Origin: Chthonomonadales bacterium
GTDB taxonomy: Bacteria; Armatimonadota; Chthonomonadetes; Chthonomonadales; CAJBBX01
Direction: 5' to 3'
Length of the DNA stretch: 52,986 nt
NCBI GenBank assembly: GCA_012517255.1
Contig: JAAYVH010000104.1
Span: 1-52,986 of the forward strand
The notes below the pieces were generated by a model. The model saw only the letters and a program-made list of their open reading frames with translations, was not told the origin of the DNA and ran no database searches. Positions 1-52,986 of the stretch are shown here, one piece after another. The position numbers were made by a program, and so were the translations under genes. Position 1 is the first letter of the stretch. The number at the start of each line of letters is the position of its first letter.

Positions 1-136
1 CGCTGCAGGGGAGCTTCCGCTCCCGATACCCGCATCCGCGACCTTCGCCTCACCCTAGGTCGGTACCGAACCATCTCGATCACCTGACGCAAGACAACGC
101 CACACCACTCTGCCCGGCTTTGAGGGAACCACTCCG

Positions 137-158
137 AGGGCGGCCGCTGCGCCGCCCT
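137..158 (+). terminator. Possible intrinsic terminator of an upstream gene
   Basis: A perfect 8-bp stem (AGGGCGGC / GCCGCCCT) closes a 6-nt loop and is followed by only two more T residues. It lies before the promoter of the next gene, so it may end a transcript entering from the left edge. The T tract is short, so termination is uncertain. Nothing else recognisable is seen in bases 1-215. Confidence 0.35.
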
Positions 159-215
159 TTCGCACATCTCCGCCTTCCCATCTCCGCGGCTCGCCGCCGA
201 TCACCACGACCGTTC

Positions 216-244
216 TTGACACCCATCCCGCGTGTTGATATACT
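216..244 (+). promoter_or_regulatory. Sigma-70-type promoter of the NIF3-like gene
   Basis: TTGACA at 216-221 and TATACT at 239-244 are separated by exactly 17 bases, a near-consensus housekeeping promoter. Transcription would start around 251. An SD sequence (GAGGAGGG, 273-280) and a GTG start at 288 follow, which argues against any start upstream of the promoter. Confidence 0.8.
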
Positions 245-287
245 CGCTGCGCCATTGCCGGAGCTTCTGGCAGAGGAGGGTTGTGTC

Positions 288-1427
288 GTGTGTCCCGATT
301 CGCCTGACAACCTTGAGACCAAGGCTTCGCGTCGCGTGAGGCGCTCGCCTTCGGTTGCGGCTATCACCGAGTTTCTGGAATACCTGGCTCCGTCGCCCCT
401 CGCCTCTCCGGAGGAACCCTACGGCCTGCAGATTGGGTCTCCCACGGATGCCGTGAAGACAGCAGTGCTCGCGCCGATGCCCACTTTTGATGCGGTGTCC
501 ACCGCCGCAGCACATCGGAATGCCCTGCTGATTACCGCGGCGCCGCTGATCACGGAGCCCATGTGCGCCTTACGCCGCGATGATCCGATCGGCGAGCGCG
601 TTTGCCATTTGGTCGAGCGGCGGGTCGCGCTGTATGTACTGCCCAATAGCTTCGCAGCGGCTCCAGGGGGGTTCGACGACAGCCTGGCAGAGCGACTGGG
701 AATCGCAGCGACTTCGGTGCTGCGGCCCACCGCCTATGAGCAGTTGCTAAAGATCGCGGTTCCGACTCCGCCTGAGCGGGCCGACGCCGTCATGCAAGCT
801 GCCGCTGAGGCGGGAGCCGGCCACATCGGCAAGTACAGCCACTGCTCGTTCCAGATCCCGGGGACGGGCACGTTCCTTCCCTGCGAGGGCGCCAGACCCG
901 CCATCGGCGAGATTGGCAAGCTGGAGCGCACCCCTGAGATCCGCATCGAAATGGTAGTGCAGCAGCGCGAGCTTCAGGGCGTGATCGCGGCGATCCTGGA
1001 CGCGCATCCGTACGAGGAGGTAGCGTACGACGTCTATGCCCTGAGCAATCCCGGCACGCCCTATGGACGCGGAAGGATCGGCGAACTGCCTCTGAACGTA
1101 TCGCTGAACACCGTGCTGGCTCAGGTGCAGGACGCGCTGGGCGTGAAGTCCATCCGCTGCTCGCATACGCCCGACTACCCCATCAGTCGGCTGGCGGCGG
1201 CCAGCGGCCAGTGCGACGGCATGGTCTCGCTAGCCGTACGGGCGGGAGCAGGCGCGCTAGTGGTAGGTGGCGCCTCGCAGCAGGACTGGATGCTAGCCGA
1301 GGACGGCACGACGGTGCTCATTGATGTCGGATATGCGGCCTCGCTGGGGCCGGGCCTCCAGCGGCTGCGCACGCAGTTGGTCAAGACGTTCGAGCCAGAC
1401 GGCGTCGAGGTAGTAACCTGCGCCTGA
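288..1427 (+). CDS. NIF3/YqfO-like protein with PII-like insert, metal ligands lost
   Basis: A 379-residue protein with the NIF3 fold (two halves) interrupted by a PII/CutA-like domain at about residues 147-250, the arrangement and length of Bacillus YqfO. NIF3 proteins normally bind two metal ions. Here the hallmark HHP motif reads ITAAPLI (residues 82-88), so both histidines are alanine. The C-terminal segment that usually holds Asp/His ligands (GDxKxH, then GHxxSE) reads GGASQQ and GYAASL. The metal site therefore looks lost while the fold is kept, pointing to a structural or regulatory role. I chose the GTG at 288 because of the ideal SD (273-280, 7-nt spacer) and promoter just upstream; an open frame extends to an ATG at 120, but that lies before the promoter. 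Family assignment is firm; function is unknown. Confidence 0.8.
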   Translation: MCPDSPDNLETKASRRVRRSPSVAAITEFLEYLAPSPLASPEEPYGLQIGSPTDAVKTAVLAPMPTFDAVSTAAAHRNALLITAAPLITEPMCALRRDDPIGERVCHLVERRVALYVLPNSFAAAPGGFDDSLAERLGIAATSVLRPTAYEQLLKIAVPTPPERADAVMQAAAEAGAGHIGKYSHCSFQIPGTGTFLPCEGARPAIGEIGKLERTPEIRIEMVVQQRELQGVIAAILDAHPYEEVAYDVYALSNPGTPYGRGRIGELPLNVSLNTVLAQVQDALGVKSIRCSHTPDYPISRLAAASGQCDGMVSLAVRAGAGALVVGGASQQDWMLAEDGTTVLIDVGYAASLGPGLQRLRTQLVKTFEPDGVEVVTCA

Positions 1428-1474
1428 CCGCAACGACCGGGCGCAGATCACATGGACCATGGGGAGTCACAGGA

Positions 1475-2434
1475 ATGAAACCGAGGGTGTTCGTGACGAG
1501 GCAGATTCCGGAGGCCGGAATGCAGATCATCCAGGCGGCGGCAGACGCCGATGTCTGGCCGGATGAGTTGCCGCCGCCCTACGACGTGCTGGCGGATCGC
1601 ACTGCGCCATGCGATGGGCTGCTCTGCCTGCTCACGGACAGGATCGATGCGGGACTGCTAGATCGGGCGCCGAACCTGCGCGTCGTTAGCCAGCTCGCAG
1701 TCGGCTACGACAATGTGGACGTCGCGGCATGTACGGCTCGAGGAATCAAAGTGGGCAACACGCCGGGCGTTCTCACCGAGACGACCGCTGACCTTGCCTT
1801 CGCTCTGCTCATGGCTACGGCGCGCCGGATTGTAGAGAGCGATCGCATTGTCAGGGCCGGGAAGTGGCTCACCTGGTCGCCGCTGTTCATGGCCGGCGCC
1901 GACGTGCATCACGCCACGCTGGGAATCGTCGGGATGGGACGCATCGGCTATGAAGTCGCGCGGCGGGCCAGCGGCTTCCAGATGACGATCCTGTACGCCG
2001 ACGCCCGTCCCAACGAAGCCGCGGAACGGGACTTCGGCGCCCATCGTGTGTCTCTCGACGATCTCCTGCAGGCGAGTGACTTCGTCACGATTCACACGCC
2101 CCTGTTGCCGGAGACGACGCACCTTATCGGCGAGCGTGAGCTGAAGCTGATGAAACCATCCGCCATGCTGATCAACACCGCCCGCGGCCCGATCGTGGAC
2201 CAGAAGGCTCTCTACGAAGCGCTGGTAACAGGCGCGATAGCCGCCGCCGGTCTCGATGTGTTCGAGGTCGAGCCCGTCCCCGGCAATGAGCCGCTGCTCG
2301 CCCTCGACAACGTCGTGGTTCTGCCCCACATCGGGTCCGCGTCGGTGGCGACGCGCACCCGCATGGCAGTCATCGCAGCGGAAAACCTGGTGGCCGGACT
2401 GCGAGGAGAGCCGCTGCCCTGCCCGGTAAACTGA
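1475..2434 (+). CDS. D-2-hydroxyacid dehydrogenase (glyoxylate/hydroxypyruvate reductase type)
   Basis: A cytosolic 319-residue NAD(P)H-dependent oxidoreductase that interconverts 2-keto acids and D-2-hydroxy acids. The Rossmann motif GIVGMGRIGYEVARR is present, and the catalytic triad is visible: Arg in NTARGPIVD, Glu in LDVFEVEP and His in PHIGSAS. The N-terminal segment SQLAVGYDNVDVAACTARGI is typical of the GyaR/GhrB branch, so glyoxylate or hydroxypyruvate is the likely substrate, although sequence alone cannot exclude D-lactate or a phosphonate. An AGGA lies just before the ATG. It starts 47 nt after the NIF3-like gene and probably shares its transcript. Confidence 0.88.
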   Translation: MKPRVFVTRQIPEAGMQIIQAAADADVWPDELPPPYDVLADRTAPCDGLLCLLTDRIDAGLLDRAPNLRVVSQLAVGYDNVDVAACTARGIKVGNTPGVLTETTADLAFALLMATARRIVESDRIVRAGKWLTWSPLFMAGADVHHATLGIVGMGRIGYEVARRASGFQMTILYADARPNEAAERDFGAHRVSLDDLLQASDFVTIHTPLLPETTHLIGERELKLMKPSAMLINTARGPIVDQKALYEALVTGAIAAAGLDVFEVEPVPGNEPLLALDNVVVLPHIGSASVATRTRMAVIAAENLVAGLRGEPLPCPVN

Positions 2435-2444
2435 AGGGCGGCTG

Positions 2445-3446
2445 CTACTGCGTGAGGACGACGCGCTCCAGCGTATTCAGTCGCTCGTCGGTCTGACGCC
2501 AGATCGGCTCGACGTTTGTGTCTGGCGGCAGGATGACCCAGCCGGCCATGGCTCGCACATTGGCCTGAATGGCAGGACGAACCAGTTCGATCTCGTCATG
2601 CGTCAGCGCGCGAGTCTCGCCGCCGGCCGCCAATGCGTTCATCTGGCGGATCGTCCTCATCTCGATGCCCGGCATATCGCGCAGCACTTGCACGGTGGTT
2701 CGCAAGTTGCCCAGGGCCCGCTCGAGATCGCTGTCGGACTTCCGGCGCGGAAGCACGTAGGCCTCCAGTTCTGGCTGGTTGCCGAGACTGAAGTTCTGCC
2801 CATCCCAGAACTCCTCGTGGAGAATCCGGCTTGGATGACCGAGGAACACCTCCGACCACTGCAGACCCCTATCGCGGTCCTTCCGGAGTTCGTCCTGCAG
2901 GCGAGCGATGTTGCGCTCCCACTTCGCGTCATCGTGGTAGTCTCCATCACCGGCATAGTGGCCAGCCGGATAGCAGAGCGTTCCGCAGTACCGATGGATG
3001 TCGCCATCTGGGACGCGAGTGTGAGCATACACGATAGCCGGCACGCCGAGGCGCGCCATCGCTTCGTTGATCTGCGGTCCCCAGGTGTTGCCCGGACCTC
3101 CCCAGCATGACGGGGTCACTCCAAAGACCTGTTCGATCGCACGCACGGCCGGCCGTTCGCGCCGAAGGGCCTCCTCAACGCCTTCATCAAACGGGACAGG
3201 CGCCAGGTACTCGACGATCGTGGGGTGCACGCTATGGAGGTCGGTGTGCGTACCCACATCATGCCGTGCCAGAGCGTCGATCACATCGGCCCGTCCCCGG
3301 CTGACCCATTGGCGGACGCGCTCGCCGACAACGCAGAATGTCGCGCACACGCCCTGATCCGACAGGATCGCGGCGACATCGCGCGCAATGTCATCGGCTT
3401 CAGGGGTGATGATGTCCTCGACGTCGAGGAGAAGCGTGATGTACAC
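2445..3446 (-). CDS. Polysaccharide-deacetylase-like (NodB fold) protein
   Basis: A 333-residue protein with a NodB-type beginning: a beta strand ending in an Asp pair (LLLDVED), then ATFCVVGERV, then GTHTDLHSVHP, whose spaced histidines resemble the metal-binding HxxxH of polysaccharide deacetylases. Members remove acetyl or related groups from carbohydrates, or act on other amides. The C-terminal two thirds is not a standard deacetylase, so the substrate is unknown. No signal peptide is seen. I start it at the GTG 7 nt after the ndk stop, suggesting translational coupling; a TTG at 3479 would overlap ndk and has no SD. It converges on the dehydrogenase gene with a 10-nt gap. Confidence 0.6.
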   Translation of the reverse strand: MYITLLLDVEDIITPEADDIARDVAAILSDQGVCATFCVVGERVRQWVSRGRADVIDALARHDVGTHTDLHSVHPTIVEYLAPVPFDEGVEEALRRERPAVRAIEQVFGVTPSCWGGPGNTWGPQINEAMARLGVPAIVYAHTRVPDGDIHRYCGTLCYPAGHYAGDGDYHDDAKWERNIARLQDELRKDRDRGLQWSEVFLGHPSRILHEEFWDGQNFSLGNQPELEAYVLPRRKSDSDLERALGNLRTTVQVLRDMPGIEMRTIRQMNALAAGGETRALTHDEIELVRPAIQANVRAMAGWVILPPDTNVEPIWRQTDERLNTLERVVLTQ

Positions 3447-3453
3447 AGCGCGA

Positions 3454-3870
3454 TCAGGCGAGCAGTTCGTCGGCGCCAAACCAAATGGCGAGCTCGGCCG
3501 CCGCAGTCTCGGGCGCGTCAGAACCGTGGACGAGGTTGGTCTGAATGTCGTTGGTGAAGTCGCCCCGGATCGTTCCCGGCGCGGCTTCTTCAGGCTTGAG
3601 GGCTCCCATCATCTGACGGACCAGCCGGATGGCCTGCGGCCCCTCGAGCGCAATGGCCACGACGGGCCCGCTTGTGATGAAGCTCACAAGGGACTCGTAG
3701 AACGCCTTGCCCTGATGGACGGCGTAGTGCCGCTCGGCGATCTCACGGGTTGGTTGGACCAGTTTGAGGCCAACAATGCGAAAGCCGCGGCGCTCGAACC
3801 GCGATAGTATCTCGCCTACAAGCTGCCGCCTGACGCCGTCGGGCTTCACAAGTACGAGAGTGCGCTCCAA
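3454..3870 (-). CDS. ndk: Nucleoside diphosphate kinase
   Basis: A 138-residue enzyme that transfers the gamma-phosphate of ATP to nucleoside diphosphates through a phosphohistidine. The start MERTLVLVKPDGVRRQLVGE, the FxxRGFRIVGLKLVQ segment and the active-site motif NLVHGSDAPETAAAE, with the catalytic His, are all canonical, and the length is normal. The start is a TTG with a strong SD (AGGAGG, 7-nt spacer). It is first in a two-gene minus-strand unit with the deacetylase-like gene and divergent from the respiratory operon. Confidence 0.97.
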   Translation of the reverse strand: MERTLVLVKPDGVRRQLVGEILSRFERRGFRIVGLKLVQPTREIAERHYAVHQGKAFYESLVSFITSGPVVAIALEGPQAIRLVRQMMGALKPEEAAPGTIRGDFTNDIQTNLVHGSDAPETAAAELAIWFGADELLA

Positions 3871-3902
3871 GTCACGCCTCCTCTGATGGTGTCGATCGGG
3901 CG

Positions 3903-3908
3903 ATTATA
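3903..3908 (-). promoter_or_regulatory. Candidate -10 box of the ndk promoter
   Basis: A perfect TATAAT on the minus strand, about 33 nt upstream of the ndk start. No convincing -35 hexamer lies at the right distance. The 10-bp sequence around it is repeated inverted at 3979-3988 as the -10 region of the divergent ctaA promoter. Confidence 0.4.
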
Positions 3909-3977
3909 CCTTTGTGAACATCGCAACGAGGAATCCGCAGATTTTGCTCGACCGCCGGAACTTGCATCCCTGCCGCG

Positions 3978-3986
3978 TGGTATAAT
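3978..3986 (+). promoter_or_regulatory. Extended -10 promoter of the respiratory operon
   Basis: TGGTATAAT (TGn plus a perfect TATAAT at 3981-3986) is an extended -10 element that can work without a -35 box. The only TTGCAT nearby is 13 nt away, too close. Transcription would start near 3994, about 50 nt before ctaA. It is the only promoter-like signal before the 14-gene run to 18409. Confidence 0.6.
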
Positions 3987-4044
3987 CGCTTAGCTTAGCT
4001 ACATATTGTGAACGCCAGCAAGAACTCACCGGTTCTGCGGCACT

Positions 4045-5049
4045 ATGGATCCCATGGCACGTGCACATATCGCGCGATTTGCGTGGATCACAACCGGATA
4101 CGCTGTTGGAGTCATACTCTGGGGCGCTTTGGTCCGCGCCACGGGATCGGGCGCTGGTTGCGGTGGCCACTGGCCAACGTGTGACGGTTCCGTTCTTCTC
4201 GTGCCCAGGACCACGGAGATGTGGTTCGAGCTGATCCATAGAGCGAGTTCGGGCGTGTTGCTGCTTATGGTGTTGGCTCTCGTGATCATCGCCCTCAGAG
4301 GCCTGCCGGTCGGGCATCCCGCGCGGAAGACGGCGCTCGGCGCCGGAGCCATCGCCATCGTGGAAGCCCTGCTGGGAGCGGGGCTCGTACTGTTCGGGCT
4401 GGTCGCCGAGAACGACTCCACTGCGCGCGCCGTTGTGATTGCAGTTCACCTCACCAACACGCTGGTTCTCCTGGCACTGTTGTCGCTCACAGGGTGGCTG
4501 GCCCGACATTCGGGAGTCCATATCCGTTCGGCAGGCACGCTCGGCATTGCGCTGGCGCTTGCGCTGATCGGACTGATCGCCATCGGCGCATCCGGAGCCG
4601 TGACCGCCCTGGGGGACACTCTGTTCCCTGCAGCGAGCTTGCGTGAGGCGGTCCGTCACGACCTCTCCCCTACCGCCCATCTCCTTGTCCGGATGCGCGT
4701 GATCCATCCCGTCATCGCCATCATCATGGGAGCGTTTCTGATCATGCTGGCGGGGTCCGTAGGACGGGCGGTGGAGCGTGCGCGGCGCGCCGCTACGTTC
4801 GTTTCCGTGCTGGTGATCGGCCAGATCGTGCTTGGGTTCGTGAATCTGTTCCTGCTGGCGCCGATCGCTATGCAGGTGGTGCACTTGTTGGCAGCGGACA
4901 CTCTCTGGATCGGCGTCGTGGTGATGGCTGCCTCGACGTGGATGGAACCGGTCGCATTGGCTGCAGCGACTCCCATCGAGACCGACATCCGCGCTGCGAA
5001 GATCCGAGGCGAGGTGGCGCAGGCGCCACGAGGAGAGGTACGGGTATGA
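4045..5049 (+). CDS. ctaA: Heme A synthase
   Basis: An eight-helix membrane enzyme (334 residues) that oxidises the C8 methyl of heme O to a formyl group, giving heme A for the aa3-type oxidase encoded downstream. Visible family marks are the extracytoplasmic Cys pair C39/C46 (GCGGHWPTC), the ExxHR motif (E62, H65, R66) and further heme-ligand histidines at H135, H221 and H280. Each half of the protein contributes a His pair, as expected. The ATG at 4045 has no obvious SD; an in-frame ATG at 4054 is the alternative. Its 3' end overlaps ctaB by 4 nt (ATGA). It is the first gene of the operon. Confidence 0.93.
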   Translation: MDPMARAHIARFAWITTGYAVGVILWGALVRATGSGAGCGGHWPTCDGSVLLVPRTTEMWFELIHRASSGVLLLMVLALVIIALRGLPVGHPARKTALGAGAIAIVEALLGAGLVLFGLVAENDSTARAVVIAVHLTNTLVLLALLSLTGWLARHSGVHIRSAGTLGIALALALIGLIAIGASGAVTALGDTLFPAASLREAVRHDLSPTAHLLVRMRVIHPVIAIIMGAFLIMLAGSVGRAVERARRAATFVSVLVIGQIVLGFVNLFLLAPIAMQVVHLLAADTLWIGVVVMAASTWMEPVALAAATPIETDIRAAKIRGEVAQAPRGEVRV

Positions 5050-5999
5050 AGGTTCCGGTCACCACGACCGCCATGGGGACGCCGCCAGGCCGTTCGGTCG
5101 GCGCCGCGGCCTTTGAAGCCATGTCCACAACGAGGACGGCGGCGACCTGGCGCGACTACCTTGCGCTGACGAAGCCGCGGATTATCAGCCTTCTGCTCAT
5201 CACCACGCTGACCGCAATGGTGGTGGCAGCCGGGGGCTGGCCAGGTTGGGGGCTCTTTCTCGCCGTGGCTGTTGGGGGCTATCTGGCAGCCGGCGCGGCC
5301 AACACCATCAACATGCTGATGGATCGCGACATAGACGCCCGCATGGAGCGAACATCGAATCGTCCGCTCGTCACCCATGCCATCGGAGTCCGCGAAGCCA
5401 TCCTGTTCGCAGTTGCGCAGGCCGGAACCGCGTTCGTGCTCCTCTGGGCAGTCGCGAACCTTCTGACCGCTGTGCTCTCGATGGTCGGTCTGGTCTACTA
5501 CGTGGGCGTTTACACGGCATGGCTGAAGCGCCGCTCGACGCAGAATATCGTCATAGGCGGTGCTGCGGGAGCCGTGCCGCCGCTGGTGGGATGGGCGGCT
5601 GTCGACGGGTCCCTCAGCCTAACCGCGTGGATACTGTTTGCCCTCATCTTCGTCTGGACACCGGTGCACTTCTGGGCCCTGGCGCTCATGATCAAGGACG
5701 ACTACGCACGGGTCGGCGTGCCTATGCTGCCGGTCGTGCGCGGTGACGATGCAACCATCCGCCAGATCGCCCTGTACACAGCCGTCACCGCGCTGGTTTC
5801 GTTTGCCCCCGTCTTCTCCGGCTATGCATCGCCGCTCTACTTCGGCGCAGCCGCACTGGCGAACGCAGGGTTGATTGGACGGGTCGTCGAGCTGGCGAGA
5901 CGGCGTGATCGGGGCTCGGCGCGCGGCGTGTTCAAGTTCTCCCTTTCCTACCTGGCACTGGTCTTCCTCGCGCTGGCGATAGACCGGGCCATGAGCTGA
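5046..5999 (+). CDS. ctaB: Protoheme IX farnesyltransferase (heme O synthase)
   Basis: A 317-residue UbiA-superfamily membrane prenyltransferase that adds a farnesyl group to heme B to make heme O, the substrate of CtaA. The first Asp-rich motif, NxxxDxxxD (N89, D93, D97 in NMLMDRDIDARM), and the second region YTAWLKRRSTQN followed by HFWALALMIKDDYARVG are canonical. About nine hydrophobic segments follow a polar 36-residue N-terminus. The ATG at 5046 is supported by a good SD (AGGAGAGG) and the ATGA overlap with ctaA; the open frame upstream lies inside ctaA. It is followed after 18 nt by actA. Confidence 0.95.
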   Translation: MKVPVTTTAMGTPPGRSVGAAAFEAMSTTRTAATWRDYLALTKPRIISLLLITTLTAMVVAAGGWPGWGLFLAVAVGGYLAAGAANTINMLMDRDIDARMERTSNRPLVTHAIGVREAILFAVAQAGTAFVLLWAVANLLTAVLSMVGLVYYVGVYTAWLKRRSTQNIVIGGAAGAVPPLVGWAAVDGSLSLTAWILFALIFVWTPVHFWALALMIKDDYARVGVPMLPVVRGDDATIRQIALYTAVTALVSFAPVFSGYASPLYFGAAALANAGLIGRVVELARRRDRGSARGVFKFSLSYLALVFLALAIDRAMS

Positions 6000-6017
6000 A
6001 CCCTGAGCGACGAAATC

Positions 6018-6674
6018 ATGAGACAACTTTTCCCACCGGCCTCCAACACCATAGCCAGGGTGAGTCTCACCCTGGGGCTGCTGCTGCCGGCGGTGGCCCT
6101 GCTGGCAGGATCGGCCATATCGCGAGCCCCCTACAACACCAAGGTGGACATTCCGCTCGATCAGCCCGTGCCGTTCAGCCACGAGCACCATGTCAACGAG
6201 CTCGGTCTCGACTGTCAGTACTGCCACACGTCGGTGGAGAAGGGGCCAAAGGCCGGACTTCCCCCGACGCACACCTGTATGGGCTGCCATTCGCAGATAT
6301 GGACCAACAGCCCGCTGCTTGAGCCCGTGCGCAAGAGCTTCCAAACCGGCGAGCCCATCAAGTGGAACCTGGTCAACAGCGTGCCTGACTTTGTCTACTT
6401 CGACCATAGCATCCATGTGAAGAAGGGCATCGGCTGCACCGAGTGCCACGGCCCTGTGCACGAGATGCAGATCACCTATAAAGCCAAGCCGTTCCACATG
6501 GCGTGGTGCCTGCAGTGTCATCGTAAGCCCGAGGAGTTCATCCGCCCGAAGGAAGAGGTGATGAACCCGCACTACTCGCACCCGAAGAACCATGTGGAGG
6601 TCGGCCGCAAGCTCGTGGACGAGTACGGCATCAAAGTGGAACAGCTAACGGATTGCTCGATATGTCATCGGTAG
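6018..6674 (+). CDS. actA: Alternative Complex III subunit A, pentaheme cytochrome c
   Basis: A 218-residue protein with an N-terminal membrane anchor (about residues 15-33) and five CxxCH heme-attachment sites at residues 66-70, 87-91, 140-144, 164-168 and 213-217. This pentaheme protein followed by a molybdopterin/FeS protein and an NrfD-type protein is the ActA-ActB-ActC order of Alternative Complex III, the quinol:cytochrome c oxidoreductase that replaces the bc1 complex in many bacteria. It faces the periplasm and relays electrons towards a soluble cytochrome or the oxidase. The last heme motif ends one residue before the stop, so there is no C-terminal tail, and the actB start lies inside those codons. 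Confidence 0.93.
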   Translation: MRQLFPPASNTIARVSLTLGLLLPAVALLAGSAISRAPYNTKVDIPLDQPVPFSHEHHVNELGLDCQYCHTSVEKGPKAGLPPTHTCMGCHSQIWTNSPLLEPVRKSFQTGEPIKWNLVNSVPDFVYFDHSIHVKKGIGCTECHGPVHEMQITYKAKPFHMAWCLQCHRKPEEFIRPKEEVMNPHYSHPKNHVEVGRKLVDEYGIKVEQLTDCSICHR

Positions 6675-9600
6675 GCGAGAGGCAAGAGGCAAGGGGCACG
6701 GTGCAGGAAATGGTAGGGTCGCGACTGGCAGACCTCAGCTCTCGGCTCTCGGGGCGACAATGGCGAAGCCTCGATGAGCTGGCGGACACTCCCGAGTTTC
6801 AGGCGTGGGTGGAGGATGAGTTTCCCGAGCGCGCGTCGCTCCTGACCCTGGACCGTCGGAAGTTCTTCCAGGTAATGGGAGCGTCGCTGGCGCTCGCAGG
6901 TCTGACTGGCTGTCGTTTCCTGCCCCAGAGGCGCGCAGTGCCGTTTGTGCAGGCGGTCGAGGACCTGGTGCCGGGCAAGCCGCGCTACTATGCCACGGCC
7001 GTCGTTCTTGCGGGTATCGGTACAGGCGTGCTCGCCCGCTCGAATGACGGTCGGCCCACGAAACTGGAAGGCAACCCGCTGCACCCGGGTTCGTTGGGCG
7101 CGACCGACGCGATCACGCAGGCAACGCTGCTCGACCTGTATGATCCCGATCGCACCAGAAACGTCCTGCGCAACGGCGCCATCTCGACGTGGGACGCGTT
7201 CCTCGCCGATGTGCGCGCAACGCTGGCCTCCCAGCGGGCCGCACGGGGCGCCGGCGTGCGGATCCTGACCGGCGCGATCACATCGCCGACGCTCGCCGAT
7301 CAGATTCAGCGTCTACTGGACGCCTATCCTGAGGCGCGCTGGTACCAGTGGGAGGCCGTGAACCGCGACAACGTGCGGGCCGGAACCGAGCAAGCGTTCG
7401 GCAGACCGCTCAATCCCGTCTACAGTTTCGACACGGCTAACGTTGTGCTCACGCTGGACGCGGATCCCCTGGACCAGATGCCGGGCCACGTTCGCTACGC
7501 CAGGGATATCATGTCTGGCCGCGTGGTGCGGCCCGACGCTCGGTCCATGAACCGGCTGTACGCCGTTGAAAGCGTGCTGAGCAACATGGGCGCGACCGCC
7601 GACCATCGTCTGCCTGTCCGACCACGCGAGGTAGGGACGATCGCCGTCGCGATTGCTCGCCGTCTCGGGCTGGACGTTCCAGGCGTCACGATCTCGGATG
7701 CCCAGTCGCGGTGGGTTGATGCCTGCGTCGCTGACCTGAAGGCGAACAAGGGGCAGTGCGTGGTCGTGGTCGGCGATCATCAGCCTCCCGCTCTGCACGC
7801 GCTGGCTGCACGGATGAACGAGGAGCTCGGCGCGGTAGGCAGCGCGGTGTCGTACACCGAGCCGCTGTATCCGAACTGGCATGACGCCCTCGGCGGCCTG
7901 TCCGAGCTGACCGATGACATGGATGCCGACAAGGTTCGGCTGCTGATCATGCTGGGAGTCAACCCGGTCTATGATGCTCCGGCGGATGTACCGTTCGGGA
8001 AGGCTCTTAAGAAGGTGGGCTGTGCCGTTCACCTTGGCCTCCGGAAGAATGAAACGTCGGAACTGAGCCGATGGCATGTACCCGAGGCTCATTCCCTCGA
8101 GGCATGGGGAGACTGTCGCGCCTACGACGGCACCGCCTCCGTCATCCAGCCGATCATCAGGCCGCTGTTCGGCGGCAAGAGCGCCATCGAGCTGATCGCG
8201 TCGCTGGCCGGCCGCCCCCGCGACGGCTACCAGATCGTCCGGGAGCACTGGCGCTCGGCGCTGGGGACGGCGGACTTCGATCGGCGCTGGAGGCGCGCGA
8301 TCCATGACGGCCTGATCGAGGGTACCGAGTTCCCCACGGTGTCGGTGCGGGTCCAATCCCCCGACAGGTCGCTGCGTGGCCTTTCGGAGGCGATCGCCCC
8401 GGGGAGGTCAGCCGGATTGGAGGTCGCGTTCGCGCCCGATCCGACGATCTGGGACGGTAGGTTCGCCTCCAACGGATGGCTTCAGGAACTCCCCAAGCCC
8501 ATCACGCGGCTCACATGGGACAACGCGGCGCTCATCGCGCCGTCCACAGCTCAAGCTGCGAGCGTGGCCGACGGCGACCTGGTTGAGCTGCAGCTCAGAG
8601 GGCGGACCGTCGTCGCGCCTGCGAAGGTACAGCCCGGCCAGCCGAAGGACCTTGTCACGCTCCATCTCGGGTATGGGCGCTCTCAGGCGGGAGCCATCGG
8701 CAGCCTTGTCGGCTTCTCTGCTGGAGCCCTGCGTACGCGCGATGCCATGTGGTTCACATCAGGCATCTCGTTGCGCCGTACGGGGCGTCGGTACACGTTC
8801 GCCAAGACAGAGCACCACCACGCCATACGCGACGGCAAAATCAACGGGACTCAGGGACGCGACATCGTCCGCGTCATGCCCTTCGCAGAGATGGAAGCTG
8901 ACGAGCAGGACGCCAATCACGCCGCGAGCCACGAACCCGCCCATGGCGGCGAGCATCCGAGCCTGTATCCCCGCGATGAGCATGCCTATGACGGCCATCG
9001 TTGGGGCATGTCCATAGACCTCTCCCTCTGTACCGGCTGCAACGCATGTGTGATCGCCTGCCAGGCTGAAAACAACATACCGGTAGTCGGCAAGGAGCAG
9101 GTGTTGCGCGGTCGCGAGATGCACTGGATACGCATTGACCGGTACTACGAAGGCGACCCGGACGATCCCACGGTGCACCACCAGCCCGTTCTCTGCATGC
9201 ACTGCGAGAACGCGCCATGCGAACCTGTGTGCCCCGTAGCGGCTACCGTACACAGCCACGAGGGCCTGAATCAGATGGTGTACAACCGCTGCGTCGGCAC
9301 GCGATACTGCTCCAACAACTGCCCCTACAAGGTGCGACGGTTCAACTTCCTTAACTACGCCAACCATCACGACGTGCCCATCAAGCAACTGCTACAGAAC
9401 CCGAACGTCACCGTTCGCGGGCGCGGCGTCATGGAGAAGTGCACATTCTGCGTCCAGCGGATCAATGCCGCGCGCATTGAAGCCAAGAAGCAGGGCCGAC
9501 CTGTTCGCGACGGCGAGGTGGTCACGGCGTGTCAGGCGGCATGCCCGCCCCAGGCCATCGTGTTCGGCGACATCGCCGACCCCAACAGCGCCGTGTCGCG

Positions 9601-9715
9601 GGCCAAGCGCGAGAGCCGCGACTACTCGCTCCTCGATGACCTGAACACGCGGCCGAGGCTCACCTATCTGGCCAAGCTCACCAACAAGCATCCGCAACTG
9701 GAGAAGTCGGCATGA
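6662..9715 (+). CDS. actB: Alternative Complex III subunit B, molybdopterin-oxidoreductase-like / iron-sulfur fusion
   Basis: A 1017-residue fusion. Residues 30-60 hold the ActB-type lead (WRSLDELADTPEFQAW). A Tat-like motif, DRRKFFQVMG (64-73), runs into a hydrophobic stretch with a lipobox-like LTGC (C84). Residues of about 90-760 form a molybdopterin-oxidoreductase-like domain; in characterised ActB proteins this half carries no molybdenum cofactor. The C-terminal part carries ferredoxin-type cysteine clusters (CTGCNACVIAC, CMHCENAPCEPVC, CVGTRYCSNNC, CTFC...CQAACP), enough for four FeS clusters. It passes electrons between quinol site and hemes on the periplasmic side. The ATG at 6662 overlaps actA by 13 nt; a TTG at 6653 and an ATG at 6710 are possible. 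It overlaps actC by 4 nt. Confidence 0.92.
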   Translation: MSSVGERQEARGTVQEMVGSRLADLSSRLSGRQWRSLDELADTPEFQAWVEDEFPERASLLTLDRRKFFQVMGASLALAGLTGCRFLPQRRAVPFVQAVEDLVPGKPRYYATAVVLAGIGTGVLARSNDGRPTKLEGNPLHPGSLGATDAITQATLLDLYDPDRTRNVLRNGAISTWDAFLADVRATLASQRAARGAGVRILTGAITSPTLADQIQRLLDAYPEARWYQWEAVNRDNVRAGTEQAFGRPLNPVYSFDTANVVLTLDADPLDQMPGHVRYARDIMSGRVVRPDARSMNRLYAVESVLSNMGATADHRLPVRPREVGTIAVAIARRLGLDVPGVTISDAQSRWVDACVADLKANKGQCVVVVGDHQPPALHALAARMNEELGAVGSAVSYTEPLYPNWHDALGGLSELTDDMDADKVRLLIMLGVNPVYDAPADVPFGKALKKVGCAVHLGLRKNETSELSRWHVPEAHSLEAWGDCRAYDGTASVIQPIIRPLFGGKSAIELIASLAGRPRDGYQIVREHWRSALGTADFDRRWRRAIHDGLIEGTEFPTVSVRVQSPDRSLRGLSEAIAPGRSAGLEVAFAPDPTIWDGRFASNGWLQELPKPITRLTWDNAALIAPSTAQAASVADGDLVELQLRGRTVVAPAKVQPGQPKDLVTLHLGYGRSQAGAIGSLVGFSAGALRTRDAMWFTSGISLRRTGRRYTFAKTEHHHAIRDGKINGTQGRDIVRVMPFAEMEADEQDANHAASHEPAHGGEHPSLYPRDEHAYDGHRWGMSIDLSLCTGCNACVIACQAENNIPVVGKEQVLRGREMHWIRIDRYYEGDPDDPTVHHQPVLCMHCENAPCEPVCPVAATVHSHEGLNQMVYNRCVGTRYCSNNCPYKVRRFNFLNYANHHDVPIKQLLQNPNVTVRGRGVMEKCTFCVQRINAARIEAKKQGRPVRDGEVVTACQAACPPQAIVFGDIADPNSAVSRAKRESRDYSLLDDLNTRPRLTYLAKLTNKHPQLEKSA

Positions 9716-11142
9716 GCCACTCGTCCCATGCTTCCCAGCCGACCCACGGGGCCGACAGAGAACTGCTGATCGGCGCTCACGACTACGGGACGGTTACCGA
9801 CCGTATCGCTGGCGTTGTCCTGAACCAGCGGGGACATCCGCTGCCGTGGTTCGCGGTGTTCGCGCTGGCGTTTCTGCTCCTCAACGGCATGATGCTGACG
9901 ATCACCTATCTGCTGTATCGCGGCGTCGGCATCTGGGGCATCAACCAGCCTGCCGGGTGGGGCTTCGATATCATCAACTTCGTCTGGTGGATCGGGATCG
10001 GTCACGCCGGCACGCTCATCTCGGCCATTCTGCTGCTCATGCGGCAGCAGTGGCGAACATCCATTAACCGCTTTGCCGAGGCGATGACTCTCTTCGCGGT
10101 AGCCTGCGCGGGGCTCTACCCGCTCCTGCACACGGGTCGCCCCTGGGTCGCCTACTGGCTGTTCCCATATCCCAACGTCATGGGAATGTGGCCCCAGTTC
10201 CGAAGCCCGCTCATCTGGGACGTCTTCGCTGTCTCAACCTACATGACCGTATCGGCGCTCTTCTGGTTTGTCGGTCTGGTGCCGGATCTGGCGACCCTGC
10301 GAGATCGAGCCAGGAACAAGGTGGCCCGCATTCTGTTCGGCATAGGAGCGCTCGGCTGGCGGGGCTCGGCGCGGCACTGGTCGCGCTACGAGGCTGCCTA
10401 CCTCATGCTGGCAGGCCTGTCTACGCCTCTCGTGCTTTCGGTGCACTCGATCGTCAGTTTCGACTTCGCCGTCTCGGTCTTGCCAGGGTGGCACACGACG
10501 GTCTTTCCGCCCTACTTTGTGGCTGGCGCGATCTACGCAGGCTTCGCCATGGTCCTGACGCTGGCCATCCCGATCCGGGCATGGTACGGGCTGAAGGACT
10601 TCATCACCGACAAGCATCTGGACTGGATGGCGAAGATCATGCTGGCCACGGGACTGATCGTGGTCTACGGGTACGTGATGGAGATGTTCTTCGGCTGGTA
10701 CTCGGGCAACCCGTACGAGGGCTACCTGATCAAGAATCGGATGACCGGTCCCTATGCGCCGCTGTTCTGGGGGCTGCTGATCTGCAACGGTGTCGTGCCG
10801 CAGGTGCTCTGGTCGCCCAGATGGCGCGCCAGTGTCCCTGTACTCTTCGCCGTATCGTTGGTGGTGAGCGTCGGGATGTGGCTCGAGCGTTTCATCATCA
10901 TCCCGGTCAGTCTCCATCGCGACTTCCTGCCGTCCTCCTGGGGCATGTATGTACCCACCCTCTGGGACTGGGGCATGTTCATCGGCACCCTCGGGCTGTT
11001 CTTCTTCCTGATGTTCCTGTTCATTCGGTTCTTGCCCATGATCTCCATCTTCGAGATGCGAGATCTGGTGTTGCGGTTGCGCGGCCACCGATCCGAGAGC
11101 CGTGAGCCGATCGCCAAGAGCACGGAGGTAGAGCCCGTATGA
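9712..11142 (+). CDS. actC: Alternative Complex III subunit C, NrfD/PsrC-type membrane protein
   Basis: A 476-residue integral membrane protein of the NrfD (PsrC) family with about ten hydrophobic helices. NrfD-like subunits bind quinol and connect it to the FeS protein encoded just before. The polar N-terminal 40 residues, then the first helices starting at PWFAVFALAFLLLNGMMLT, fit ActC, and segments such as SVHSIVSFDFAVSVLPGWHT and GWYSGNPYEGYLIKNRMTGP are characteristic of this subunit. The ATG lies in an ATGA overlap with actB, and its own stop overlaps actD in the same way, so translation is probably coupled. Confidence 0.93.
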   Translation: MSHSSHASQPTHGADRELLIGAHDYGTVTDRIAGVVLNQRGHPLPWFAVFALAFLLLNGMMLTITYLLYRGVGIWGINQPAGWGFDIINFVWWIGIGHAGTLISAILLLMRQQWRTSINRFAEAMTLFAVACAGLYPLLHTGRPWVAYWLFPYPNVMGMWPQFRSPLIWDVFAVSTYMTVSALFWFVGLVPDLATLRDRARNKVARILFGIGALGWRGSARHWSRYEAAYLMLAGLSTPLVLSVHSIVSFDFAVSVLPGWHTTVFPPYFVAGAIYAGFAMVLTLAIPIRAWYGLKDFITDKHLDWMAKIMLATGLIVVYGYVMEMFFGWYSGNPYEGYLIKNRMTGPYAPLFWGLLICNGVVPQVLWSPRWRASVPVLFAVSLVVSVGMWLERFIIIPVSLHRDFLPSSWGMYVPTLWDWGMFIGTLGLFFFLMFLFIRFLPMISIFEMRDLVLRLRGHRSESREPIAKSTEVEPV

Positions 11143-11675
11143 GCGCTGCGACAGTGCACGGCATCATTGCCCGGTACGAGTCCGCCGACGCCCTGCTGTC
11201 TGCCGCCCGTCAGGCGCGACAGCGAGGCTACCGCCGGATGGACGCGTTCTCGCCGATGCCGGTTCATGGGCTGAGCGAAGCGCTCGACGCCGAGGACTTC
11301 CGCCTGCCGTGGCTGGTATTCCTCTGCGGCGTTGCGGGCGCGGCGCTGGGCTACGGGCTGCAGTACTTTGTTTCGGTGGTGGACTATCCGCTCAACATTG
11401 GCGGCCGGCCCTTCCACAGTTGGCCGTCGTTCATACCTGTCACGTTCGAGACAACCGTGCTGCTGGCAGCATTCGGCGCGGTATTCGGCATGTTCGCCAT
11501 GAACGGCCTGCCCCGACCCCATCACCCGGTTTTCGGCGCACCCGGCTTCGATCGTGCGAGTTCCGACGGCTTCTTCCTGTGCGTCGAGGCGACCGATCCG
11601 AAGTTCGATCGCGAGGAGGTCAAGCGCTTCTTCGCGGATACCGGCGCGGTGGACGTTGCGGAGGTGGACGAATGA
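11139..11675 (+). CDS. actD: Alternative Complex III subunit D (DUF3341)
   Basis: A 178-residue DUF3341 protein. Residues 1-55 form a small soluble domain (VHGIIARYESADALLSAAR). Two transmembrane helices follow (about 60-80 and 105-125), separated by the conserved loop YPLNIGGRPFHSWPSFIPVT, then a short soluble tail. In solved ACIII structures ActD spans the membrane next to ActC; it has no cofactor motif. It overlaps both neighbours by 4 nt. Confidence 0.93.
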   Translation: MSAATVHGIIARYESADALLSAARQARQRGYRRMDAFSPMPVHGLSEALDAEDFRLPWLVFLCGVAGAALGYGLQYFVSVVDYPLNIGGRPFHSWPSFIPVTFETTVLLAAFGAVFGMFAMNGLPRPHHPVFGAPGFDRASSDGFFLCVEATDPKFDREEVKRFFADTGAVDVAEVDE

Positions 11676-12346
11676 GAGCGCCCGACCGCCGATACGTTGC
11701 CGCTGCGCTCGCGCCGCTTGCTTTGCTGGCGTTGACAGGCTGTCACGTGGACATGTGGCGGCAACCCAAGTTGATTGCCGAGCACGAGAACGCGTTCTTC
11801 AAGGATGGAAGCGCCTCCCAGTTGCCGCCCCCCGGCACCATTGCCCGGGGCGCGCTGCGCGAGAACGAAGCCTTCTACACCGGCGCAGTGCAGGGCAACC
11901 TGATCGAGGAGCCGCCGGTGCCCATCAACCGCGAGACCATCGAGCGTGGACGGAAGCAGTTCGGCATCCACTGCGCGCCGTGCCACGGCAGTCTGGGCTA
12001 TGGCAACGGCATGATCGCCCAGCGCGGCCTAGCCATGCGCCGCACTCCGGGCAACTACCACACGGATCGGCTGCGCGAGATGCCCATCGGCTACTTCTAC
12101 GACGTGATCACCAACGGGGCGGGCGTCATGTTCAGCGCGGCGGCGCGCGTTGAGCCCGAGGATCGCTGGAAGATAGCCGTCTATATCCGGGTGCTGCAGC
12201 TAAGCCAGCATGCGAAGCTCAGCGATGTGCCTGCTGCAGAGCGTGAGAAGCTCGGCGCGCATGGCGCTCCGCCTGAGGCAGGATCGCCGCCGGCGGGTCA
12301 GACGGACCTGTCCGGCGGTTCGGACCGGCGAGGGGAACAGCGATGA
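11672..12346 (+). CDS. actE: Alternative Complex III subunit E, monoheme cytochrome c lipoprotein
   Basis: A 224-residue lipoprotein cytochrome. The signal peptide ends in the lipobox LTGC (C24), so it is probably acylated and anchored to the periplasmic face. One CxxCH (CAPCH, 101-105) binds heme, and the region GAGVMFSAAARV about 60 residues later supplies the likely Met ligand. The segment DMWRQPK...FFKDGSASQLPPPGTIARG is the recognisable ActE lead. The Pro/Gly-rich tail after residue 195 looks disordered. I chose the ATG at 11672 (ATGA overlap with actD); the frame is open upstream but would run inside actD. Confidence 0.92.
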   Translation: MRAPDRRYVAAALAPLALLALTGCHVDMWRQPKLIAEHENAFFKDGSASQLPPPGTIARGALRENEAFYTGAVQGNLIEEPPVPINRETIERGRKQFGIHCAPCHGSLGYGNGMIAQRGLAMRRTPGNYHTDRLREMPIGYFYDVITNGAGVMFSAAARVEPEDRWKIAVYIRVLQLSQHAKLSDVPAAEREKLGAHGAPPEAGSPPAGQTDLSGGSDRRGEQR

Positions 12347-13398
12347 CGGGCTTCTTCGGTTCCTATCTGTTTGCGTGGATCTTCTGGCTGAGCCTATCGC
12401 TCGGGTGTCTTGGGCTGCTCCTCCTGCACCAGCTCTTCCGAGCCGCCTGGGGTCGGGCTGTCCTGCCTGTGCTCGAAGCAGGAGCGCGATCGCTTCCGAT
12501 CATGGCCGTCTTGTTCCTGCCGATCCTCATCTGGGGAATGGGCGATCTGTACCCCTGGGTGCATGGCGGCGACGCCATTGATGCGCATCGGGCGCCGTAC
12601 CTGAACATGCCCTTCTTCCTGATCAGGGCGGCGTTCTACTTCATCTTCTGGGTCGGCGTGTCGTCCTACCTCATCGGCCTAAGGCGGCGCGAGCGGCTCA
12701 CCGGCGATGTCAGCCTGGCCCAGCGGCGCACCAACGTCAGCGCGCCGTCGCTGGTGCTGTTCGTCCTCACCGTCACCTTCGCCATGACCGACTGGGTGAT
12801 GTCCACCGAGCATCACTGGTTCTCGACCATCTACGGCGTTTGGTTCGTGACGGGTCAGGCGCTCTCCGCGGTGGCGATTGCAGCTCTGTGGTGGAGAAAG
12901 CGACAGGAGACGGCCGCCCCGATGCAGGAAGCCGACTTCCCAATCAGTCGGGACCTGGGCAATCTGCTTCTGGCATTCACTATGATGTGGGCATATATCA
13001 GTCTGTCGCAGTTCCTGATCATCTGGTCGGCCAATCTGCCGGAGGAGACCACCTTCTACCTGCGACGCAGCGGCCATGGCTGGGATGTGGCGGGCGCGCT
13101 GCTCATCGTGGGCCAGTTCATGATCCCGTTCCTTGCTCTCCTGTCAGGGAAGACGAAGCGAAGCCCGGTCATGCTGTCCCGTGTCGCGGGTTGGATTCTC
13201 GCCATGCGCGTACTGGACATCTACTGGATCGTGATGCCGTCGGTGCGTGAAGGAGGCGTCCTGCCCGCCGCAACCGACGTTCTGACGTTCGCGGGCATCG
13301 GCATCATCTGGCTCGTTGGCTTCGTTCGCGCGCTACGCGGCGCTCTTCCCGACGAAGCCGACGTCGCAACGGCAGCGGAGGCGCCATCCCATGCATAA
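12343..13398 (+). CDS. actF: Alternative Complex III subunit F, membrane protein
   Basis: A 351-residue integral membrane protein with about ten helices, the NrfD/PsrC-related ActF subunit. Conserved-looking pieces include YPWVHGGDAIDAHRAPYLNMP, FAMTDWVMSTEHHWFSTIYGVW and the quinol-site-like run SLSQFLIIWSANLPEETTFY. ActF contacts the terminal oxidase in ACIII-oxidase supercomplexes, which fits oxidase genes following in the same operon. The start is an ATGA overlap with actE, and the 3' end overlaps the next gene by 8 nt. Confidence 0.92.
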   Translation: MTGFFGSYLFAWIFWLSLSLGCLGLLLLHQLFRAAWGRAVLPVLEAGARSLPIMAVLFLPILIWGMGDLYPWVHGGDAIDAHRAPYLNMPFFLIRAAFYFIFWVGVSSYLIGLRRRERLTGDVSLAQRRTNVSAPSLVLFVLTVTFAMTDWVMSTEHHWFSTIYGVWFVTGQALSAVAIAALWWRKRQETAAPMQEADFPISRDLGNLLLAFTMMWAYISLSQFLIIWSANLPEETTFYLRRSGHGWDVAGALLIVGQFMIPFLALLSGKTKRSPVMLSRVAGWILAMRVLDIYWIVMPSVREGGVLPAATDVLTFAGIGIIWLVGFVRALRGALPDEADVATAAEAPSHA

Positions 13399-13813
13399 CC
13401 ATCCCAACGATGCCCCGAAGCCCGTCAACACGCAACCGGATGCCCGTCTCGAGACATCCGATGTGTCCGCCTCGGCTATGGCCAGATGGGGCGTCGCTCT
13501 CCTCGTATTCATGTTCGGCTCCATGCTGGCCATGCTGATCTACTACATGGTCCTCGGGGGACAGACGCGGGCGGCAAGAACGGCTGCCACCGCCGAGCAG
13601 CGCCTGGCTCCATGGCCGCGTCTGCAGGCCAACCCGATCAAGGAGTATCAGGACTTTCAGCGGGAGCAGAAGGCAGCCGAGACGAGCTACGCATGGGTGG
13701 ATCCGACGCGCGATGTGGTGCGGATACCGGTTGATAGGGCCGTCGAGCTTGTATTGGAGCGAGGTCTGCCTCGGTGGAGGAGCGAGACGCCGCCGGAAGG
13801 AGTTACACGATGA
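13391..13813 (+). CDS. Small single-helix membrane protein of the ACIII-oxidase operon
   Basis: A 140-residue protein of unknown function. One transmembrane helix (WGVALLVFMFGSMLAMLIYY, about residues 34-53) follows a polar N-terminus. The periplasmic tail has QANPIKEYQDFQREQKAAE, then YAWVDPTRDVVRIPVDRAVE and a short ERGLPRW end. As I recall it, a similar tail with a conserved YxWVD...RIPxDRAxxL pattern occurs in small proteins or cytochromes next to Sco and caa3 genes in other ACIII operons, so it may assist assembly or join the complexes. No heme or metal motif is present. The ATG at 13391 gives the natural length; it overlaps sco by 4 nt. Confidence 0.7.
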   Translation: MHNHPNDAPKPVNTQPDARLETSDVSASAMARWGVALLVFMFGSMLAMLIYYMVLGGQTRAARTAATAEQRLAPWPRLQANPIKEYQDFQREQKAAETSYAWVDPTRDVVRIPVDRAVELVLERGLPRWRSETPPEGVTR

Positions 13814-14682
13814 GCGGCATGATCGGACGCGTGGTGTCCATCCTGTCCACAGCATCCGTCCTGTGTCTCGCGGCAGGTGCCCAGACGCCGCAGTACGACC
13901 TGAAGAAGGACGTTGTCCTGGAGCAGAGGCTCAACCAGGATATCCCGCTGGACATCCGCTTCATGGACGAAGGCGGTCGAGACGTGGACCTGCAGCGCTA
14001 CTTCGACGGTAAGCCGGTGGCGCTGATGCTTCCGTTCTACCAGTGTGCCGGCATCTGTACCGCCGAGCTAAACGGGCTCGTCAAGGCGCTGAAGAAGATG
14101 ACCGTCATGCCCGGCAAGGACTTCAGGATCGTGCTGGCAAGCATCAATCCCTACGAAAAGCCCCAGTTGGCGGCGATGAAGAAGCAGGCCTATCTGGGCC
14201 AGCTTGGGCGGCCCGAGGCAGGCGACGGCTGGCACTTCCTGACGGGCAAGCAGGAGTCCATCACGCGCCTGACGGAGGCAGTCGGCTACCACTACGTCTA
14301 CGACAAAGAGACCGATCAGTACATACATCCGCCGGGACTTATCATTCTGACACCGAAGGGCCGCATCTCCCGGGTGTTCGGCGGGGTTGACTACAACCCG
14401 CGTGACCTGCGGCTGGCGCTCATCGAGGCGTCGGAGGGCAAGATCGGCACCCGCACCGAGCAGGTGCTGCTGGCCTGCTATCAGTTCGACCCGCAGAAAG
14501 GGCGTTACGGCCTGGCCGTTGCCCGTCTCCTGCAGATCAGCGGCGGCGTGACGCTGGCTCTGCTTGTGGGCTACATCGCGATGAACTTGATGCGCGAGCG
14601 CCTGCGGCGCCAGCACGCCGCGTCAGGCCTGCGCGACGCTGCCGTCGGCGCTGCCGGTTCGGGTCCAGGAGCCGAGGCCTAG
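13810..14682 (+). CDS. Sco1/SenC/PrrC family copper chaperone
   Basis: A 290-residue thioredoxin-fold protein that delivers copper to the CuA site of cytochrome oxidase subunit II. A signal peptide or anchor covers residues 1-24. The copper ligands are present: C79 and C83 in QCAGIC, and H173 in YIHPPG. Unusually for a minimal Sco, a second hydrophobic helix (about 245-268) and a charged tail follow the domain, as seen in Sco proteins of ACIII operons. A strong SD (AAGGAG) precedes the ATG at 13810, in an ATGA overlap. The gene is placed directly before coxB, its expected client. Confidence 0.9.
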   Translation: MSGMIGRVVSILSTASVLCLAAGAQTPQYDLKKDVVLEQRLNQDIPLDIRFMDEGGRDVDLQRYFDGKPVALMLPFYQCAGICTAELNGLVKALKKMTVMPGKDFRIVLASINPYEKPQLAAMKKQAYLGQLGRPEAGDGWHFLTGKQESITRLTEAVGYHYVYDKETDQYIHPPGLIILTPKGRISRVFGGVDYNPRDLRLALIEASEGKIGTRTEQVLLACYQFDPQKGRYGLAVARLLQISGGVTLALLVGYIAMNLMRERLRRQHAASGLRDAAVGAAGSGPGAEA

Positions 14683-14686
14683 GAGC

Positions 14687-15670
14687 ATGAACAATCCTGT
14701 CTTTCCCGAGCAGGCCTCATCGTTCGCGGTCGAGGTGGATGCCATCTACTACCTGCTCTGGGCGCTGACCATTGGCTTCTCTCTTCTGGTCATGGCGGTG
14801 CTGATATTCCTGGCGTACCGCTATCGCAGAGGAGCGCGCGTGGACCGCAGCAAGCCCGTTCATTCCGATCTGCGCGTCGAGCTCCTGTGGAGTGTCGTGC
14901 CGCTGATCATCGGACTATGCGTCTTCGCCTGGTCAGCGCACCTCTACGCCAGAACGCGCATCCCGCCCGATGACGCGATGGAGATCTACGTCATCGGCAA
15001 GCGCTGGATGTGGCAGATGCAGCACGGCAACGGCGTGAGGGAGAATGCCGAGCTTCACATACCCGTGAACCGCAACATCAAACTGACCATGATCTCGCAG
15101 GACGTGATCCACAGCTTCTATGTCCCGGCCTTCCGCGTGAAGCACGACGTGGTGCCTGGCACCTACACGCGCCTGTGGTTTCGGCCAACCAAGACCGGGC
15201 GGTACCGGCTCTACTGCAGCCAGTACTGCGGGACACAGCACTCGCAGATGGATGGCTGGGTGACCGTCATGGAGCCAGAGGCGTTCGAGCGGTGGCTGGA
15301 AGCTGAAGGCAACGAGGCCAACGTCAAGACCGTCGGCCTTGCCGATGCCGGCAAGCAGCTGTTCGATCAGATGGCCTGCGGTTCGTGCCACGGGAGCAAC
15401 GCTCAGACGGGCTCCATCCCGGCCGCGCAACGCGGCGGATCGTTGAACGGCCTCTACGGTTCGCTGGTGAAGCTCAAGGGAGGTCGGCAGGTCAAGGCTG
15501 ACGAGGCGTATCTGCGCGAGTCGATCATGAGACCCAACGAGAAGATTGTGGACGGCTACTGGGCCATCATGCCGTCCTACGAAGGACAGCTAACGGAGGA
15601 GCAGGTGCTGCAGTTGATCGCGTACATCAAGACGCTCGGCAAGTCCGAGCCTCCGAGAGGTGGCCAATGA
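14687..15670 (+). CDS. coxB: caa3-type cytochrome c oxidase subunit II with fused cytochrome c
   Basis: A 327-residue subunit. Two transmembrane helices (about 20-43 and 67-88) anchor a cupredoxin domain with the CuA ligands H142, C177, C181, H185 and M188. The position that is usually Glu in CxExC is Gln (Q179), tolerable because only its backbone carbonyl binds copper. The C-terminal domain has CGSCH (231-235) and a likely Met ligand in AIMPSY, so it is a caa3-type subunit that accepts electrons through its own heme c. It starts 4 nt after sco and overlaps coxA by 4 nt. Confidence 0.95.
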
Positions 15671-17406
15671 GCGCCCATAGCGAAGCCGGCACACCCGTCG
15701 GAGCCAGCCCGGAGACCTCTGCCGTGTCGTCCCATCGATCCGAGCCAAGCTATCTGAGCGCAGGGCATACCCTCCGGTCATGGCTCTTCACGCTGGATCA
15801 CAAGCGAATCGCAATCCTGTATCTGATCACGATCTCGGCGTTCTTCGTGGTTGGAGGGCTCGCGGCCGGCGCAGTGCGAGTCGAACTCATCAGTCCTCGC
15901 GGGACGTTCATGTCCAACGAGGTCTATAACCGCATGTTCACGCTCCATGGCGTGGTGATGATCTTCTTCTTCCTCATCCCCGCCATTCCGGCCATCCTCG
16001 GCAACTTCCTGGTGCCGCTCATGGTAGGCGCGCGTGACCTCGCGTTCCCACGCCTCAACCTGCTGAGCTACTACCTGTATCTTGCAGGCGGCCTTCTGGC
16101 TCTGACCGCCGCTGTGACCGGCGGCGTCGATACGGGGTGGACATTCTACACGCCGTACAGCACCTTCTACAGCAGCTCGCAAGTGACCATGACCATCGCC
16201 GGCGCGTTCATTGCGGGATTCTCCTCGATCGCGACGGGCATCAACTTCATCGTGACCATTCACAAGATGCGGGCGCCGGGTCTCACCTGGTTCAGACTGC
16301 CGCTCTTCATCTGGGCGCACTATGCGACCAGCATCATCATTGTGCTGGGGACGCCGGTCGTCGCAATCACGCTGCTGCTGGTTGTGGCCGAGCGCGTTTT
16401 CCATATCGGAGTGTTTGATCCTCGCTATGGCGGCGATCCGGTGCTGTTCCAGCACCTGTTCTGGTTCTACTCGCATCCCGCGGTCTACATCATGATCTTG
16501 CCGGCCATGGGAGTTATCAGTGAGGTAATCGCCTGCTTCGCGCGGAAGCGGGTGTTCGGCTATCACTTCGTGGCGGGCTCCAGTCTGGCCATCGCCGTCC
16601 TGGGCTTCCTGGTCTGGGGCCACCACATGTTCGTGAGCGGCCAGTCCATGTACGCCGGCATGGTGTTCTCGTTCCTGAGCTTCCTTGTGGCCATCCCGTC
16701 GGCGGTCAAGGTTTTCAACTGGACGGCGACGATCTACAAGGGATCCGTGTCCTTTGACGCACCGATGCTGTTCGTCTTTTGTTTCATCGGGCTCTTTCTC
16801 ATCGGAGGGCTGACCGGGCTGTTCCTTGCGTCGCTGGCCACAGACGTTCACCTCACGCACACCTACTTCGTCGTAGCCCATTTCCACTATGTGATGGTGG
16901 GCGGCGCCATATCCGCCTACTTCGCGGGGCTGCACTTCTGGTGGCCCAAGATCACCGGACGCATGTATCCCGAGGTCATAGCGCGGATCACGGCGGTGAT
17001 CCTGTTCATGGGCTTCCACCTGACCTTCCTGCCGCAGTTCCTCATGGGCTTTGCAGGCATGCCCCGCAGATATCACTACTACCCGCCCGAGTTCCAGACG
17101 CTGCACGTTATGTCCACAGCCGGCGCGACGGTCATGGCCATCGCCTATCTGCTGCCCGTGATCTATCTGGTCTGGTCGCTCAAATACGGGCGGGTCGCCT
17201 CGGCCAATCCGTGGAATGCCACAGGCCTTGAGTGGCAGATACCTTCGCCGCCGCCCACCCATAACTTCGATGAGGTGCCGGTCGTGACTGGCGAACCCTA
17301 CGACTACGAGCACCTGGCGCTCAGCGAGAACGAGGAGGCCGATGGCACCCGCGCCGCAGTGCCCAGGCCTCAGCTCGACCCGGCTGCCAGGGGAGGAGCT
17401 GCATGA
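15667..17406 (+). CDS. coxA: caa3-type cytochrome c oxidase subunit I, A2-type
   Basis: A 579-residue heme-copper oxidase core with 12 helices. It reduces O2 to water at the heme a3-CuB site and pumps protons. Heme a ligand H94 is in FTLHGVVM. The CuB ligands and His-Tyr pair are in YSHPAVY (H270, Y274) and WGHH (H319, H320); [15 protein letters not shown] holds the distal hemes' ligands. The D-channel glutamate of A1 enzymes is absent: the motif is YSHPAVY rather than HPEVY, which marks the A2 type (as in Rhodothermus and Thermus caa3), where Tyr and Ser replace it. It overlaps coxB and coxC by 4 nt. Confidence 0.96.
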
Positions 17407-18086
17407 GCGCCGTGTCTCGATCTTCGCACCTGTCGCAACCGTCTCATGTCGCCTTTGATGAGGTTTCTCATCAGTTCGAGGACATCGAGCAGCAGCGCGA
17501 GGCCTATGTCGTGGGGATGTGGGCGTTCCTCGTCACGGAAATCATGTTCTTCGGGGCGGTCTTCCTGATCTACACGGTCTACAGGACGCTGAACCATGCC
17601 GCGTTCTACGAAGCGCATAAGCAGCTCGACATCGGCCTCGGCACGCTGAACACCTTCATACTCCTGACCAGCAGCCTGACGATGGCGTTGGCGGTGCACT
17701 GGGCCCAGGTACGCAACCGGCGCGCCCAGATCATGGCGCTGACGAGCACGCTCGGACTTGCCGGGGCATTCATCGTCGTGAAGGCGATCGAGTATTCACA
17801 CAAGTTCGCGCACCACCTGTTTCCGGGAGGGAACTTCGTCTATCCCGACGCCTCGATTGCCGATCAGGCCCGGCTGTTCTTCAGCCTCTATTTCGGCGCG
17901 ACGGGGCTGCACGCGCTCCACGTGGTGGTGGGCATGCTGGTGATCGGCGCCATGCTCACCCGAGCGCTCCGCGACCGCGACGCTCGGGCCGACTACATCC
18001 CCGTCGAGATGACAGGGCTCTACTGGCACTTCGTGGACATCGTGTGGATCTTTCTCTTCCCGCTGCTCTATCTCATTCCCAGGTGA
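17403..18086 (+). CDS. coxC: Cytochrome c oxidase subunit III
   Basis: A 227-residue membrane protein of the COX3 family with about five helices. It stabilises subunit I and proton uptake. Typical pieces are [20 protein letters not shown], the mid-chain [16 protein letters not shown] and the end [20 protein letters not shown] followed by [20 protein letters not shown]. It starts in an ATGA overlap with coxA. Confidence 0.95.
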
Positions 18087-18091
18087 GGCTC

Positions 18092-18409
18092 ATGCACGGC
18101 TCTCAGCACTCTCATGTCATCCCCATAGCGGTCTACCTGCGATCGTTCGTTGCGCTGATGGCGCTGCTCGTGCTCACCATCGCGGCATCCCATGTGCCCC
18201 TGGGGACAGGAGTGAGTTCGGCGCTGGCGTTCACGATTGCGCTCATCAAGGCTGTAATCGTTGTGCTCTACTTCATGCACGTTCGCTACGGTACGCGGTT
18301 GGTCTGGGTGTGGTCGGCGGTCGGGTTCTTCTGGCTCATCATCATGTTCGCGATCACGCTGAGCGACTACGTCTTTCGCAGCATTGTGCGCGTTCAGGGC
18401 TGGCAATAG
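18092..18409 (+). CDS. coxD: Cytochrome c oxidase subunit IV
   Basis: A 105-residue protein with three hydrophobic helices, matching prokaryotic subunit IV: YLRSFVALMALLVLTIAAS, then IALIKAVIVVLYFMHVRYGT, the hallmark of the family, then a third helix before SDYVFRS. It may guide CuB insertion or stabilise the oxidase. I use the ATG at 18092, 5 nt after coxC with GGTGAGG upstream; the open frame starting at 18044 overlaps coxC and lacks support. It is the last gene of the operon. Confidence 0.88.
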   Translation: MHGSQHSHVIPIAVYLRSFVALMALLVLTIAASHVPLGTGVSSALAFTIALIKAVIVVLYFMHVRYGTRLVWVWSAVGFFWLIIMFAITLSDYVFRSIVRVQGWQ

Positions 18410-18463
18410 CCTGTTTTCGGGAACACCGATGGGAGCGATTACGTCTGTACACAAGAAACGTGA

Positions 18464-18493
18464 TTGACGCACAGGCGCGATGCGTGTTACAAT
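18464..18493 (+). promoter_or_regulatory. Promoter of the peptide/radical SAM cluster
   Basis: TTGACG (18464-18469) and TACAAT (18488-18493) are 18 nt apart, and TGT directly before the -10 makes it an extended -10 as well. Transcription would start near 18500, leaving a leader of about 137 nt before the peptide gene. It is the strongest promoter signal in the gap between the oxidase operon and the cluster. Confidence 0.7.
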
Positions 18494-18636
18494 AGCCTTG
18501 CCGGTCTGAACAGTGCAGAGCGAACGAACTCGTCGTCCGTTCCAGCGGGACGGGTCAGGAACGACCACCGGCAGCGCGAGGTGATATCCTCGAGCCGCGC
18601 GGTTGAAGCATGCCTCAGAAAGGAACAACTGCCATC

Positions 18637-18804
18637 ATGAGTGATGTTGAGAACAGCAAGAGCGGTCGGACTCGGTCCGCCTACGTCAAGCCGTCGGCGA
18701 TGTTCGTCGAGCTTAAACCGGAAGAGCGCTTGATGTCGTGCCGCAAGACACCGTCGGAAAACGAGTGCGACGATCCGAGCGGGACGGCAGTTAACGCTAG
18801 CTGA
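18637..18804 (+). CDS. Candidate RiPP precursor peptide
   Basis: A 55-residue peptide, hydrophilic at both ends and with no homology I recognise. Its N-terminal half holds AYVKPSAMFVEL (15-26), like the YxxP leader motif bound by PqqD-type recognition domains. The C-terminal half has two cysteines (C35, C44), many acidic and small residues, and ends in Ser (S55). Position first in a cluster with PqqD, radical SAM, kinase and peptidase genes, right behind a good promoter, is the main reason to call it a precursor. The ATG at 18637 has AAAGGA 12 nt upstream; an in-frame ATG at 18610 has no SD. The boundary between leader and core is unknown. Confidence 0.65.
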   Translation: MSDVENSKSGRTRSAYVKPSAMFVELKPEERLMSCRKTPSENECDDPSGTAVNAS

Positions 18805-18849
18805 CCCGTCGGCCACAACCTACCCGCGCTAGCGGGACACGCGTATTCC

Positions 18850-18884
18850 CAAGGCGGCGGCCGGACCATGGGTCTGCCGCCTTG
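18850..18884 (+). terminator. Hairpin after the peptide gene, possible attenuator
   Basis: A 9-bp perfect stem, CAAGGCGGC / GCCGCCTTG, with an inner GACC/GGTC stem. It lies 46 nt after the peptide stop and 166 nt before the PqqD gene. Only a short T run (GTTT) follows. It could be a partial terminator or an RNA-stabilising end that keeps the peptide in excess over the enzymes. The rest of 18805-19049 shows no gene I can support. Confidence 0.5.
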
Positions 18885-19049
18885 CGGTGTTTCTGACGGA
18901 CATCCCTGGGACCCTGACACATTGAGCGTTGCGGTGCGCGCTCCAGCCAAACTGGAAGCCGTATGCCGCAGACAGCCGTATTGTTCGCTGACGTAAGCAC
19001 ACTTGCGTACGGCTGCCCCTCGGCGCCGTCCGCAGACGGAGGAGCACAC

Positions 19050-19331
19050 ATGAAAGCAAAGAGCGGATTCGTACTGCGCGAAGTCGGCGACGGCACTGTA
19101 CTGGTGCCGACCGGTGAGCGCGTTGTGGATATGAATGGCATGATCGTCCTGAACGACACGGGCAAGTTTATCTGGGAGCGCCTGGACGGGTCGCACACGC
19201 CGGCGCAGATTGCACAGGCGCTGGTGGACGTCTACGATGTTTCGCTCGAGGACGCGACGGCAGATGTAGAGAGCTTCGTAGCCGAGCTTGGCCAACTGGG
19301 GATCCTCGAAGATGGGCCTGCTGCCAACTGA
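19050..19331 (+). CDS. PqqD-like RiPP recognition protein
   Basis: A 93-residue PqqD-family protein. These bind the leader of a ribosomal peptide and present it to a modifying enzyme. The family pattern is clear: MNGMIVLNDTGKFIWERLDG, then TPAQIAQALVDVYDVSLEDA, then VESFVAELGQLGIL. It is a stand-alone version, as in PQQ and lasso-peptide clusters. An excellent SD (GGAGGAG, 19038-19044) fixes the ATG at 19050. Its end overlaps the radical SAM gene by 20 nt, which suggests coupled synthesis of the two partners. Confidence 0.9.
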   Translation: MKAKSGFVLREVGDGTVLVPTGERVVDMNGMIVLNDTGKFIWERLDGSHTPAQIAQALVDVYDVSLEDATADVESFVAELGQLGILEDGPAAN

Positions 19332-20385
19332 CTACAAGGAACTGACCCGCGCCATCATGACGCAATCGGCGGATGATGGCCGCCCCGTCAACGGTACGTT
19401 CGAACTCACCAGTCGCTGCAACCTCGGCTGCAAGATGTGCTACATCCGCACCCGAGCTGGCGATCGGGCGATGAAGGCGTCGGAGCTAACCGCCGAACAG
19501 TGGCTCGACCTGGCGCGTCAGGGCGTTGACGCCGGCATGCTGTTCTTGCTGCTGACCGGCGGCGAGGTGTTTCTGCGGCCCGACTTCTTCGACATCTATG
19601 AGCCCCTGACTGATATGGGCCTTCTGATCACCCTGTTCACCAACGCGACCCTGATCACCAAGAAGGCTGCCGATCGGCTGGCCAAACGGCCTCCCAATCG
19701 AACCGAGGTCACGCTGTATGGCGCGACCAAGGAGACCTACGAAGCGGTCACTGGCGAGAAGGGCGGCTATGAGAAGTGCATCCGAGGCATCGAGCTGCTC
19801 CTGGAAGCAGGCGTCACGCTCAAGCTGAAGACCACGCTCAGCCGGCTGAACGCCCATGAGTTCGACCAGATGCGCCAGATGTCCGAGAACTGGGGCCTGG
19901 ACTTCGGCGCCTCGTGGCTCCTTTCGAAGCGGCGCGATCAGTGCAGCAATCTCGTCGAGGAGATCCGCTTCAGCCCGAAGGAGGCCGTTGACCTCGAGGC
20001 ACTGGACGAGAAGGTCGTCCAGAACTACCGGGAGATCGCCCAGCGGGAGCCGACCACGGCCCCCGACGACCCGTTCTACTGTCTCGCAGGCAAGTCGTCG
20101 TTCGTCATCGGCCCGTCTGGCGATATGAACGTCTGCATTGACCTCTGCCTGCCCAGGGCGCGGCCTACCGAGATCGGTCTGGTTCCCGCCTGGAATCAGG
20201 TGCGCCAGTTTATCCGATCGGTGGCCCAATCACACGAGTGCAAGTCATGTGACCTCTACAACTACTGCACCCGCTGTCCGGCCTGGGGCTACACCGAGAG
20301 CGGTGACGTGTCCAGCTCGGTGGTGTATCTCTGCGAAATCGCCAAGGAGCGCAAACAGCGCTATGGCAATCTGGTAGCCGTATGA
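19312..20385 (+). CDS. Radical SAM/SPASM peptide-modifying enzyme
   Basis: A 357-residue radical SAM enzyme. The [4Fe-4S] SAM site is CNLGCKMC (C36, C40, C43), with the GGE motif at 83-85 (LLTGGEVF). The C-terminus is a SPASM domain with C257, C275, C279, C310, C313, C319, C322 and C341, including the C-x12-G-x4-C and C-x2-C-x5-C-x2-C spacings for two auxiliary clusters. Such enzymes (PqqE, AlbA, MftC types) make C-C or thioether crosslinks in peptides. With the PqqD gene immediately upstream, the small peptide at 18637 is the likely substrate. The bond formed cannot be read from sequence. I chose the ATG at 19312, which overlaps pqqD; it has no strong SD, consistent with coupling. Confidence 0.9.
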   Translation: MGLLPTDYKELTRAIMTQSADDGRPVNGTFELTSRCNLGCKMCYIRTRAGDRAMKASELTAEQWLDLARQGVDAGMLFLLLTGGEVFLRPDFFDIYEPLTDMGLLITLFTNATLITKKAADRLAKRPPNRTEVTLYGATKETYEAVTGEKGGYEKCIRGIELLLEAGVTLKLKTTLSRLNAHEFDQMRQMSENWGLDFGASWLLSKRRDQCSNLVEEIRFSPKEAVDLEALDEKVVQNYREIAQREPTTAPDDPFYCLAGKSSFVIGPSGDMNVCIDLCLPRARPTEIGLVPAWNQVRQFIRSVAQSHECKSCDLYNYCTRCPAWGYTESGDVSSSVVYLCEIAKERKQRYGNLVAV

Positions 20386-21266
20386 ACCAACTGGCTCTGA
20401 GCATCGCCGGTCTGCGCTTGCTGGTGGAGAGCGACGATCCATTCCCGCCAACATTCGTCGGGGAGAAGTTGAAGCCGTTCGTGGTCGCAGACAACGCTAG
20501 CGCGGAGCCGCATATCCGCATCAGGTGGCGCGACGCCGATCCGCGCCACCTGACGCTCGGACCGGAGCTCTTTGTGCCTGGCTCCGTGTGGCGAATGCAC
20601 GCCCCAGCCGACGGCTCGAACGGCTGCGTCGGGGTTATCTCCTACTCCGATGATGGACGACTTTCTGAACACGCCGCGGTCGTTGAGGTCGACCCAGCGT
20701 GGTCGGAGATTGCCCTGACCGAGAAGAGCCGGCCCGCGCCGTGGTCCAGTCTGCTGGCCCTCGGGGCGGGCGAACTCATCGTACGCACGCGCATCATTCT
20801 GGAGAATGGACTGGTCTTCCATTCGTCCGCGATTGATGACAACGGCCGAGGCATCCTCATGGTCGGCCACGCTGGCGCCGGCAAGAGCACGCAGGCGTCT
20901 ATATGGGCCACTCAGCCTGGCGCCATTGCGCTCAGCGACGACCGCGTCGGCGTTCGGCTAGATGGCAGTCAGGCGGTTGCCTATGGCACGCCATGGGGAG
21001 GCACTGCAGGCATCGCGCGCAACCACTCGGTGCCACTGCACGCAATCCTCGTGCTCGAACAGGCTCCCGAGAACGCGCTGGCTCCGTTAGCTCCCGCCGA
21101 TGCTGCGCCGCTCCTGCTGGCGCGGTGTTTTCTGCCATACTGGAGCGGGCGCATGATTGGCGACGCCATGGACATCATGATCAAGCTTCTCAGCGCGGTT
21201 CCGATCTACCAGTTCCGGTGCGTGCCGGATGAGTCCGTCATCCCGGTGGTACGCTCGGTCTTGTGA
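20382..21266 (+). CDS. HPr kinase-like protein of a peptide cluster
   Basis: A 294-residue protein of the HprK-related kinases found in RiPP clusters. The core holds VFHSSAI (146-151), the Walker A GHAGAGKST (162-170), LSDDRV (184-189) and YGTPWGG (201-207), all in the HprK C-terminal-domain order. No HPr-type N-terminal domain is seen; residues 1-125 are specific to this group. In the paeninodin-type lasso clusters a kinase of this kind phosphorylates the C-terminal Ser of the precursor. The precursor here also ends in Ser, so the same activity is a reasonable inference. It starts in an ATGA overlap with the radical SAM gene. Confidence 0.8.
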   Translation: MNQLALSIAGLRLLVESDDPFPPTFVGEKLKPFVVADNASAEPHIRIRWRDADPRHLTLGPELFVPGSVWRMHAPADGSNGCVGVISYSDDGRLSEHAAVVEVDPAWSEIALTEKSRPAPWSSLLALGAGELIVRTRIILENGLVFHSSAIDDNGRGILMVGHAGAGKSTQASIWATQPGAIALSDDRVGVRLDGSQAVAYGTPWGGTAGIARNHSVPLHAILVLEQAPENALAPLAPADAAPLLLARCFLPYWSGRMIGDAMDIMIKLLSAVPIYQFRCVPDESVIPVVRSVL

Positions 21267-21745
21267 ACATCCCCTGTCGCGATCTCATCCCCATTCTGCA
21301 GGCCGTCCTGAGCGCCGGCGGTCGGGTCCGTTTCACCGCAACGGGCGGCAGCATGATCCCGTTCATACGGAGCGGAGAGGTCGTCGAACTCGAGCCCATC
21401 GCATTCCCCGATATTCAGCGCGGTGATGTCATCCTCGCAAGACGGGCGGACGGGGTATACGTATTGCATCGTGTTGGGCAGCTCTCGGCTGGCTCGGTTT
21501 TCCTCGTCAGCGATGCGGGCCGACCGGACGGGTGGATCGAGGCCGATCAGATCATCGCCCGTGCCGTGTCGGTGTTCCGGCGAGGACGGGAGTTGCCCTT
21601 GAACACGCCCGGCGCCCGACGGACGGGTCTCATCTGGATGCGCTGCGGCTCCCTCGCCACAGGCGCGCTCGGACTGTACCTCGCCCTGCGACGTCGCATT
21701 CGGCTCGGAGGGCGGGAACAGGAGTGCAAGAGCAAGCTGGCTTAG
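21263..21745 (+). CDS. S24/S26 signal-peptidase-like protease
   Basis: A 160-residue protein with the catalytic serine motif GGSMIPFI (S30) of S26 peptidases, then RGDVILARR, and VLHRVG (H69), where bacterial signal peptidase I has Lys but the SipW/ER-type has His, and finally VSDAG (D84). So a Ser-His type site is likely. A weakly hydrophobic segment near 125-145 may bind the membrane, and a basic tail follows. In this cluster it could remove the leader from the modified peptide. It begins at a GTG in a GTGA overlap with the kinase gene. Confidence 0.75.
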   Translation: MNIPCRDLIPILQAVLSAGGRVRFTATGGSMIPFIRSGEVVELEPIAFPDIQRGDVILARRADGVYVLHRVGQLSAGSVFLVSDAGRPDGWIEADQIIARAVSVFRRGRELPLNTPGARRTGLIWMRCGSLATGALGLYLALRRRIRLGGREQECKSKLA

Positions 21746-22989
21746 CCAAGGATCGATCAACAAGTCCTCCATCGGACGGGCAGGGGCCTCGCCAGCAGCC
21801 GATAGACGCCGATGATCCCGTCGTCCGACTGTTGCTCTCCCTATGCTCATGGCCGCGCGATCGGGCGACCATAGACGCTGACGAGCTCGCCGATGAGCAG
21901 GGCTGGAGCCGTGCCCTTACGCTCGTCAAACTGCACGGGCTGATCCCGATCTTGTACGCCGCGCAGCGTGAGGGGTGTCTGTCGCGCGACATCCCTGACC
22001 CGGATGCGCTCCGCCGAGCCTATTACGTGCAGGCTGCGCGCGCCGCTCTGGCGCTGGACGAGCTGGGCGACATCGCCGGTGCACTGAGCCGCCACGGCGT
22101 GCCATGCATCGTGCTGAAGGGCGCTGCCTCTATGCTCAGCATCTACCGCGATCCGGCGATGAGAGTGCTGAGCGACCTCGACTTGCTGGTGCATCTCGAT
22201 GATCTGGATCAGGCCGTTGCTGCGCTCGAAGGCGCCGGCTATCGCAAGGTAGTCACTACCACCTCACGGGAAGACGAATGGCTCTCCGTGATGTACTTCG
22301 ACGGGATCAGCATGTACAGGGGGCGCAACCTACCGATCGAACTCCATTGCAGCTTTTTGGGCGGCATCGGTGACGCGGATCAAGCTGTCTCGGAGGCATG
22401 GGAGCGCTCTGTTCGGCTCCAGCTAGAGGGTCAGGCGTTGACGGCGCTATGTCCGGAGCACGCCTTCATCACCGCAGCATGCCATCTCTACCGAAACTCC
22501 CATCGCAGTCTGCCCTACATGAAGGATGTGGCCGACCTGCTGCTGCTCGCGCAGCAGGTGGACGAGCGTGAGGGGTGGAACCGCCTGCGCGACACGTGTC
22601 GGCGCTGGAGTGTCGAGCGTGAGGTTCATGGAGTCTGCGCGTTCATCAACGCCTATCTGCCAGCCACGGTGCCGCTCGGCAGTGGAAACCCGCCGGCGTT
22701 CACACCGGCGGATCTGGCCTATGCACTGGATCGGCTGGAGGGCCGGGGGCGCTTGACCGAGGGGCTTGCGGCGCGTCTGCGTCTGATCGGACGCCTGCCT
22801 TCATGGCAGGCTCGGTGTCGCTTCCTCTGGGGACTAATCGCGCCGAGCAAGGAGTTCCTGCGCTGGCGCTACCGCATCCGTGACGGGCGGTCTCTGGCGC
22901 CCTATTACGCACGCCATGTGCTCAAGGCCGTCAAGCGCACAACGATGGACGCCGTCCTTCGCGCCCGGCAGCGCCGACGCTATCGATAA
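21724..22989 (+). CDS. Nucleotidyltransferase family protein (NTP_transf_5-like)
   Basis: A 421-residue protein with the pattern of the nucleotidyltransferases found beside lasso peptides: VPCIVLKGAASMLSIYRDP (about 126-144), then MRVLSDLDLLVHL with the DxD metal site near 151-153, then IELHCSF and a His-rich helix. In paeninodin/pseudomycoidin-type clusters the equivalent protein adds groups to the phosphorylated peptide end. Here it follows kinase and peptidase genes, so a tailoring role is inferred. Start: GTG at 21724 (22-nt overlap with the peptidase gene, GGGCGG upstream); the long frame upstream of it lies inside the peptidase gene. It ends the cluster, converging on the methyltransferase gene. 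Confidence 0.75.
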   Translation: MQEQAGLAKDRSTSPPSDGQGPRQQPIDADDPVVRLLLSLCSWPRDRATIDADELADEQGWSRALTLVKLHGLIPILYAAQREGCLSRDIPDPDALRRAYYVQAARAALALDELGDIAGALSRHGVPCIVLKGAASMLSIYRDPAMRVLSDLDLLVHLDDLDQAVAALEGAGYRKVVTTTSREDEWLSVMYFDGISMYRGRNLPIELHCSFLGGIGDADQAVSEAWERSVRLQLEGQALTALCPEHAFITAACHLYRNSHRSLPYMKDVADLLLLAQQVDEREGWNRLRDTCRRWSVEREVHGVCAFINAYLPATVPLGSGNPPAFTPADLAYALDRLEGRGRLTEGLAARLRLIGRLPSWQARCRFLWGLIAPSKEFLRWRYRIRDGRSLAPYYARHVLKAVKRTTMDAVLRARQRRRYR

Positions 22990-23004
22990 GGCGCGGCGTC
23001 TCTC

Positions 23005-24840
23005 TCACTCGAGCGCCTTCAGCACTGCCTGAGCGGTCTTGTGGTTGCCAAACGGCGGCATGACATAGACCCCCTGGGTACAGTTCCGAGCTAGCGTCAG
23101 AAAGCCGCGCGCAACATCCAGTCCGTAGCGTCGCGCATCGGCTTCCTCCAGCTCGCTCATGCGTGCCCGGATCTCGTCCGGGATGCGGATGCCGGGAACC
23201 TCGTTGTGCATGAACTCGCAGTGCCTGGCGCTTCGGAGCGGCAGGAGGCCGAAAAGGAGCGGCAACCGGACGTGTTCCGCCGCCCGCGCCGCTGTTTCGA
23301 GCGCCTGCTCGTCGAAGATCGGCTGGGTGTAGACCACGTGAGCTCCCTCCGCCGCCTTGCGTTCGAGGCGGTCCAGCTCCTTCGCCGGATCGCGGGCAAG
23401 CGGATCAAACGCGACCGCGATGGTAAACGCGGTAGCCTGTCCGATGCTCGCGCCGGCAAGGTCAATGCCCTCGTTGAAGCGGCGCAGAATGCGTACCAGA
23501 CCGACAGAATCGACGTCATAGACCGACGTAGCGCTCGGGTAGTCCCCGATCAGCGCGGGATCGCCGGTCACCGCAAGGACGTTGCGCAGCCCGAGTGCGT
23601 GAGCTCCCAACAGATCGGCCTGAACGGCTAGGAGATTGCGGTCGCGACACGCGAAATGGAGCATGACCTCGATTTTCGCATGCTCCTGCACGAGATGCGC
23701 AACGGCAATGGCGTTCATGCGCAGTCGCGCACGCGCTCCATCCGAGATGTCGATCACGTCCACGCCGCTCTCACGCAGCGCCCTGGCGCCTTCGATGACC
23801 TTCGAGATATCGTGGCCGCGAGGCAGATCAAGCTCTACCGCGGTGACATATCGCTTTCCGAGTCTCCTCGAGAGTTCCGAGTAATCTGACGTGGACGCAG
23901 GAAGCGGAGCTTCGGCAACAGGAAGGATGACGGGAGTGCGAGTCGCCCGGCCCCGGTCGGCAGGCTGCCGATCCTTCAGCGCTCGGGCAATGGCGGCCAC
24001 GTGTTCTGGGGTGGTGCCGCAACAGCCGCCCACGATGGACGCGCCAGCGTCGACAAGCAGGTGCGCCTGTTTGCCAAAGTACTCGGGGGTGACCGCGTAT
24101 CGGATCTCGTTGCCGACACGCTGCGGCAGGCCCGGCGTCGGCATCGCCGACAGAGCCACCGGCGTGTGCGCGGCCATCGCCCGGATGATCTGGACCATGC
24201 GCTGGGGACCGATTGCGCAGTTGGCGCCGATGGCCACAACGCCGCTCCATGCGCCCACCTCGACGGCGAAGCGCTCGGGGAGACCGCCGGACAGGGTTGC
24301 GCCGTCTTCGACGAAGACCTTCTGGACAATCACCGGCACATCGCCGAGCGAGCGAACGGCGTCGTGGGCCGTGCGCAGCTCCTCGAGGTCGTGGAACGTC
24401 TCCAGCAGGATAAGGTCTGCACCCTCCTCGAGCAGTATGGCGGCTTGCTCGGCAAAGGCCTGCCATGCCTCACGGGCATGGATCGCTCCGGACGGGGCCA
24501 GCGCTCGACCGCACGGACCAATCGCTCCTGCGACCAGCGTATCGGAACCTGCAGCTCGTCGGGCAAGCCTGACAGCCTCGCAGTTGATCTCGCGAATGGA
24601 GCGGTCCAGCGCATATGACCCGAGCTTGATTCGATTGGCCCCAAACGTGTTGGTCTCGATCATGCCTGCGCCTGCGGCCACATATTCGCGGTGCGCAGAG
24701 AAGACGGCATCCGGGTCCGTCAGGTTGGCGCGCTCGTATGGCAAAGGCACATGGCGCTCGGATAGGAGCGTCCCCATTGCCCCGTCGGCGACAATGATCC
24801 TATCTGTGAGGCGAGACTTGAGTTCTTCGTATGAGAGCAC
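23005..24840 (-). CDS. Bifunctional homocysteine S-methyltransferase / methylenetetrahydrofolate reductase
   Basis: A 611-residue fusion, the length of Bacillus YitJ. The N-terminal half is a Zn-dependent homocysteine methyltransferase barrel starting with VADGAMGTLLSER, with Cys ligands in GANCAIGP and the pair in GGCCGTTPEH. The C-terminal half is a MetF-type barrel (VELDLPRGHDISKVIEGAR, then HFACRDRNLLAVQADLLGAH and VLAVTGDPALIGDYPSATSV), reducing methylene-THF to methyl-THF, probably with FAD. So one polypeptide can make a methyl group and pass it to homocysteine for methionine. The start is a GTG at 24840, about 36 nt after a likely promoter; the open frame upstream to 24975 has no SD. 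Cobalamin is not needed, as no B12-binding domain is visible. Confidence 0.9.
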   Translation of the reverse strand: MLSYEELKSRLTDRIIVADGAMGTLLSERHVPLPYERANLTDPDAVFSAHREYVAAGAGMIETNTFGANRIKLGSYALDRSIREINCEAVRLARRAAGSDTLVAGAIGPCGRALAPSGAIHAREAWQAFAEQAAILLEEGADLILLETFHDLEELRTAHDAVRSLGDVPVIVQKVFVEDGATLSGGLPERFAVEVGAWSGVVAIGANCAIGPQRMVQIIRAMAAHTPVALSAMPTPGLPQRVGNEIRYAVTPEYFGKQAHLLVDAGASIVGGCCGTTPEHVAAIARALKDRQPADRGRATRTPVILPVAEAPLPASTSDYSELSRRLGKRYVTAVELDLPRGHDISKVIEGARALRESGVDVIDISDGARARLRMNAIAVAHLVQEHAKIEVMLHFACRDRNLLAVQADLLGAHALGLRNVLAVTGDPALIGDYPSATSVYDVDSVGLVRILRRFNEGIDLAGASIGQATAFTIAVAFDPLARDPAKELDRLERKAAEGAHVVYTQPIFDEQALETAARAAEHVRLPLLFGLLPLRSARHCEFMHNEVPGIRIPDEIRARMSELEEADARRYGLDVARGFLTLARNCTQGVYVMPPFGNHKTAQAVLKALE

Positions 24841-24881
24841 GGTGATGTATCCGACAGTCCTTAGTACTGCTAACGGACGGC

Positions 24882-24912
24882 AGTCTACCCGTGCCCGGCG
24901 TGACTGTGTCAA
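24882..24912 (-). promoter_or_regulatory. Promoter of the homocysteine methyltransferase/MTHFR gene
   Basis: On the minus strand TTGACA (24912-24907) and TAGACT (24887-24882) are 19 nt apart, slightly long. Transcription would start near 24875 and reach the GTG start at 24840 in about 36 nt. The 92-nt gap to the divergent hypothetical gene also holds that gene's SD. Confidence 0.5.
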
Positions 24913-24932
24913 CTGCGATGGGAGGTAATGGG

Positions 24933-25406
24933 ATGTCAGATCGATCGAGGAGCGGCGCAGATCGCGGCGCTGCACGTCGTCTGCGTGCGCTGGGCGCCCT
25001 GATCGCCGGCCTGACCGCGTTCGCGCCGATCGGGCTGCGCCACGCAGAAGAGCACCCGAGCATCCCCGTCATGGCGCGGTCCAGTGGCGCGCACGGCATG
25101 GAACCCTCGGGCTGTGCGGCCTCCCGCCAGGCGGGCTGCATCATCGTCACCGGGTCTATTGTCAATCGTGCCGCCTCAGGGCAGCGCCGTGTTGAAGTAA
25201 TCGCCGAGCTGCTCGACCGCAACATGACACCGCTCGATCGCGGATCGTCGCTCGTCCGCTCCACCGATATCGGGCCACGCCAGAGCTCCGACTTTCGCAT
25301 CGTGCTCGACGACAAGTCCTCAGCGACGGTCGTGCGAGTGGCTGCGCGCACGCTGACCTGGGATGACCTGACGCCGCCCCTGTCGCAATCGCTCCTCCAT
25401 CGCTGA
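24933..25406 (+). CDS. Hypothetical membrane-anchored or secreted protein
   Basis: A 157-residue protein I do not recognise. A basic N-terminus (RSRSGADRGAARRLR) precedes a hydrophobic stretch (LGALIAGLTAFAPIGL), a signal peptide or anchor. The rest has one Cys pair (SGCAASRQAGC) and a beta-rich C-terminal half (VTGSIVNRAASGQRRVEVIA...STDIGPRQSSDFRIVL), similar in layout to FxLYD/DUF3426-type beta-sandwich domains. A clear SD (GGGAGGT, 8-nt spacer) supports the ATG at 24933. It is divergent from the methyltransferase gene and 76 nt upstream of rsgA. Confidence 0.6.
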   Translation: MSDRSRSGADRGAARRLRALGALIAGLTAFAPIGLRHAEEHPSIPVMARSSGAHGMEPSGCAASRQAGCIIVTGSIVNRAASGQRRVEVIAELLDRNMTPLDRGSSLVRSTDIGPRQSSDFRIVLDDKSSATVVRVAARTLTWDDLTPPLSQSLLHR

Positions 25407-25451
25407 CACGCGGCAACCTCAAACAGGCAGGAGAGCCGCCACATGGCATCG

Positions 25452-25473
25452 AACCTACCGTCGGAGGTAGGTT
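25452..25473 (+). promoter_or_regulatory. Hairpin covering the rsgA Shine-Dalgarno region
   Basis: An 8-bp perfect inverted repeat (AACCTACC / GGTAGGTT) with a 6-nt loop (GTCGGA). The only SD-like sequence, GGAGGT (25463-25468), lies in its loop and 3' arm, 14 nt before the GTG. When folded, the hairpin would hide it from the ribosome. A regulatory effect is an inference. Confidence 0.4.
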
Positions 25474-25482
25474 GCGACCATA

Positions 25483-26427
25483 GTGGAACTCGAAGGCATC
25501 GTGCTCAGGGCTGTCTGCGGGGTGTACTCGGTGCATGCCGAAGGTCGGGTGGTGCACTGCGTGCTCCGGGGCAACCTGAAGAAGGAGTTTGAGTACTCGG
25601 GAGGCGCTCGGCCGCGTGTCACCCGAGTCCGACGGCACCCGGGCCGCGACACGCTGGCGGTTGGCGACAGAGTCCGCATAGTCGTGGGTCCCCATGGCAA
25701 TGGCGTCATAGAGGACGTGTTGCCTCGCCGTTCGCGGTTCAGCCGCTCCGGCTTTCGCGGCCGCGAGCACACGGTGGTGTGCAACCTCGATCTGGTGGTG
25801 ATCGTGTCGAGTTGCGCCGAGCCACGACCCGACCCGTGGAAGCTCGATAGGTTCCTGGTAGCTGCCGAGGCCGAAGGGCTCGATACCGTGGTGGCGGTCA
25901 ACAAGACGGACCTGCTCCCCGATCAGCCTCTTGCCGACTTCGAGGAGTTCGTGGAAGTCGGCTACACGGTCCTGCCCGTCAGCGCGCATACCGGCGATGG
26001 ACTGCGGCAGCTTCAGGAGGCCGTCGCGGGGAAGGTCTCCGCATTCGTCGGCGCCTCAGGCGTCGGGAAATCTAGCCTGCTCAACGCGCTGCATCCCGGA
26101 CTCAATCTGCGAACCGGCGAGATCGGGCGCGTGACATGGAAGGGGCGTCATACCACCACCGCCTCTCAGCTCATCCCGCTGCGGTGCGGCGGATGGGTAG
26201 CCGACACGCCGGGGCTTCGGCGATTCGAGTTGGCTGACCTCGTGCGCGAGGAGATTGCGGACTGCTTCCCGGAGTTTCGCCCCTACATCGGCCAGTGTCG
26301 CTTCGACGACTGCCGCCACGAATCCGAGCCCGGATGCGCCGTGCGTGACGCCGTCGAGTGCGGCCGCATCCGATCGCGGAGGTACGAGAGCTTTCGGATC
26401 ATGGCCGCGGAGGCCGAAGCCGTCTGA
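25483..26427 (+). CDS. rsgA: Small ribosomal subunit biogenesis GTPase RsgA
   Basis: A 314-residue GTPase that checks the 30S subunit late in assembly. An OB-fold occupies residues 1-75. The circularly permuted G domain then shows NKTDLL (G4), VSAHTG (G5), the P-loop GASGVGKSSLLNAL (G1), and DTPGL (G3). The C-terminal zinc knuckle is present as CRFDDCRHESEPGC. All family features are complete. The start is a GTG; see the hairpin just upstream. It converges on hslV with a 21-nt gap. Confidence 0.95.
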   Translation: MELEGIVLRAVCGVYSVHAEGRVVHCVLRGNLKKEFEYSGGARPRVTRVRRHPGRDTLAVGDRVRIVVGPHGNGVIEDVLPRRSRFSRSGFRGREHTVVCNLDLVVIVSSCAEPRPDPWKLDRFLVAAEAEGLDTVVAVNKTDLLPDQPLADFEEFVEVGYTVLPVSAHTGDGLRQLQEAVAGKVSAFVGASGVGKSSLLNALHPGLNLRTGEIGRVTWKGRHTTTASQLIPLRCGGWVADTPGLRRFELADLVREEIADCFPEFRPYIGQCRFDDCRHESEPGCAVRDAVECGRIRSRRYESFRIMAAEAEAV

Positions 26428-26448
26428 GTCCTGCGACGGTTGGCGCGA

Positions 26449-26991
26449 TCAGGGGAGCTCGTCAGCGACTACTTGATCGTTCGTGTAGACGCAGATCTCG
26501 GCGGCTATCTTCAACGCCTCGGTGACGATCTCCCGGGCCGACATGGACGTATTGCGGAGCAGAGCCTTGGCGGCAGCCTGCGCATAGGCGCCTCCCGACC
26601 CGATCGCCAGCACGTCGTCGTCAGGCTCCAGCACATTGCCGTCACCCGATAGGAGATAGAGCTTCTCCGTATCGGCGACGATGACCAGAGCCTCGAACCG
26701 CCGCATTAGCCTGTCGGTCCGCCACTCACGCACGAAGTCTATGGCAGCGCGCGTAAGGTTGCCATTGGCCGCCTGCAGCTTCGCCTCGAATCGATCGGCC
26801 AGCGCGAGCGCATCGGCCACCGAACCGGAGAAGCCGGCGACGACGCGGTCATGGTACATGCGGCGGATCTTTCGGGCGGTCGCCTTGACGATCACCTGAT
26901 CCATACTGACCTGACCGTCGCTGGCGATCGCGACCTTGCCATCTCTGCGAGCAGCAACGATCGTTGTGGCATGGGTCTTCGATGGGCTCAT
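26449..26991 (-). CDS. hslV: ATP-dependent protease subunit HslV
   Basis: A 180-residue N-terminal-nucleophile protease, the proteolytic ring of HslUV. The propeptide MSPSKTHA precedes the Thr pair (T9-T10 in HATTIVAARRDGK); T9 is the expected catalytic residue after cleavage. SDGQVSMDQ and KATARKIRRMY, with the Lys, are conserved. The usual partner hslU is not next to it: after hslV the operon ends and the convergent rsgA begins, so HslU must lie elsewhere. It starts in an ATGA overlap with xerC. Confidence 0.93.
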   Translation of the reverse strand: MSPSKTHATTIVAARRDGKVAIASDGQVSMDQVIVKATARKIRRMYHDRVVAGFSGSVADALALADRFEAKLQAANGNLTRAAIDFVREWRTDRLMRRFEALVIVADTEKLYLLSGDGNVLEPDDDVLAIGSGGAYAQAAAKALLRNTSMSAREIVTEALKIAAEICVYTNDQVVADELP

Positions 26992-27932
26992 CTGTCCGTA
27001 TCTCCTCCCTGTTTGGGCGGCGCAGAGGACTTCTCTTCCGCACGGGGGTGGGCTTTCCTGTGCACGGCTTTCATTCGCTCGGAGGTGACGTGCGTGTACA
27101 CCTGCGTCGTCGCAATGCTGGCGTGCCCCAGCAGCTCCTGAACCGACCGCAAGTCCGCGCCATGGTTCAGCAGATGCGTGGCGAAGGTGTGGCGCAAGAC
27201 GTGGGGCGTGATCTTGAGCCTATCACAGGCGCGCGAGGCGTACCGGTCGAAAACGCGGCGAATGCCCCGGTCCGAGAGTCTGCCGCCCCATCGATTCAGG
27301 AACAGCGCAGGGCATGGGCGACGCCCCGCCGCGGCCAGCTCGGGCCGCCCCTCGGTCAGGTATCGCTCGAGCGCCTCTACAGCAGGCCTGCCGATCAAGG
27401 CGATGCGGTCCTTGCCGCCTTTGCCCTCGCGTACCCGCACCTCGTGGGTCTGCAGATCGAGATCGCCCACATCGAGATGGACTGCCTCGCCGGCGCGCAG
27501 GCCGCTGGCGTAGAGCATCTCAAGAATGGCCCAGTCCCTCAATCCGGCCGGCGAACGGTCGGGAAGCGCCAGCAGCACGTTCAGTTCGCTGTCCCGGAGC
27601 CACTTGGGGAGACGGGTGCCCTTGCGTGGAGCCCGGAGAGATCGCGACGGATCCTCCGTCACCCAGCCATGCTGACGCGCCCAGCGGAACAGCGAGCGGA
27701 CTGCAGAGAGCTTCCGCGCAATGGTGGATCGCGCATAGTCATGGCCGGCTAGCTCCGCCAGATAGCCGCGGAGGTGAGCCACCGTGACGGCTGCAAGATC
27801 CCGGACCTGCTGGGATTCGAGGTACTCGGCCAGTTGAACCAGATCGCCGGAATAGGCCGCAAGCGTGTGCGGCGAGCTGCCGCGCAGCGTGCGGCGGTAG
27901 TCCAGATAGGCGTCAATGCTATCGGTGACCAT
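26988..27932 (-). CDS. xerC: Tyrosine recombinase XerC/XerD
   Basis: A 314-residue site-specific recombinase that resolves chromosome dimers at dif. The SAM-like N-terminal domain covers residues 1-100. The catalytic set is complete: Arg in SGLRAGEA, Lys in GKGGKDR, His and Arg in HVLRHTFATH, His in LGHASI, and the nucleophile Tyr in VYTHV. XerC is favoured over XerD by the xerC-hslV pairing known from other bacteria, but the two cannot be separated by motif alone. The Pro/Lys-rich 30-residue tail is extra. It overlaps the EamA gene by 14 nt. Confidence 0.9.
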   Translation of the reverse strand: MVTDSIDAYLDYRRTLRGSSPHTLAAYSGDLVQLAEYLESQQVRDLAAVTVAHLRGYLAELAGHDYARSTIARKLSAVRSLFRWARQHGWVTEDPSRSLRAPRKGTRLPKWLRDSELNVLLALPDRSPAGLRDWAILEMLYASGLRAGEAVHLDVGDLDLQTHEVRVREGKGGKDRIALIGRPAVEALERYLTEGRPELAAAGRRPCPALFLNRWGGRLSDRGIRRVFDRYASRACDRLKITPHVLRHTFATHLLNHGADLRSVQELLGHASIATTQVYTHVTSERMKAVHRKAHPRAEEKSSAPPKQGGDTDR

Positions 27933-28830
27933 GGGCCGCTATCCGTTGGGGGCGCGTCGCAGCGATGCCGGCCAGCAGAATCAGGCCTGCTCCGATGATC
28001 GTCATGGCAGCCACGGGTTCATCAAAGAGGACGGCTCCGGCGATGGCTGCGTAGGCGATCTGAGACAGCGTGATCAGCACCCCCTCAGAGGTCGTTACGT
28101 ATCGGTAGCCGTAGGTCATCAGGACCTGAGCGCCGATGCTCGAGGCCGACATGATGAGCAGCAGCCGCCAGCCCATCGCGTCGGGCCAGACCGGCTGAGA
28201 GCCTATCATCGCGATCAGCGAGACCGGGATGCCAACGAGCGAGAAGTAGAAAAACACGGCCGACGCCGTCTCCTGCTGGCGCAGGCGTCGGACCGCCGTG
28301 AGGGCCATGCCGGCCAGCACGCCGGAGAGCAGACCATAGGCATCGCCGATAACGAGCGCGCTCGGCCGGGGCCGCGTGACGAACAGCACTCCCACTACCG
28401 CGAGCGTGATGCCGAGGAGAGCCGTCCGGGTGATGCGCTCGCGCAGAAAGAGCCACGCGAACATCGGAGCGAAGATGACCGAAGTCATGTTGAGGAGAAC
28501 GGCCTTGGTCAGCGTGGTATGGCTGATCGCAAGGAAATAGGCATACACCGCGAGACCGCCGGTCAGGCCGCGCCAGACGAGTCCTCGCTTGTCCTGACCG
28601 AGCAGGCGCGCCGATCGGACGAAGAGAAGAGGCGCCATGGCCAACGCACCGAAGGCGAACCGAGCGAGGGTGATCTCGGCTGTCGGAAGCGGACTGGTCC
28701 ATCGAGGATTGGCCAGCATCTTGGTTGTCACGGTCATTACGGCGAACATCATCGCGGCCAGAACCATCGCCGCCACAGCCGGACCGCGCCGCGGCATATT
28801 CGGCAGCGCATGATGGGGACCGTCGGTCAC
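27919..28830 (-). CDS. EamA/DMT-family transporter
   Basis: A 303-residue drug/metabolite transporter with ten predicted helices in two EamA repeats (about residues 15-150 and 160-290). The second repeat ends with ISLSQIAYAAIAG-like and FDEPVAAMTIIGAGLILLAG segments typical of the family. Substrate unknown; many members export amino acids or metabolites. It begins at a GTG in a GTGA overlap with envC (an ATG at 28797 is an alternative) and is probably cotranscribed with the ftsEX-envC genes. Confidence 0.88.
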   Translation of the reverse strand: MTDGPHHALPNMPRRGPAVAAMVLAAMMFAVMTVTTKMLANPRWTSPLPTAEITLARFAFGALAMAPLLFVRSARLLGQDKRGLVWRGLTGGLAVYAYFLAISHTTLTKAVLLNMTSVIFAPMFAWLFLRERITRTALLGITLAVVGVLFVTRPRPSALVIGDAYGLLSGVLAGMALTAVRRLRQQETASAVFFYFSLVGIPVSLIAMIGSQPVWPDAMGWRLLLIMSASSIGAQVLMTYGYRYVTTSEGVLITLSQIAYAAIAGAVLFDEPVAAMTIIGAGLILLAGIAATRPQRIAAHGHR

Positions 28831-30089
28831 CTCGGATTGACCGGTGTTCCGTTGTGGCGCACTTCGAAATGGAGATGAGGACCCGTGGACAGACCGGTGC
28901 TGCCCACGCGGGCGACCGCCTGTCCCTGGGTGACGATGTGACCTTCCGCAACGAGCAGAGCCGAGCAGTGGGCATACAGGGTCGTCACGCCGCCTCCATG
29001 GTCAATGATCACGGTGTTGCCGTAGCCTCGCATGTACGACGCCATGATCACCTGACCGCCTGCCGCCGCACGGATCGTTGTGCCGTAGCTTGCGCCGAAA
29101 TCCACGCCGTTGTGCATGCGGGCGCGGCGCAAGATCGGATGGAAGCGCATACCGAAGGACGACGTGACCGGCCCGGGCACCGGTCTGATGAACCGACCTG
29201 TCCAGGGCCGCAACATGCGTGCTCGGCCGCTCGGCGTCCGCTGGAGAGCGCGGATCCGCGCGGTGATGTCGCGCGACGCCTCCTCGAGCACGTCGAGCGC
29301 TTCCTCGAGATCCCGACGTTCGCAGCGGACATCGTGCAGCAGGTCTCGCTTGCGGTCCACTTCGGCCCGGTAGATCCGCCGATCCTCCTCCAGCGACTGG
29401 AGCAACCTGCGCTGTTCCGCCGCTTGCTCCTCGGCGCGCCTGCGATCGTCGCGAAGCTGCTGCTCGTCCTGCCGGATGGCCGCAATGAGGCGCATATCGG
29501 AGTCGACCACCCGCTCGACGTAGTAGCTTCGCGCCATGTAATCATGCATGCTGCGAGAGTTCAGCAGCACATGCACCATGCCGTCGCGCCCCTCCTGATA
29601 GGTCCGTCGGACCCGATAGGCAAGCACCCGACGGCGACCGGCAAGCCGGCGCTCGGTGGCGGCTATTCGTTCCGCCAGAACCTTCTGCTGCCGTGCCAGG
29701 AACGCGAGGCGAGCTTCCGCGGTCTCGATGCGGTCCTCGGCCCGCAGCAGCCGATCCTCCACCTGCTCGATCTGGCCGGTGATACGCCGCTCTTGCCGTT
29801 TGACCGCGCGGATCTCGCTGCGTTTGGCCGCAATCGTGGCCTTGATGGATTTCAGGTTGGTCGCGAGAGCGCCTACGTCGGGTTTGGGCTTGGATGAAGG
29901 GTCGGCGCCCGCACGAGGTCCGATAGCCATGGTGGCCGCCATGGCTGCCCCGAGCAGTAGAATCGCGAGGACGACTGGAGGATGGCGTCTCGAACGGTCC
30001 GAATGTGGCGCGGAACACAAATCCGGCCGGGCGCCTGCTCGCACCGTTCGGTGTCGCCTACCGTTTCGCATCGATTGCCGCACAACCAT
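28827..30089 (-). CDS. EnvC-like M23 peptidase with coiled coil
   Basis: A 420-residue exported protein. A signal anchor (PPVVLAILLLGAAMAATMAI, about 37-56) precedes a long coiled coil (about 75-290; for instance AEDRIETAEARLAFLARQQK) and a C-terminal LytM/M23 domain. Unlike the classical EnvC activator, which lost the zinc site, this one keeps MHNGVDFG and GPHLHFEV, the HxxxD and HxH ligands, so it may itself cleave peptidoglycan crosslinks. In the FtsEX-EnvC pathway the coiled coil is moved by FtsX and triggers wall hydrolysis at division. It lies 11 nt after ftsX. The start is uncertain (30089 or 30071). Confidence 0.88.
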   Translation of the reverse strand: MVVRQSMRNGRRHRTVRAGARPDLCSAPHSDRSRRHPPVVLAILLLGAAMAATMAIGPRAGADPSSKPKPDVGALATNLKSIKATIAAKRSEIRAVKRQERRITGQIEQVEDRLLRAEDRIETAEARLAFLARQQKVLAERIAATERRLAGRRRVLAYRVRRTYQEGRDGMVHVLLNSRSMHDYMARSYYVERVVDSDMRLIAAIRQDEQQLRDDRRRAEEQAAEQRRLLQSLEEDRRIYRAEVDRKRDLLHDVRCERRDLEEALDVLEEASRDITARIRALQRTPSGRARMLRPWTGRFIRPVPGPVTSSFGMRFHPILRRARMHNGVDFGASYGTTIRAAAGGQVIMASYMRGYGNTVIIDHGGGVTTLYAHCSALLVAEGHIVTQGQAVARVGSTGLSTGPHLHFEVRHNGTPVNPR

Positions 30090-30100
30090 CTATCGTACCA

Positions 30101-30997
30101 TCATCGCAGGAACCGCCGTATGGCCATGGCGCTCGTCAGGAGGCCGAGCACGGTCCCCGTTGCCAGCATAGCGCACATCACCACAAAGGGAGACGGCGCG
30201 GCTGGCACCGTCTCCGCAAGGGGCGTCTGAAACTTCCCGACGTACTGCGAGGATTGAGCCGCTATGAACAGCACCACGGCTCCCGCCAGGGCCGAGCCCA
30301 CCACGCCGTGGAACAGCCCTTCGAAGACAAGAGGCAGCCGGATGAACGCCGGAGTCGCGCCGACCAGCCGCATGATCGCGATGGCGTCCTTCCGAGCCAG
30401 CACCGTCAGCCTGAGCGTGTTCTGGACCACCATGTGGGTTGCCAGCAGCATGAGAGCGGCAAGCGCGCCACCGACATTCCGGACGAGGTTGGATGTGATC
30501 AGAAGACGCTCCACCACGTCCACCTCGTCGCGCACACACTCGATCTCAGGGAAACGCTTGCTGTCGCCGAGCGCCGCCGAGACCTTGCGTGTCTGCGAGG
30601 GAGCCTTGACGCGCACATCCAGTCGGTCCGGCAACGGATTCGCCCCGCCGAGCGCTTCGACGATCCGCGTCCCACGGGCTTCGTCCTGCCGGCGCATCTC
30701 TTCGAGGGCTTCCTCTCGGGTGACAAGCCTAACCGAAGCCACGCCGGGCATCCGGGCTATCCGATTGCGCGCATCCAGCACATCGGCTCGCGGCGCTTCG
30801 GGGCGAAAGAAGACCGCTATGTGGAATCGCTCCGGCTGAGCGTGCACGAACTGATGCAGCCGAAACAGGCCGTAGGAAGCGCCGCCAAACACGGCCAGGG
30901 CGATCGTTACCGTCGAGAGGGCCGTCACGGACATGAGACCGTTGCGGCGAATGCTCTTGAAGGCCTCTTCTACCAGGAACGCGAACGAGCTCAGCAT
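30101..30997 (-). CDS. ftsX: Cell division protein FtsX
   Basis: A 298-residue permease-like subunit of the FtsEX ABC system. Four transmembrane helices: the first at about 22-45 (LMSVTALSTVTIALAVFGGA), three in the C-terminal half. The large periplasmic loop (about 50-165) binds the wall hydrolase. The intracellular piece NTLRLTVLARKDAIAIMRLVGATPAFIRLP is the FtsX hallmark that couples to FtsE. It overlaps ftsE by 7 nt and is followed by an EnvC-like gene, its functional partner. Confidence 0.93.
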   Translation of the reverse strand: MLSSFAFLVEEAFKSIRRNGLMSVTALSTVTIALAVFGGASYGLFRLHQFVHAQPERFHIAVFFRPEAPRADVLDARNRIARMPGVASVRLVTREEALEEMRRQDEARGTRIVEALGGANPLPDRLDVRVKAPSQTRKVSAALGDSKRFPEIECVRDEVDVVERLLITSNLVRNVGGALAALMLLATHMVVQNTLRLTVLARKDAIAIMRLVGATPAFIRLPLVFEGLFHGVVGSALAGAVVLFIAAQSSQYVGKFQTPLAETVPAAPSPFVVMCAMLATGTVLGLLTSAMAIRRFLR

Positions 30998-31698
30998 GCA
31001 TCGGGCTCCTCGGGGCTCGACGCCTCATAGGCTCCGTCCGGCTCGTCCCGCACGACCCTGCCATGCTCGATCTGAATCACCCGCCGGCGAGCGTGATCCA
31101 CCATGTGCTTGTCGTGTGTCGCCACCATCACCGTCGTTCCGCGTTCGTTGATGCGGTCCAGTATCTCCGCGATCCCGAGCGATGTCTCCGGATCGAGCAT
31201 GCCTGTCGGCTCATCAGCCAGGAGGATCTGCGGCTCGTTCACCAGCGCTCGAGCTATCGCCACGCGCTGCTTCTGACCGCCCGAGAGCTCATCGGGAAAC
31301 GCGTCAGGCCTATGGATGACGCCGACAAGTTCGAGCACATCGGGAACGCGCCTGCGGATTTCGCGCCGACCTGCTCCGATCACCCGCATGGCGAAGGCGA
31401 CGTTCTCGTATACATTCCGGTCGCGGAGCAGCCCGAAGTCCTGCGCCACCACACCCAGGGACCGCCGGAACCGAGGAATGTCGCGGGAGCTCATGCGACC
31501 GATGTCTCGTCCGGCGACGATCACCGTGCCTGCAGTGGGCACGATGTCTCGATAGAGCAAGCGTAGAAGCGTGGACTTCCCCGCGCCCGTTGCCCCGACC
31601 ACGAATACGAACTCGCCCTGCTGAACGCGCAACGTAATGTCACGGAGCGCATCCAGTTCGCCGCCATAGGTAACGTCTACGTTTCGAAGCTCAATCAT
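30991..31698 (-). CDS. ftsE: Cell division ATP-binding protein FtsE
   Basis: A 235-residue ABC ATPase. Walker A is GATGAGKSTLL, the signature LSGGQKQRVAIARAL, Walker B ILLADEPTG, with the D-loop and H-loop (VMVATHD) in place. It powers the FtsX conformational change that activates the wall hydrolase during septation. It is first of a six-gene minus-strand operon (ftsE, ftsX, envC, eamA, xerC, hslV). No SD is obvious. No clear promoter could be assigned in the 31699-31944 gap. Confidence 0.94.
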   Translation of the reverse strand: MIELRNVDVTYGGELDALRDITLRVQQGEFVFVVGATGAGKSTLLRLLYRDIVPTAGTVIVAGRDIGRMSSRDIPRFRRSLGVVAQDFGLLRDRNVYENVAFAMRVIGAGRREIRRRVPDVLELVGVIHRPDAFPDELSGGQKQRVAIARALVNEPQILLADEPTGMLDPETSLGIAEILDRINERGTTVMVATHDKHMVDHARRRVIQIEHGRVVRDEPDGAYEASSPEEPDAC

Positions 31699-31944
31699 AA
31701 GCGCCAGAGCCCTGACGCATGGTTACCCATGGCCAGCCACCTGCCTCAGCCATTAAACCACCGCGCTATGCCAGAAGTCAATGGCGGTGATCGGCCTATC
31801 TGACGCCGTGTGCGGCGGACCTCTCAGGTTCTGGTATCCTATGCGTTGTGTGGTATGTGTGCGTTCGGACCGGGGCCGCTAGCTGGCCTCGTGGGGCCGA
31901 ACCGGCCCACGAAGGGCCGAAGCGCCGCACGCAACCTGTTCCGG

Positions 31945-32418
31945 ATGCCAGTGGTGATACGCAGCGACCACCCGATGCCGGTGGATTGCGGGGGGGTGGA
32001 AGATGCTGTGCTCAGCGTATTGCAGATGGAGGAAGCCGACACCGCAGAGGTGAGCGTATTGCTCACCGAGGATGCTGTCGTGCGTGATCTTAACGCCCGC
32101 TATCGCGGCAAGGATGCGCCGACCGATGTGCTGTCCTTCTCGCAGCGCGAGTCGGTTGCCGATGCTCCGGAAGCCCCCGACGTGGCCGACACCCATGATC
32201 TCCTGGGAGACGTGGTGATCTCGGTCGACACCGCCGTGCGTCAGGCTGCAGCACGCAACGTGTCGCTCGACGCGGAGCTGCGTGAGCTGGCGGCCCACGG
32301 GACGCTGCATCTGCTCGGATATGATGACTCGACTCCGGAGGGCGCCGAAAACATGATACGCCGGGCTCAGGCGGCGCTCGGGGGAACCTACCCACGTCTG
32401 CACGCGCATGAAGAATAG
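31945..32418 (+). CDS. ybeY: Endoribonuclease YbeY
   Basis: A 157-residue single-domain zinc ribonuclease acting in rRNA processing and 70S quality control. The substrate-side motif YRGKDAPTDVLSF is canonical. The metal motif normally reads HGxLHLxGYDH; here it is HGTLHLLGYDD (H118, H122, D128), so the third ligand is Asp rather than His. Asp can still coordinate zinc, as in some metzincin relatives. I chose the ATG at 31945 because it gives the family length; an open frame back to 31810 adds a 45-residue stretch I cannot support. It overlaps the diacylglycerol-kinase gene by 11 nt. Confidence 0.88.
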   Translation: MPVVIRSDHPMPVDCGGVEDAVLSVLQMEEADTAEVSVLLTEDAVVRDLNARYRGKDAPTDVLSFSQRESVADAPEAPDVADTHDLLGDVVISVDTAVRQAAARNVSLDAELRELAAHGTLHLLGYDDSTPEGAENMIRRAQAALGGTYPRLHAHEE

Positions 32419-33244
32419 GCCCGATCCCAACACCGTCCGATTTGCGGCGGAAGGGGTGCTGCACTGCTTCCGGACACAGCGGCACATGCAGATCCACTTC
32501 CTGATGCTGGTGTTGGTCCTGGTCAGCGGCTTGATGCTGGCCCTCGACCCCCGCGATATGGTGATGTTGCTCTTTGCAATCACGCTCGTGATCGCCATGG
32601 AGATGGTCAACACCGCGGTAGAGTCGGTTGTGGACATGGTCGCGACGGGCTACAGCTCCGCGGCCAAACTCGCCAAGGATGTTGCGGCAGGCGCCGTGCT
32701 CGTCGCAGCCGTGAACGCGATCATTACGGGTGTTGTGATCTTCTTCGGCGCCGCTCTGCCGCGCATCAGCGAGGCATCGGGTGGGCTGGAGACGAAGCCC
32801 CCCGACCTTACCGTGGTGCTGGCGGTCGGCGTGCTCGTAATGGCCACGCTGGTCATCATGACCAAGGTACTCACCGGCAGATCCAACCCTGAGCTTCTTC
32901 GAGGCGGCATCATCAGCGGGCACGCTGCCATCGGGTTCTTTCTGGCCATGACCATCGTGTTCACCAGCGGAGATCGGCTCGTCGGACTCCTCGCGCTCGC
33001 GCTGGCCGGGCTGCTTGCGCAGAGCCGGGTTGACGCCGGTATCCACACCGTTCAGCAGGTCGTGCTCGGGGCGGTTCTGGCTGTGTTCCTGACAGCGTCG
33101 GTCTACTGGCTGATGCCACGCGTACAGGCCTTCCTGCTGCGCAGCGCGGCGCAGCCGCAAGCTTCTATCGGGTCGCCGCTGCACGGCCGGGCCGAAACGT
33201 ACGGAGGAATCATTGGACGAATCGGATTGCGATCCTCAACGTAG
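32408..33244 (+). CDS. Diacylglycerol/undecaprenol kinase fused to PAP2-like domain
   Basis: A 278-residue membrane protein. Residues 1-110 are a DgkA-type kinase (FRTQRHMQIHF, then IAMEMVNTAVESVVDMV and KLAKDVAAGAVLVAAV, with the catalytic Glu). Residues of about 125-245 resemble a PAP2 phosphatase: the SGHAA core (PSGH-like) and SRVDAGIHTVQQ, which is the SRx5H motif with the final Asp changed to Gln. So one protein might phosphorylate and dephosphorylate isoprenyl or lipid substrates, recycling undecaprenyl phosphate, although the phosphatase half looks altered. Neighbour order ybeY-dgkA is the common one. Confidence 0.85.
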   Translation: MKNRPDPNTVRFAAEGVLHCFRTQRHMQIHFLMLVLVLVSGLMLALDPRDMVMLLFAITLVIAMEMVNTAVESVVDMVATGYSSAAKLAKDVAAGAVLVAAVNAIITGVVIFFGAALPRISEASGGLETKPPDLTVVLAVGVLVMATLVIMTKVLTGRSNPELLRGGIISGHAAIGFFLAMTIVFTSGDRLVGLLALALAGLLAQSRVDAGIHTVQQVVLGAVLAVFLTASVYWLMPRVQAFLLRSAAQPQASIGSPLHGRAETYGGIIGRIGLRSST

Positions 33245-34736
33245 GCGCGGGCCCGCGATGCCGCTGGTCTCGCTGGCCCTCGCGCTGTCTCTGACCCATC
33301 CTGCGCTCGCGCAGGCGGGCGGTGAACCATCCGCAAGCTCGCCGAACAGGATCGGCATCAGTCTGGCAGTCGTTGTCGTGCTGATCGTGGTCAACGGTCT
33401 ATTCTCCATGGCCGAGGCTGCGTTCCTGACGGTCAGGCGGACGCGTATCGAACAGCTCGTGGAAGAAGGCAATCGCTCGGCCCGCCTGGTGGCGGACATG
33501 CTGGCCGAGCCGACCCGCACGCTCTCGACGATCCAGGTCGGCATCACGTGCATAGGGTTGTTCACGGGCGGCGCCGCTGCAGACGTAGTCGTCGGTCCAT
33601 TCGCCCGGTGGCTCGTGCGCGTGTCGCCCCTCGCAATGGATCCGACGTACGTACAGGCGTTCGCGTTCGTTGTGGTGATGGTGAGCGTGACGTTGGTCAC
33701 GCTGATCCTCGGTGAGATTACGCCCAAGAGCCTGGCGGTGCAACGGGCCGAGCCGATCGTGCTCGTGGCGGCCTATCCACTGCGCGCCGTTCAGGTGCTG
33801 GCTCTTCCGGCTGTGACGCTTGTCACGCGCCTGTCGGACATGCTGGTGCGGCCTTTCGGCGGTAAAGCGGCGTTCCATCCGACGGCGATGAGTCAGGAAG
33901 AACTCAAGCTGATGGTGGAGCAGAGCGAGGAATACGGCGTCATCGAACCGCAGGAAAAGGAGATGATCCACTCGATCTTCGAGTTCAGCGACACGCCTGT
34001 TCGCCGCGTGATGACGCCTCGTCTGGATATCACGGCCGTATCGGCCGACGCCCCGGTGCTCAAAGTGCTCGAAGCCGTTAAGACGTCCGGCCATTCTCGG
34101 CTTCCCGTCTACGAGGGTGATCTCGATCAGATCGTCGGCATCATCCATGCGAAGGACGCCATTGATACGCTGCTCGGCTCGGGCAACGGCAACCCCCTGG
34201 CGCCAAAACCGTCCGATCTGACGGTTCGGGACCTCATGCGCCCCCCGTTCTTCGTTCCGGAGAGCAAGCGCGTGGACGACTTGCTGACCGACTTTCGGCG
34301 GAACAAGGTCCATCTGGCGGTGGTCCGCGATGAGTACGGGACGGTGGTCGGGGTGGTCACCATTGAGGACCTGCTCGAGGAGATCGTGGGCGAAATACAG
34401 GACGAGTATGATACCGAGGAGCCCGAGGTCACGCAGCTAGACGAAGCCACGATGCTGGTGGACGCGAAGATGACCGTGGCCGATTTCAACGAGCGCATGG
34501 GTTCAGACCTGCCCATCGAGGAGGCTGACACCATCGGAGGATTCGTCTTCGGTTTGCTGGGACACCAGCCGGAAAAGAGCGAGGAAGTGACGTGGGCTGA
34601 GTTCACCTTCCGCGTCGAAGCCACGGACGGACGCCGGGTACAGAAGGTCCTCATAACGCGAAGGCCTGGTTCCCCGGAGGGCGAGGCGGAGAGCGGCGGA
34701 GAACGAAGCACCAGAGAGCCAGAGGTGGAAGAATGA
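33213..34736 (+). CDS. CNNM/CorC-type membrane protein with CBS pair (hemolysin family)
   Basis: A 507-residue protein: signal-like N-terminus, DUF21/CNNM transmembrane domain (about 45-215, with FSMAEAAFLTVRRTRIEQLV and the metal-site region GEITPKSLAVQRAEP), a CBS pair (about 265-400, RRVMTPRLDITAV and VRDEYGTVVGVVTIEDLLEE), and a C-terminal CorC_HlyC domain (TIGGFVFGLLGHQPEKSEEV). CNNM proteins export magnesium or sodium; hemolysin is an old label. The start is a TTG with a clear SD (GGAGGA, 6-nt spacer), inside the 3' end of the previous gene (32-nt overlap). It overlaps the next gene by 4 nt. Confidence 0.9.
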   Translation: MDESDCDPQRRRGPAMPLVSLALALSLTHPALAQAGGEPSASSPNRIGISLAVVVVLIVVNGLFSMAEAAFLTVRRTRIEQLVEEGNRSARLVADMLAEPTRTLSTIQVGITCIGLFTGGAAADVVVGPFARWLVRVSPLAMDPTYVQAFAFVVVMVSVTLVTLILGEITPKSLAVQRAEPIVLVAAYPLRAVQVLALPAVTLVTRLSDMLVRPFGGKAAFHPTAMSQEELKLMVEQSEEYGVIEPQEKEMIHSIFEFSDTPVRRVMTPRLDITAVSADAPVLKVLEAVKTSGHSRLPVYEGDLDQIVGIIHAKDAIDTLLGSGNGNPLAPKPSDLTVRDLMRPPFFVPESKRVDDLLTDFRRNKVHLAVVRDEYGTVVGVVTIEDLLEEIVGEIQDEYDTEEPEVTQLDEATMLVDAKMTVADFNERMGSDLPIEEADTIGGFVFGLLGHQPEKSEEVTWAEFTFRVEATDGRRVQKVLITRRPGSPEGEAESGGERSTREPEVEE

Positions 34737-35266
34737 GCGTCCCGACAGCGGACAGCTACGATGGGCGGTCGCGCGTTTCGGGCAAGCGGTTCGTGACATG
34801 GATGCTGGTCGTCCTGGGCATCGGCGCGCTCGCCAGTTATGCGTACTGGCGCTTCGTCTTCTACCCCACCACGCCCCAGTATGCGCTCGGCGTGTTCCTC
34901 GATGCCGTCATCGAGCGAGACTACGCCACGGCGTACAGCCGGCTGTATGTGACCGCGCCCGTCAAGCTCGTGATTCCGACGGCGAAGGCGCTGGAACAGA
35001 TTGGCGAAAACGCCGGAGGAATCATCCCGCGCTTGAAGCAGTACCGCCTCGGGAAGACGGTCCGGACAGAGGAGGGCGCGACGGTGGAAACCATTCTCAT
35101 CGCCGCAGTTGGCGACGAAGGAACCGGGGCGCCGAGGACCGAGGCGACGGACGTCACGGTTGAGATGCGCAGGGACGAAGGCAGGTGGAAAGTGGATGCC
35201 GGCTGGGCGCTGCGGGAGGCGGTGAAACGGGGCGGCGCCGAGCTACTTCGGTCGCTGTTCCAGTGA
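34733..35266 (+). CDS. Hypothetical protein with transmembrane helix and NTF2-like domain
   Basis: A 177-residue protein of unknown function. One helix (WMLVVLGIGALASYAYWRFVFY, about 23-44) anchors a domain that starts PQYALGVFLDAVIERDYATA, the alpha-helical entry of DUF4878/NTF2-like folds, then RLKQYRLGKTVRTEEGA and a final RDEGRWKVDAGWAL strand. Such domains often bind ligands in lipoproteins. It overlaps the CNNM gene by 4 nt; its end overlaps the convergent gene by 24 nt. Confidence 0.65.
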   Translation: MSVPTADSYDGRSRVSGKRFVTWMLVVLGIGALASYAYWRFVFYPTTPQYALGVFLDAVIERDYATAYSRLYVTAPVKLVIPTAKALEQIGENAGGIIPRLKQYRLGKTVRTEEGATVETILIAAVGDEGTGAPRTEATDVTVEMRRDEGRWKVDAGWALREAVKRGGAELLRSLFQ

Positions 35267-35833
35267 CTTGCCGGTCGAGAGAGTCTCGGTCACGTCCGGC
35301 ATCCGTGGGGCCGGCTTGCTGTCGGTGATCTCGGCCACCACCAGCCACTTGCCAGCCTTGCGGTAGAGTACGAGCTCCGCCAGCGTCTCCCCCGCATCGG
35401 GTGACGCGGGAGGCTTGAGCACGAACACCACGGTCGCCGTGTCGCCCCCTACGAAGCGAATGTCCGCGTCGTCAAAGATGGCGAGCATGTTCGAGAGAAC
35501 CTGCTTCCGCTCTGCATCGCTGAGGGATGCTCCCCTACCCCGGCGGGCTATGTCGGCCACCAGCGCACGGAGGGTCTTCTCGTCGCGCTGCACGCCCGTG
35601 CCGTTGCGCAGGGCATAGAGCGGAAACGCCACGGCTGCGGCGCACATGTCAGCGTCGCCGAGCACCATGCCGGCGTAGTAGCGAAACGCAGCCTGCCGAA
35701 CCGCCTTTTCGTCTTGCTCCCCCTGGCGGTCGCCGGCGATCTGGGCGCTAACGAGGGCGCCCCCGAACACGGCCAGCGCTGCGCATGCGGCCAGGATTCG
35801 AGCGTGCAGCCCCCCAGTAATCCTTACGGACAT
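35243..35833 (-). CDS. Hypothetical exported protein, NTF2-like
   Basis: A 196-residue protein with a signal peptide (ILAACAALAVFGGALVSAQ, about 13-31) and a C-terminal half of beta strands (IRFVGGDTATVVFVLKPP, AELVLYRKAGKWLVVAEITD), which again resembles an NTF2-like or SnoaL-type domain. A helical pair before it begins AVRQAAFRYYAGMVLGDADM. No catalytic motif is visible. It follows trkA by 12 nt on the same strand and may be part of that operon, or be its own unit. Confidence 0.6.
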   Translation of the reverse strand: MSVRITGGLHARILAACAALAVFGGALVSAQIAGDRQGEQDEKAVRQAAFRYYAGMVLGDADMCAAAVAFPLYALRNGTGVQRDEKTLRALVADIARRGRGASLSDAERKQVLSNMLAIFDDADIRFVGGDTATVVFVLKPPASPDAGETLAELVLYRKAGKWLVVAEITDSKPAPRMPDVTETLSTGKSLEQRPK

Positions 35834-35845
35834 TCTCGTTTCGGC

Positions 35846-36511
35846 CTATGCTATGTCTTCAGCGAACACGCGCCGCAGATCGTTTTCTTTGTCTGCCTGA
35901 ACCAGAGCGATCACGGTGTCGCCCGGCTCGAAGCGAGTATCAGGCCCGGGCAACATGGCCTGATCCGACCGAATCACGCACACGATGAGCGCTCCCTGTG
36001 GCAGATTCGCATCTTGCAGGCGCTTGTCCAGCACCCGTGAGTCCGGCCGAATCTCGATCTCGACCACTTCGAGGTTGCCGCGTTTGAGCGCTGCCACCGG
36101 AATGACGTCGCCTGTCTGCAGCTCCTGCTCGATCAGGTTATAGATGATCTTGGTGGAGCTGACCGTTGCATCCACGCCAAGCTGTTGAAACAGCGCCTCG
36201 TTGCCTGGATTGTTCACCCGGGCAATGGTTCTCGGCACATTGAACATGCGCTTGGCCATCTGGCACACCACGAGGTTGTCCTCGTCATCACCGGTTGCCG
36301 CGACGACCACGTCTGCCCGCGCAGTGCCCGCTTCCTCCAACAGGCGCACTTCACAGCCGTCGCCCTGAACTGCGATCTCGCCGAGCTCCTCGGAAATGAC
36401 GCGATGGACCTGGCGATCCTTCTCCATGAGGAGGATCTCATGGGCCGAGGACGACAGCGCCTTCGCGAGGAAGTAGCCGACATTGCCTCCGCCAACAATC
36501 ACGATGTACAC
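35846..36511 (-). CDS. trkA: TrkA/KtrA-family potassium uptake regulatory protein
   Basis: A 221-residue RCK protein with an N-terminal NAD-binding TrkA_N domain (VGGGNVGYFLAKAL, then the acidic LLMEKDR end of strand 2) and a C-terminal TrkA_C domain (about 130-221; NLEVVEIEIRPDSRVLDKRL). Such proteins gate potassium transporters through nucleotide binding. GTG start with an excellent SD (GGAGGAGA). It follows a second trkA-like gene by 27 nt and both lie downstream of the KimA-like permease. Confidence 0.9.
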   Translation of the reverse strand: MYIVIVGGGNVGYFLAKALSSSAHEILLMEKDRQVHRVISEELGEIAVQGDGCEVRLLEEAGTARADVVVAATGDDEDNLVVCQMAKRMFNVPRTIARVNNPGNEALFQQLGVDATVSSTKIIYNLIEQELQTGDVIPVAALKRGNLEVVEIEIRPDSRVLDKRLQDANLPQGALIVCVIRSDQAMLPGPDTRFEPGDTVIALVQADKENDLRRVFAEDIA

Positions 36512-36538
36512 GGTAGCTCTCCTCCGGAATGTCCCGCG

Positions 36539-36991
36539 TCAGATGTTCATCCCAACATACTGCTGATTGTAGTCCTGTTCGATGGCCCACCGGTCCTCGA
36601 CGAGGAAGTCGCGCACCAGCCCCGAAATGATCGTCGGCGAACAGATGGTGATAATGCCCATCTGCCGGTACGCGTCCGCCCGTATCGGATCGTTGATGCG
36701 AGTCAGGACACGAGGAACCTTGTACACATGCTTGGCGATCTGAGCGCTCATGATGTTCCGATTGTCGCCTTGCGTGACCGACACGAACACGTCGCAGCTC
36801 TTGATCCCAGCCCGTTCCAGGATGTCGCGATCGAGGCCGTTGCCCACAATGCGCTGACCGCGGAACTTGCTTCCGAGGCGTCGAAACGCCTCCCCCGTAA
36901 GATCTATGACGGTGACGTTGTGGCCGTCGTGGTAGAGCCGGCGCGCGAGCGTCGAACCAACCCGGCCGCAGCCCAAAATGATAACGTTCAT
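36539..36991 (-). CDS. TrkA_N-domain protein lacking TrkA_C
   Basis: A 150-residue protein with a single RCK-N domain: MNVIILGCGRVGSTLARRL, then VTVIDLTGEAFRRLG and a full set of Rossmann strands to IITICSPTIISGLV. The ligand-binding TrkA_C half is absent, and it ends with a short tail (DRWAIEQDYNQQYVGMNI). It probably forms a heteromeric ring with the TrkA that follows. SD AGGAG, 5-nt spacer. It sits 89 nt after the STAS-USP gene; the gap holds nothing evident. Confidence 0.82.
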   Translation of the reverse strand: MNVIILGCGRVGSTLARRLYHDGHNVTVIDLTGEAFRRLGSKFRGQRIVGNGLDRDILERAGIKSCDVFVSVTQGDNRNIMSAQIAKHVYKVPRVLTRINDPIRADAYRQMGIITICSPTIISGLVRDFLVEDRWAIEQDYNQQYVGMNI

Positions 36992-37080
36992 GGTGCTCCT
37001 ATCCCCGGCACACGGCTCGCCGGGCCGTTCGGACTACTTGCGACTCACTCTCCTGCCGACGCTGGCGCCCCCGCTGGCCC

Positions 37081-37884
37081 TCAGGATGTGTGCGCGACGT
37101 CTGAAGGCTCTGTCTGCTCGGCAAAGCGGCGCGCAACCAGCACGTCGCACGGCGCCTTGCGCAGCAGATAGTCCGTCAGTTCGAGTTCGGATTCGTCGTC
37201 AGGCTTCGGCATCGCGATGGCCACGACAACCACCCGAGCCTCATACTGTGTCAGCACGGCCAGCAGACCGTCGCGACGGTCTCGAACCCGTGCCATGTGA
37301 ACCGCGCACGCGAGACCATGCTGTCTGGCCAGCGCGACCGCCTCGAAGGCCGTGCGCTGCGCTGCCGCCTCTTCATCAGGCTGGGGGGCGCTGAGCGGCA
37401 ACTGGCGCGCGACTACGACAAAGGTGGCGATGCCCACAGGCAGATGACGCTCACGACTGACCAGCGCTGCCAGTCTGATTGCCGCCGCAACATCCACGCC
37501 GGGTATCACGGGCACGATGATCGCGCCCTTCGGTATCTCGTCAGCGCATGTCAGGTCGCTGCGAAGGGATTCACGCGCCTCTTCCACCGACATGGACAGC
37601 GCGATCTGCGACCGGACCCCCGGCACGGTCTTCAACACGTCCAGAACAGATTGCGGCAGGTTGCAGACGACTATGCGCGCGCCTGCAGACTGGATGTCCT
37701 TGACGGCGTCCAGAAAGGTCCGTGCTCCCTCTTCGGTCACCGTCACGAGCTCGCCGCCATCAATCAGAATGCCTTCAGGGTGCTCCTTCAAGAGGACCAT
37801 CGCTGCCGCTTTGATGGTGAGCCACTGATTGCGAACGAGCGATCCCGAGAGCTTGACGGTGTCGTCCTTGGTGTAGACAATCAC
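37081..37884 (-). CDS. STAS-USP fusion protein
   Basis: A 267-residue soluble protein. Residues 1-108 resemble a STAS domain: VKLSGSLVRNQWLTIKA, then GILIDGGELVTVTEEGA, whose phosphorylated Ser position is occupied by Thr/Val, then ARIVVCNLPQSVLDVL. Residues of about 120-255 are a universal stress protein-like domain (IIVPVIPGVDVAAAIRLAAL to APCDVLVARRF), without a clear nucleotide-binding Gly-rich loop. Both domain types occur as regulators of membrane transporters, so control of the adjacent KimA-like permease is a sensible inference. It starts at a GTG, 84 nt after kimA. Confidence 0.68.
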   Translation of the reverse strand: MIVYTKDDTVKLSGSLVRNQWLTIKAAAMVLLKEHPEGILIDGGELVTVTEEGARTFLDAVKDIQSAGARIVVCNLPQSVLDVLKTVPGVRSQIALSMSVEEARESLRSDLTCADEIPKGAIIVPVIPGVDVAAAIRLAALVSRERHLPVGIATFVVVARQLPLSAPQPDEEAAAQRTAFEAVALARQHGLACAVHMARVRDRRDGLLAVLTQYEARVVVVAIAMPKPDDESELELTDYLLRKAPCDVLVARRFAEQTEPSDVAHTS

Positions 37885-37968
37885 GGTGACTTCATCATCT
37901 TCTGCCGGGCCCTCCGGCTATTGGCTTGCGCCATATCTGGCATCCCGAGTGTTCCCCGCCGATCCTGC

Positions 37969-39963
37969 TCAGTTTCCGTTGTTGGCGGACCCGTTCTCGG
38001 TCCGCATCCGGTTCGGATGATACCGGAAGTTGCTCACAATGACTCCGGGCAGATGCCCGAGGTAGTGCTTCACGAGGAAGCCATTGGCGTTGTGCAGCGC
38101 GGCATGATACCACTTCCCCGGGTCGAACTCAGGCACAATCACAGTGACAATATGATCGTCCCGCTCACGTCGGACCTCGTTCAGATAAGTTAGCAGCGGA
38201 CCGATGAGCGATCGGTAGGGCGACGGCAGAATCACCAACGGGATCTCATCGCCGACGTACTCGTCCCACTCCCGTACGAGTCTTGGGGTGTCGTCGGGGT
38301 TGTCCTCCACGTGGATGGCGCGGCAGTCTGGCGACAGAGACCTCGCATACTGAAGGGCGGGGAAGATGCCCCTGTGGAGCGTCGGAACCAGCAAGAGCAC
38401 GGTGTTGGTTATGTCACTCGTGTCAGGCTTGAAGTTGATGATGGATAGATCGCGCCTGCATCGCTCGTAGTGACGGTTGATCCCTCGGAAGAGCCATACG
38501 AGCGCTGCTCCGACAAACAGCACGATCCACGCGCCTTCGGGCCCCTTCTCGACGGCGATGATAGTCAGTACGATGGCTGTCGCGCACGTTCCGACGAAGT
38601 TGATGGCGAACTTCACCCGCCATCGAGGCCCGCGCTGCGTTAGCCACCGCTTGCACATACCGCCCTGAGAAAGCGTGAAGGCGGTGAAGACACCAACCGC
38701 GTAGAGCGGGATCAGGCCCTCGACGCTGCCGCGAAACGCGACAACAAGCAACGCGGCAGCTAACCCCAGTAGTACGATGCCGTTGGAATAGACCAGCTTG
38801 TCGCCTCGATTTGCGAGCTGACGCGGCAGCAAACGATCGCGAGACATGATGGATGCCAGCGTGGGAAAGCCGGCGAAGCTGGTGTTGGCAGCGAGAACCA
38901 GAATGATGGTAGTCGAGAACTGCATCACATAGTAGAGCCCGACGCGGAACGGCGATCCGGTCTTGCCGAACACTGCCGCCGACAACTGATCAATGACCGG
39001 CATCGCGCGACTGTGGCCGACCTCCCAGTAGACTATGTGGAGATTGGCGCTCAGATACGATATGCCCATGAAGAGGAACGCGAGGATCGCCGCCATCCAA
39101 ATGAGCGTGATGCCCGCATTGCGCGAAACCGGCTCACGGAACGCGGGCACCGTGTCGCTGATTGCCTCGGTTCCGGTCATGGCGGCGCACCCGTTGGCGA
39201 AGGCCTTGAGCACGAGCAAGACGATTCCGTAGCCCGCAAGATCCAGCGGCGGCCTGCGCGCAAACTCGGGCATCTCGCGGTTCACCGCATCGGCGTGGAT
39301 CTCCCAACCTATGAACGGACCGAACGCCCCGAGCAGGATCATCGTGCTGGCCATTGTGACGAACAGGTATGTGGGAATGGCGAAGACGGTGCCGCTCTCC
39401 TTCAGGCCGCGAAGGTTGGCCAGCGTCAGGCCGACGATAAACAGCAGACACACTTCCACCGTATGGTCGGAGAAACGGTTCAGCAGCGGCGTGGCCAGCA
39501 AGTTCTGAACGCCTGCGGCGATGGAGACTGCCACCGTCAGGACGTAGTCTATCAGCAAGGCTGCACCGGCAACCAACCCGAAGTTGATACCGAGGCTGGT
39601 ACGCGTCACGATGTACGACCCGCCTCCGCCTGGAAAGGCGAAGATCACCTGCCAGTAGGAGACCACGACGATCGCGAGCAGGAGGATGATGGCAGCCGTG
39701 ACGTTCAGCGTGAGGCGCGAGTAGAGCTCCTTGTGTTCGCTGGTCCATAGCCCGGCAGCAGCCAGCACCAGGATAATCTGCTGCGTGGCATACGCAACCG
39801 ACGAGATCGCGTCTGAAGCGAACACAGGCAGCGCCACGATCTTGGGCAGTTTCGTGTGCTCCTGATGCTCGGTTGGAATGGGCCGTCCGAACAGCAGCAG
39901 ACGCAAGGGGTTGATCGCTGGACGCTCGGGTCGCCGCAGCCCGGTACGCACGGCGCTAGGCAT
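37969..39963 (-). CDS. KimA-like potassium/amino-acid-type APC permease
   Basis: A 664-residue APC-superfamily transporter with 12 helices. The N-terminal signature, FGRPIPTEHQEHTKLPKIVA followed by FASDAISSVAYATQQIILVL, is that of KimA, the high-affinity potassium importer, in which the Asp and Tyr seen here help form the ion sites. The C-terminal soluble domain (about 490-664) is USP-like, where c-di-AMP binds in characterised KimA. The start at 39963 is supported by a good SD (GGAGGA, 5-nt spacer). Trk genes downstream on the same strand strengthen the potassium assignment. An amino acid permease is the alternative. Confidence 0.82.
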   Translation of the reverse strand: MPSAVRTGLRRPERPAINPLRLLLFGRPIPTEHQEHTKLPKIVALPVFASDAISSVAYATQQIILVLAAAGLWTSEHKELYSRLTLNVTAAIILLLAIVVVSYWQVIFAFPGGGGSYIVTRTSLGINFGLVAGAALLIDYVLTVAVSIAAGVQNLLATPLLNRFSDHTVEVCLLFIVGLTLANLRGLKESGTVFAIPTYLFVTMASTMILLGAFGPFIGWEIHADAVNREMPEFARRPPLDLAGYGIVLLVLKAFANGCAAMTGTEAISDTVPAFREPVSRNAGITLIWMAAILAFLFMGISYLSANLHIVYWEVGHSRAMPVIDQLSAAVFGKTGSPFRVGLYYVMQFSTTIILVLAANTSFAGFPTLASIMSRDRLLPRQLANRGDKLVYSNGIVLLGLAAALLVVAFRGSVEGLIPLYAVGVFTAFTLSQGGMCKRWLTQRGPRWRVKFAINFVGTCATAIVLTIIAVEKGPEGAWIVLFVGAALVWLFRGINRHYERCRRDLSIINFKPDTSDITNTVLLLVPTLHRGIFPALQYARSLSPDCRAIHVEDNPDDTPRLVREWDEYVGDEIPLVILPSPYRSLIGPLLTYLNEVRRERDDHIVTVIVPEFDPGKWYHAALHNANGFLVKHYLGHLPGVIVSNFRYHPNRMRTENGSANNGN

Positions 39964-40187
39964 GGACTTCCTCCATCCAGCGTGACTCATTCGCGTTCAT
40001 GGTTACCATGGGAGCGGTTCCACGCCACCCGCGTCGTAGCTGCAGTACGCTGCGGATGTGGGGGGTGTGTTGCGGGTACCGGGCACGGATGTTGTCATGG
40101 CAGGAAGCTCTGGACCGGACCTGTCACGAGGTGGCGTCGCATCATAGCGATCCGTCGGCAGAAACATCGTATCCCAGACCGGCAGAG

Positions 40188-40193
40188 TATACT
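40188..40193 (+). promoter_or_regulatory. -10 box for a probably leaderless transcript
   Basis: TATACT lies seven bases before the ATG at 40200, so transcription would begin at or next to the A of the start codon. No SD is present in that gap, and no -35 hexamer is recognisable. The gene is therefore probably leaderless. Confidence 0.5.
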
Positions 40194-40199
40194 TCCCGC

Positions 40200-41753
40200 A
40201 TGCTCACTTGTCAAACCGCCTTGCCGCTCGCCGATGACCAGCCCGTGCGCGCGCTCAAGCTCCATCATACCGACAATGTAGCCGTCGTACTCGGGCCCGT
40301 AAGAACCGGGCAGATGGTCTTAACAGGGGATGAGACGCTGCGCGCCGTTGAGGATCTTCCGCGCGGCCACAAGATCGCACTCCGCGCCATTCACACGGGA
40401 GACTCGGTCCGCAAGTACGGGGAGATCATCGGCTCTGCGACCAGTAACATCGCCGAGGGGCAATGGGTGCATTCGCACAATCTGAGTGCAGGCAAGTTGC
40501 AGCGGATATTGCCCGACTCGCATGCGCAGACCCTGACGGTCGGCGGCGACGATGGCGTTCGGTTCATGGGATACCGGCGAGCTGACGGTCGTGTCGGAAC
40601 GCGCAACACGCTGGCCGTGATCTCCACGGTGAACTGCTCGGCGGATGCCGCTCTTCTGATCGCGTCTCGGGCACGCGCGGAACTCCTGCCGAGATACCCC
40701 CGTCTGGATGACGTCTTCGCCGTAACGCACAAAGGCGGATGCGGTGTGCCGATCGGCGGAGCGACTCACACCGTGCTTCTGCGGTGCCTGACAGGGATGG
40801 CCACCCACCCCAACGTTGGCGGAGCGCTCGTCATAGGCCTCGGGTGCGAGGTCGTGAGCCCTCGGGAGGTTGCCGCAACGGCCGAGGCCATGGGCGTGCC
40901 CTGCGCCACCCTCAGCGTTCAGGACGCCGGAGGTGTCGGCAAGGCCGTTTGCCGCGGCATGGAGATGCTGGAGCCCCTGGCCCGTCAGGCCAACGACGCC
41001 GAACGCGCACCGTGCCGCCTCAGCGACCTCGTCGTGGGAACGAACTGCGGCGGCTCGGATGCCTATTCCGGTATCACCGCCAATCCGCTCCTTGGCCGAG
41101 TCGGGGATCACGTAGTCGCGGCAGGAGGACGCTGGGCGCTGGCCGAGAGCCCCGAGACCTGCGGCGCAGAGCACATTCTGGCCCGAAGGGCCGTTTCCCG
41201 CGATGTTGCGCGCCGCCTCTACGATGTGATGGACCGATGGGACGCCTACACGGCTGCGTACGGCGCCAGCGTGGACAACAATCCGGCCCCGGGCAATAAG
41301 GAAGGCGGCATCACCACGATCTACGAGAAGGCGCTCGGAGCCGTGATGAAAGGCGGCCAATCGCCGCTTGCCGACGTGAAGCAATACGCCGAGCCGATCA
41401 CCGAGACAGGGCTGACGTTCATGGATACGCCGGGCATGGATGATGTGTCGGTCACAGGTCTTGTTGCGGGCGGCTGCAATCTCATCGCCTTCACAACCGG
41501 CAGAGGATCGTGTCTGGCATTCAAGCCGGTGCCCGTGGTCAAGATCGCCACGACGTCGGACCTGTTTGGCCGCATGCGATCGGACATGGACTTCGATGCG
41601 GGCGCCATTCTACAGGGCGTTCCGATGGACGAAGCCGCTCTGGCGCTCCTGAACCTGCTGGCTGCCGTGGCGGGCGGCCAGAAAACCGCCGGTGAGACGC
41701 AGGGGCTCGGGGAACATACGTTCGCGCCATGGGAACTGGGCCCCACGCTTTGA
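40200..41753 (+). CDS. UxaA-family (altronate dehydratase-like) hydrolyase
   Basis: A 517-residue enzyme. An N-terminal SAF domain (about 1-95; HHTDNVAVVL, then LTGDETLRAVEDLPRGHKIA) is followed by the GD_AH_C catalytic domain, with THKGGCGVPIGGATHTVLL and GLGCEVVSPREV, NTNCGGSDA-like and NKEGGITTIYEKALG motifs. Family members remove water from altronate or galactarate with an Fe2+ site. No companion uronate genes are seen here, so the exact substrate is unknown. No SD is present; transcription probably begins at the ATG (see the TATACT at 40188). An open frame upstream to 39999 has no support. The next gene overlaps it by 25 nt. Confidence 0.85.
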   Translation: MLTCQTALPLADDQPVRALKLHHTDNVAVVLGPVRTGQMVLTGDETLRAVEDLPRGHKIALRAIHTGDSVRKYGEIIGSATSNIAEGQWVHSHNLSAGKLQRILPDSHAQTLTVGGDDGVRFMGYRRADGRVGTRNTLAVISTVNCSADAALLIASRARAELLPRYPRLDDVFAVTHKGGCGVPIGGATHTVLLRCLTGMATHPNVGGALVIGLGCEVVSPREVAATAEAMGVPCATLSVQDAGGVGKAVCRGMEMLEPLARQANDAERAPCRLSDLVVGTNCGGSDAYSGITANPLLGRVGDHVVAAGGRWALAESPETCGAEHILARRAVSRDVARRLYDVMDRWDAYTAAYGASVDNNPAPGNKEGGITTIYEKALGAVMKGGQSPLADVKQYAEPITETGLTFMDTPGMDDVSVTGLVAGGCNLIAFTTGRGSCLAFKPVPVVKIATTSDLFGRMRSDMDFDAGAILQGVPMDEAALALLNLLAAVAGGQKTAGETQGLGEHTFAPWELGPTL

Positions 41754-42535
41754 ATGACGCCGCCAGGCTGAGTCTGGGTCGCACGCTGCGCCGGGGCATT
41801 CGCGCATGGTGGGACCATCTGGGTCTGGCATGCGCGCTCAGCGCTCTATGGACCATCGCCGTGGGAATACCCACCGGTTTGGCCCTCCAGTACGCCACCG
41901 CCGCGCGAGGCATTGTTCTGGCCCTCGGCCTGCCGGTTGCCCTCGCCATTGCGGCATGGGTGACCGCCGGCATCCACCGCTCTGCGTTTCAGGCGATCGA
42001 GGGTGATGAGCCCGGCATCGCGTGGGTCTGGCGCACGGACGCCGCCCTCATGCGTCAGGCTCTGGGGCTAGCATTCATCCAGTGGGTGGTCACGCTCGGT
42101 CTGGCGCTGAACATAGCGTTCTACCTGAGCCTCCGTTCGCCGCTGGGACTGGTGCTGGCCGTGGTCTTCGGATACGGGATGGTCTTCTGGCTGTCGGCCT
42201 GTCAGTACCAGTGGCCGCTTCTCACGGCTGGCGCCATGGGCCTGATTTCGCGCGATGACGGCTCGCGCCCCCGTCTGGCAAGCGTATTCAGAAACGCCTT
42301 CATTCTGGCGCTTGGATCGCCGCTGTACTCGTTGGCGCTGGGCTGCATCATGCTGGGGCTGGCTGTTCCCCTTGTCGTCACAGGGGTTGGTCTGGTGCTG
42401 GTGGCGCCGGGGCTCATCGCCTTTCTGACGTCTCAATCGGTGCGCGATCACATGGTGCGGTTCGGCATGGTGGCTCCTCCTGACGAAGGCGGCCCGGTGC
42501 CCGATGTGTGGACGGTGCCCAAGAACGAGACGTGA
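41729..42535 (+). CDS. Hypothetical membrane protein (DUF624/YesL-like)
   Basis: A 268-residue membrane protein with about six helices, of no assigned function. The hydrophobic pattern and the WWDHLGLACALSALWTIAVG opening resemble DUF624 (YesL) proteins, which often occur beside sugar-utilisation genes; that would suit the sugar-acid dehydratase just upstream. The polar C-terminus (VAPPDEGGPVPDVWTVPKNE) is cytosolic or periplasmic. Start uncertain: ATG at 41729 or TTG at 41750, the latter in a TTGA overlap. Confidence 0.65.
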   Translation: MGTGPHALNDAARLSLGRTLRRGIRAWWDHLGLACALSALWTIAVGIPTGLALQYATAARGIVLALGLPVALAIAAWVTAGIHRSAFQAIEGDEPGIAWVWRTDAALMRQALGLAFIQWVVTLGLALNIAFYLSLRSPLGLVLAVVFGYGMVFWLSACQYQWPLLTAGAMGLISRDDGSRPRLASVFRNAFILALGSPLYSLALGCIMLGLAVPLVVTGVGLVLVAPGLIAFLTSQSVRDHMVRFGMVAPPDEGGPVPDVWTVPKNET

Positions 42536-42580
42536 GGGATGTTGCGGGTAGCGTGACGAACGACAGGGAGGGGAACGACA

Positions 42581-42614
42581 GGGGGAGTCACCGCGGCGAC
42601 GCCGGCGCTCCCCC
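42581..42614. terminator. Bidirectional hairpin between convergent genes
   Basis: GGGGGAG (42581-42587) pairs perfectly with CTCCCCC (42608-42614) around a GC-rich loop. It lies between the plus-strand membrane gene end and the minus-strand secreted-protein gene end, the place for a shared terminator. There is no T tract on either side, so it may only stabilise 3' ends. Confidence 0.4.
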
Positions 42615-42628
42615 GCATAGTAACTATC

Positions 42629-43141
42629 TTAGAGGTGCAGGCGCCCCACTACGGTGACCATCGTCTTGGCATCGGTAACGATCAGGTTGCCCTCGACCCC
42701 CAGCCGTGCGCTGAGCTCGAAGCCCAGAATGGCCTTGCCGATCAGTTTGGCCTTGCCGCCGAGCAGCGCTCCGGCTCCGGCGCCATAGTAGATCGAGCGC
42801 CCGGTCATGTCCTGAACATAACGAACCTGGTCGAGCGTCACGGGGACGACGGTGCTGATGTCCGCCAGGTTGGCCTTGAAGATGACGTCAGCGTCGAGGC
42901 GTCCCTCCCAGCCATCGAGCAAGCTGACGCTGGGAACAGCGATGTCCACGCCAGCCAGACCGGCACCACGCGGAGCTACCATGATGCCGCCGCGCAGACT
43001 CATCGTGATGGGCATCGGGCTTGGCTGACCGAACTGGGCGCGAGCGCCGCTCGATGCAGTCATGGTGCGGCCCGTACCGACCGCGAGAGCCGGCGCAGCT
43101 AGAGCAGCCACGCATCCCGCCAGACACAGCTTCTTCAGCAT
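42629..43141 (-). CDS. Hypothetical secreted protein
   Basis: A 170-residue exported protein with no function I can name. A classic signal peptide (MLKKLCLAGCVAALAAPALA) starts it. The rest is Gly/Ala-rich with alternating hydrophobic patterns (FELSARLGVEGNLIVTDAKT, MVTVVGRLHL end), suggesting beta strands, possibly a small barrel or pilin-like wall protein. An SD (GGAGG, 8-nt spacer) supports the ATG at 43141. A TATAAC on the minus strand at 43259-43254 may be its -10 box. Confidence 0.62.
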   Translation of the reverse strand: MLKKLCLAGCVAALAAPALAVGTGRTMTASSGARAQFGQPSPMPITMSLRGGIMVAPRGAGLAGVDIAVPSVSLLDGWEGRLDADVIFKANLADISTVVPVTLDQVRYVQDMTGRSIYYGAGAGALLGGKAKLIGKAILGFELSARLGVEGNLIVTDAKTMVTVVGRLHL

Positions 43142-43294
43142 GTTCGTTGCCTCCATTGCAGAGGTGTCATCGCGCCTGTTGCCACGCAGCCGAGAGGCTC
43201 TCCAGAGTTCCGCGCCCCGATGACGCCCATGGCCTCCAGACACGATCGGTGAGGTTATACCCTACGTGCACGATGGGCCTGCCCTGGCGTGCCA

Positions 43295-43323
43295 TTGACA
43301 GGCCGCGGGGTGTTTGCCACAAT
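43295..43323 (+). promoter_or_regulatory. Promoter of the menaquinone/isoprenoid gene run
   Basis: TTGACA (43295-43300) and CACAAT (43318-43323) are exactly 17 nt apart. Transcription would begin near 43330, 34 nt before the GTG at 43364. The signal lies downstream of an in-frame ATG at 43289, so that ATG cannot be the start. Confidence 0.72.
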
Positions 43324-43363
43324 AGCGCCCAGTGCCCTTAGCCTGGATGTGCGGACTGCCCCG

Positions 43364-44083
43364 GTGACCTCCCCGAAAACTGTACACCGTCCCGACCCCG
43401 AGCGTGTCGAGCGCATGTTCGGCGAGATCGCCCCGCGCTACGATCTGCTCAATGCACTGCTGAGTCTCGGGCGACATCACCGATGGCGTCGCGTCGCGGC
43501 GGATCTTGCCACGCCCCCCCCGGGCGGCGTGGCCCTGGACATATGCACCGGCACGGGCGATCTTGCTCGAGAGCTGGCGAAGCGCGTTGGAAGTAGCGGC
43601 TTCGTGGCGGGCCTCGACTTCTGCGAGGAGATGCTGCTCCTTGCTGAGGCCAAGCCCCGTCGACGGACGGATGGACTCATTGGCTACATAGCGGCGGATG
43701 CGATGGCGTTGCCCCTTTCGGACTCGAGCGTGGATTGCGCCACGGTGGCCTTTGGCATCAGGAACGTTCAGGATCCGGCACGAGCGTTCGCGGAGATGGT
43801 CCGCGTGGTGCGCACAGGCGGACGGGTCGTGTGCCTCGAGTTTGGACTGCCTGAAGATCGTCTGCGTCGTCGCCTCGTGCGAGCCTATGAGAAGACAGTG
43901 GTACCCGCGCTGGGAGGTACTCTGAGCCGTCGCTCTGCGTACCGGTACCTATCGGGCTCCATTGCGGGGTTCGCGAGCCCTGCAGAGGTCCGGCAGATGA
44001 TGTCGCGAGCGGGCCTTGCTGCGGTGCAGTCGGTGGCAATGAACCTGGGCAGCGTGTATGCCCATTGGGGTGTGAAGGCGTGA
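43364..44083 (+). CDS. menG: Demethylmenaquinone / 2-methoxy-6-polyprenylbenzoquinol methyltransferase
   Basis: A 239-residue SAM-dependent methyltransferase of the UbiE/MenG family. N-terminal RVERMFGEIAPRYDLLNALL and motif I ALDICTGTGDLARELAKR are canonical, as are VDCATVAFGIRNVQDPARAF and VCLEFGLPE. It makes the last step of menaquinone (or methylates a ubiquinone precursor) synthesis. Menaquinone is favoured by the neighbouring long-chain prenyl synthase and the ACIII/caa3 chain. The GTG at 43364 follows the promoter; the next gene starts in a GTGA overlap. Confidence 0.9.
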   Translation: MTSPKTVHRPDPERVERMFGEIAPRYDLLNALLSLGRHHRWRRVAADLATPPPGGVALDICTGTGDLARELAKRVGSSGFVAGLDFCEEMLLLAEAKPRRRTDGLIGYIAADAMALPLSDSSVDCATVAFGIRNVQDPARAFAEMVRVVRTGGRVVCLEFGLPEDRLRRRLVRAYEKTVVPALGGTLSRRSAYRYLSGSIAGFASPAEVRQMMSRAGLAAVQSVAMNLGSVYAHWGVKA

Positions 44084-45093
44084 CACAACCGCTACAAGCT
44101 GTTCCTTCGAACGGCAGCAACACGGGGTTTCTCGATGTGGTCCGATCGGAGCTGCAGAGCGTCGAGCATGCGCTCAAAGCCGCGGTAGCGTCCGAGGTCC
44201 ATGCGGTGGATGCCGTCGCACAGCATGTCTTGCTGGCAGGCGGGAAGCGTCTTCGCCCCGCGACCGTGGTGTTGACCGCAAGGGCTCTGGGGCTGCAAGG
44301 GGATTCGGAGCGCATGGTGGCCGTGGCGGCTGCTATGGAGATCGTCCACACGGCCACGCTCGTACACGACGACGTCGTGGACAACACCTCGGTCAGGCGC
44401 GGCGCTGCCACTGCCAATGCAGTGTTTGGCAACGGCGTGGCTGTCATCAGCGGCGATTTCCTGCTCGCGCGGGCGGTCAGCATGCTCGCGCAGGAGTCCG
44501 AGACTCGGCTCATACGGACGGTTGCCGATGTCACCGTGGACATGAGCGAGGGGGAGGTCCAGGAGCTGATCACTACCGGCGAACCCAAACTCACTGAGGC
44601 CGCCTACTTTGCGCTCATTCACAAGAAAACCGCGTCGTTCATCGAGGGGTGTTGCCGATGCGGAGCGATCGTAGCCGGTGCGGACAGCGATCTCGAGCGA
44701 GCGGTGGCGACCTACGGTCTGAACGTAGGTATGGCATTCCAGCTTGCCGATGATCTGCTGGACTACGTGGGCGACCCTGCGGTGACAGGCAAGCCTATCG
44801 GAACCGATCTGCGTGAGGGAAGGGCCACGCTGCCGTTTCTGTACGGTCTGCAGAGAGCTTCCAACGGCCACAGAGAACGTCTGCTAGCGGCGTTCGCCAG
44901 CCCGGCCTTGCGTGAGGCATCGATCGCCGCGGTGGTCCGAACCCTCGACAATCTGGGCGCCTTCGACCACGCTCGCGAGGTCGCTCGGGCGCATGCGGAG
45001 ACGGCCAAGCAGGCGTTGCGCGGACTGGAGCGTACGGTCTACCGCGATGCGCTGGAGCTTCTGGCCGACTATGCGGCGGAGCGTGATCGATGA
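44080..45093 (+). CDS. Polyprenyl diphosphate synthase
   Basis: A 337-residue trans-prenyltransferase that extends isoprenoids, probably to the menaquinone side chain (or similar). The first Asp-rich motif is HDDVVDNTSVRRG, the second DDLLDYVGDPAVTGKPIGTD, and GGKRLRPATVV sits near the IPP site. Chain length cannot be read from sequence alone; hepta- to decaprenyl is likely. The GTG at 44080 overlaps menG by 4 nt; its 3' end overlaps the phosphatase gene by 4 nt. Confidence 0.9.
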   Translation: MTQPLQAVPSNGSNTGFLDVVRSELQSVEHALKAAVASEVHAVDAVAQHVLLAGGKRLRPATVVLTARALGLQGDSERMVAVAAAMEIVHTATLVHDDVVDNTSVRRGAATANAVFGNGVAVISGDFLLARAVSMLAQESETRLIRTVADVTVDMSEGEVQELITTGEPKLTEAAYFALIHKKTASFIEGCCRCGAIVAGADSDLERAVATYGLNVGMAFQLADDLLDYVGDPAVTGKPIGTDLREGRATLPFLYGLQRASNGHRERLLAAFASPALREASIAAVVRTLDNLGAFDHAREVARAHAETAKQALRGLERTVYRDALELLADYAAERDR

Positions 45094-45887
45094 GCATTCC
45101 CTCGTCTGTTCGGATCGTCGTTTTCGATATGGACGGCGTTCTCTGGTCTATGGACGATCCGATCCCCCATGCGTCGGAGGCTCTGGAGCGATGCCGGCTT
45201 TCGGGGCGGGCCGTCTACTTCCTGACCAACAACTCGTCCAAGACGCGCGATGACTATGTCGCGAAGCTCGCTCGGTTCGGCATTCGGTCCAACGTTGATG
45301 AAGTGGTAACCTCCGCTCAGGCGACCGCACAGTGGCTGAAGGCCCGCAATCCGGCTGGTAACCGCAGGGCGGTTATCATAGGCGAGGAGGGACTCCGGCG
45401 CGAGTTGGAGGCCGTCGGCGTTCAGGTGGTGAACTACCGCGAAGGCGACACCGTTGATTACGTGGTTGTCGGCTGGGACCGGTCGCTAACCTATGACAAG
45501 CTCGCGCAAGCCCACGGAGCGATCGTTCGCGGTGGGGCGCTCTTCGTCGCCACCAACCGGGATGCCACCTATCCATTCGAGGGAGGCAGGACCTTGCCGG
45601 GGGGCGGCAGCATCGTGGCAGCGGTCGCGACATCCACGGGCATCGAGCCCATCACCATAGGAAAGCCCGAACAGTACACGATGCAGATGATTCTTGATCG
45701 AGAGCACGCCGCTCCCGAGGAATGCCTCGTCGTCGGCGATCGCCTTGACACGGATATCGCACTGGCAGTGCGGACCGGGGCGCTATCTGCGCTTGTTCTG
45801 ACGGGCGTCAGCACTGAGGCGGAAGCCCGGGGATTGCCGCCCGATCAACAGCCAACCTACATCTGGCCGAATCTCTCGCACCTGTAG
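45090..45887 (+). CDS. HAD-superfamily phosphatase, NagD-like (subfamily IIA)
   Basis: A 265-residue HAD hydrolase. Motif I is VFDMDGVLWS (nucleophile Asp, then +2 Asp), motif II FLTNNSSKTRDDYVAKL, motif III GKPEQYTM, motif IV VVGDRLDTDIALAVRTG. The C2A-type cap between motifs II and III marks the NagD/phosphoglycolate phosphatase group, which dephosphorylates small sugars or nucleotides. The operon location after the isoprenoid genes does not indicate the substrate. ATGA overlap with the preceding gene. Confidence 0.88.
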   Translation: MSIPSSVRIVVFDMDGVLWSMDDPIPHASEALERCRLSGRAVYFLTNNSSKTRDDYVAKLARFGIRSNVDEVVTSAQATAQWLKARNPAGNRRAVIIGEEGLRRELEAVGVQVVNYREGDTVDYVVVGWDRSLTYDKLAQAHGAIVRGGALFVATNRDATYPFEGGRTLPGGGSIVAAVATSTGIEPITIGKPEQYTMQMILDREHAAPEECLVVGDRLDTDIALAVRTGALSALVLTGVSTEAEARGLPPDQQPTYIWPNLSHL

Positions 45888-45917
45888 ACATCAACAGGTC
45901 ACTGGAGCTAACACAGC

Positions 45918-46925
45918 ATGTACCGTGAGTTGGGGAGCAAACGACTGCGATCGGGCGAGACGATCACGCTCGCGGTCGTTGAGGCGCCAGACGCGGAGTT
46001 CGACTCTTGCATTCTGACCTTGCTGGCCCACAAAGGCGGCGCATGGGACCACCATATGCGCGAAGCCCTTAGCGGACGCGCCGATGCCCTCGAGACGCGA
46101 TGGTACCTGGCCTTCATGGGCGCACAGCCGGTCGCGAATGCCATGGTGGTGGAGCGCCACGGCGTGGGCATTCTAGGACATGTCTTCACGCAGGAGGCGC
46201 ACCGACAGAAGGGCATCTGCAGCGCCGTGCTGCACGAGCTCATGACGGACTTCCAGGCTCGCAGAGGGCTCTCGCTGCTGCTGGGGACCGGATACGAGAG
46301 CGTCGCCTATCGCATCTATGAGTCCTTCGGGTTTCGCTCCATCCGCGAGGGATTCATGGGATGGTATGCGACAAGCCGTGCGGACTTCGAGATGCGTTGG
46401 TTTGCCGCTGGCGAAGCGTCAGTCAGCGCAGCCCGATGGGAACACTGGCCGCTCGTTGCGGCGCTGGCCTCGTTTCCCGAGCGTGGCGGCCTGCGGAGTT
46501 CGGCCTGGGGGATCCGAGACATCGCGAACCTTGAGGGCCCGTACTGCCACTTCATGGCTCGCCGGGCCGAGCCGGGATACGCTGCGTGCATGGCAACGAC
46601 TCAGACTGGCGCCGTGGTTGCCTGTGCGACATGCGTGCCCTTCAGGATCGGTGAGAGCGACAGGGCGTGGAAAGACACCTGGCTTGTGGACGCATTCGCC
46701 CATCCGCTTCACCAGTACAAGCTGGCAGAAGTCCTCGGCTCGCTCCCGCTGCCTCCGGGAAAGGCGATTGCGCTGGCGCCCGACACCGATGACGCTCGAC
46801 GCGCTGCGCTGATTGAGGCAGGCTTTGAACGGGAGGGTGTCCTTGCCGGCATGCTGGAATCGGACGGCATCCCCGCGGCAGTGGCCGTCTACGGCAGGTA
46901 CGTACCCTCCGCCGCCATCGTCTGA
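45918..46925 (+). CDS. GNAT-family N-acetyltransferase
   Basis: A 335-residue protein. Residues of about 60-145 carry a GNAT domain: motif A in HVFTQEAHRQKGICSAVLHE with the acyl-CoA pyrophosphate loop and motif B in GTGYESVAYRIYESFGFR. The remaining C-terminal half (about 150-335) is another folded region, perhaps a degenerate second GNAT domain (KAIALAPDTDDARRAALIEAGFEREGV resembles one). Substrate unknown. Gap 30 nt from the phosphatase gene. Confidence 0.8.
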   Translation: MYRELGSKRLRSGETITLAVVEAPDAEFDSCILTLLAHKGGAWDHHMREALSGRADALETRWYLAFMGAQPVANAMVVERHGVGILGHVFTQEAHRQKGICSAVLHELMTDFQARRGLSLLLGTGYESVAYRIYESFGFRSIREGFMGWYATSRADFEMRWFAAGEASVSAARWEHWPLVAALASFPERGGLRSSAWGIRDIANLEGPYCHFMARRAEPGYAACMATTQTGAVVACATCVPFRIGESDRAWKDTWLVDAFAHPLHQYKLAEVLGSLPLPPGKAIALAPDTDDARRAALIEAGFEREGVLAGMLESDGIPAAVAVYGRYVPSAAIV

Positions 46926-46941
46926 GTAAAGGAGCTTCACC

Positions 46942-48195
46942 GTGGGACGCGTCGCGTACTTCGATTGCCCATCCGGCATTGCCGGCAACATGGCCCTGGG
47001 CGCGCTGCTGGCTTGCGGGGCGGATCGAGATGCCCTGATTCGACGGCTGGGAACGCTCGATCTGGGCGAATGGTCGCTGGAAGTGGTGCGCAAAGAAGAA
47101 CACGGGATCGGCGCTCTTCACGTGGCCGTGAAGACTCCCCCCGAGACCGGCCATGGCCGTCACCTCCACCATATCGAAGCCATGATATCCTCCGGCGATC
47201 TGCCTGATCGAGTCAGAGCGCAGGCGATCGCGGTGTTTCGGCGGCTGGGCGAGGCTGAGGCCGGGATACACGGCGTTGACATCCAGAGCCTGCATTTCCA
47301 CGAGGTCGGCGCGGTAGACGCCATCGTTGACATCGTCGGAACATGCCTCCTGCTGCACGACCTCGGCGTCGACCGTGTCGTCTGCTCGCCGTTGCCGATG
47401 GGACGCGGTTTCGTGCGGTGCATGCATGGAGTGATCCCGCTGCCTGCACCCGCCACGGTCGCGTTGACGCGCGGCGTGCCGACATACGGAGTGGATATCG
47501 AAGGCGAGCTTGTTACTCCGACCGGCGCCGCGCTGATGACGGCGCTGGCGGACGAGTTCGGGCCTCAACCGTCTATGCGGGTCGAGTCCGTCGGCTATGG
47601 CGCAGGAACGATGACGCTGCCCGATCGACCGAACATCGTTCGCGTCATGGTTGGCCAGCCCGGGTCAGGTGAGGTCCGGGAGGTAGCGGTCGTCGAGACC
47701 AACGTAGACGACATGTCGCCCCAACTGTTCGATGTCGCCATGGAGCGCCTCTTGCAGGTCGGCGCGCTGGACGTATACGCGTCACCCATTCAGATGAAGA
47801 AGAACCGACCGGGCCTACTGATTACGGTAATGTGCCCGCCCGAATGCGTGCGGGCGGTCGTCGAGGTGCTCTTCTCGGAGACCACCACCCTCGGCGTCCG
47901 CGTCAGGAACTGCGAACGGATGTGCATGGAGCGTGAGGTCGTTGCGGTGACCACGGAATACGGCGACATACGCGTGAAGGTGGGCCGCTGGGACGCTGCG
48001 CGGAGGGATGAAGCCGCGGCTTCTGCCGTCTCCGCTTCGGAGGAGCATGGCACGCGCCAGAGCGGCGACGCAGGTATATGCAAGGCCATGCCCGAATACG
48101 ACGACGTGAAGGCTGCCGCATTGCGGCACGGAGTCCCTGCCCGAGTGGTTGCGGAAGCAGCGGTCCGAGCGTTTCGAACAGCACAGGAGGCATAG
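46942..48195 (+). CDS. larC: Nickel-pincer cofactor biosynthesis protein LarC
   Basis: A 417-residue protein that inserts nickel into the pyridinium-thiocarboxylate pincer cofactor used by lactate racemase-type enzymes. Diagnostic motifs: YFDCPSGIAGNMALGALLAC, LHFHEVGAVDAIVDIVGTCLLL, GFVRCMHGVIPLPAPATV, and NVDDMSPQLFDVAMERLL. It is a single continuous frame; some bacteria split the gene or need a frameshift. The GTG at 46942 has an SD (AAGGAG, 7-nt spacer). LarB, LarE and LarA are not in the window. Confidence 0.93.
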   Translation: MGRVAYFDCPSGIAGNMALGALLACGADRDALIRRLGTLDLGEWSLEVVRKEEHGIGALHVAVKTPPETGHGRHLHHIEAMISSGDLPDRVRAQAIAVFRRLGEAEAGIHGVDIQSLHFHEVGAVDAIVDIVGTCLLLHDLGVDRVVCSPLPMGRGFVRCMHGVIPLPAPATVALTRGVPTYGVDIEGELVTPTGAALMTALADEFGPQPSMRVESVGYGAGTMTLPDRPNIVRVMVGQPGSGEVREVAVVETNVDDMSPQLFDVAMERLLQVGALDVYASPIQMKKNRPGLLITVMCPPECVRAVVEVLFSETTTLGVRVRNCERMCMEREVVAVTTEYGDIRVKVGRWDAARRDEAAASAVSASEEHGTRQSGDAGICKAMPEYDDVKAAALRHGVPARVVAEAAVRAFRTAQEA

Positions 48196-48198
48196 CCG

Positions 48199-49299
48199 GT
48201 GAACTACCCGCACATCCCCATAGACCGCCCGCGCCCCAACTGCCAGGAGTTCGTTGACATTCTCATGGGGCGTACGCCTCAGCGGCGCACGCCGCTCGTC
48301 GAGTACATCGTGGATGAGACGGTCATGCGCCCGATCGTCGAGAACATGCTCGGCCTGCAGTGGCCCGGCCCGGTTGTGGATCGCGAGTCGTGGGATCGCT
48401 ACCTCGACACGTTCATCGAGTTCTGGCGGCGCATGGGCTACGACTTCGTGCGATTCGAGATCGGTCTCCCGTTCACCGCTGGCAGACTCATCACCGCGGA
48501 CACAGCGCCGTCCGGGCGCGATCGCGCGTGGGTGGATGAGCATCAGGGCGCCATCACAGATTGGGCAACCTTCGAAAGCTATCCGTGGCCAACGCTGGAG
48601 GCGTTCGACTTCCATCCCTTCGAATATGTGAACGCCCATCTGCCCGACGGCATGGGCCTGATCGCATGTCACGGAGGCGGCATCTTCGAGCATCTCTCAT
48701 GGATCATGTCCCTCGAGGGGCTGTCGCTGGCCCTGTTCGATCAGCCTGATCTTGTACGTGCCGTGGCCGACCGCATAGGCGAGCTCATGGTGGGGTTCTA
48801 CCGCCATCTGGTCCAGCTCGATCGACTCATCGTGGTCTTTCCGGGCGACGATATGGGCTTTCGATCCGGCACGCTCATCCACCCGTCGGCCCTGCGGGAG
48901 TACACGCTGCCGTGGCACAGGAAGTTCGCCGAGATTGCCCACGCTTCGGGCCGGCCCTATTTCCTCCATTCGTGCGGCAATCTCGTGACGATCATGGAGA
49001 ACCTCATAGAGGACGTGCAGATAGACGGCAAGCATTCCTACGAGGACGTCATCAGACCCGTGCAGGACTTTCAGGCCGAATATGGCGACCGCATCGCCGT
49101 CCTGGGCGGCATGGACCTGAATCTGCTGTCTGCGGGCACCGAGGCTCAGGTTCGGCAGCATGCTCGGTTCCTCATCGAGACATGCGGAGCGCGCGGTCGC
49201 TACGCCATCGGTTCGGGCAACTCCATCCCCAGCTATGTGCCTGTCGAGAACTACCTCGCCATGGTGGACGAGACGCATAAGGTGAACGGATCGGGGTAA
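48199..49299 (+). CDS. Uroporphyrinogen-decarboxylase-like (URO-D superfamily) methyltransferase
   Basis: A 366-residue URO-D-superfamily barrel. It lacks the substrate Arg cluster expected of true decarboxylase but carries the HxCGN motif (FLHSCGNLVTIMENL) near residue 270, a zinc site of corrinoid-dependent methyltransferases such as MtaA/CmuA relatives, and IDGKHSYEDVI. So methyl transfer to a thiol is more likely than heme synthesis. GTG start with a strong SD (AGGAGG), 3 nt after larC. The corrinoid protein partner is not visible. Confidence 0.75.
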   Translation: MNYPHIPIDRPRPNCQEFVDILMGRTPQRRTPLVEYIVDETVMRPIVENMLGLQWPGPVVDRESWDRYLDTFIEFWRRMGYDFVRFEIGLPFTAGRLITADTAPSGRDRAWVDEHQGAITDWATFESYPWPTLEAFDFHPFEYVNAHLPDGMGLIACHGGGIFEHLSWIMSLEGLSLALFDQPDLVRAVADRIGELMVGFYRHLVQLDRLIVVFPGDDMGFRSGTLIHPSALREYTLPWHRKFAEIAHASGRPYFLHSCGNLVTIMENLIEDVQIDGKHSYEDVIRPVQDFQAEYGDRIAVLGGMDLNLLSAGTEAQVRQHARFLIETCGARGRYAIGSGNSIPSYVPVENYLAMVDETHKVNGSG

Positions 49300-49829
49300 T
49301 GGCCGGGGGGCTGCCGGGATCGGAGCGTGTTCGCTGCCCGCGGTGCGGGGCAAACAACTTCCCCGGCACGGCGCAATGCTGGCAATGCCAGGCGTCTCTG
49401 CCCCCGCCGGAGGCCATAGACCAGCCGTATGCGCCTCCTCCGCTATTGACCCGTTCGGCTGGGTCGCCGTCTCGCCGGATCCCGTCGGCGGTCCTCATCG
49501 TGGCTCTCGTCGCAGCAGTACTGGCGGCGCTGACAGTGTTCGGCGTTCGCCGGTGGAGCGCCCATCAGGCTGATCGTCGGCTGGCCGAACTCAACGCTCT
49601 CAAGGAACGCCTCCTGCAGGAACGAGCGAGCGGAATCCTCAGGCAAGGCGACCCGGGCGAGATGGACCCTACGGAAGCGCAGGCACGGCGCGAGATCAGG
49701 CGACTCGAGCAGCAGCTCGACCAGATGCCTCTGCGCGGAGGCGGCGACGTGCGGTTGCGGGGCGGCGGTGCGATGAGCGCCGAGGAGTATGAGCGATGGC
49801 GGCGCGAGCTCCGAGGGCCGACGCCGTGA
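49299..49829 (+). CDS. Zinc-ribbon membrane protein of unknown function
   Basis: A 176-residue protein: N-terminal zinc ribbon with CPRCGANNFPGTAQCWQC (C13, C16, C27, C30 approximately), Pro-rich linker, one transmembrane helix (AVLIVALVAAVLAALTVFGV, about 64-83), then a coiled-coil-like charged region and a Gly-rich tail (RGGGDVRLRGGG). The ATG overlaps the previous stop by one base (TAATG), so it should be translated with it. No enzyme motif is seen. Confidence 0.7.
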   Translation: MAGGLPGSERVRCPRCGANNFPGTAQCWQCQASLPPPEAIDQPYAPPPLLTRSAGSPSRRIPSAVLIVALVAAVLAALTVFGVRRWSAHQADRRLAELNALKERLLQERASGILRQGDPGEMDPTEAQARREIRRLEQQLDQMPLRGGGDVRLRGGGAMSAEEYERWRRELRGPTP

Positions 49830-49838
49830 CTTCTCCCG

Positions 49839-50315
49839 TCAGGCTGCCCGATCGACGGAACCGGGTTCGGGCGACTGGCGAAACGTCCAGTACTTGCTGG
49901 CCGCGAAGTTCCACACGGACACCACCACGATGGCCACGGCTTTGGCGACATTGAGCTGGAGCGGATCGGGATTCGACGGGTTTATAAGCTGCCCGGACAT
50001 CGCGAACATCACGGCTTTCATGACGAACAGGTTCAGGAGCAGTCCGGCAACATTGGTTGCATAGAACTTCGCGTACCGTGTCTTGCTCGGATCCGTGTTG
50101 ACGCCCCGAAACGTCCACAGGCTGTTCCACGTGAATCCGTTGGTGACCGCGAGGCTGAAGGACACCACCTGCGCGAGTATCCAGTGCCAGTGCAGGAGGT
50201 GCGTGAAGACGTTCAGCAGACCGACGTCAATGACCGCGCTGGAGGCGCCGATCAAGCAGAACTTGGCGAACTGGCGAATGGCTCGAAGTTGGGCGAGGCC
50301 GCCGATGAAACGCAT
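49839..50315 (-). CDS. GtrA-family membrane protein
   Basis: A 158-residue protein with four helices of the GtrA (PF04138) family, flippase-like proteins for polyprenyl-linked sugars. The pattern is FCLIGASSAVIDVGLLNVFT, then LAVTNGFTWNSLWTFRG and the final VSVWNFAASKYWTF. I chose the ATG at 50315: it follows the extended -10 at 50381-50373 by about 58 nt and gives the family length; the long open frame to 50621 lies before that promoter. Confidence 0.85.
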   Translation of the reverse strand: MRFIGGLAQLRAIRQFAKFCLIGASSAVIDVGLLNVFTHLLHWHWILAQVVSFSLAVTNGFTWNSLWTFRGVNTDPSKTRYAKFYATNVAGLLLNLFVMKAVMFAMSGQLINPSNPDPLQLNVAKAVAIVVVSVWNFAASKYWTFRQSPEPGSVDRAA

Positions 50316-50598
50316 CAAGGTTGGGTTGTCCAGGAAAGGGACCCGAGGCTCACTGAGGCCTGTCCCGTCCGGATTATAGCACGCTCGGCCTTCGCGTGGC
50401 GCATTCCGGTCACGGTTGGCCCACTTCCGCTTGTCAGCGTACCGTGTCGAACGACACACGGTCCTTACTGGGCCTCCCATTGCCCAACCGCCTGATCCGA
50501 CCGAAGCTGCTGGCGTGATCTTCGGCGTCTGGATGCCCCAACGTCCGGCGGTCTTCGCAGAAACAAGCCTCCTGGTATCTGCATGCAGTACCTCGCTA
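50316..50598. other. Intergenic region between divergent gtrA-like and DUF6259-like genes
   Basis: The 348 bases from 50316 to 50663 contain promoters of both flanking genes (50373-50381 minus, 50599-50627 plus) and no gene I can support. In the stretch between them the frames are open only as shadows, and no hairpin or repeat stands out. Confidence 0.5.
50373..50381 (-). promoter_or_regulatory. Extended -10 promoter of the GtrA-like gene
   Basis: On the minus strand TGCTATAAT (TGn plus TATAAT at 50378-50373) is an extended -10 element. No good -35 is found at 17 nt. The transcript would begin near 50366, about 50 nt before the chosen ATG. Confidence 0.5.
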
Positions 50599-50627
50599 TT
50601 GACGCGCGATTGGAGGCACACTAGAAT
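50599..50627 (+). promoter_or_regulatory. Promoter of the DUF6259-like gene
   Basis: TTGACG (50599-50604) and TAGAAT (50622-50627) are exactly 17 nt apart. The start site near 50634 leaves about 30 nt before the GTG at 50664, with GGAGG (50652-50656) as its SD. Confidence 0.75.
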
Positions 50628-50663
50628 GGAGACTGCAAACGCACCGCAATCGGAGGTATGACC

Positions 50664-52986
50664 GTGGCGCGAGGAGTTAATCTACTTCGAGGGACGGCGA
50701 TCATGAGCACAGCCCTGGGCTGCTCTCCATCAGGGGCGGCTGAGGTGATCGTTCGACTTAAGTCACCAATCGAAAGCAGTCCGGCCGCCATTCGCGTCAT
50801 GGTTCCTCCTGACATGCGTTTCGGTGTTGGCGCTGCCAGCCGGGTGCAGAGCCTGACAATCACGTCTCCAGGCGCCGAGCCGGCGACGGCGGTTCTCGTG
50901 TTCGATCCGGCAACGCAGCACCAGGAGACTGAGCGTGGGGCCACCTTATTCGTCGTGGCCGGGTCGCTGCCAGCCGGTGAGGCCCGGGCAGTCACGAACG
51001 CGGAGTTTCAGGCGAGTGAGCTCACGAGCGTGCTGTCCGCAGCGAACCGGAGCGCCGCTCTCCGGTTCTCGCCGCGCGCCAACGGAGGTCTCCCGACGGC
51101 GATAGCCTTCCCCGAATCCGGCAAGCTTTGCGAGACGTTCGCCTGGAACGATCGCGTCCACGAGCCTTCCAGAGGCGGTTGGCTCCTCAGGAACGATCGC
51201 AACCCCATGATTACGGTTCTCTGGAAGTCGCCGGAACTGACCGTGATCCGAAGCGCGGCCTCGTACTGCAACGACGCCGGGTCGCCTGCTCCCGGGAACG
51301 TCCGAGCCGTGTATGACTGGTATGTTCCGCGCCATTCCGACACGATCTTCGTCCAGGCGTTCATAGCGCAGGATCAGCCACAGAGCTGGTCTGAACTGCA
51401 CCACCTCGAGCTCAACTTCCCTGATGAAAGCTTTGGAGGATGGGCTGCCGGCAATCCCGTTCGATCCGGCAACTTCGTGGCCGAGCGCAAAGGGTGGGAC
51501 GCATCCCACTGGGGCTGCATCCTGCAGGGCAACGACGCTATTGGGATCATCGGGCAGCCCGTGCGTTTCTACGATGGCCGTGGCGAGTACGGCACCTACA
51601 TCCACGGCGCGTGGTCGGCATGGACCAGCCTGAGGCGTCTGACTTCGGCCTGGATGTGGATAGGTTCCATGCCCGATGCTGCCGCGAGGGTCCAGGCTGC
51701 GGCGGAGGTGCGGCGCGCGGCGCGAGCGGCGATCACCACGCCGCAAAGGAGCAGTCGGATCGCCAGACTGCGTGCGCCGACGAATACTGCCAGGGCGCAA
51801 TGGCTCGCCACCGTTGCCGAGCGGGCGGAGGAGGCCGGTGACGTCGCGCTGGCTGAGGCGCTCCTCAACGCTGCGGAGAGCCCTGCCACGCCGCTTCCAC
51901 GAGGATGGGAGATAGCGAAAGCCGGCGACCTATGGATGGCGGTTCGCCAGGGATCTGAGGGCATGTCGCTCGCCAGCCTCTACGACTCAGCACGCCGAAC
52001 CGAACTGGCGGCCGCTGACCAGCCGCCGTTGTTTCACGTGCGGCTCGCAAAAACCGCGGACGGCGAAACCGTGGAGGTCGAATCCGGCTCCGGTTGGGGT
52101 AGCGCCGAAGCGAAGGCTACCTCGAACGCCCTGACGCTTGTGTGGGCGCAACATAAGGACCCGCGCCTATCTGGCCTGAGGATAACCGCGACCGCTCAGC
52201 TCGACCAGCGCCGATCCGCTCTCCGGTGGAAACTGAACTGCCATCCCGGAGACGGCCCCTATGGCGTGCGTTCCGTCATGTTTCCGCAGATCGCCGTAGA
52301 GCCCATGGCGGCAGATGCCCGAGCGCTGTACCCCGTCGGCCCCGGCGAAGAGGCATCTCTTGACCGGACACCCTCCATCAACAGGACGTCCCTCTACCCG
52401 AATGGCTGGTGCACCATCCCACTGATGGCAGTGTACTCCCCGACGAAGCGCGCGGGACTCTACGTGGCATGCCACGACCCGCTCGCGTCCGCCAAACAGG
52501 TCATTCAGAGGCGCGAGGGAGCCGATCATCCGGTCGTTCTCTCATTCGACGTGCCGGCCCCCGACATGGACAGGTCAGGCGTGCCGTTTGCCTGGCCCGG
52601 CGTCACGGTATGGCAGGCGTTGCGCGGCGACTGGTTCGACGCGGCGCGTATCTACAGAGAATGGGCCTCGGCGGAGGCTGCCTGGTGGCCGAAGGACGCC
52701 GACGCAGGCCGCAAAGACACGCCCGTCTGGATGCGCGAGCTGTGCGCCTGGGCCCAGACCGGCGGAGCTCCGGCCGAGTGCGTCGAGGCGGTCAAGCAGA
52801 TGCAGCGGACGCTGGGCGTGCCCATCGGATTCCACTGGTACAACTGGCATCAGATCCCGTTTGACAATGACTATCCCCACTACTTCCCGACCAAGCCCGG
52901 GGTGGCCGAGGCCGTCGCCGACCTGCAAGCTCATCAGGTACATGTGATGCCCTACATCAACGGCCGTCTGTGGGACACGCGCGACA
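50664..52986 (+). CDS. Large secreted DUF6259-like glycoside-hydrolase-type protein (partial, cut by window end)
   Basis: 774 residues are visible with the frame still open at the right edge. The N-terminus is a short signal-like stretch (NLLRGTAIMSTALGC), then beta-rich regions with Trp and Asp-rich loops. Near the edge is VWQALRGDWFDAARIYREWA and GFHWYNWHQIPFDNDYPHYF followed by VHVMPYINGRLWDT, the start of a DUF6259-type barrel thought to be a glycoside hydrolase. The catalytic acids would lie beyond the edge. The GTG at 50664 has the best SD spacing (7 nt); ATG at 50658 or ATG at 50703 are alternatives. It is divergent from the GtrA-like gene. Confidence 0.72.
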   Translation, partial: MARGVNLLRGTAIMSTALGCSPSGAAEVIVRLKSPIESSPAAIRVMVPPDMRFGVGAASRVQSLTITSPGAEPATAVLVFDPATQHQETERGATLFVVAGSLPAGEARAVTNAEFQASELTSVLSAANRSAALRFSPRANGGLPTAIAFPESGKLCETFAWNDRVHEPSRGGWLLRNDRNPMITVLWKSPELTVIRSAASYCNDAGSPAPGNVRAVYDWYVPRHSDTIFVQAFIAQDQPQSWSELHHLELNFPDESFGGWAAGNPVRSGNFVAERKGWDASHWGCILQGNDAIGIIGQPVRFYDGRGEYGTYIHGAWSAWTSLRRLTSAWMWIGSMPDAAARVQAAAEVRRAARAAITTPQRSSRIARLRAPTNTARAQWLATVAERAEEAGDVALAEALLNAAESPATPLPRGWEIAKAGDLWMAVRQGSEGMSLASLYDSARRTELAAADQPPLFHVRLAKTADGETVEVESGSGWGSAEAKATSNALTLVWAQHKDPRLSGLRITATAQLDQRRSALRWKLNCHPGDGPYGVRSVMFPQIAVEPMAADARALYPVGPGEEASLDRTPSINRTSLYPNGWCTIPLMAVYSPTKRAGLYVACHDPLASAKQVIQRREGADHPVVLSFDVPAPDMDRSGVPFAWPGVTVWQALRGDWFDAARIYREWASAEAAWWPKDADAGRKDTPVWMRELCAWAQTGGAPAECVEAVKQMQRTLGVPIGFHWYNWHQIPFDNDYPHYFPTKPGVAEAVADLQAHQVHVMPYINGRLWDTRD

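Follow-up and report, generated by a model that had tools for sequence, protein, structure and literature searches.

Upstream of the genes for a homocysteine methyltransferase/MTHFR and RsgA, and downstream of cytochrome oxidase (cox) genes, the 52,986-nucleotide stretch of Chthonomonadales DNA analysed here (the window; its source genome is of 4.8 Mb) has six open reading frames, one after the other on the + strand, which with a candidate promoter extend from 18464 to base 22989. The features are:

18464..18493, + strand: sigma-70-like promoter, TTGACG - 18 nt - TACAAT, by consensus match only (10/12; a single match, with 0.1 expected in shuffles)
18637..18804, + strand: precursor peptide, 55 aa, with homologues in the five relatives of its family and at about 100 other loci
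18850..18884, + strand: GC-rich hairpin in the gap between the peptide gene and pqqD, from folding
19050..19331, + strand: PqqD-like discrete RRE (predicted leader-binding protein), 93 aa; Pfam PF05402, 3.2e-19
19312..20385, + strand: radical SAM/SPASM maturase, 357 aa; PF04055, 1e-20, with CX3CX2C and SPASM Cys
20382..21266, + strand: HprK-like peptide kinase, 294 aa; H147, K168, D186, D187 and a profile match to 1jb1
21263..21745, + strand: S26-like (archaeal/ER-type signal peptidase) protease, 160 aa; TIGR02228, 4e-8, with S30, H69, D84
21724..22989, + strand: NTP_transf_5 nucleotidyltransferase-fold protein, 421 aa, its GTG start uncertain; PF14907, 6e-43

This is the order given in a preliminary description made from the sequence alone, and Pfam and NCBIfam give strong support to PqqD, radical SAM and NTP_transf_5, moderate support to S26 and weak support to the HprK-like protein as a single sequence; the promoter which that description placed ahead of the genes is there as a match to consensus. 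Its statement that nearly all of the genes overlap holds for the five enzyme genes, where the overlaps are of 20, 4, 4 and about 22 bases, but the peptide gene overlaps nothing and 245 bases separate it from pqqD. The hairpin is inside that gap, no T run was found with it, and it is possible that it serves as a partial terminator or mRNA stabiliser. An AAGGA precedes the peptide gene as ribosome site, and a good site, GGAGGAGCACACATG, precedes pqqD. Neither a transporter nor, as had been noticed earlier, a lasso cyclase or B2 protease is present in the cluster itself or in the nine genes that flank it, and the cluster stands alone between its neighbours. The only B2 candidate in the whole source genome is an unlinked frame of 553 aa whose match to PF13471, at 28.5 bits against a cut-off of 26, is marginal, and none was found in the related genome G008. 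A search for a plasmid origin gave no match.

In the radical SAM protein the CX3CX2C motif and the seven SPASM cysteines (Cys257, 275, 310, 313, 319, 322 and 341) are invariant among six relatives. Its nearest solved structure is SkfB (6efn) and it resembles the MftC and NirJ2 profiles over its full length; when compared with the curated radical SAM families it reaches the cut-off of none, all being far below. Sactipeptides and ranthipeptides are recognised by a Cys-containing core together with a radical SAM enzyme that has SPASM clusters, and both were found. The thioether maturases SkfB, AlbA and PapB share with it CX3CX2C, a seven-Cys SPASM domain and a Cys-containing core, and from family and Cys content a Cys thioether crosslink is the most likely product predicted for the window enzyme. 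The S26-like protein retains its triad in about 89 homologues (Ser 94%, His 100%, Asp 100%), and signal peptidases head its fold search, the best being human signal peptidase 7p2p at a weak E of 1.7e-3. It is predicted to be the leader peptidase. The NTP_transf_5 protein has a DxD and a third Asp that are invariant in 54 homologues.

Taken alone the window kinase falls under the Pfam cut-off. A profile made from ten aligned homologues has HPr kinase 1jb1 as its top match (E 1e-4), in which His, P-loop Lys and Asp-Asp-Arg fall in register, and with this match the HprK-like call is firm. The lasso peptide kinases have a His-Lys-Asp-Asp motif (PMC9266682), whose counterparts, counted from the alignment, are H147, K168, D186 and D187, invariant in the close set. 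The structural model (pLDDT 92) finds PEP carboxykinases as its best fold matches at a TM of about 0.45, which at superfamily level is consistent with a PEPCK/HPrK-type fold.

The peptide has a leader (YVKPSAMFVELKPEERLMS) with YxxP and EERLM, a core with Cys35 and Cys44, and Ser55 as its last residue. Its homologues, of 40–98 aa, have leaders with [K/R]..[Y/W]xxP and E-E/E-Q..L followed by a Cys-containing core hypervariable in length and sequence, and at least two Cys follow residue 20 in all 106 of the Ser/Thr-ending precursors >35 aa that were counted. No NCBIfam or Pfam model describes these peptides, so annotation pipelines built on those would miss them; a match of the peptide to TIGR04464 (LipL41 chaperone; E 0.0025) is due to chance, at 17.7 of 60 bits. 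The radical SAM gene occurs in 6 of 31 genomes of the order at E <= 1e-40, all of one family. In two relatives of the family (G008, G009) all six genes recur in the same order with the peptide 53–64% identical, from which the cluster is more than a chance assembly. Three others (G002, G003, G004) have peptide-PqqD-radical SAM-S26 with no kinase in between; NTP_transf_5 was seen in two of these and the G002 contig ends before its position. Overall, the conserved peptide upstream of pqqD, whose absence from related genomes the preliminary description had named as fatal to its RiPP reading, is present in all five family relatives and in about 100 further loci; PqqD, radical SAM and S26 accompany it in 5/5 relatives and NTP_transf_5 in 4/5.

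How far does the combination extend? A scan of 84,980 species, after which further genomes were added, gave 80 named loci. By title these are in Gammaproteobacteria, Desulfobacterota, Acidobacteriota, Chloroflexota, Nitrospirota, Omnitrophota, Bacillota, Elusimicrobia, Rokubacteria and others, with Gammaproteobacteria being poor in the family (2/369 genomes). PqqD, radical SAM, kinase, S26 and NTP_transf_5 recur together, their order varied and the genes sometimes split or fused. No recurrent extra partner gene was found near related loci, the most frequent among 88 flanking ORFs sampled being ABC_tran with four.

The profile used to find precursors was built on the leader alone, which made detection blind to the C-terminus. 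It gave 121 precursor ORFs in 106 loci. Where a kinase is within 6.5 kb, the last residue is Ser in 93 of 102 and Thr in 2; the remaining seven are from loci L043, L047, L049, L055 and L104 together with two fragments in L093. With a loose pattern, four further peptides that end in Ser were found next to kinases (L193, L194, L211, L227), and a search with six seeds, two of them ending in Cys, had Ser at the end of 41 of 42 kinase-associated precursors. As background, Ser ends 4–10% of the proteins of five enzyme families and 10.7% of unrelated short ORFs. What of precursors with no kinase at hand? In all eight kinase-less loci of known context the ending is neither Ser nor Thr. Five genomes have a Ser-ending precursor with no kinase close to the radical SAM gene, and when searched as a whole each proved to have a kinase elsewhere: in G1261 as a fusion with a radical SAM protein, within the same region but just beyond the first scan, in G210 on another contig with S26 and NTP_transf_5, and in G002, G003 and G004 standing alone. 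The same search found no kinase in four genomes whose precursors end otherwise, with PCGC as the ending of the Lamprocystis type (G292 Lamprocystis, G293 and G1262 Methylococcaceae, G297 Cereibacter). The exceptions, with a kinase but without terminal Ser, are L043, L047 and L049, of one Armatimonadota clade, and L055 and L104. In the kinases of the first three Tyr replaces Arg188; in an exploratory count over phylogenetically non-independent loci, Ser/Thr is terminal in 83/84 with Arg188 versus 5/9 without it. On the tree the kinase state changes only three times, so that a test of the association by independent pairs, of which there were 2–3, had no power.

That the C-terminal Ser is the phospho-acceptor of the predicted kinase is, from this covariation, well supported. 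Three lasso kinases, PadeK, ThcoK and SyanK, phosphorylate a C-terminal Ser (PMC8498205, PMC9266682). Its distant similarity to HPr kinase/phosphorylase could be taken to mean that the HprK-like protein regulates another, HPr-like, protein and is in the operon for control rather than for peptide chemistry. Such a regulator would hardly be expected to go with the last residue of a peptide across phyla, nor to be fused to the radical SAM enzyme, as the kinase is in ORFs of 15 loci, and this idea is very improbable. The fusions, with those of S26 to NTP_transf_5 in two loci, support instead action on a common substrate.

A different serine deserves more thought. In the linear polyphosphorylated peptide (LPP) system (lpp) of Paenibacillus alginolyticus (Popov et al. 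2026, PMC13381572), whose RRE, HprK-like kinase, NTP transferase and SpI-like peptidase are the closest characterised gene set, the kinase, LppK, acts on core Ser3 and not on the C-terminus, so related kinases can choose another Ser. When the window peptide is aligned by eye on YxxP its Ser34 falls at the LPP Ser3 position, and the kinase might act there, near the start of the core, with the C-terminal Ser serving only for recognition by the kinase or another enzyme. But the residue preceding the first core Cys varies among precursors (S, A, G, T, R, F, N, D), so that the Ser3-equivalent is not conserved while the last residue is nearly constant, and kinase-less loci are without terminal Ser; we regard this alternative as unlikely. 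A cut ahead of Cys35 that follows a -3/-1 or lipobox-like rule was also considered, and dropped as the -1 residue is too variable.

The conserved precursor, intact catalytic residues, fusions and the association of kinase with terminal Ser are the basis in sequence for reading the cluster as a RiPP pathway of the following kind, to which we give a probability of roughly 0.7. In this pathway the PqqD-like RRE would bind the YxxP leader of the 55-aa precursor and the radical SAM/SPASM enzyme would act on the core with its cysteines, where a Cys thioether crosslink is the likeliest change. The kinase would phosphorylate the Ser55 hydroxyl, perhaps several times, the target being supported by covariation and the chemistry by homology to PadeK/ThcoK. 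NTP_transf_5, to judge from PsmN, would then attach a sugar or nucleotide to the Ser55 phosphate, and the S26-like peptidase, its substrate presented by the RRE and LppS being the precedent, would cut the leader near EERLMS|C. The phosphorylated peptide of the preliminary description gains support from the kinase/C-terminal-Ser association together with the intact His-Lys-Asp-Asp. Of its proposal that the end is also nucleotidylated or otherwise capped, the capping stands as a prediction and the nucleotide is uncertain: the homologue PsmN leads to a hexose on the phosphate in vivo, direct glycosyl transfer itself being unproved (PMC9266682), and from homology the product here may be a hexose or a nucleotide on phosphate. 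Could the peptide rather be sacrificed as the scaffold of a small product resembling a cofactor, as with PQQ and mycofactocin, that the kinase and nucleotidyltransferase tailor? The PqqD-like protein, the SPASM enzyme and the MftC/NirJ2 similarity would fit such a product. The cores are hypervariable, unlike cofactor precursors, there are several precursors per genome and the terminal Ser rule points to an intact C-terminus as substrate, all of which make a scaffold quite improbable.

How does the locus compare with what is already known? It shares with LPP four of five core genes, i.e., a discrete RRE, HprK-like kinase, NTP transferase and a Ser-His-Asp signal-peptidase-like leader peptidase, and also a YxxP leader and variable core. 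It differs in that radical SAM enzymes are unmentioned in the main text on LPP, which is described as restricted to Bacillota (PMC13381572), in that LPP has an MsbA-like transporter whereas the window cluster has none in its flanks, and in that the window leader departs from the LPP leader motif YxxPxVLxHQxIxFETxxS. With paeninodin (PadeK) and pseudomycoidin (PsmK/PsmN) there are in common a PqqD-like RRE, His-Lys-Asp-Asp kinase and nucleotidyltransferase-type protein (PMC8498205, PMC9266682), and also a [Y/W]xxP leader and a C-terminal Ser of the precursor, phosphorylation of which is for the window a prediction. Those systems have a cyclase and B2 where the window has a radical SAM/SPASM enzyme and an S26-like peptidase; for the substitution of B2 by such a peptidase, already proposed from the sequence, there is now the experimental precedent of LppS, the LPP leader peptidase with triad S29, H68, D93 (PMC13381572). 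SynChlorMet (NCBIfam TIGR04248-TIGR04251, ScmC-ScmF) has PqqD, a radical SAM/SPASM pair and HprK-like ScmC in common with it; most of 17 ScmC loci (L279-L295) have an S26-like gene, often with NTP_transf_5, and several have small YxxP peptides. The SynChlorMet peptides seen lack a Ser end and have Cys-Gly-rich periodic cores, unlike that of the window, and the window proteins are well short of the SynChlorMet cut-offs (ScmC 30.5 of 125 bits, ScmD 37.6 of 100, ScmE 84.6 and ScmF 81.9 of 400). The locus is best described as a tailoring module of the LPP/paeninodin kind that is joined by a radical SAM maturase. No published description of this gene combination was found in a search that reached few subscription papers, and an earlier description is possible.

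C-terminal Ser phosphorylation was known already from lasso peptides (PMC8498205, PMC9266682), and a signal-peptidase-like leader protease from LPP in 2026 (PMC13381572). What is new here, at the level of sequence, is the rule that kinase-linked precursors nearly always end in Ser or Thr. On balance we lean towards an undescribed, widespread class of RiPPs that occurs in ten or more phylum-level groups and whose peptides, modified by a radical SAM enzyme, have an obligatory C-terminal Ser that a dedicated kinase would cap, to be followed by sugar or nucleotide, the Ser marking precursors for the kinase, unlinked ones included. The joining of a lasso/LPP-like module to a radical SAM maturase suggests that the steps from leader binding through phosphorylation and capping to leader removal make up a module portable across core chemistries. 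For the finding of precursors, again including those that are unlinked, terminal Ser is a simple filter. When the order was searched with an Armatimonadota peptide profile, second, unlinked precursors were identified in G000, G008 and G009 with the endings KS, RS and DS. That of the source genome, which has the leader, Cys pattern and terminal Ser of the window peptide, probably uses the cluster enzymes in trans, and the unlinked precursor of G000 adjoins an NTP_transf_5 gene.

Immediately after the Asp-Asp motif of the window kinase (20382-21266) stands Arg188, and its presence tracks whether the precursor's last residue is Ser/Thr: in an exploratory comparison, whose loci are phylogenetically non-independent, the precursor ended in Ser or Thr in 83/84 cases when the kinase had Arg188 and in 5/9 when it did not. 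A carboxylate contact is a possible role for this arginine. Most of the 17 loci around matches to ScmC, the HprK-like protein of SynChlorMet cassettes, within the phylum of genome G295 (L279-L295) have S26-like and often NTP_transf_5 genes, and several encode small YxxP peptides whose cores are periodic and Cys-Gly-rich. The C-terminal residue of those peptides is not Ser, and despite this ScmC retains His-Lys-Asp-Asp/Glu.

At L054, L057, L059 and L064, loci with no kinase, S26 or NTP gene, the precursors have a GN[YF]PxxxxPCxC core, which occurs as a tandem pair in the last of these loci, from Cereibacter. The window's own genome, G000, has a second precursor at contig C152:22699-22848 (L248:4700-4849), MTDIQDSGSRMPYSRPVVRVVAIATEERLLTCGKIVSGVSGCTGNLDKS, with an NTP_transf_5 gene directly downstream and no radical SAM, PqqD or kinase gene in its vicinity; its counterparts in the same-family relatives G008 and G009 share its terminal Ser.

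Natural gene fusions are of two types:

S26 with NTP_transf_5: L039, L088
Radical SAM with HprK-like kinase: L077, L082, L085, L100, L197, L199-L201, L206, L208, L209, L213, L219, L223, L224

The radical SAM reading frame has one in-frame TGA in Lamprocystis (L162, G292:C127) and two in-frame TAG codons in a Syntrophus genome (L165/L215, G1215:C30), where the match is short, at 204 residues; these stops may reflect a pseudogene, an error or recoding.

Elsewhere in the window is what looks like an ordinary hslV-xerC arrangement:

26449-27932, minus strand, proteasome-type (HslV-like) subunit adjoining a phage-integrase-type recombinase
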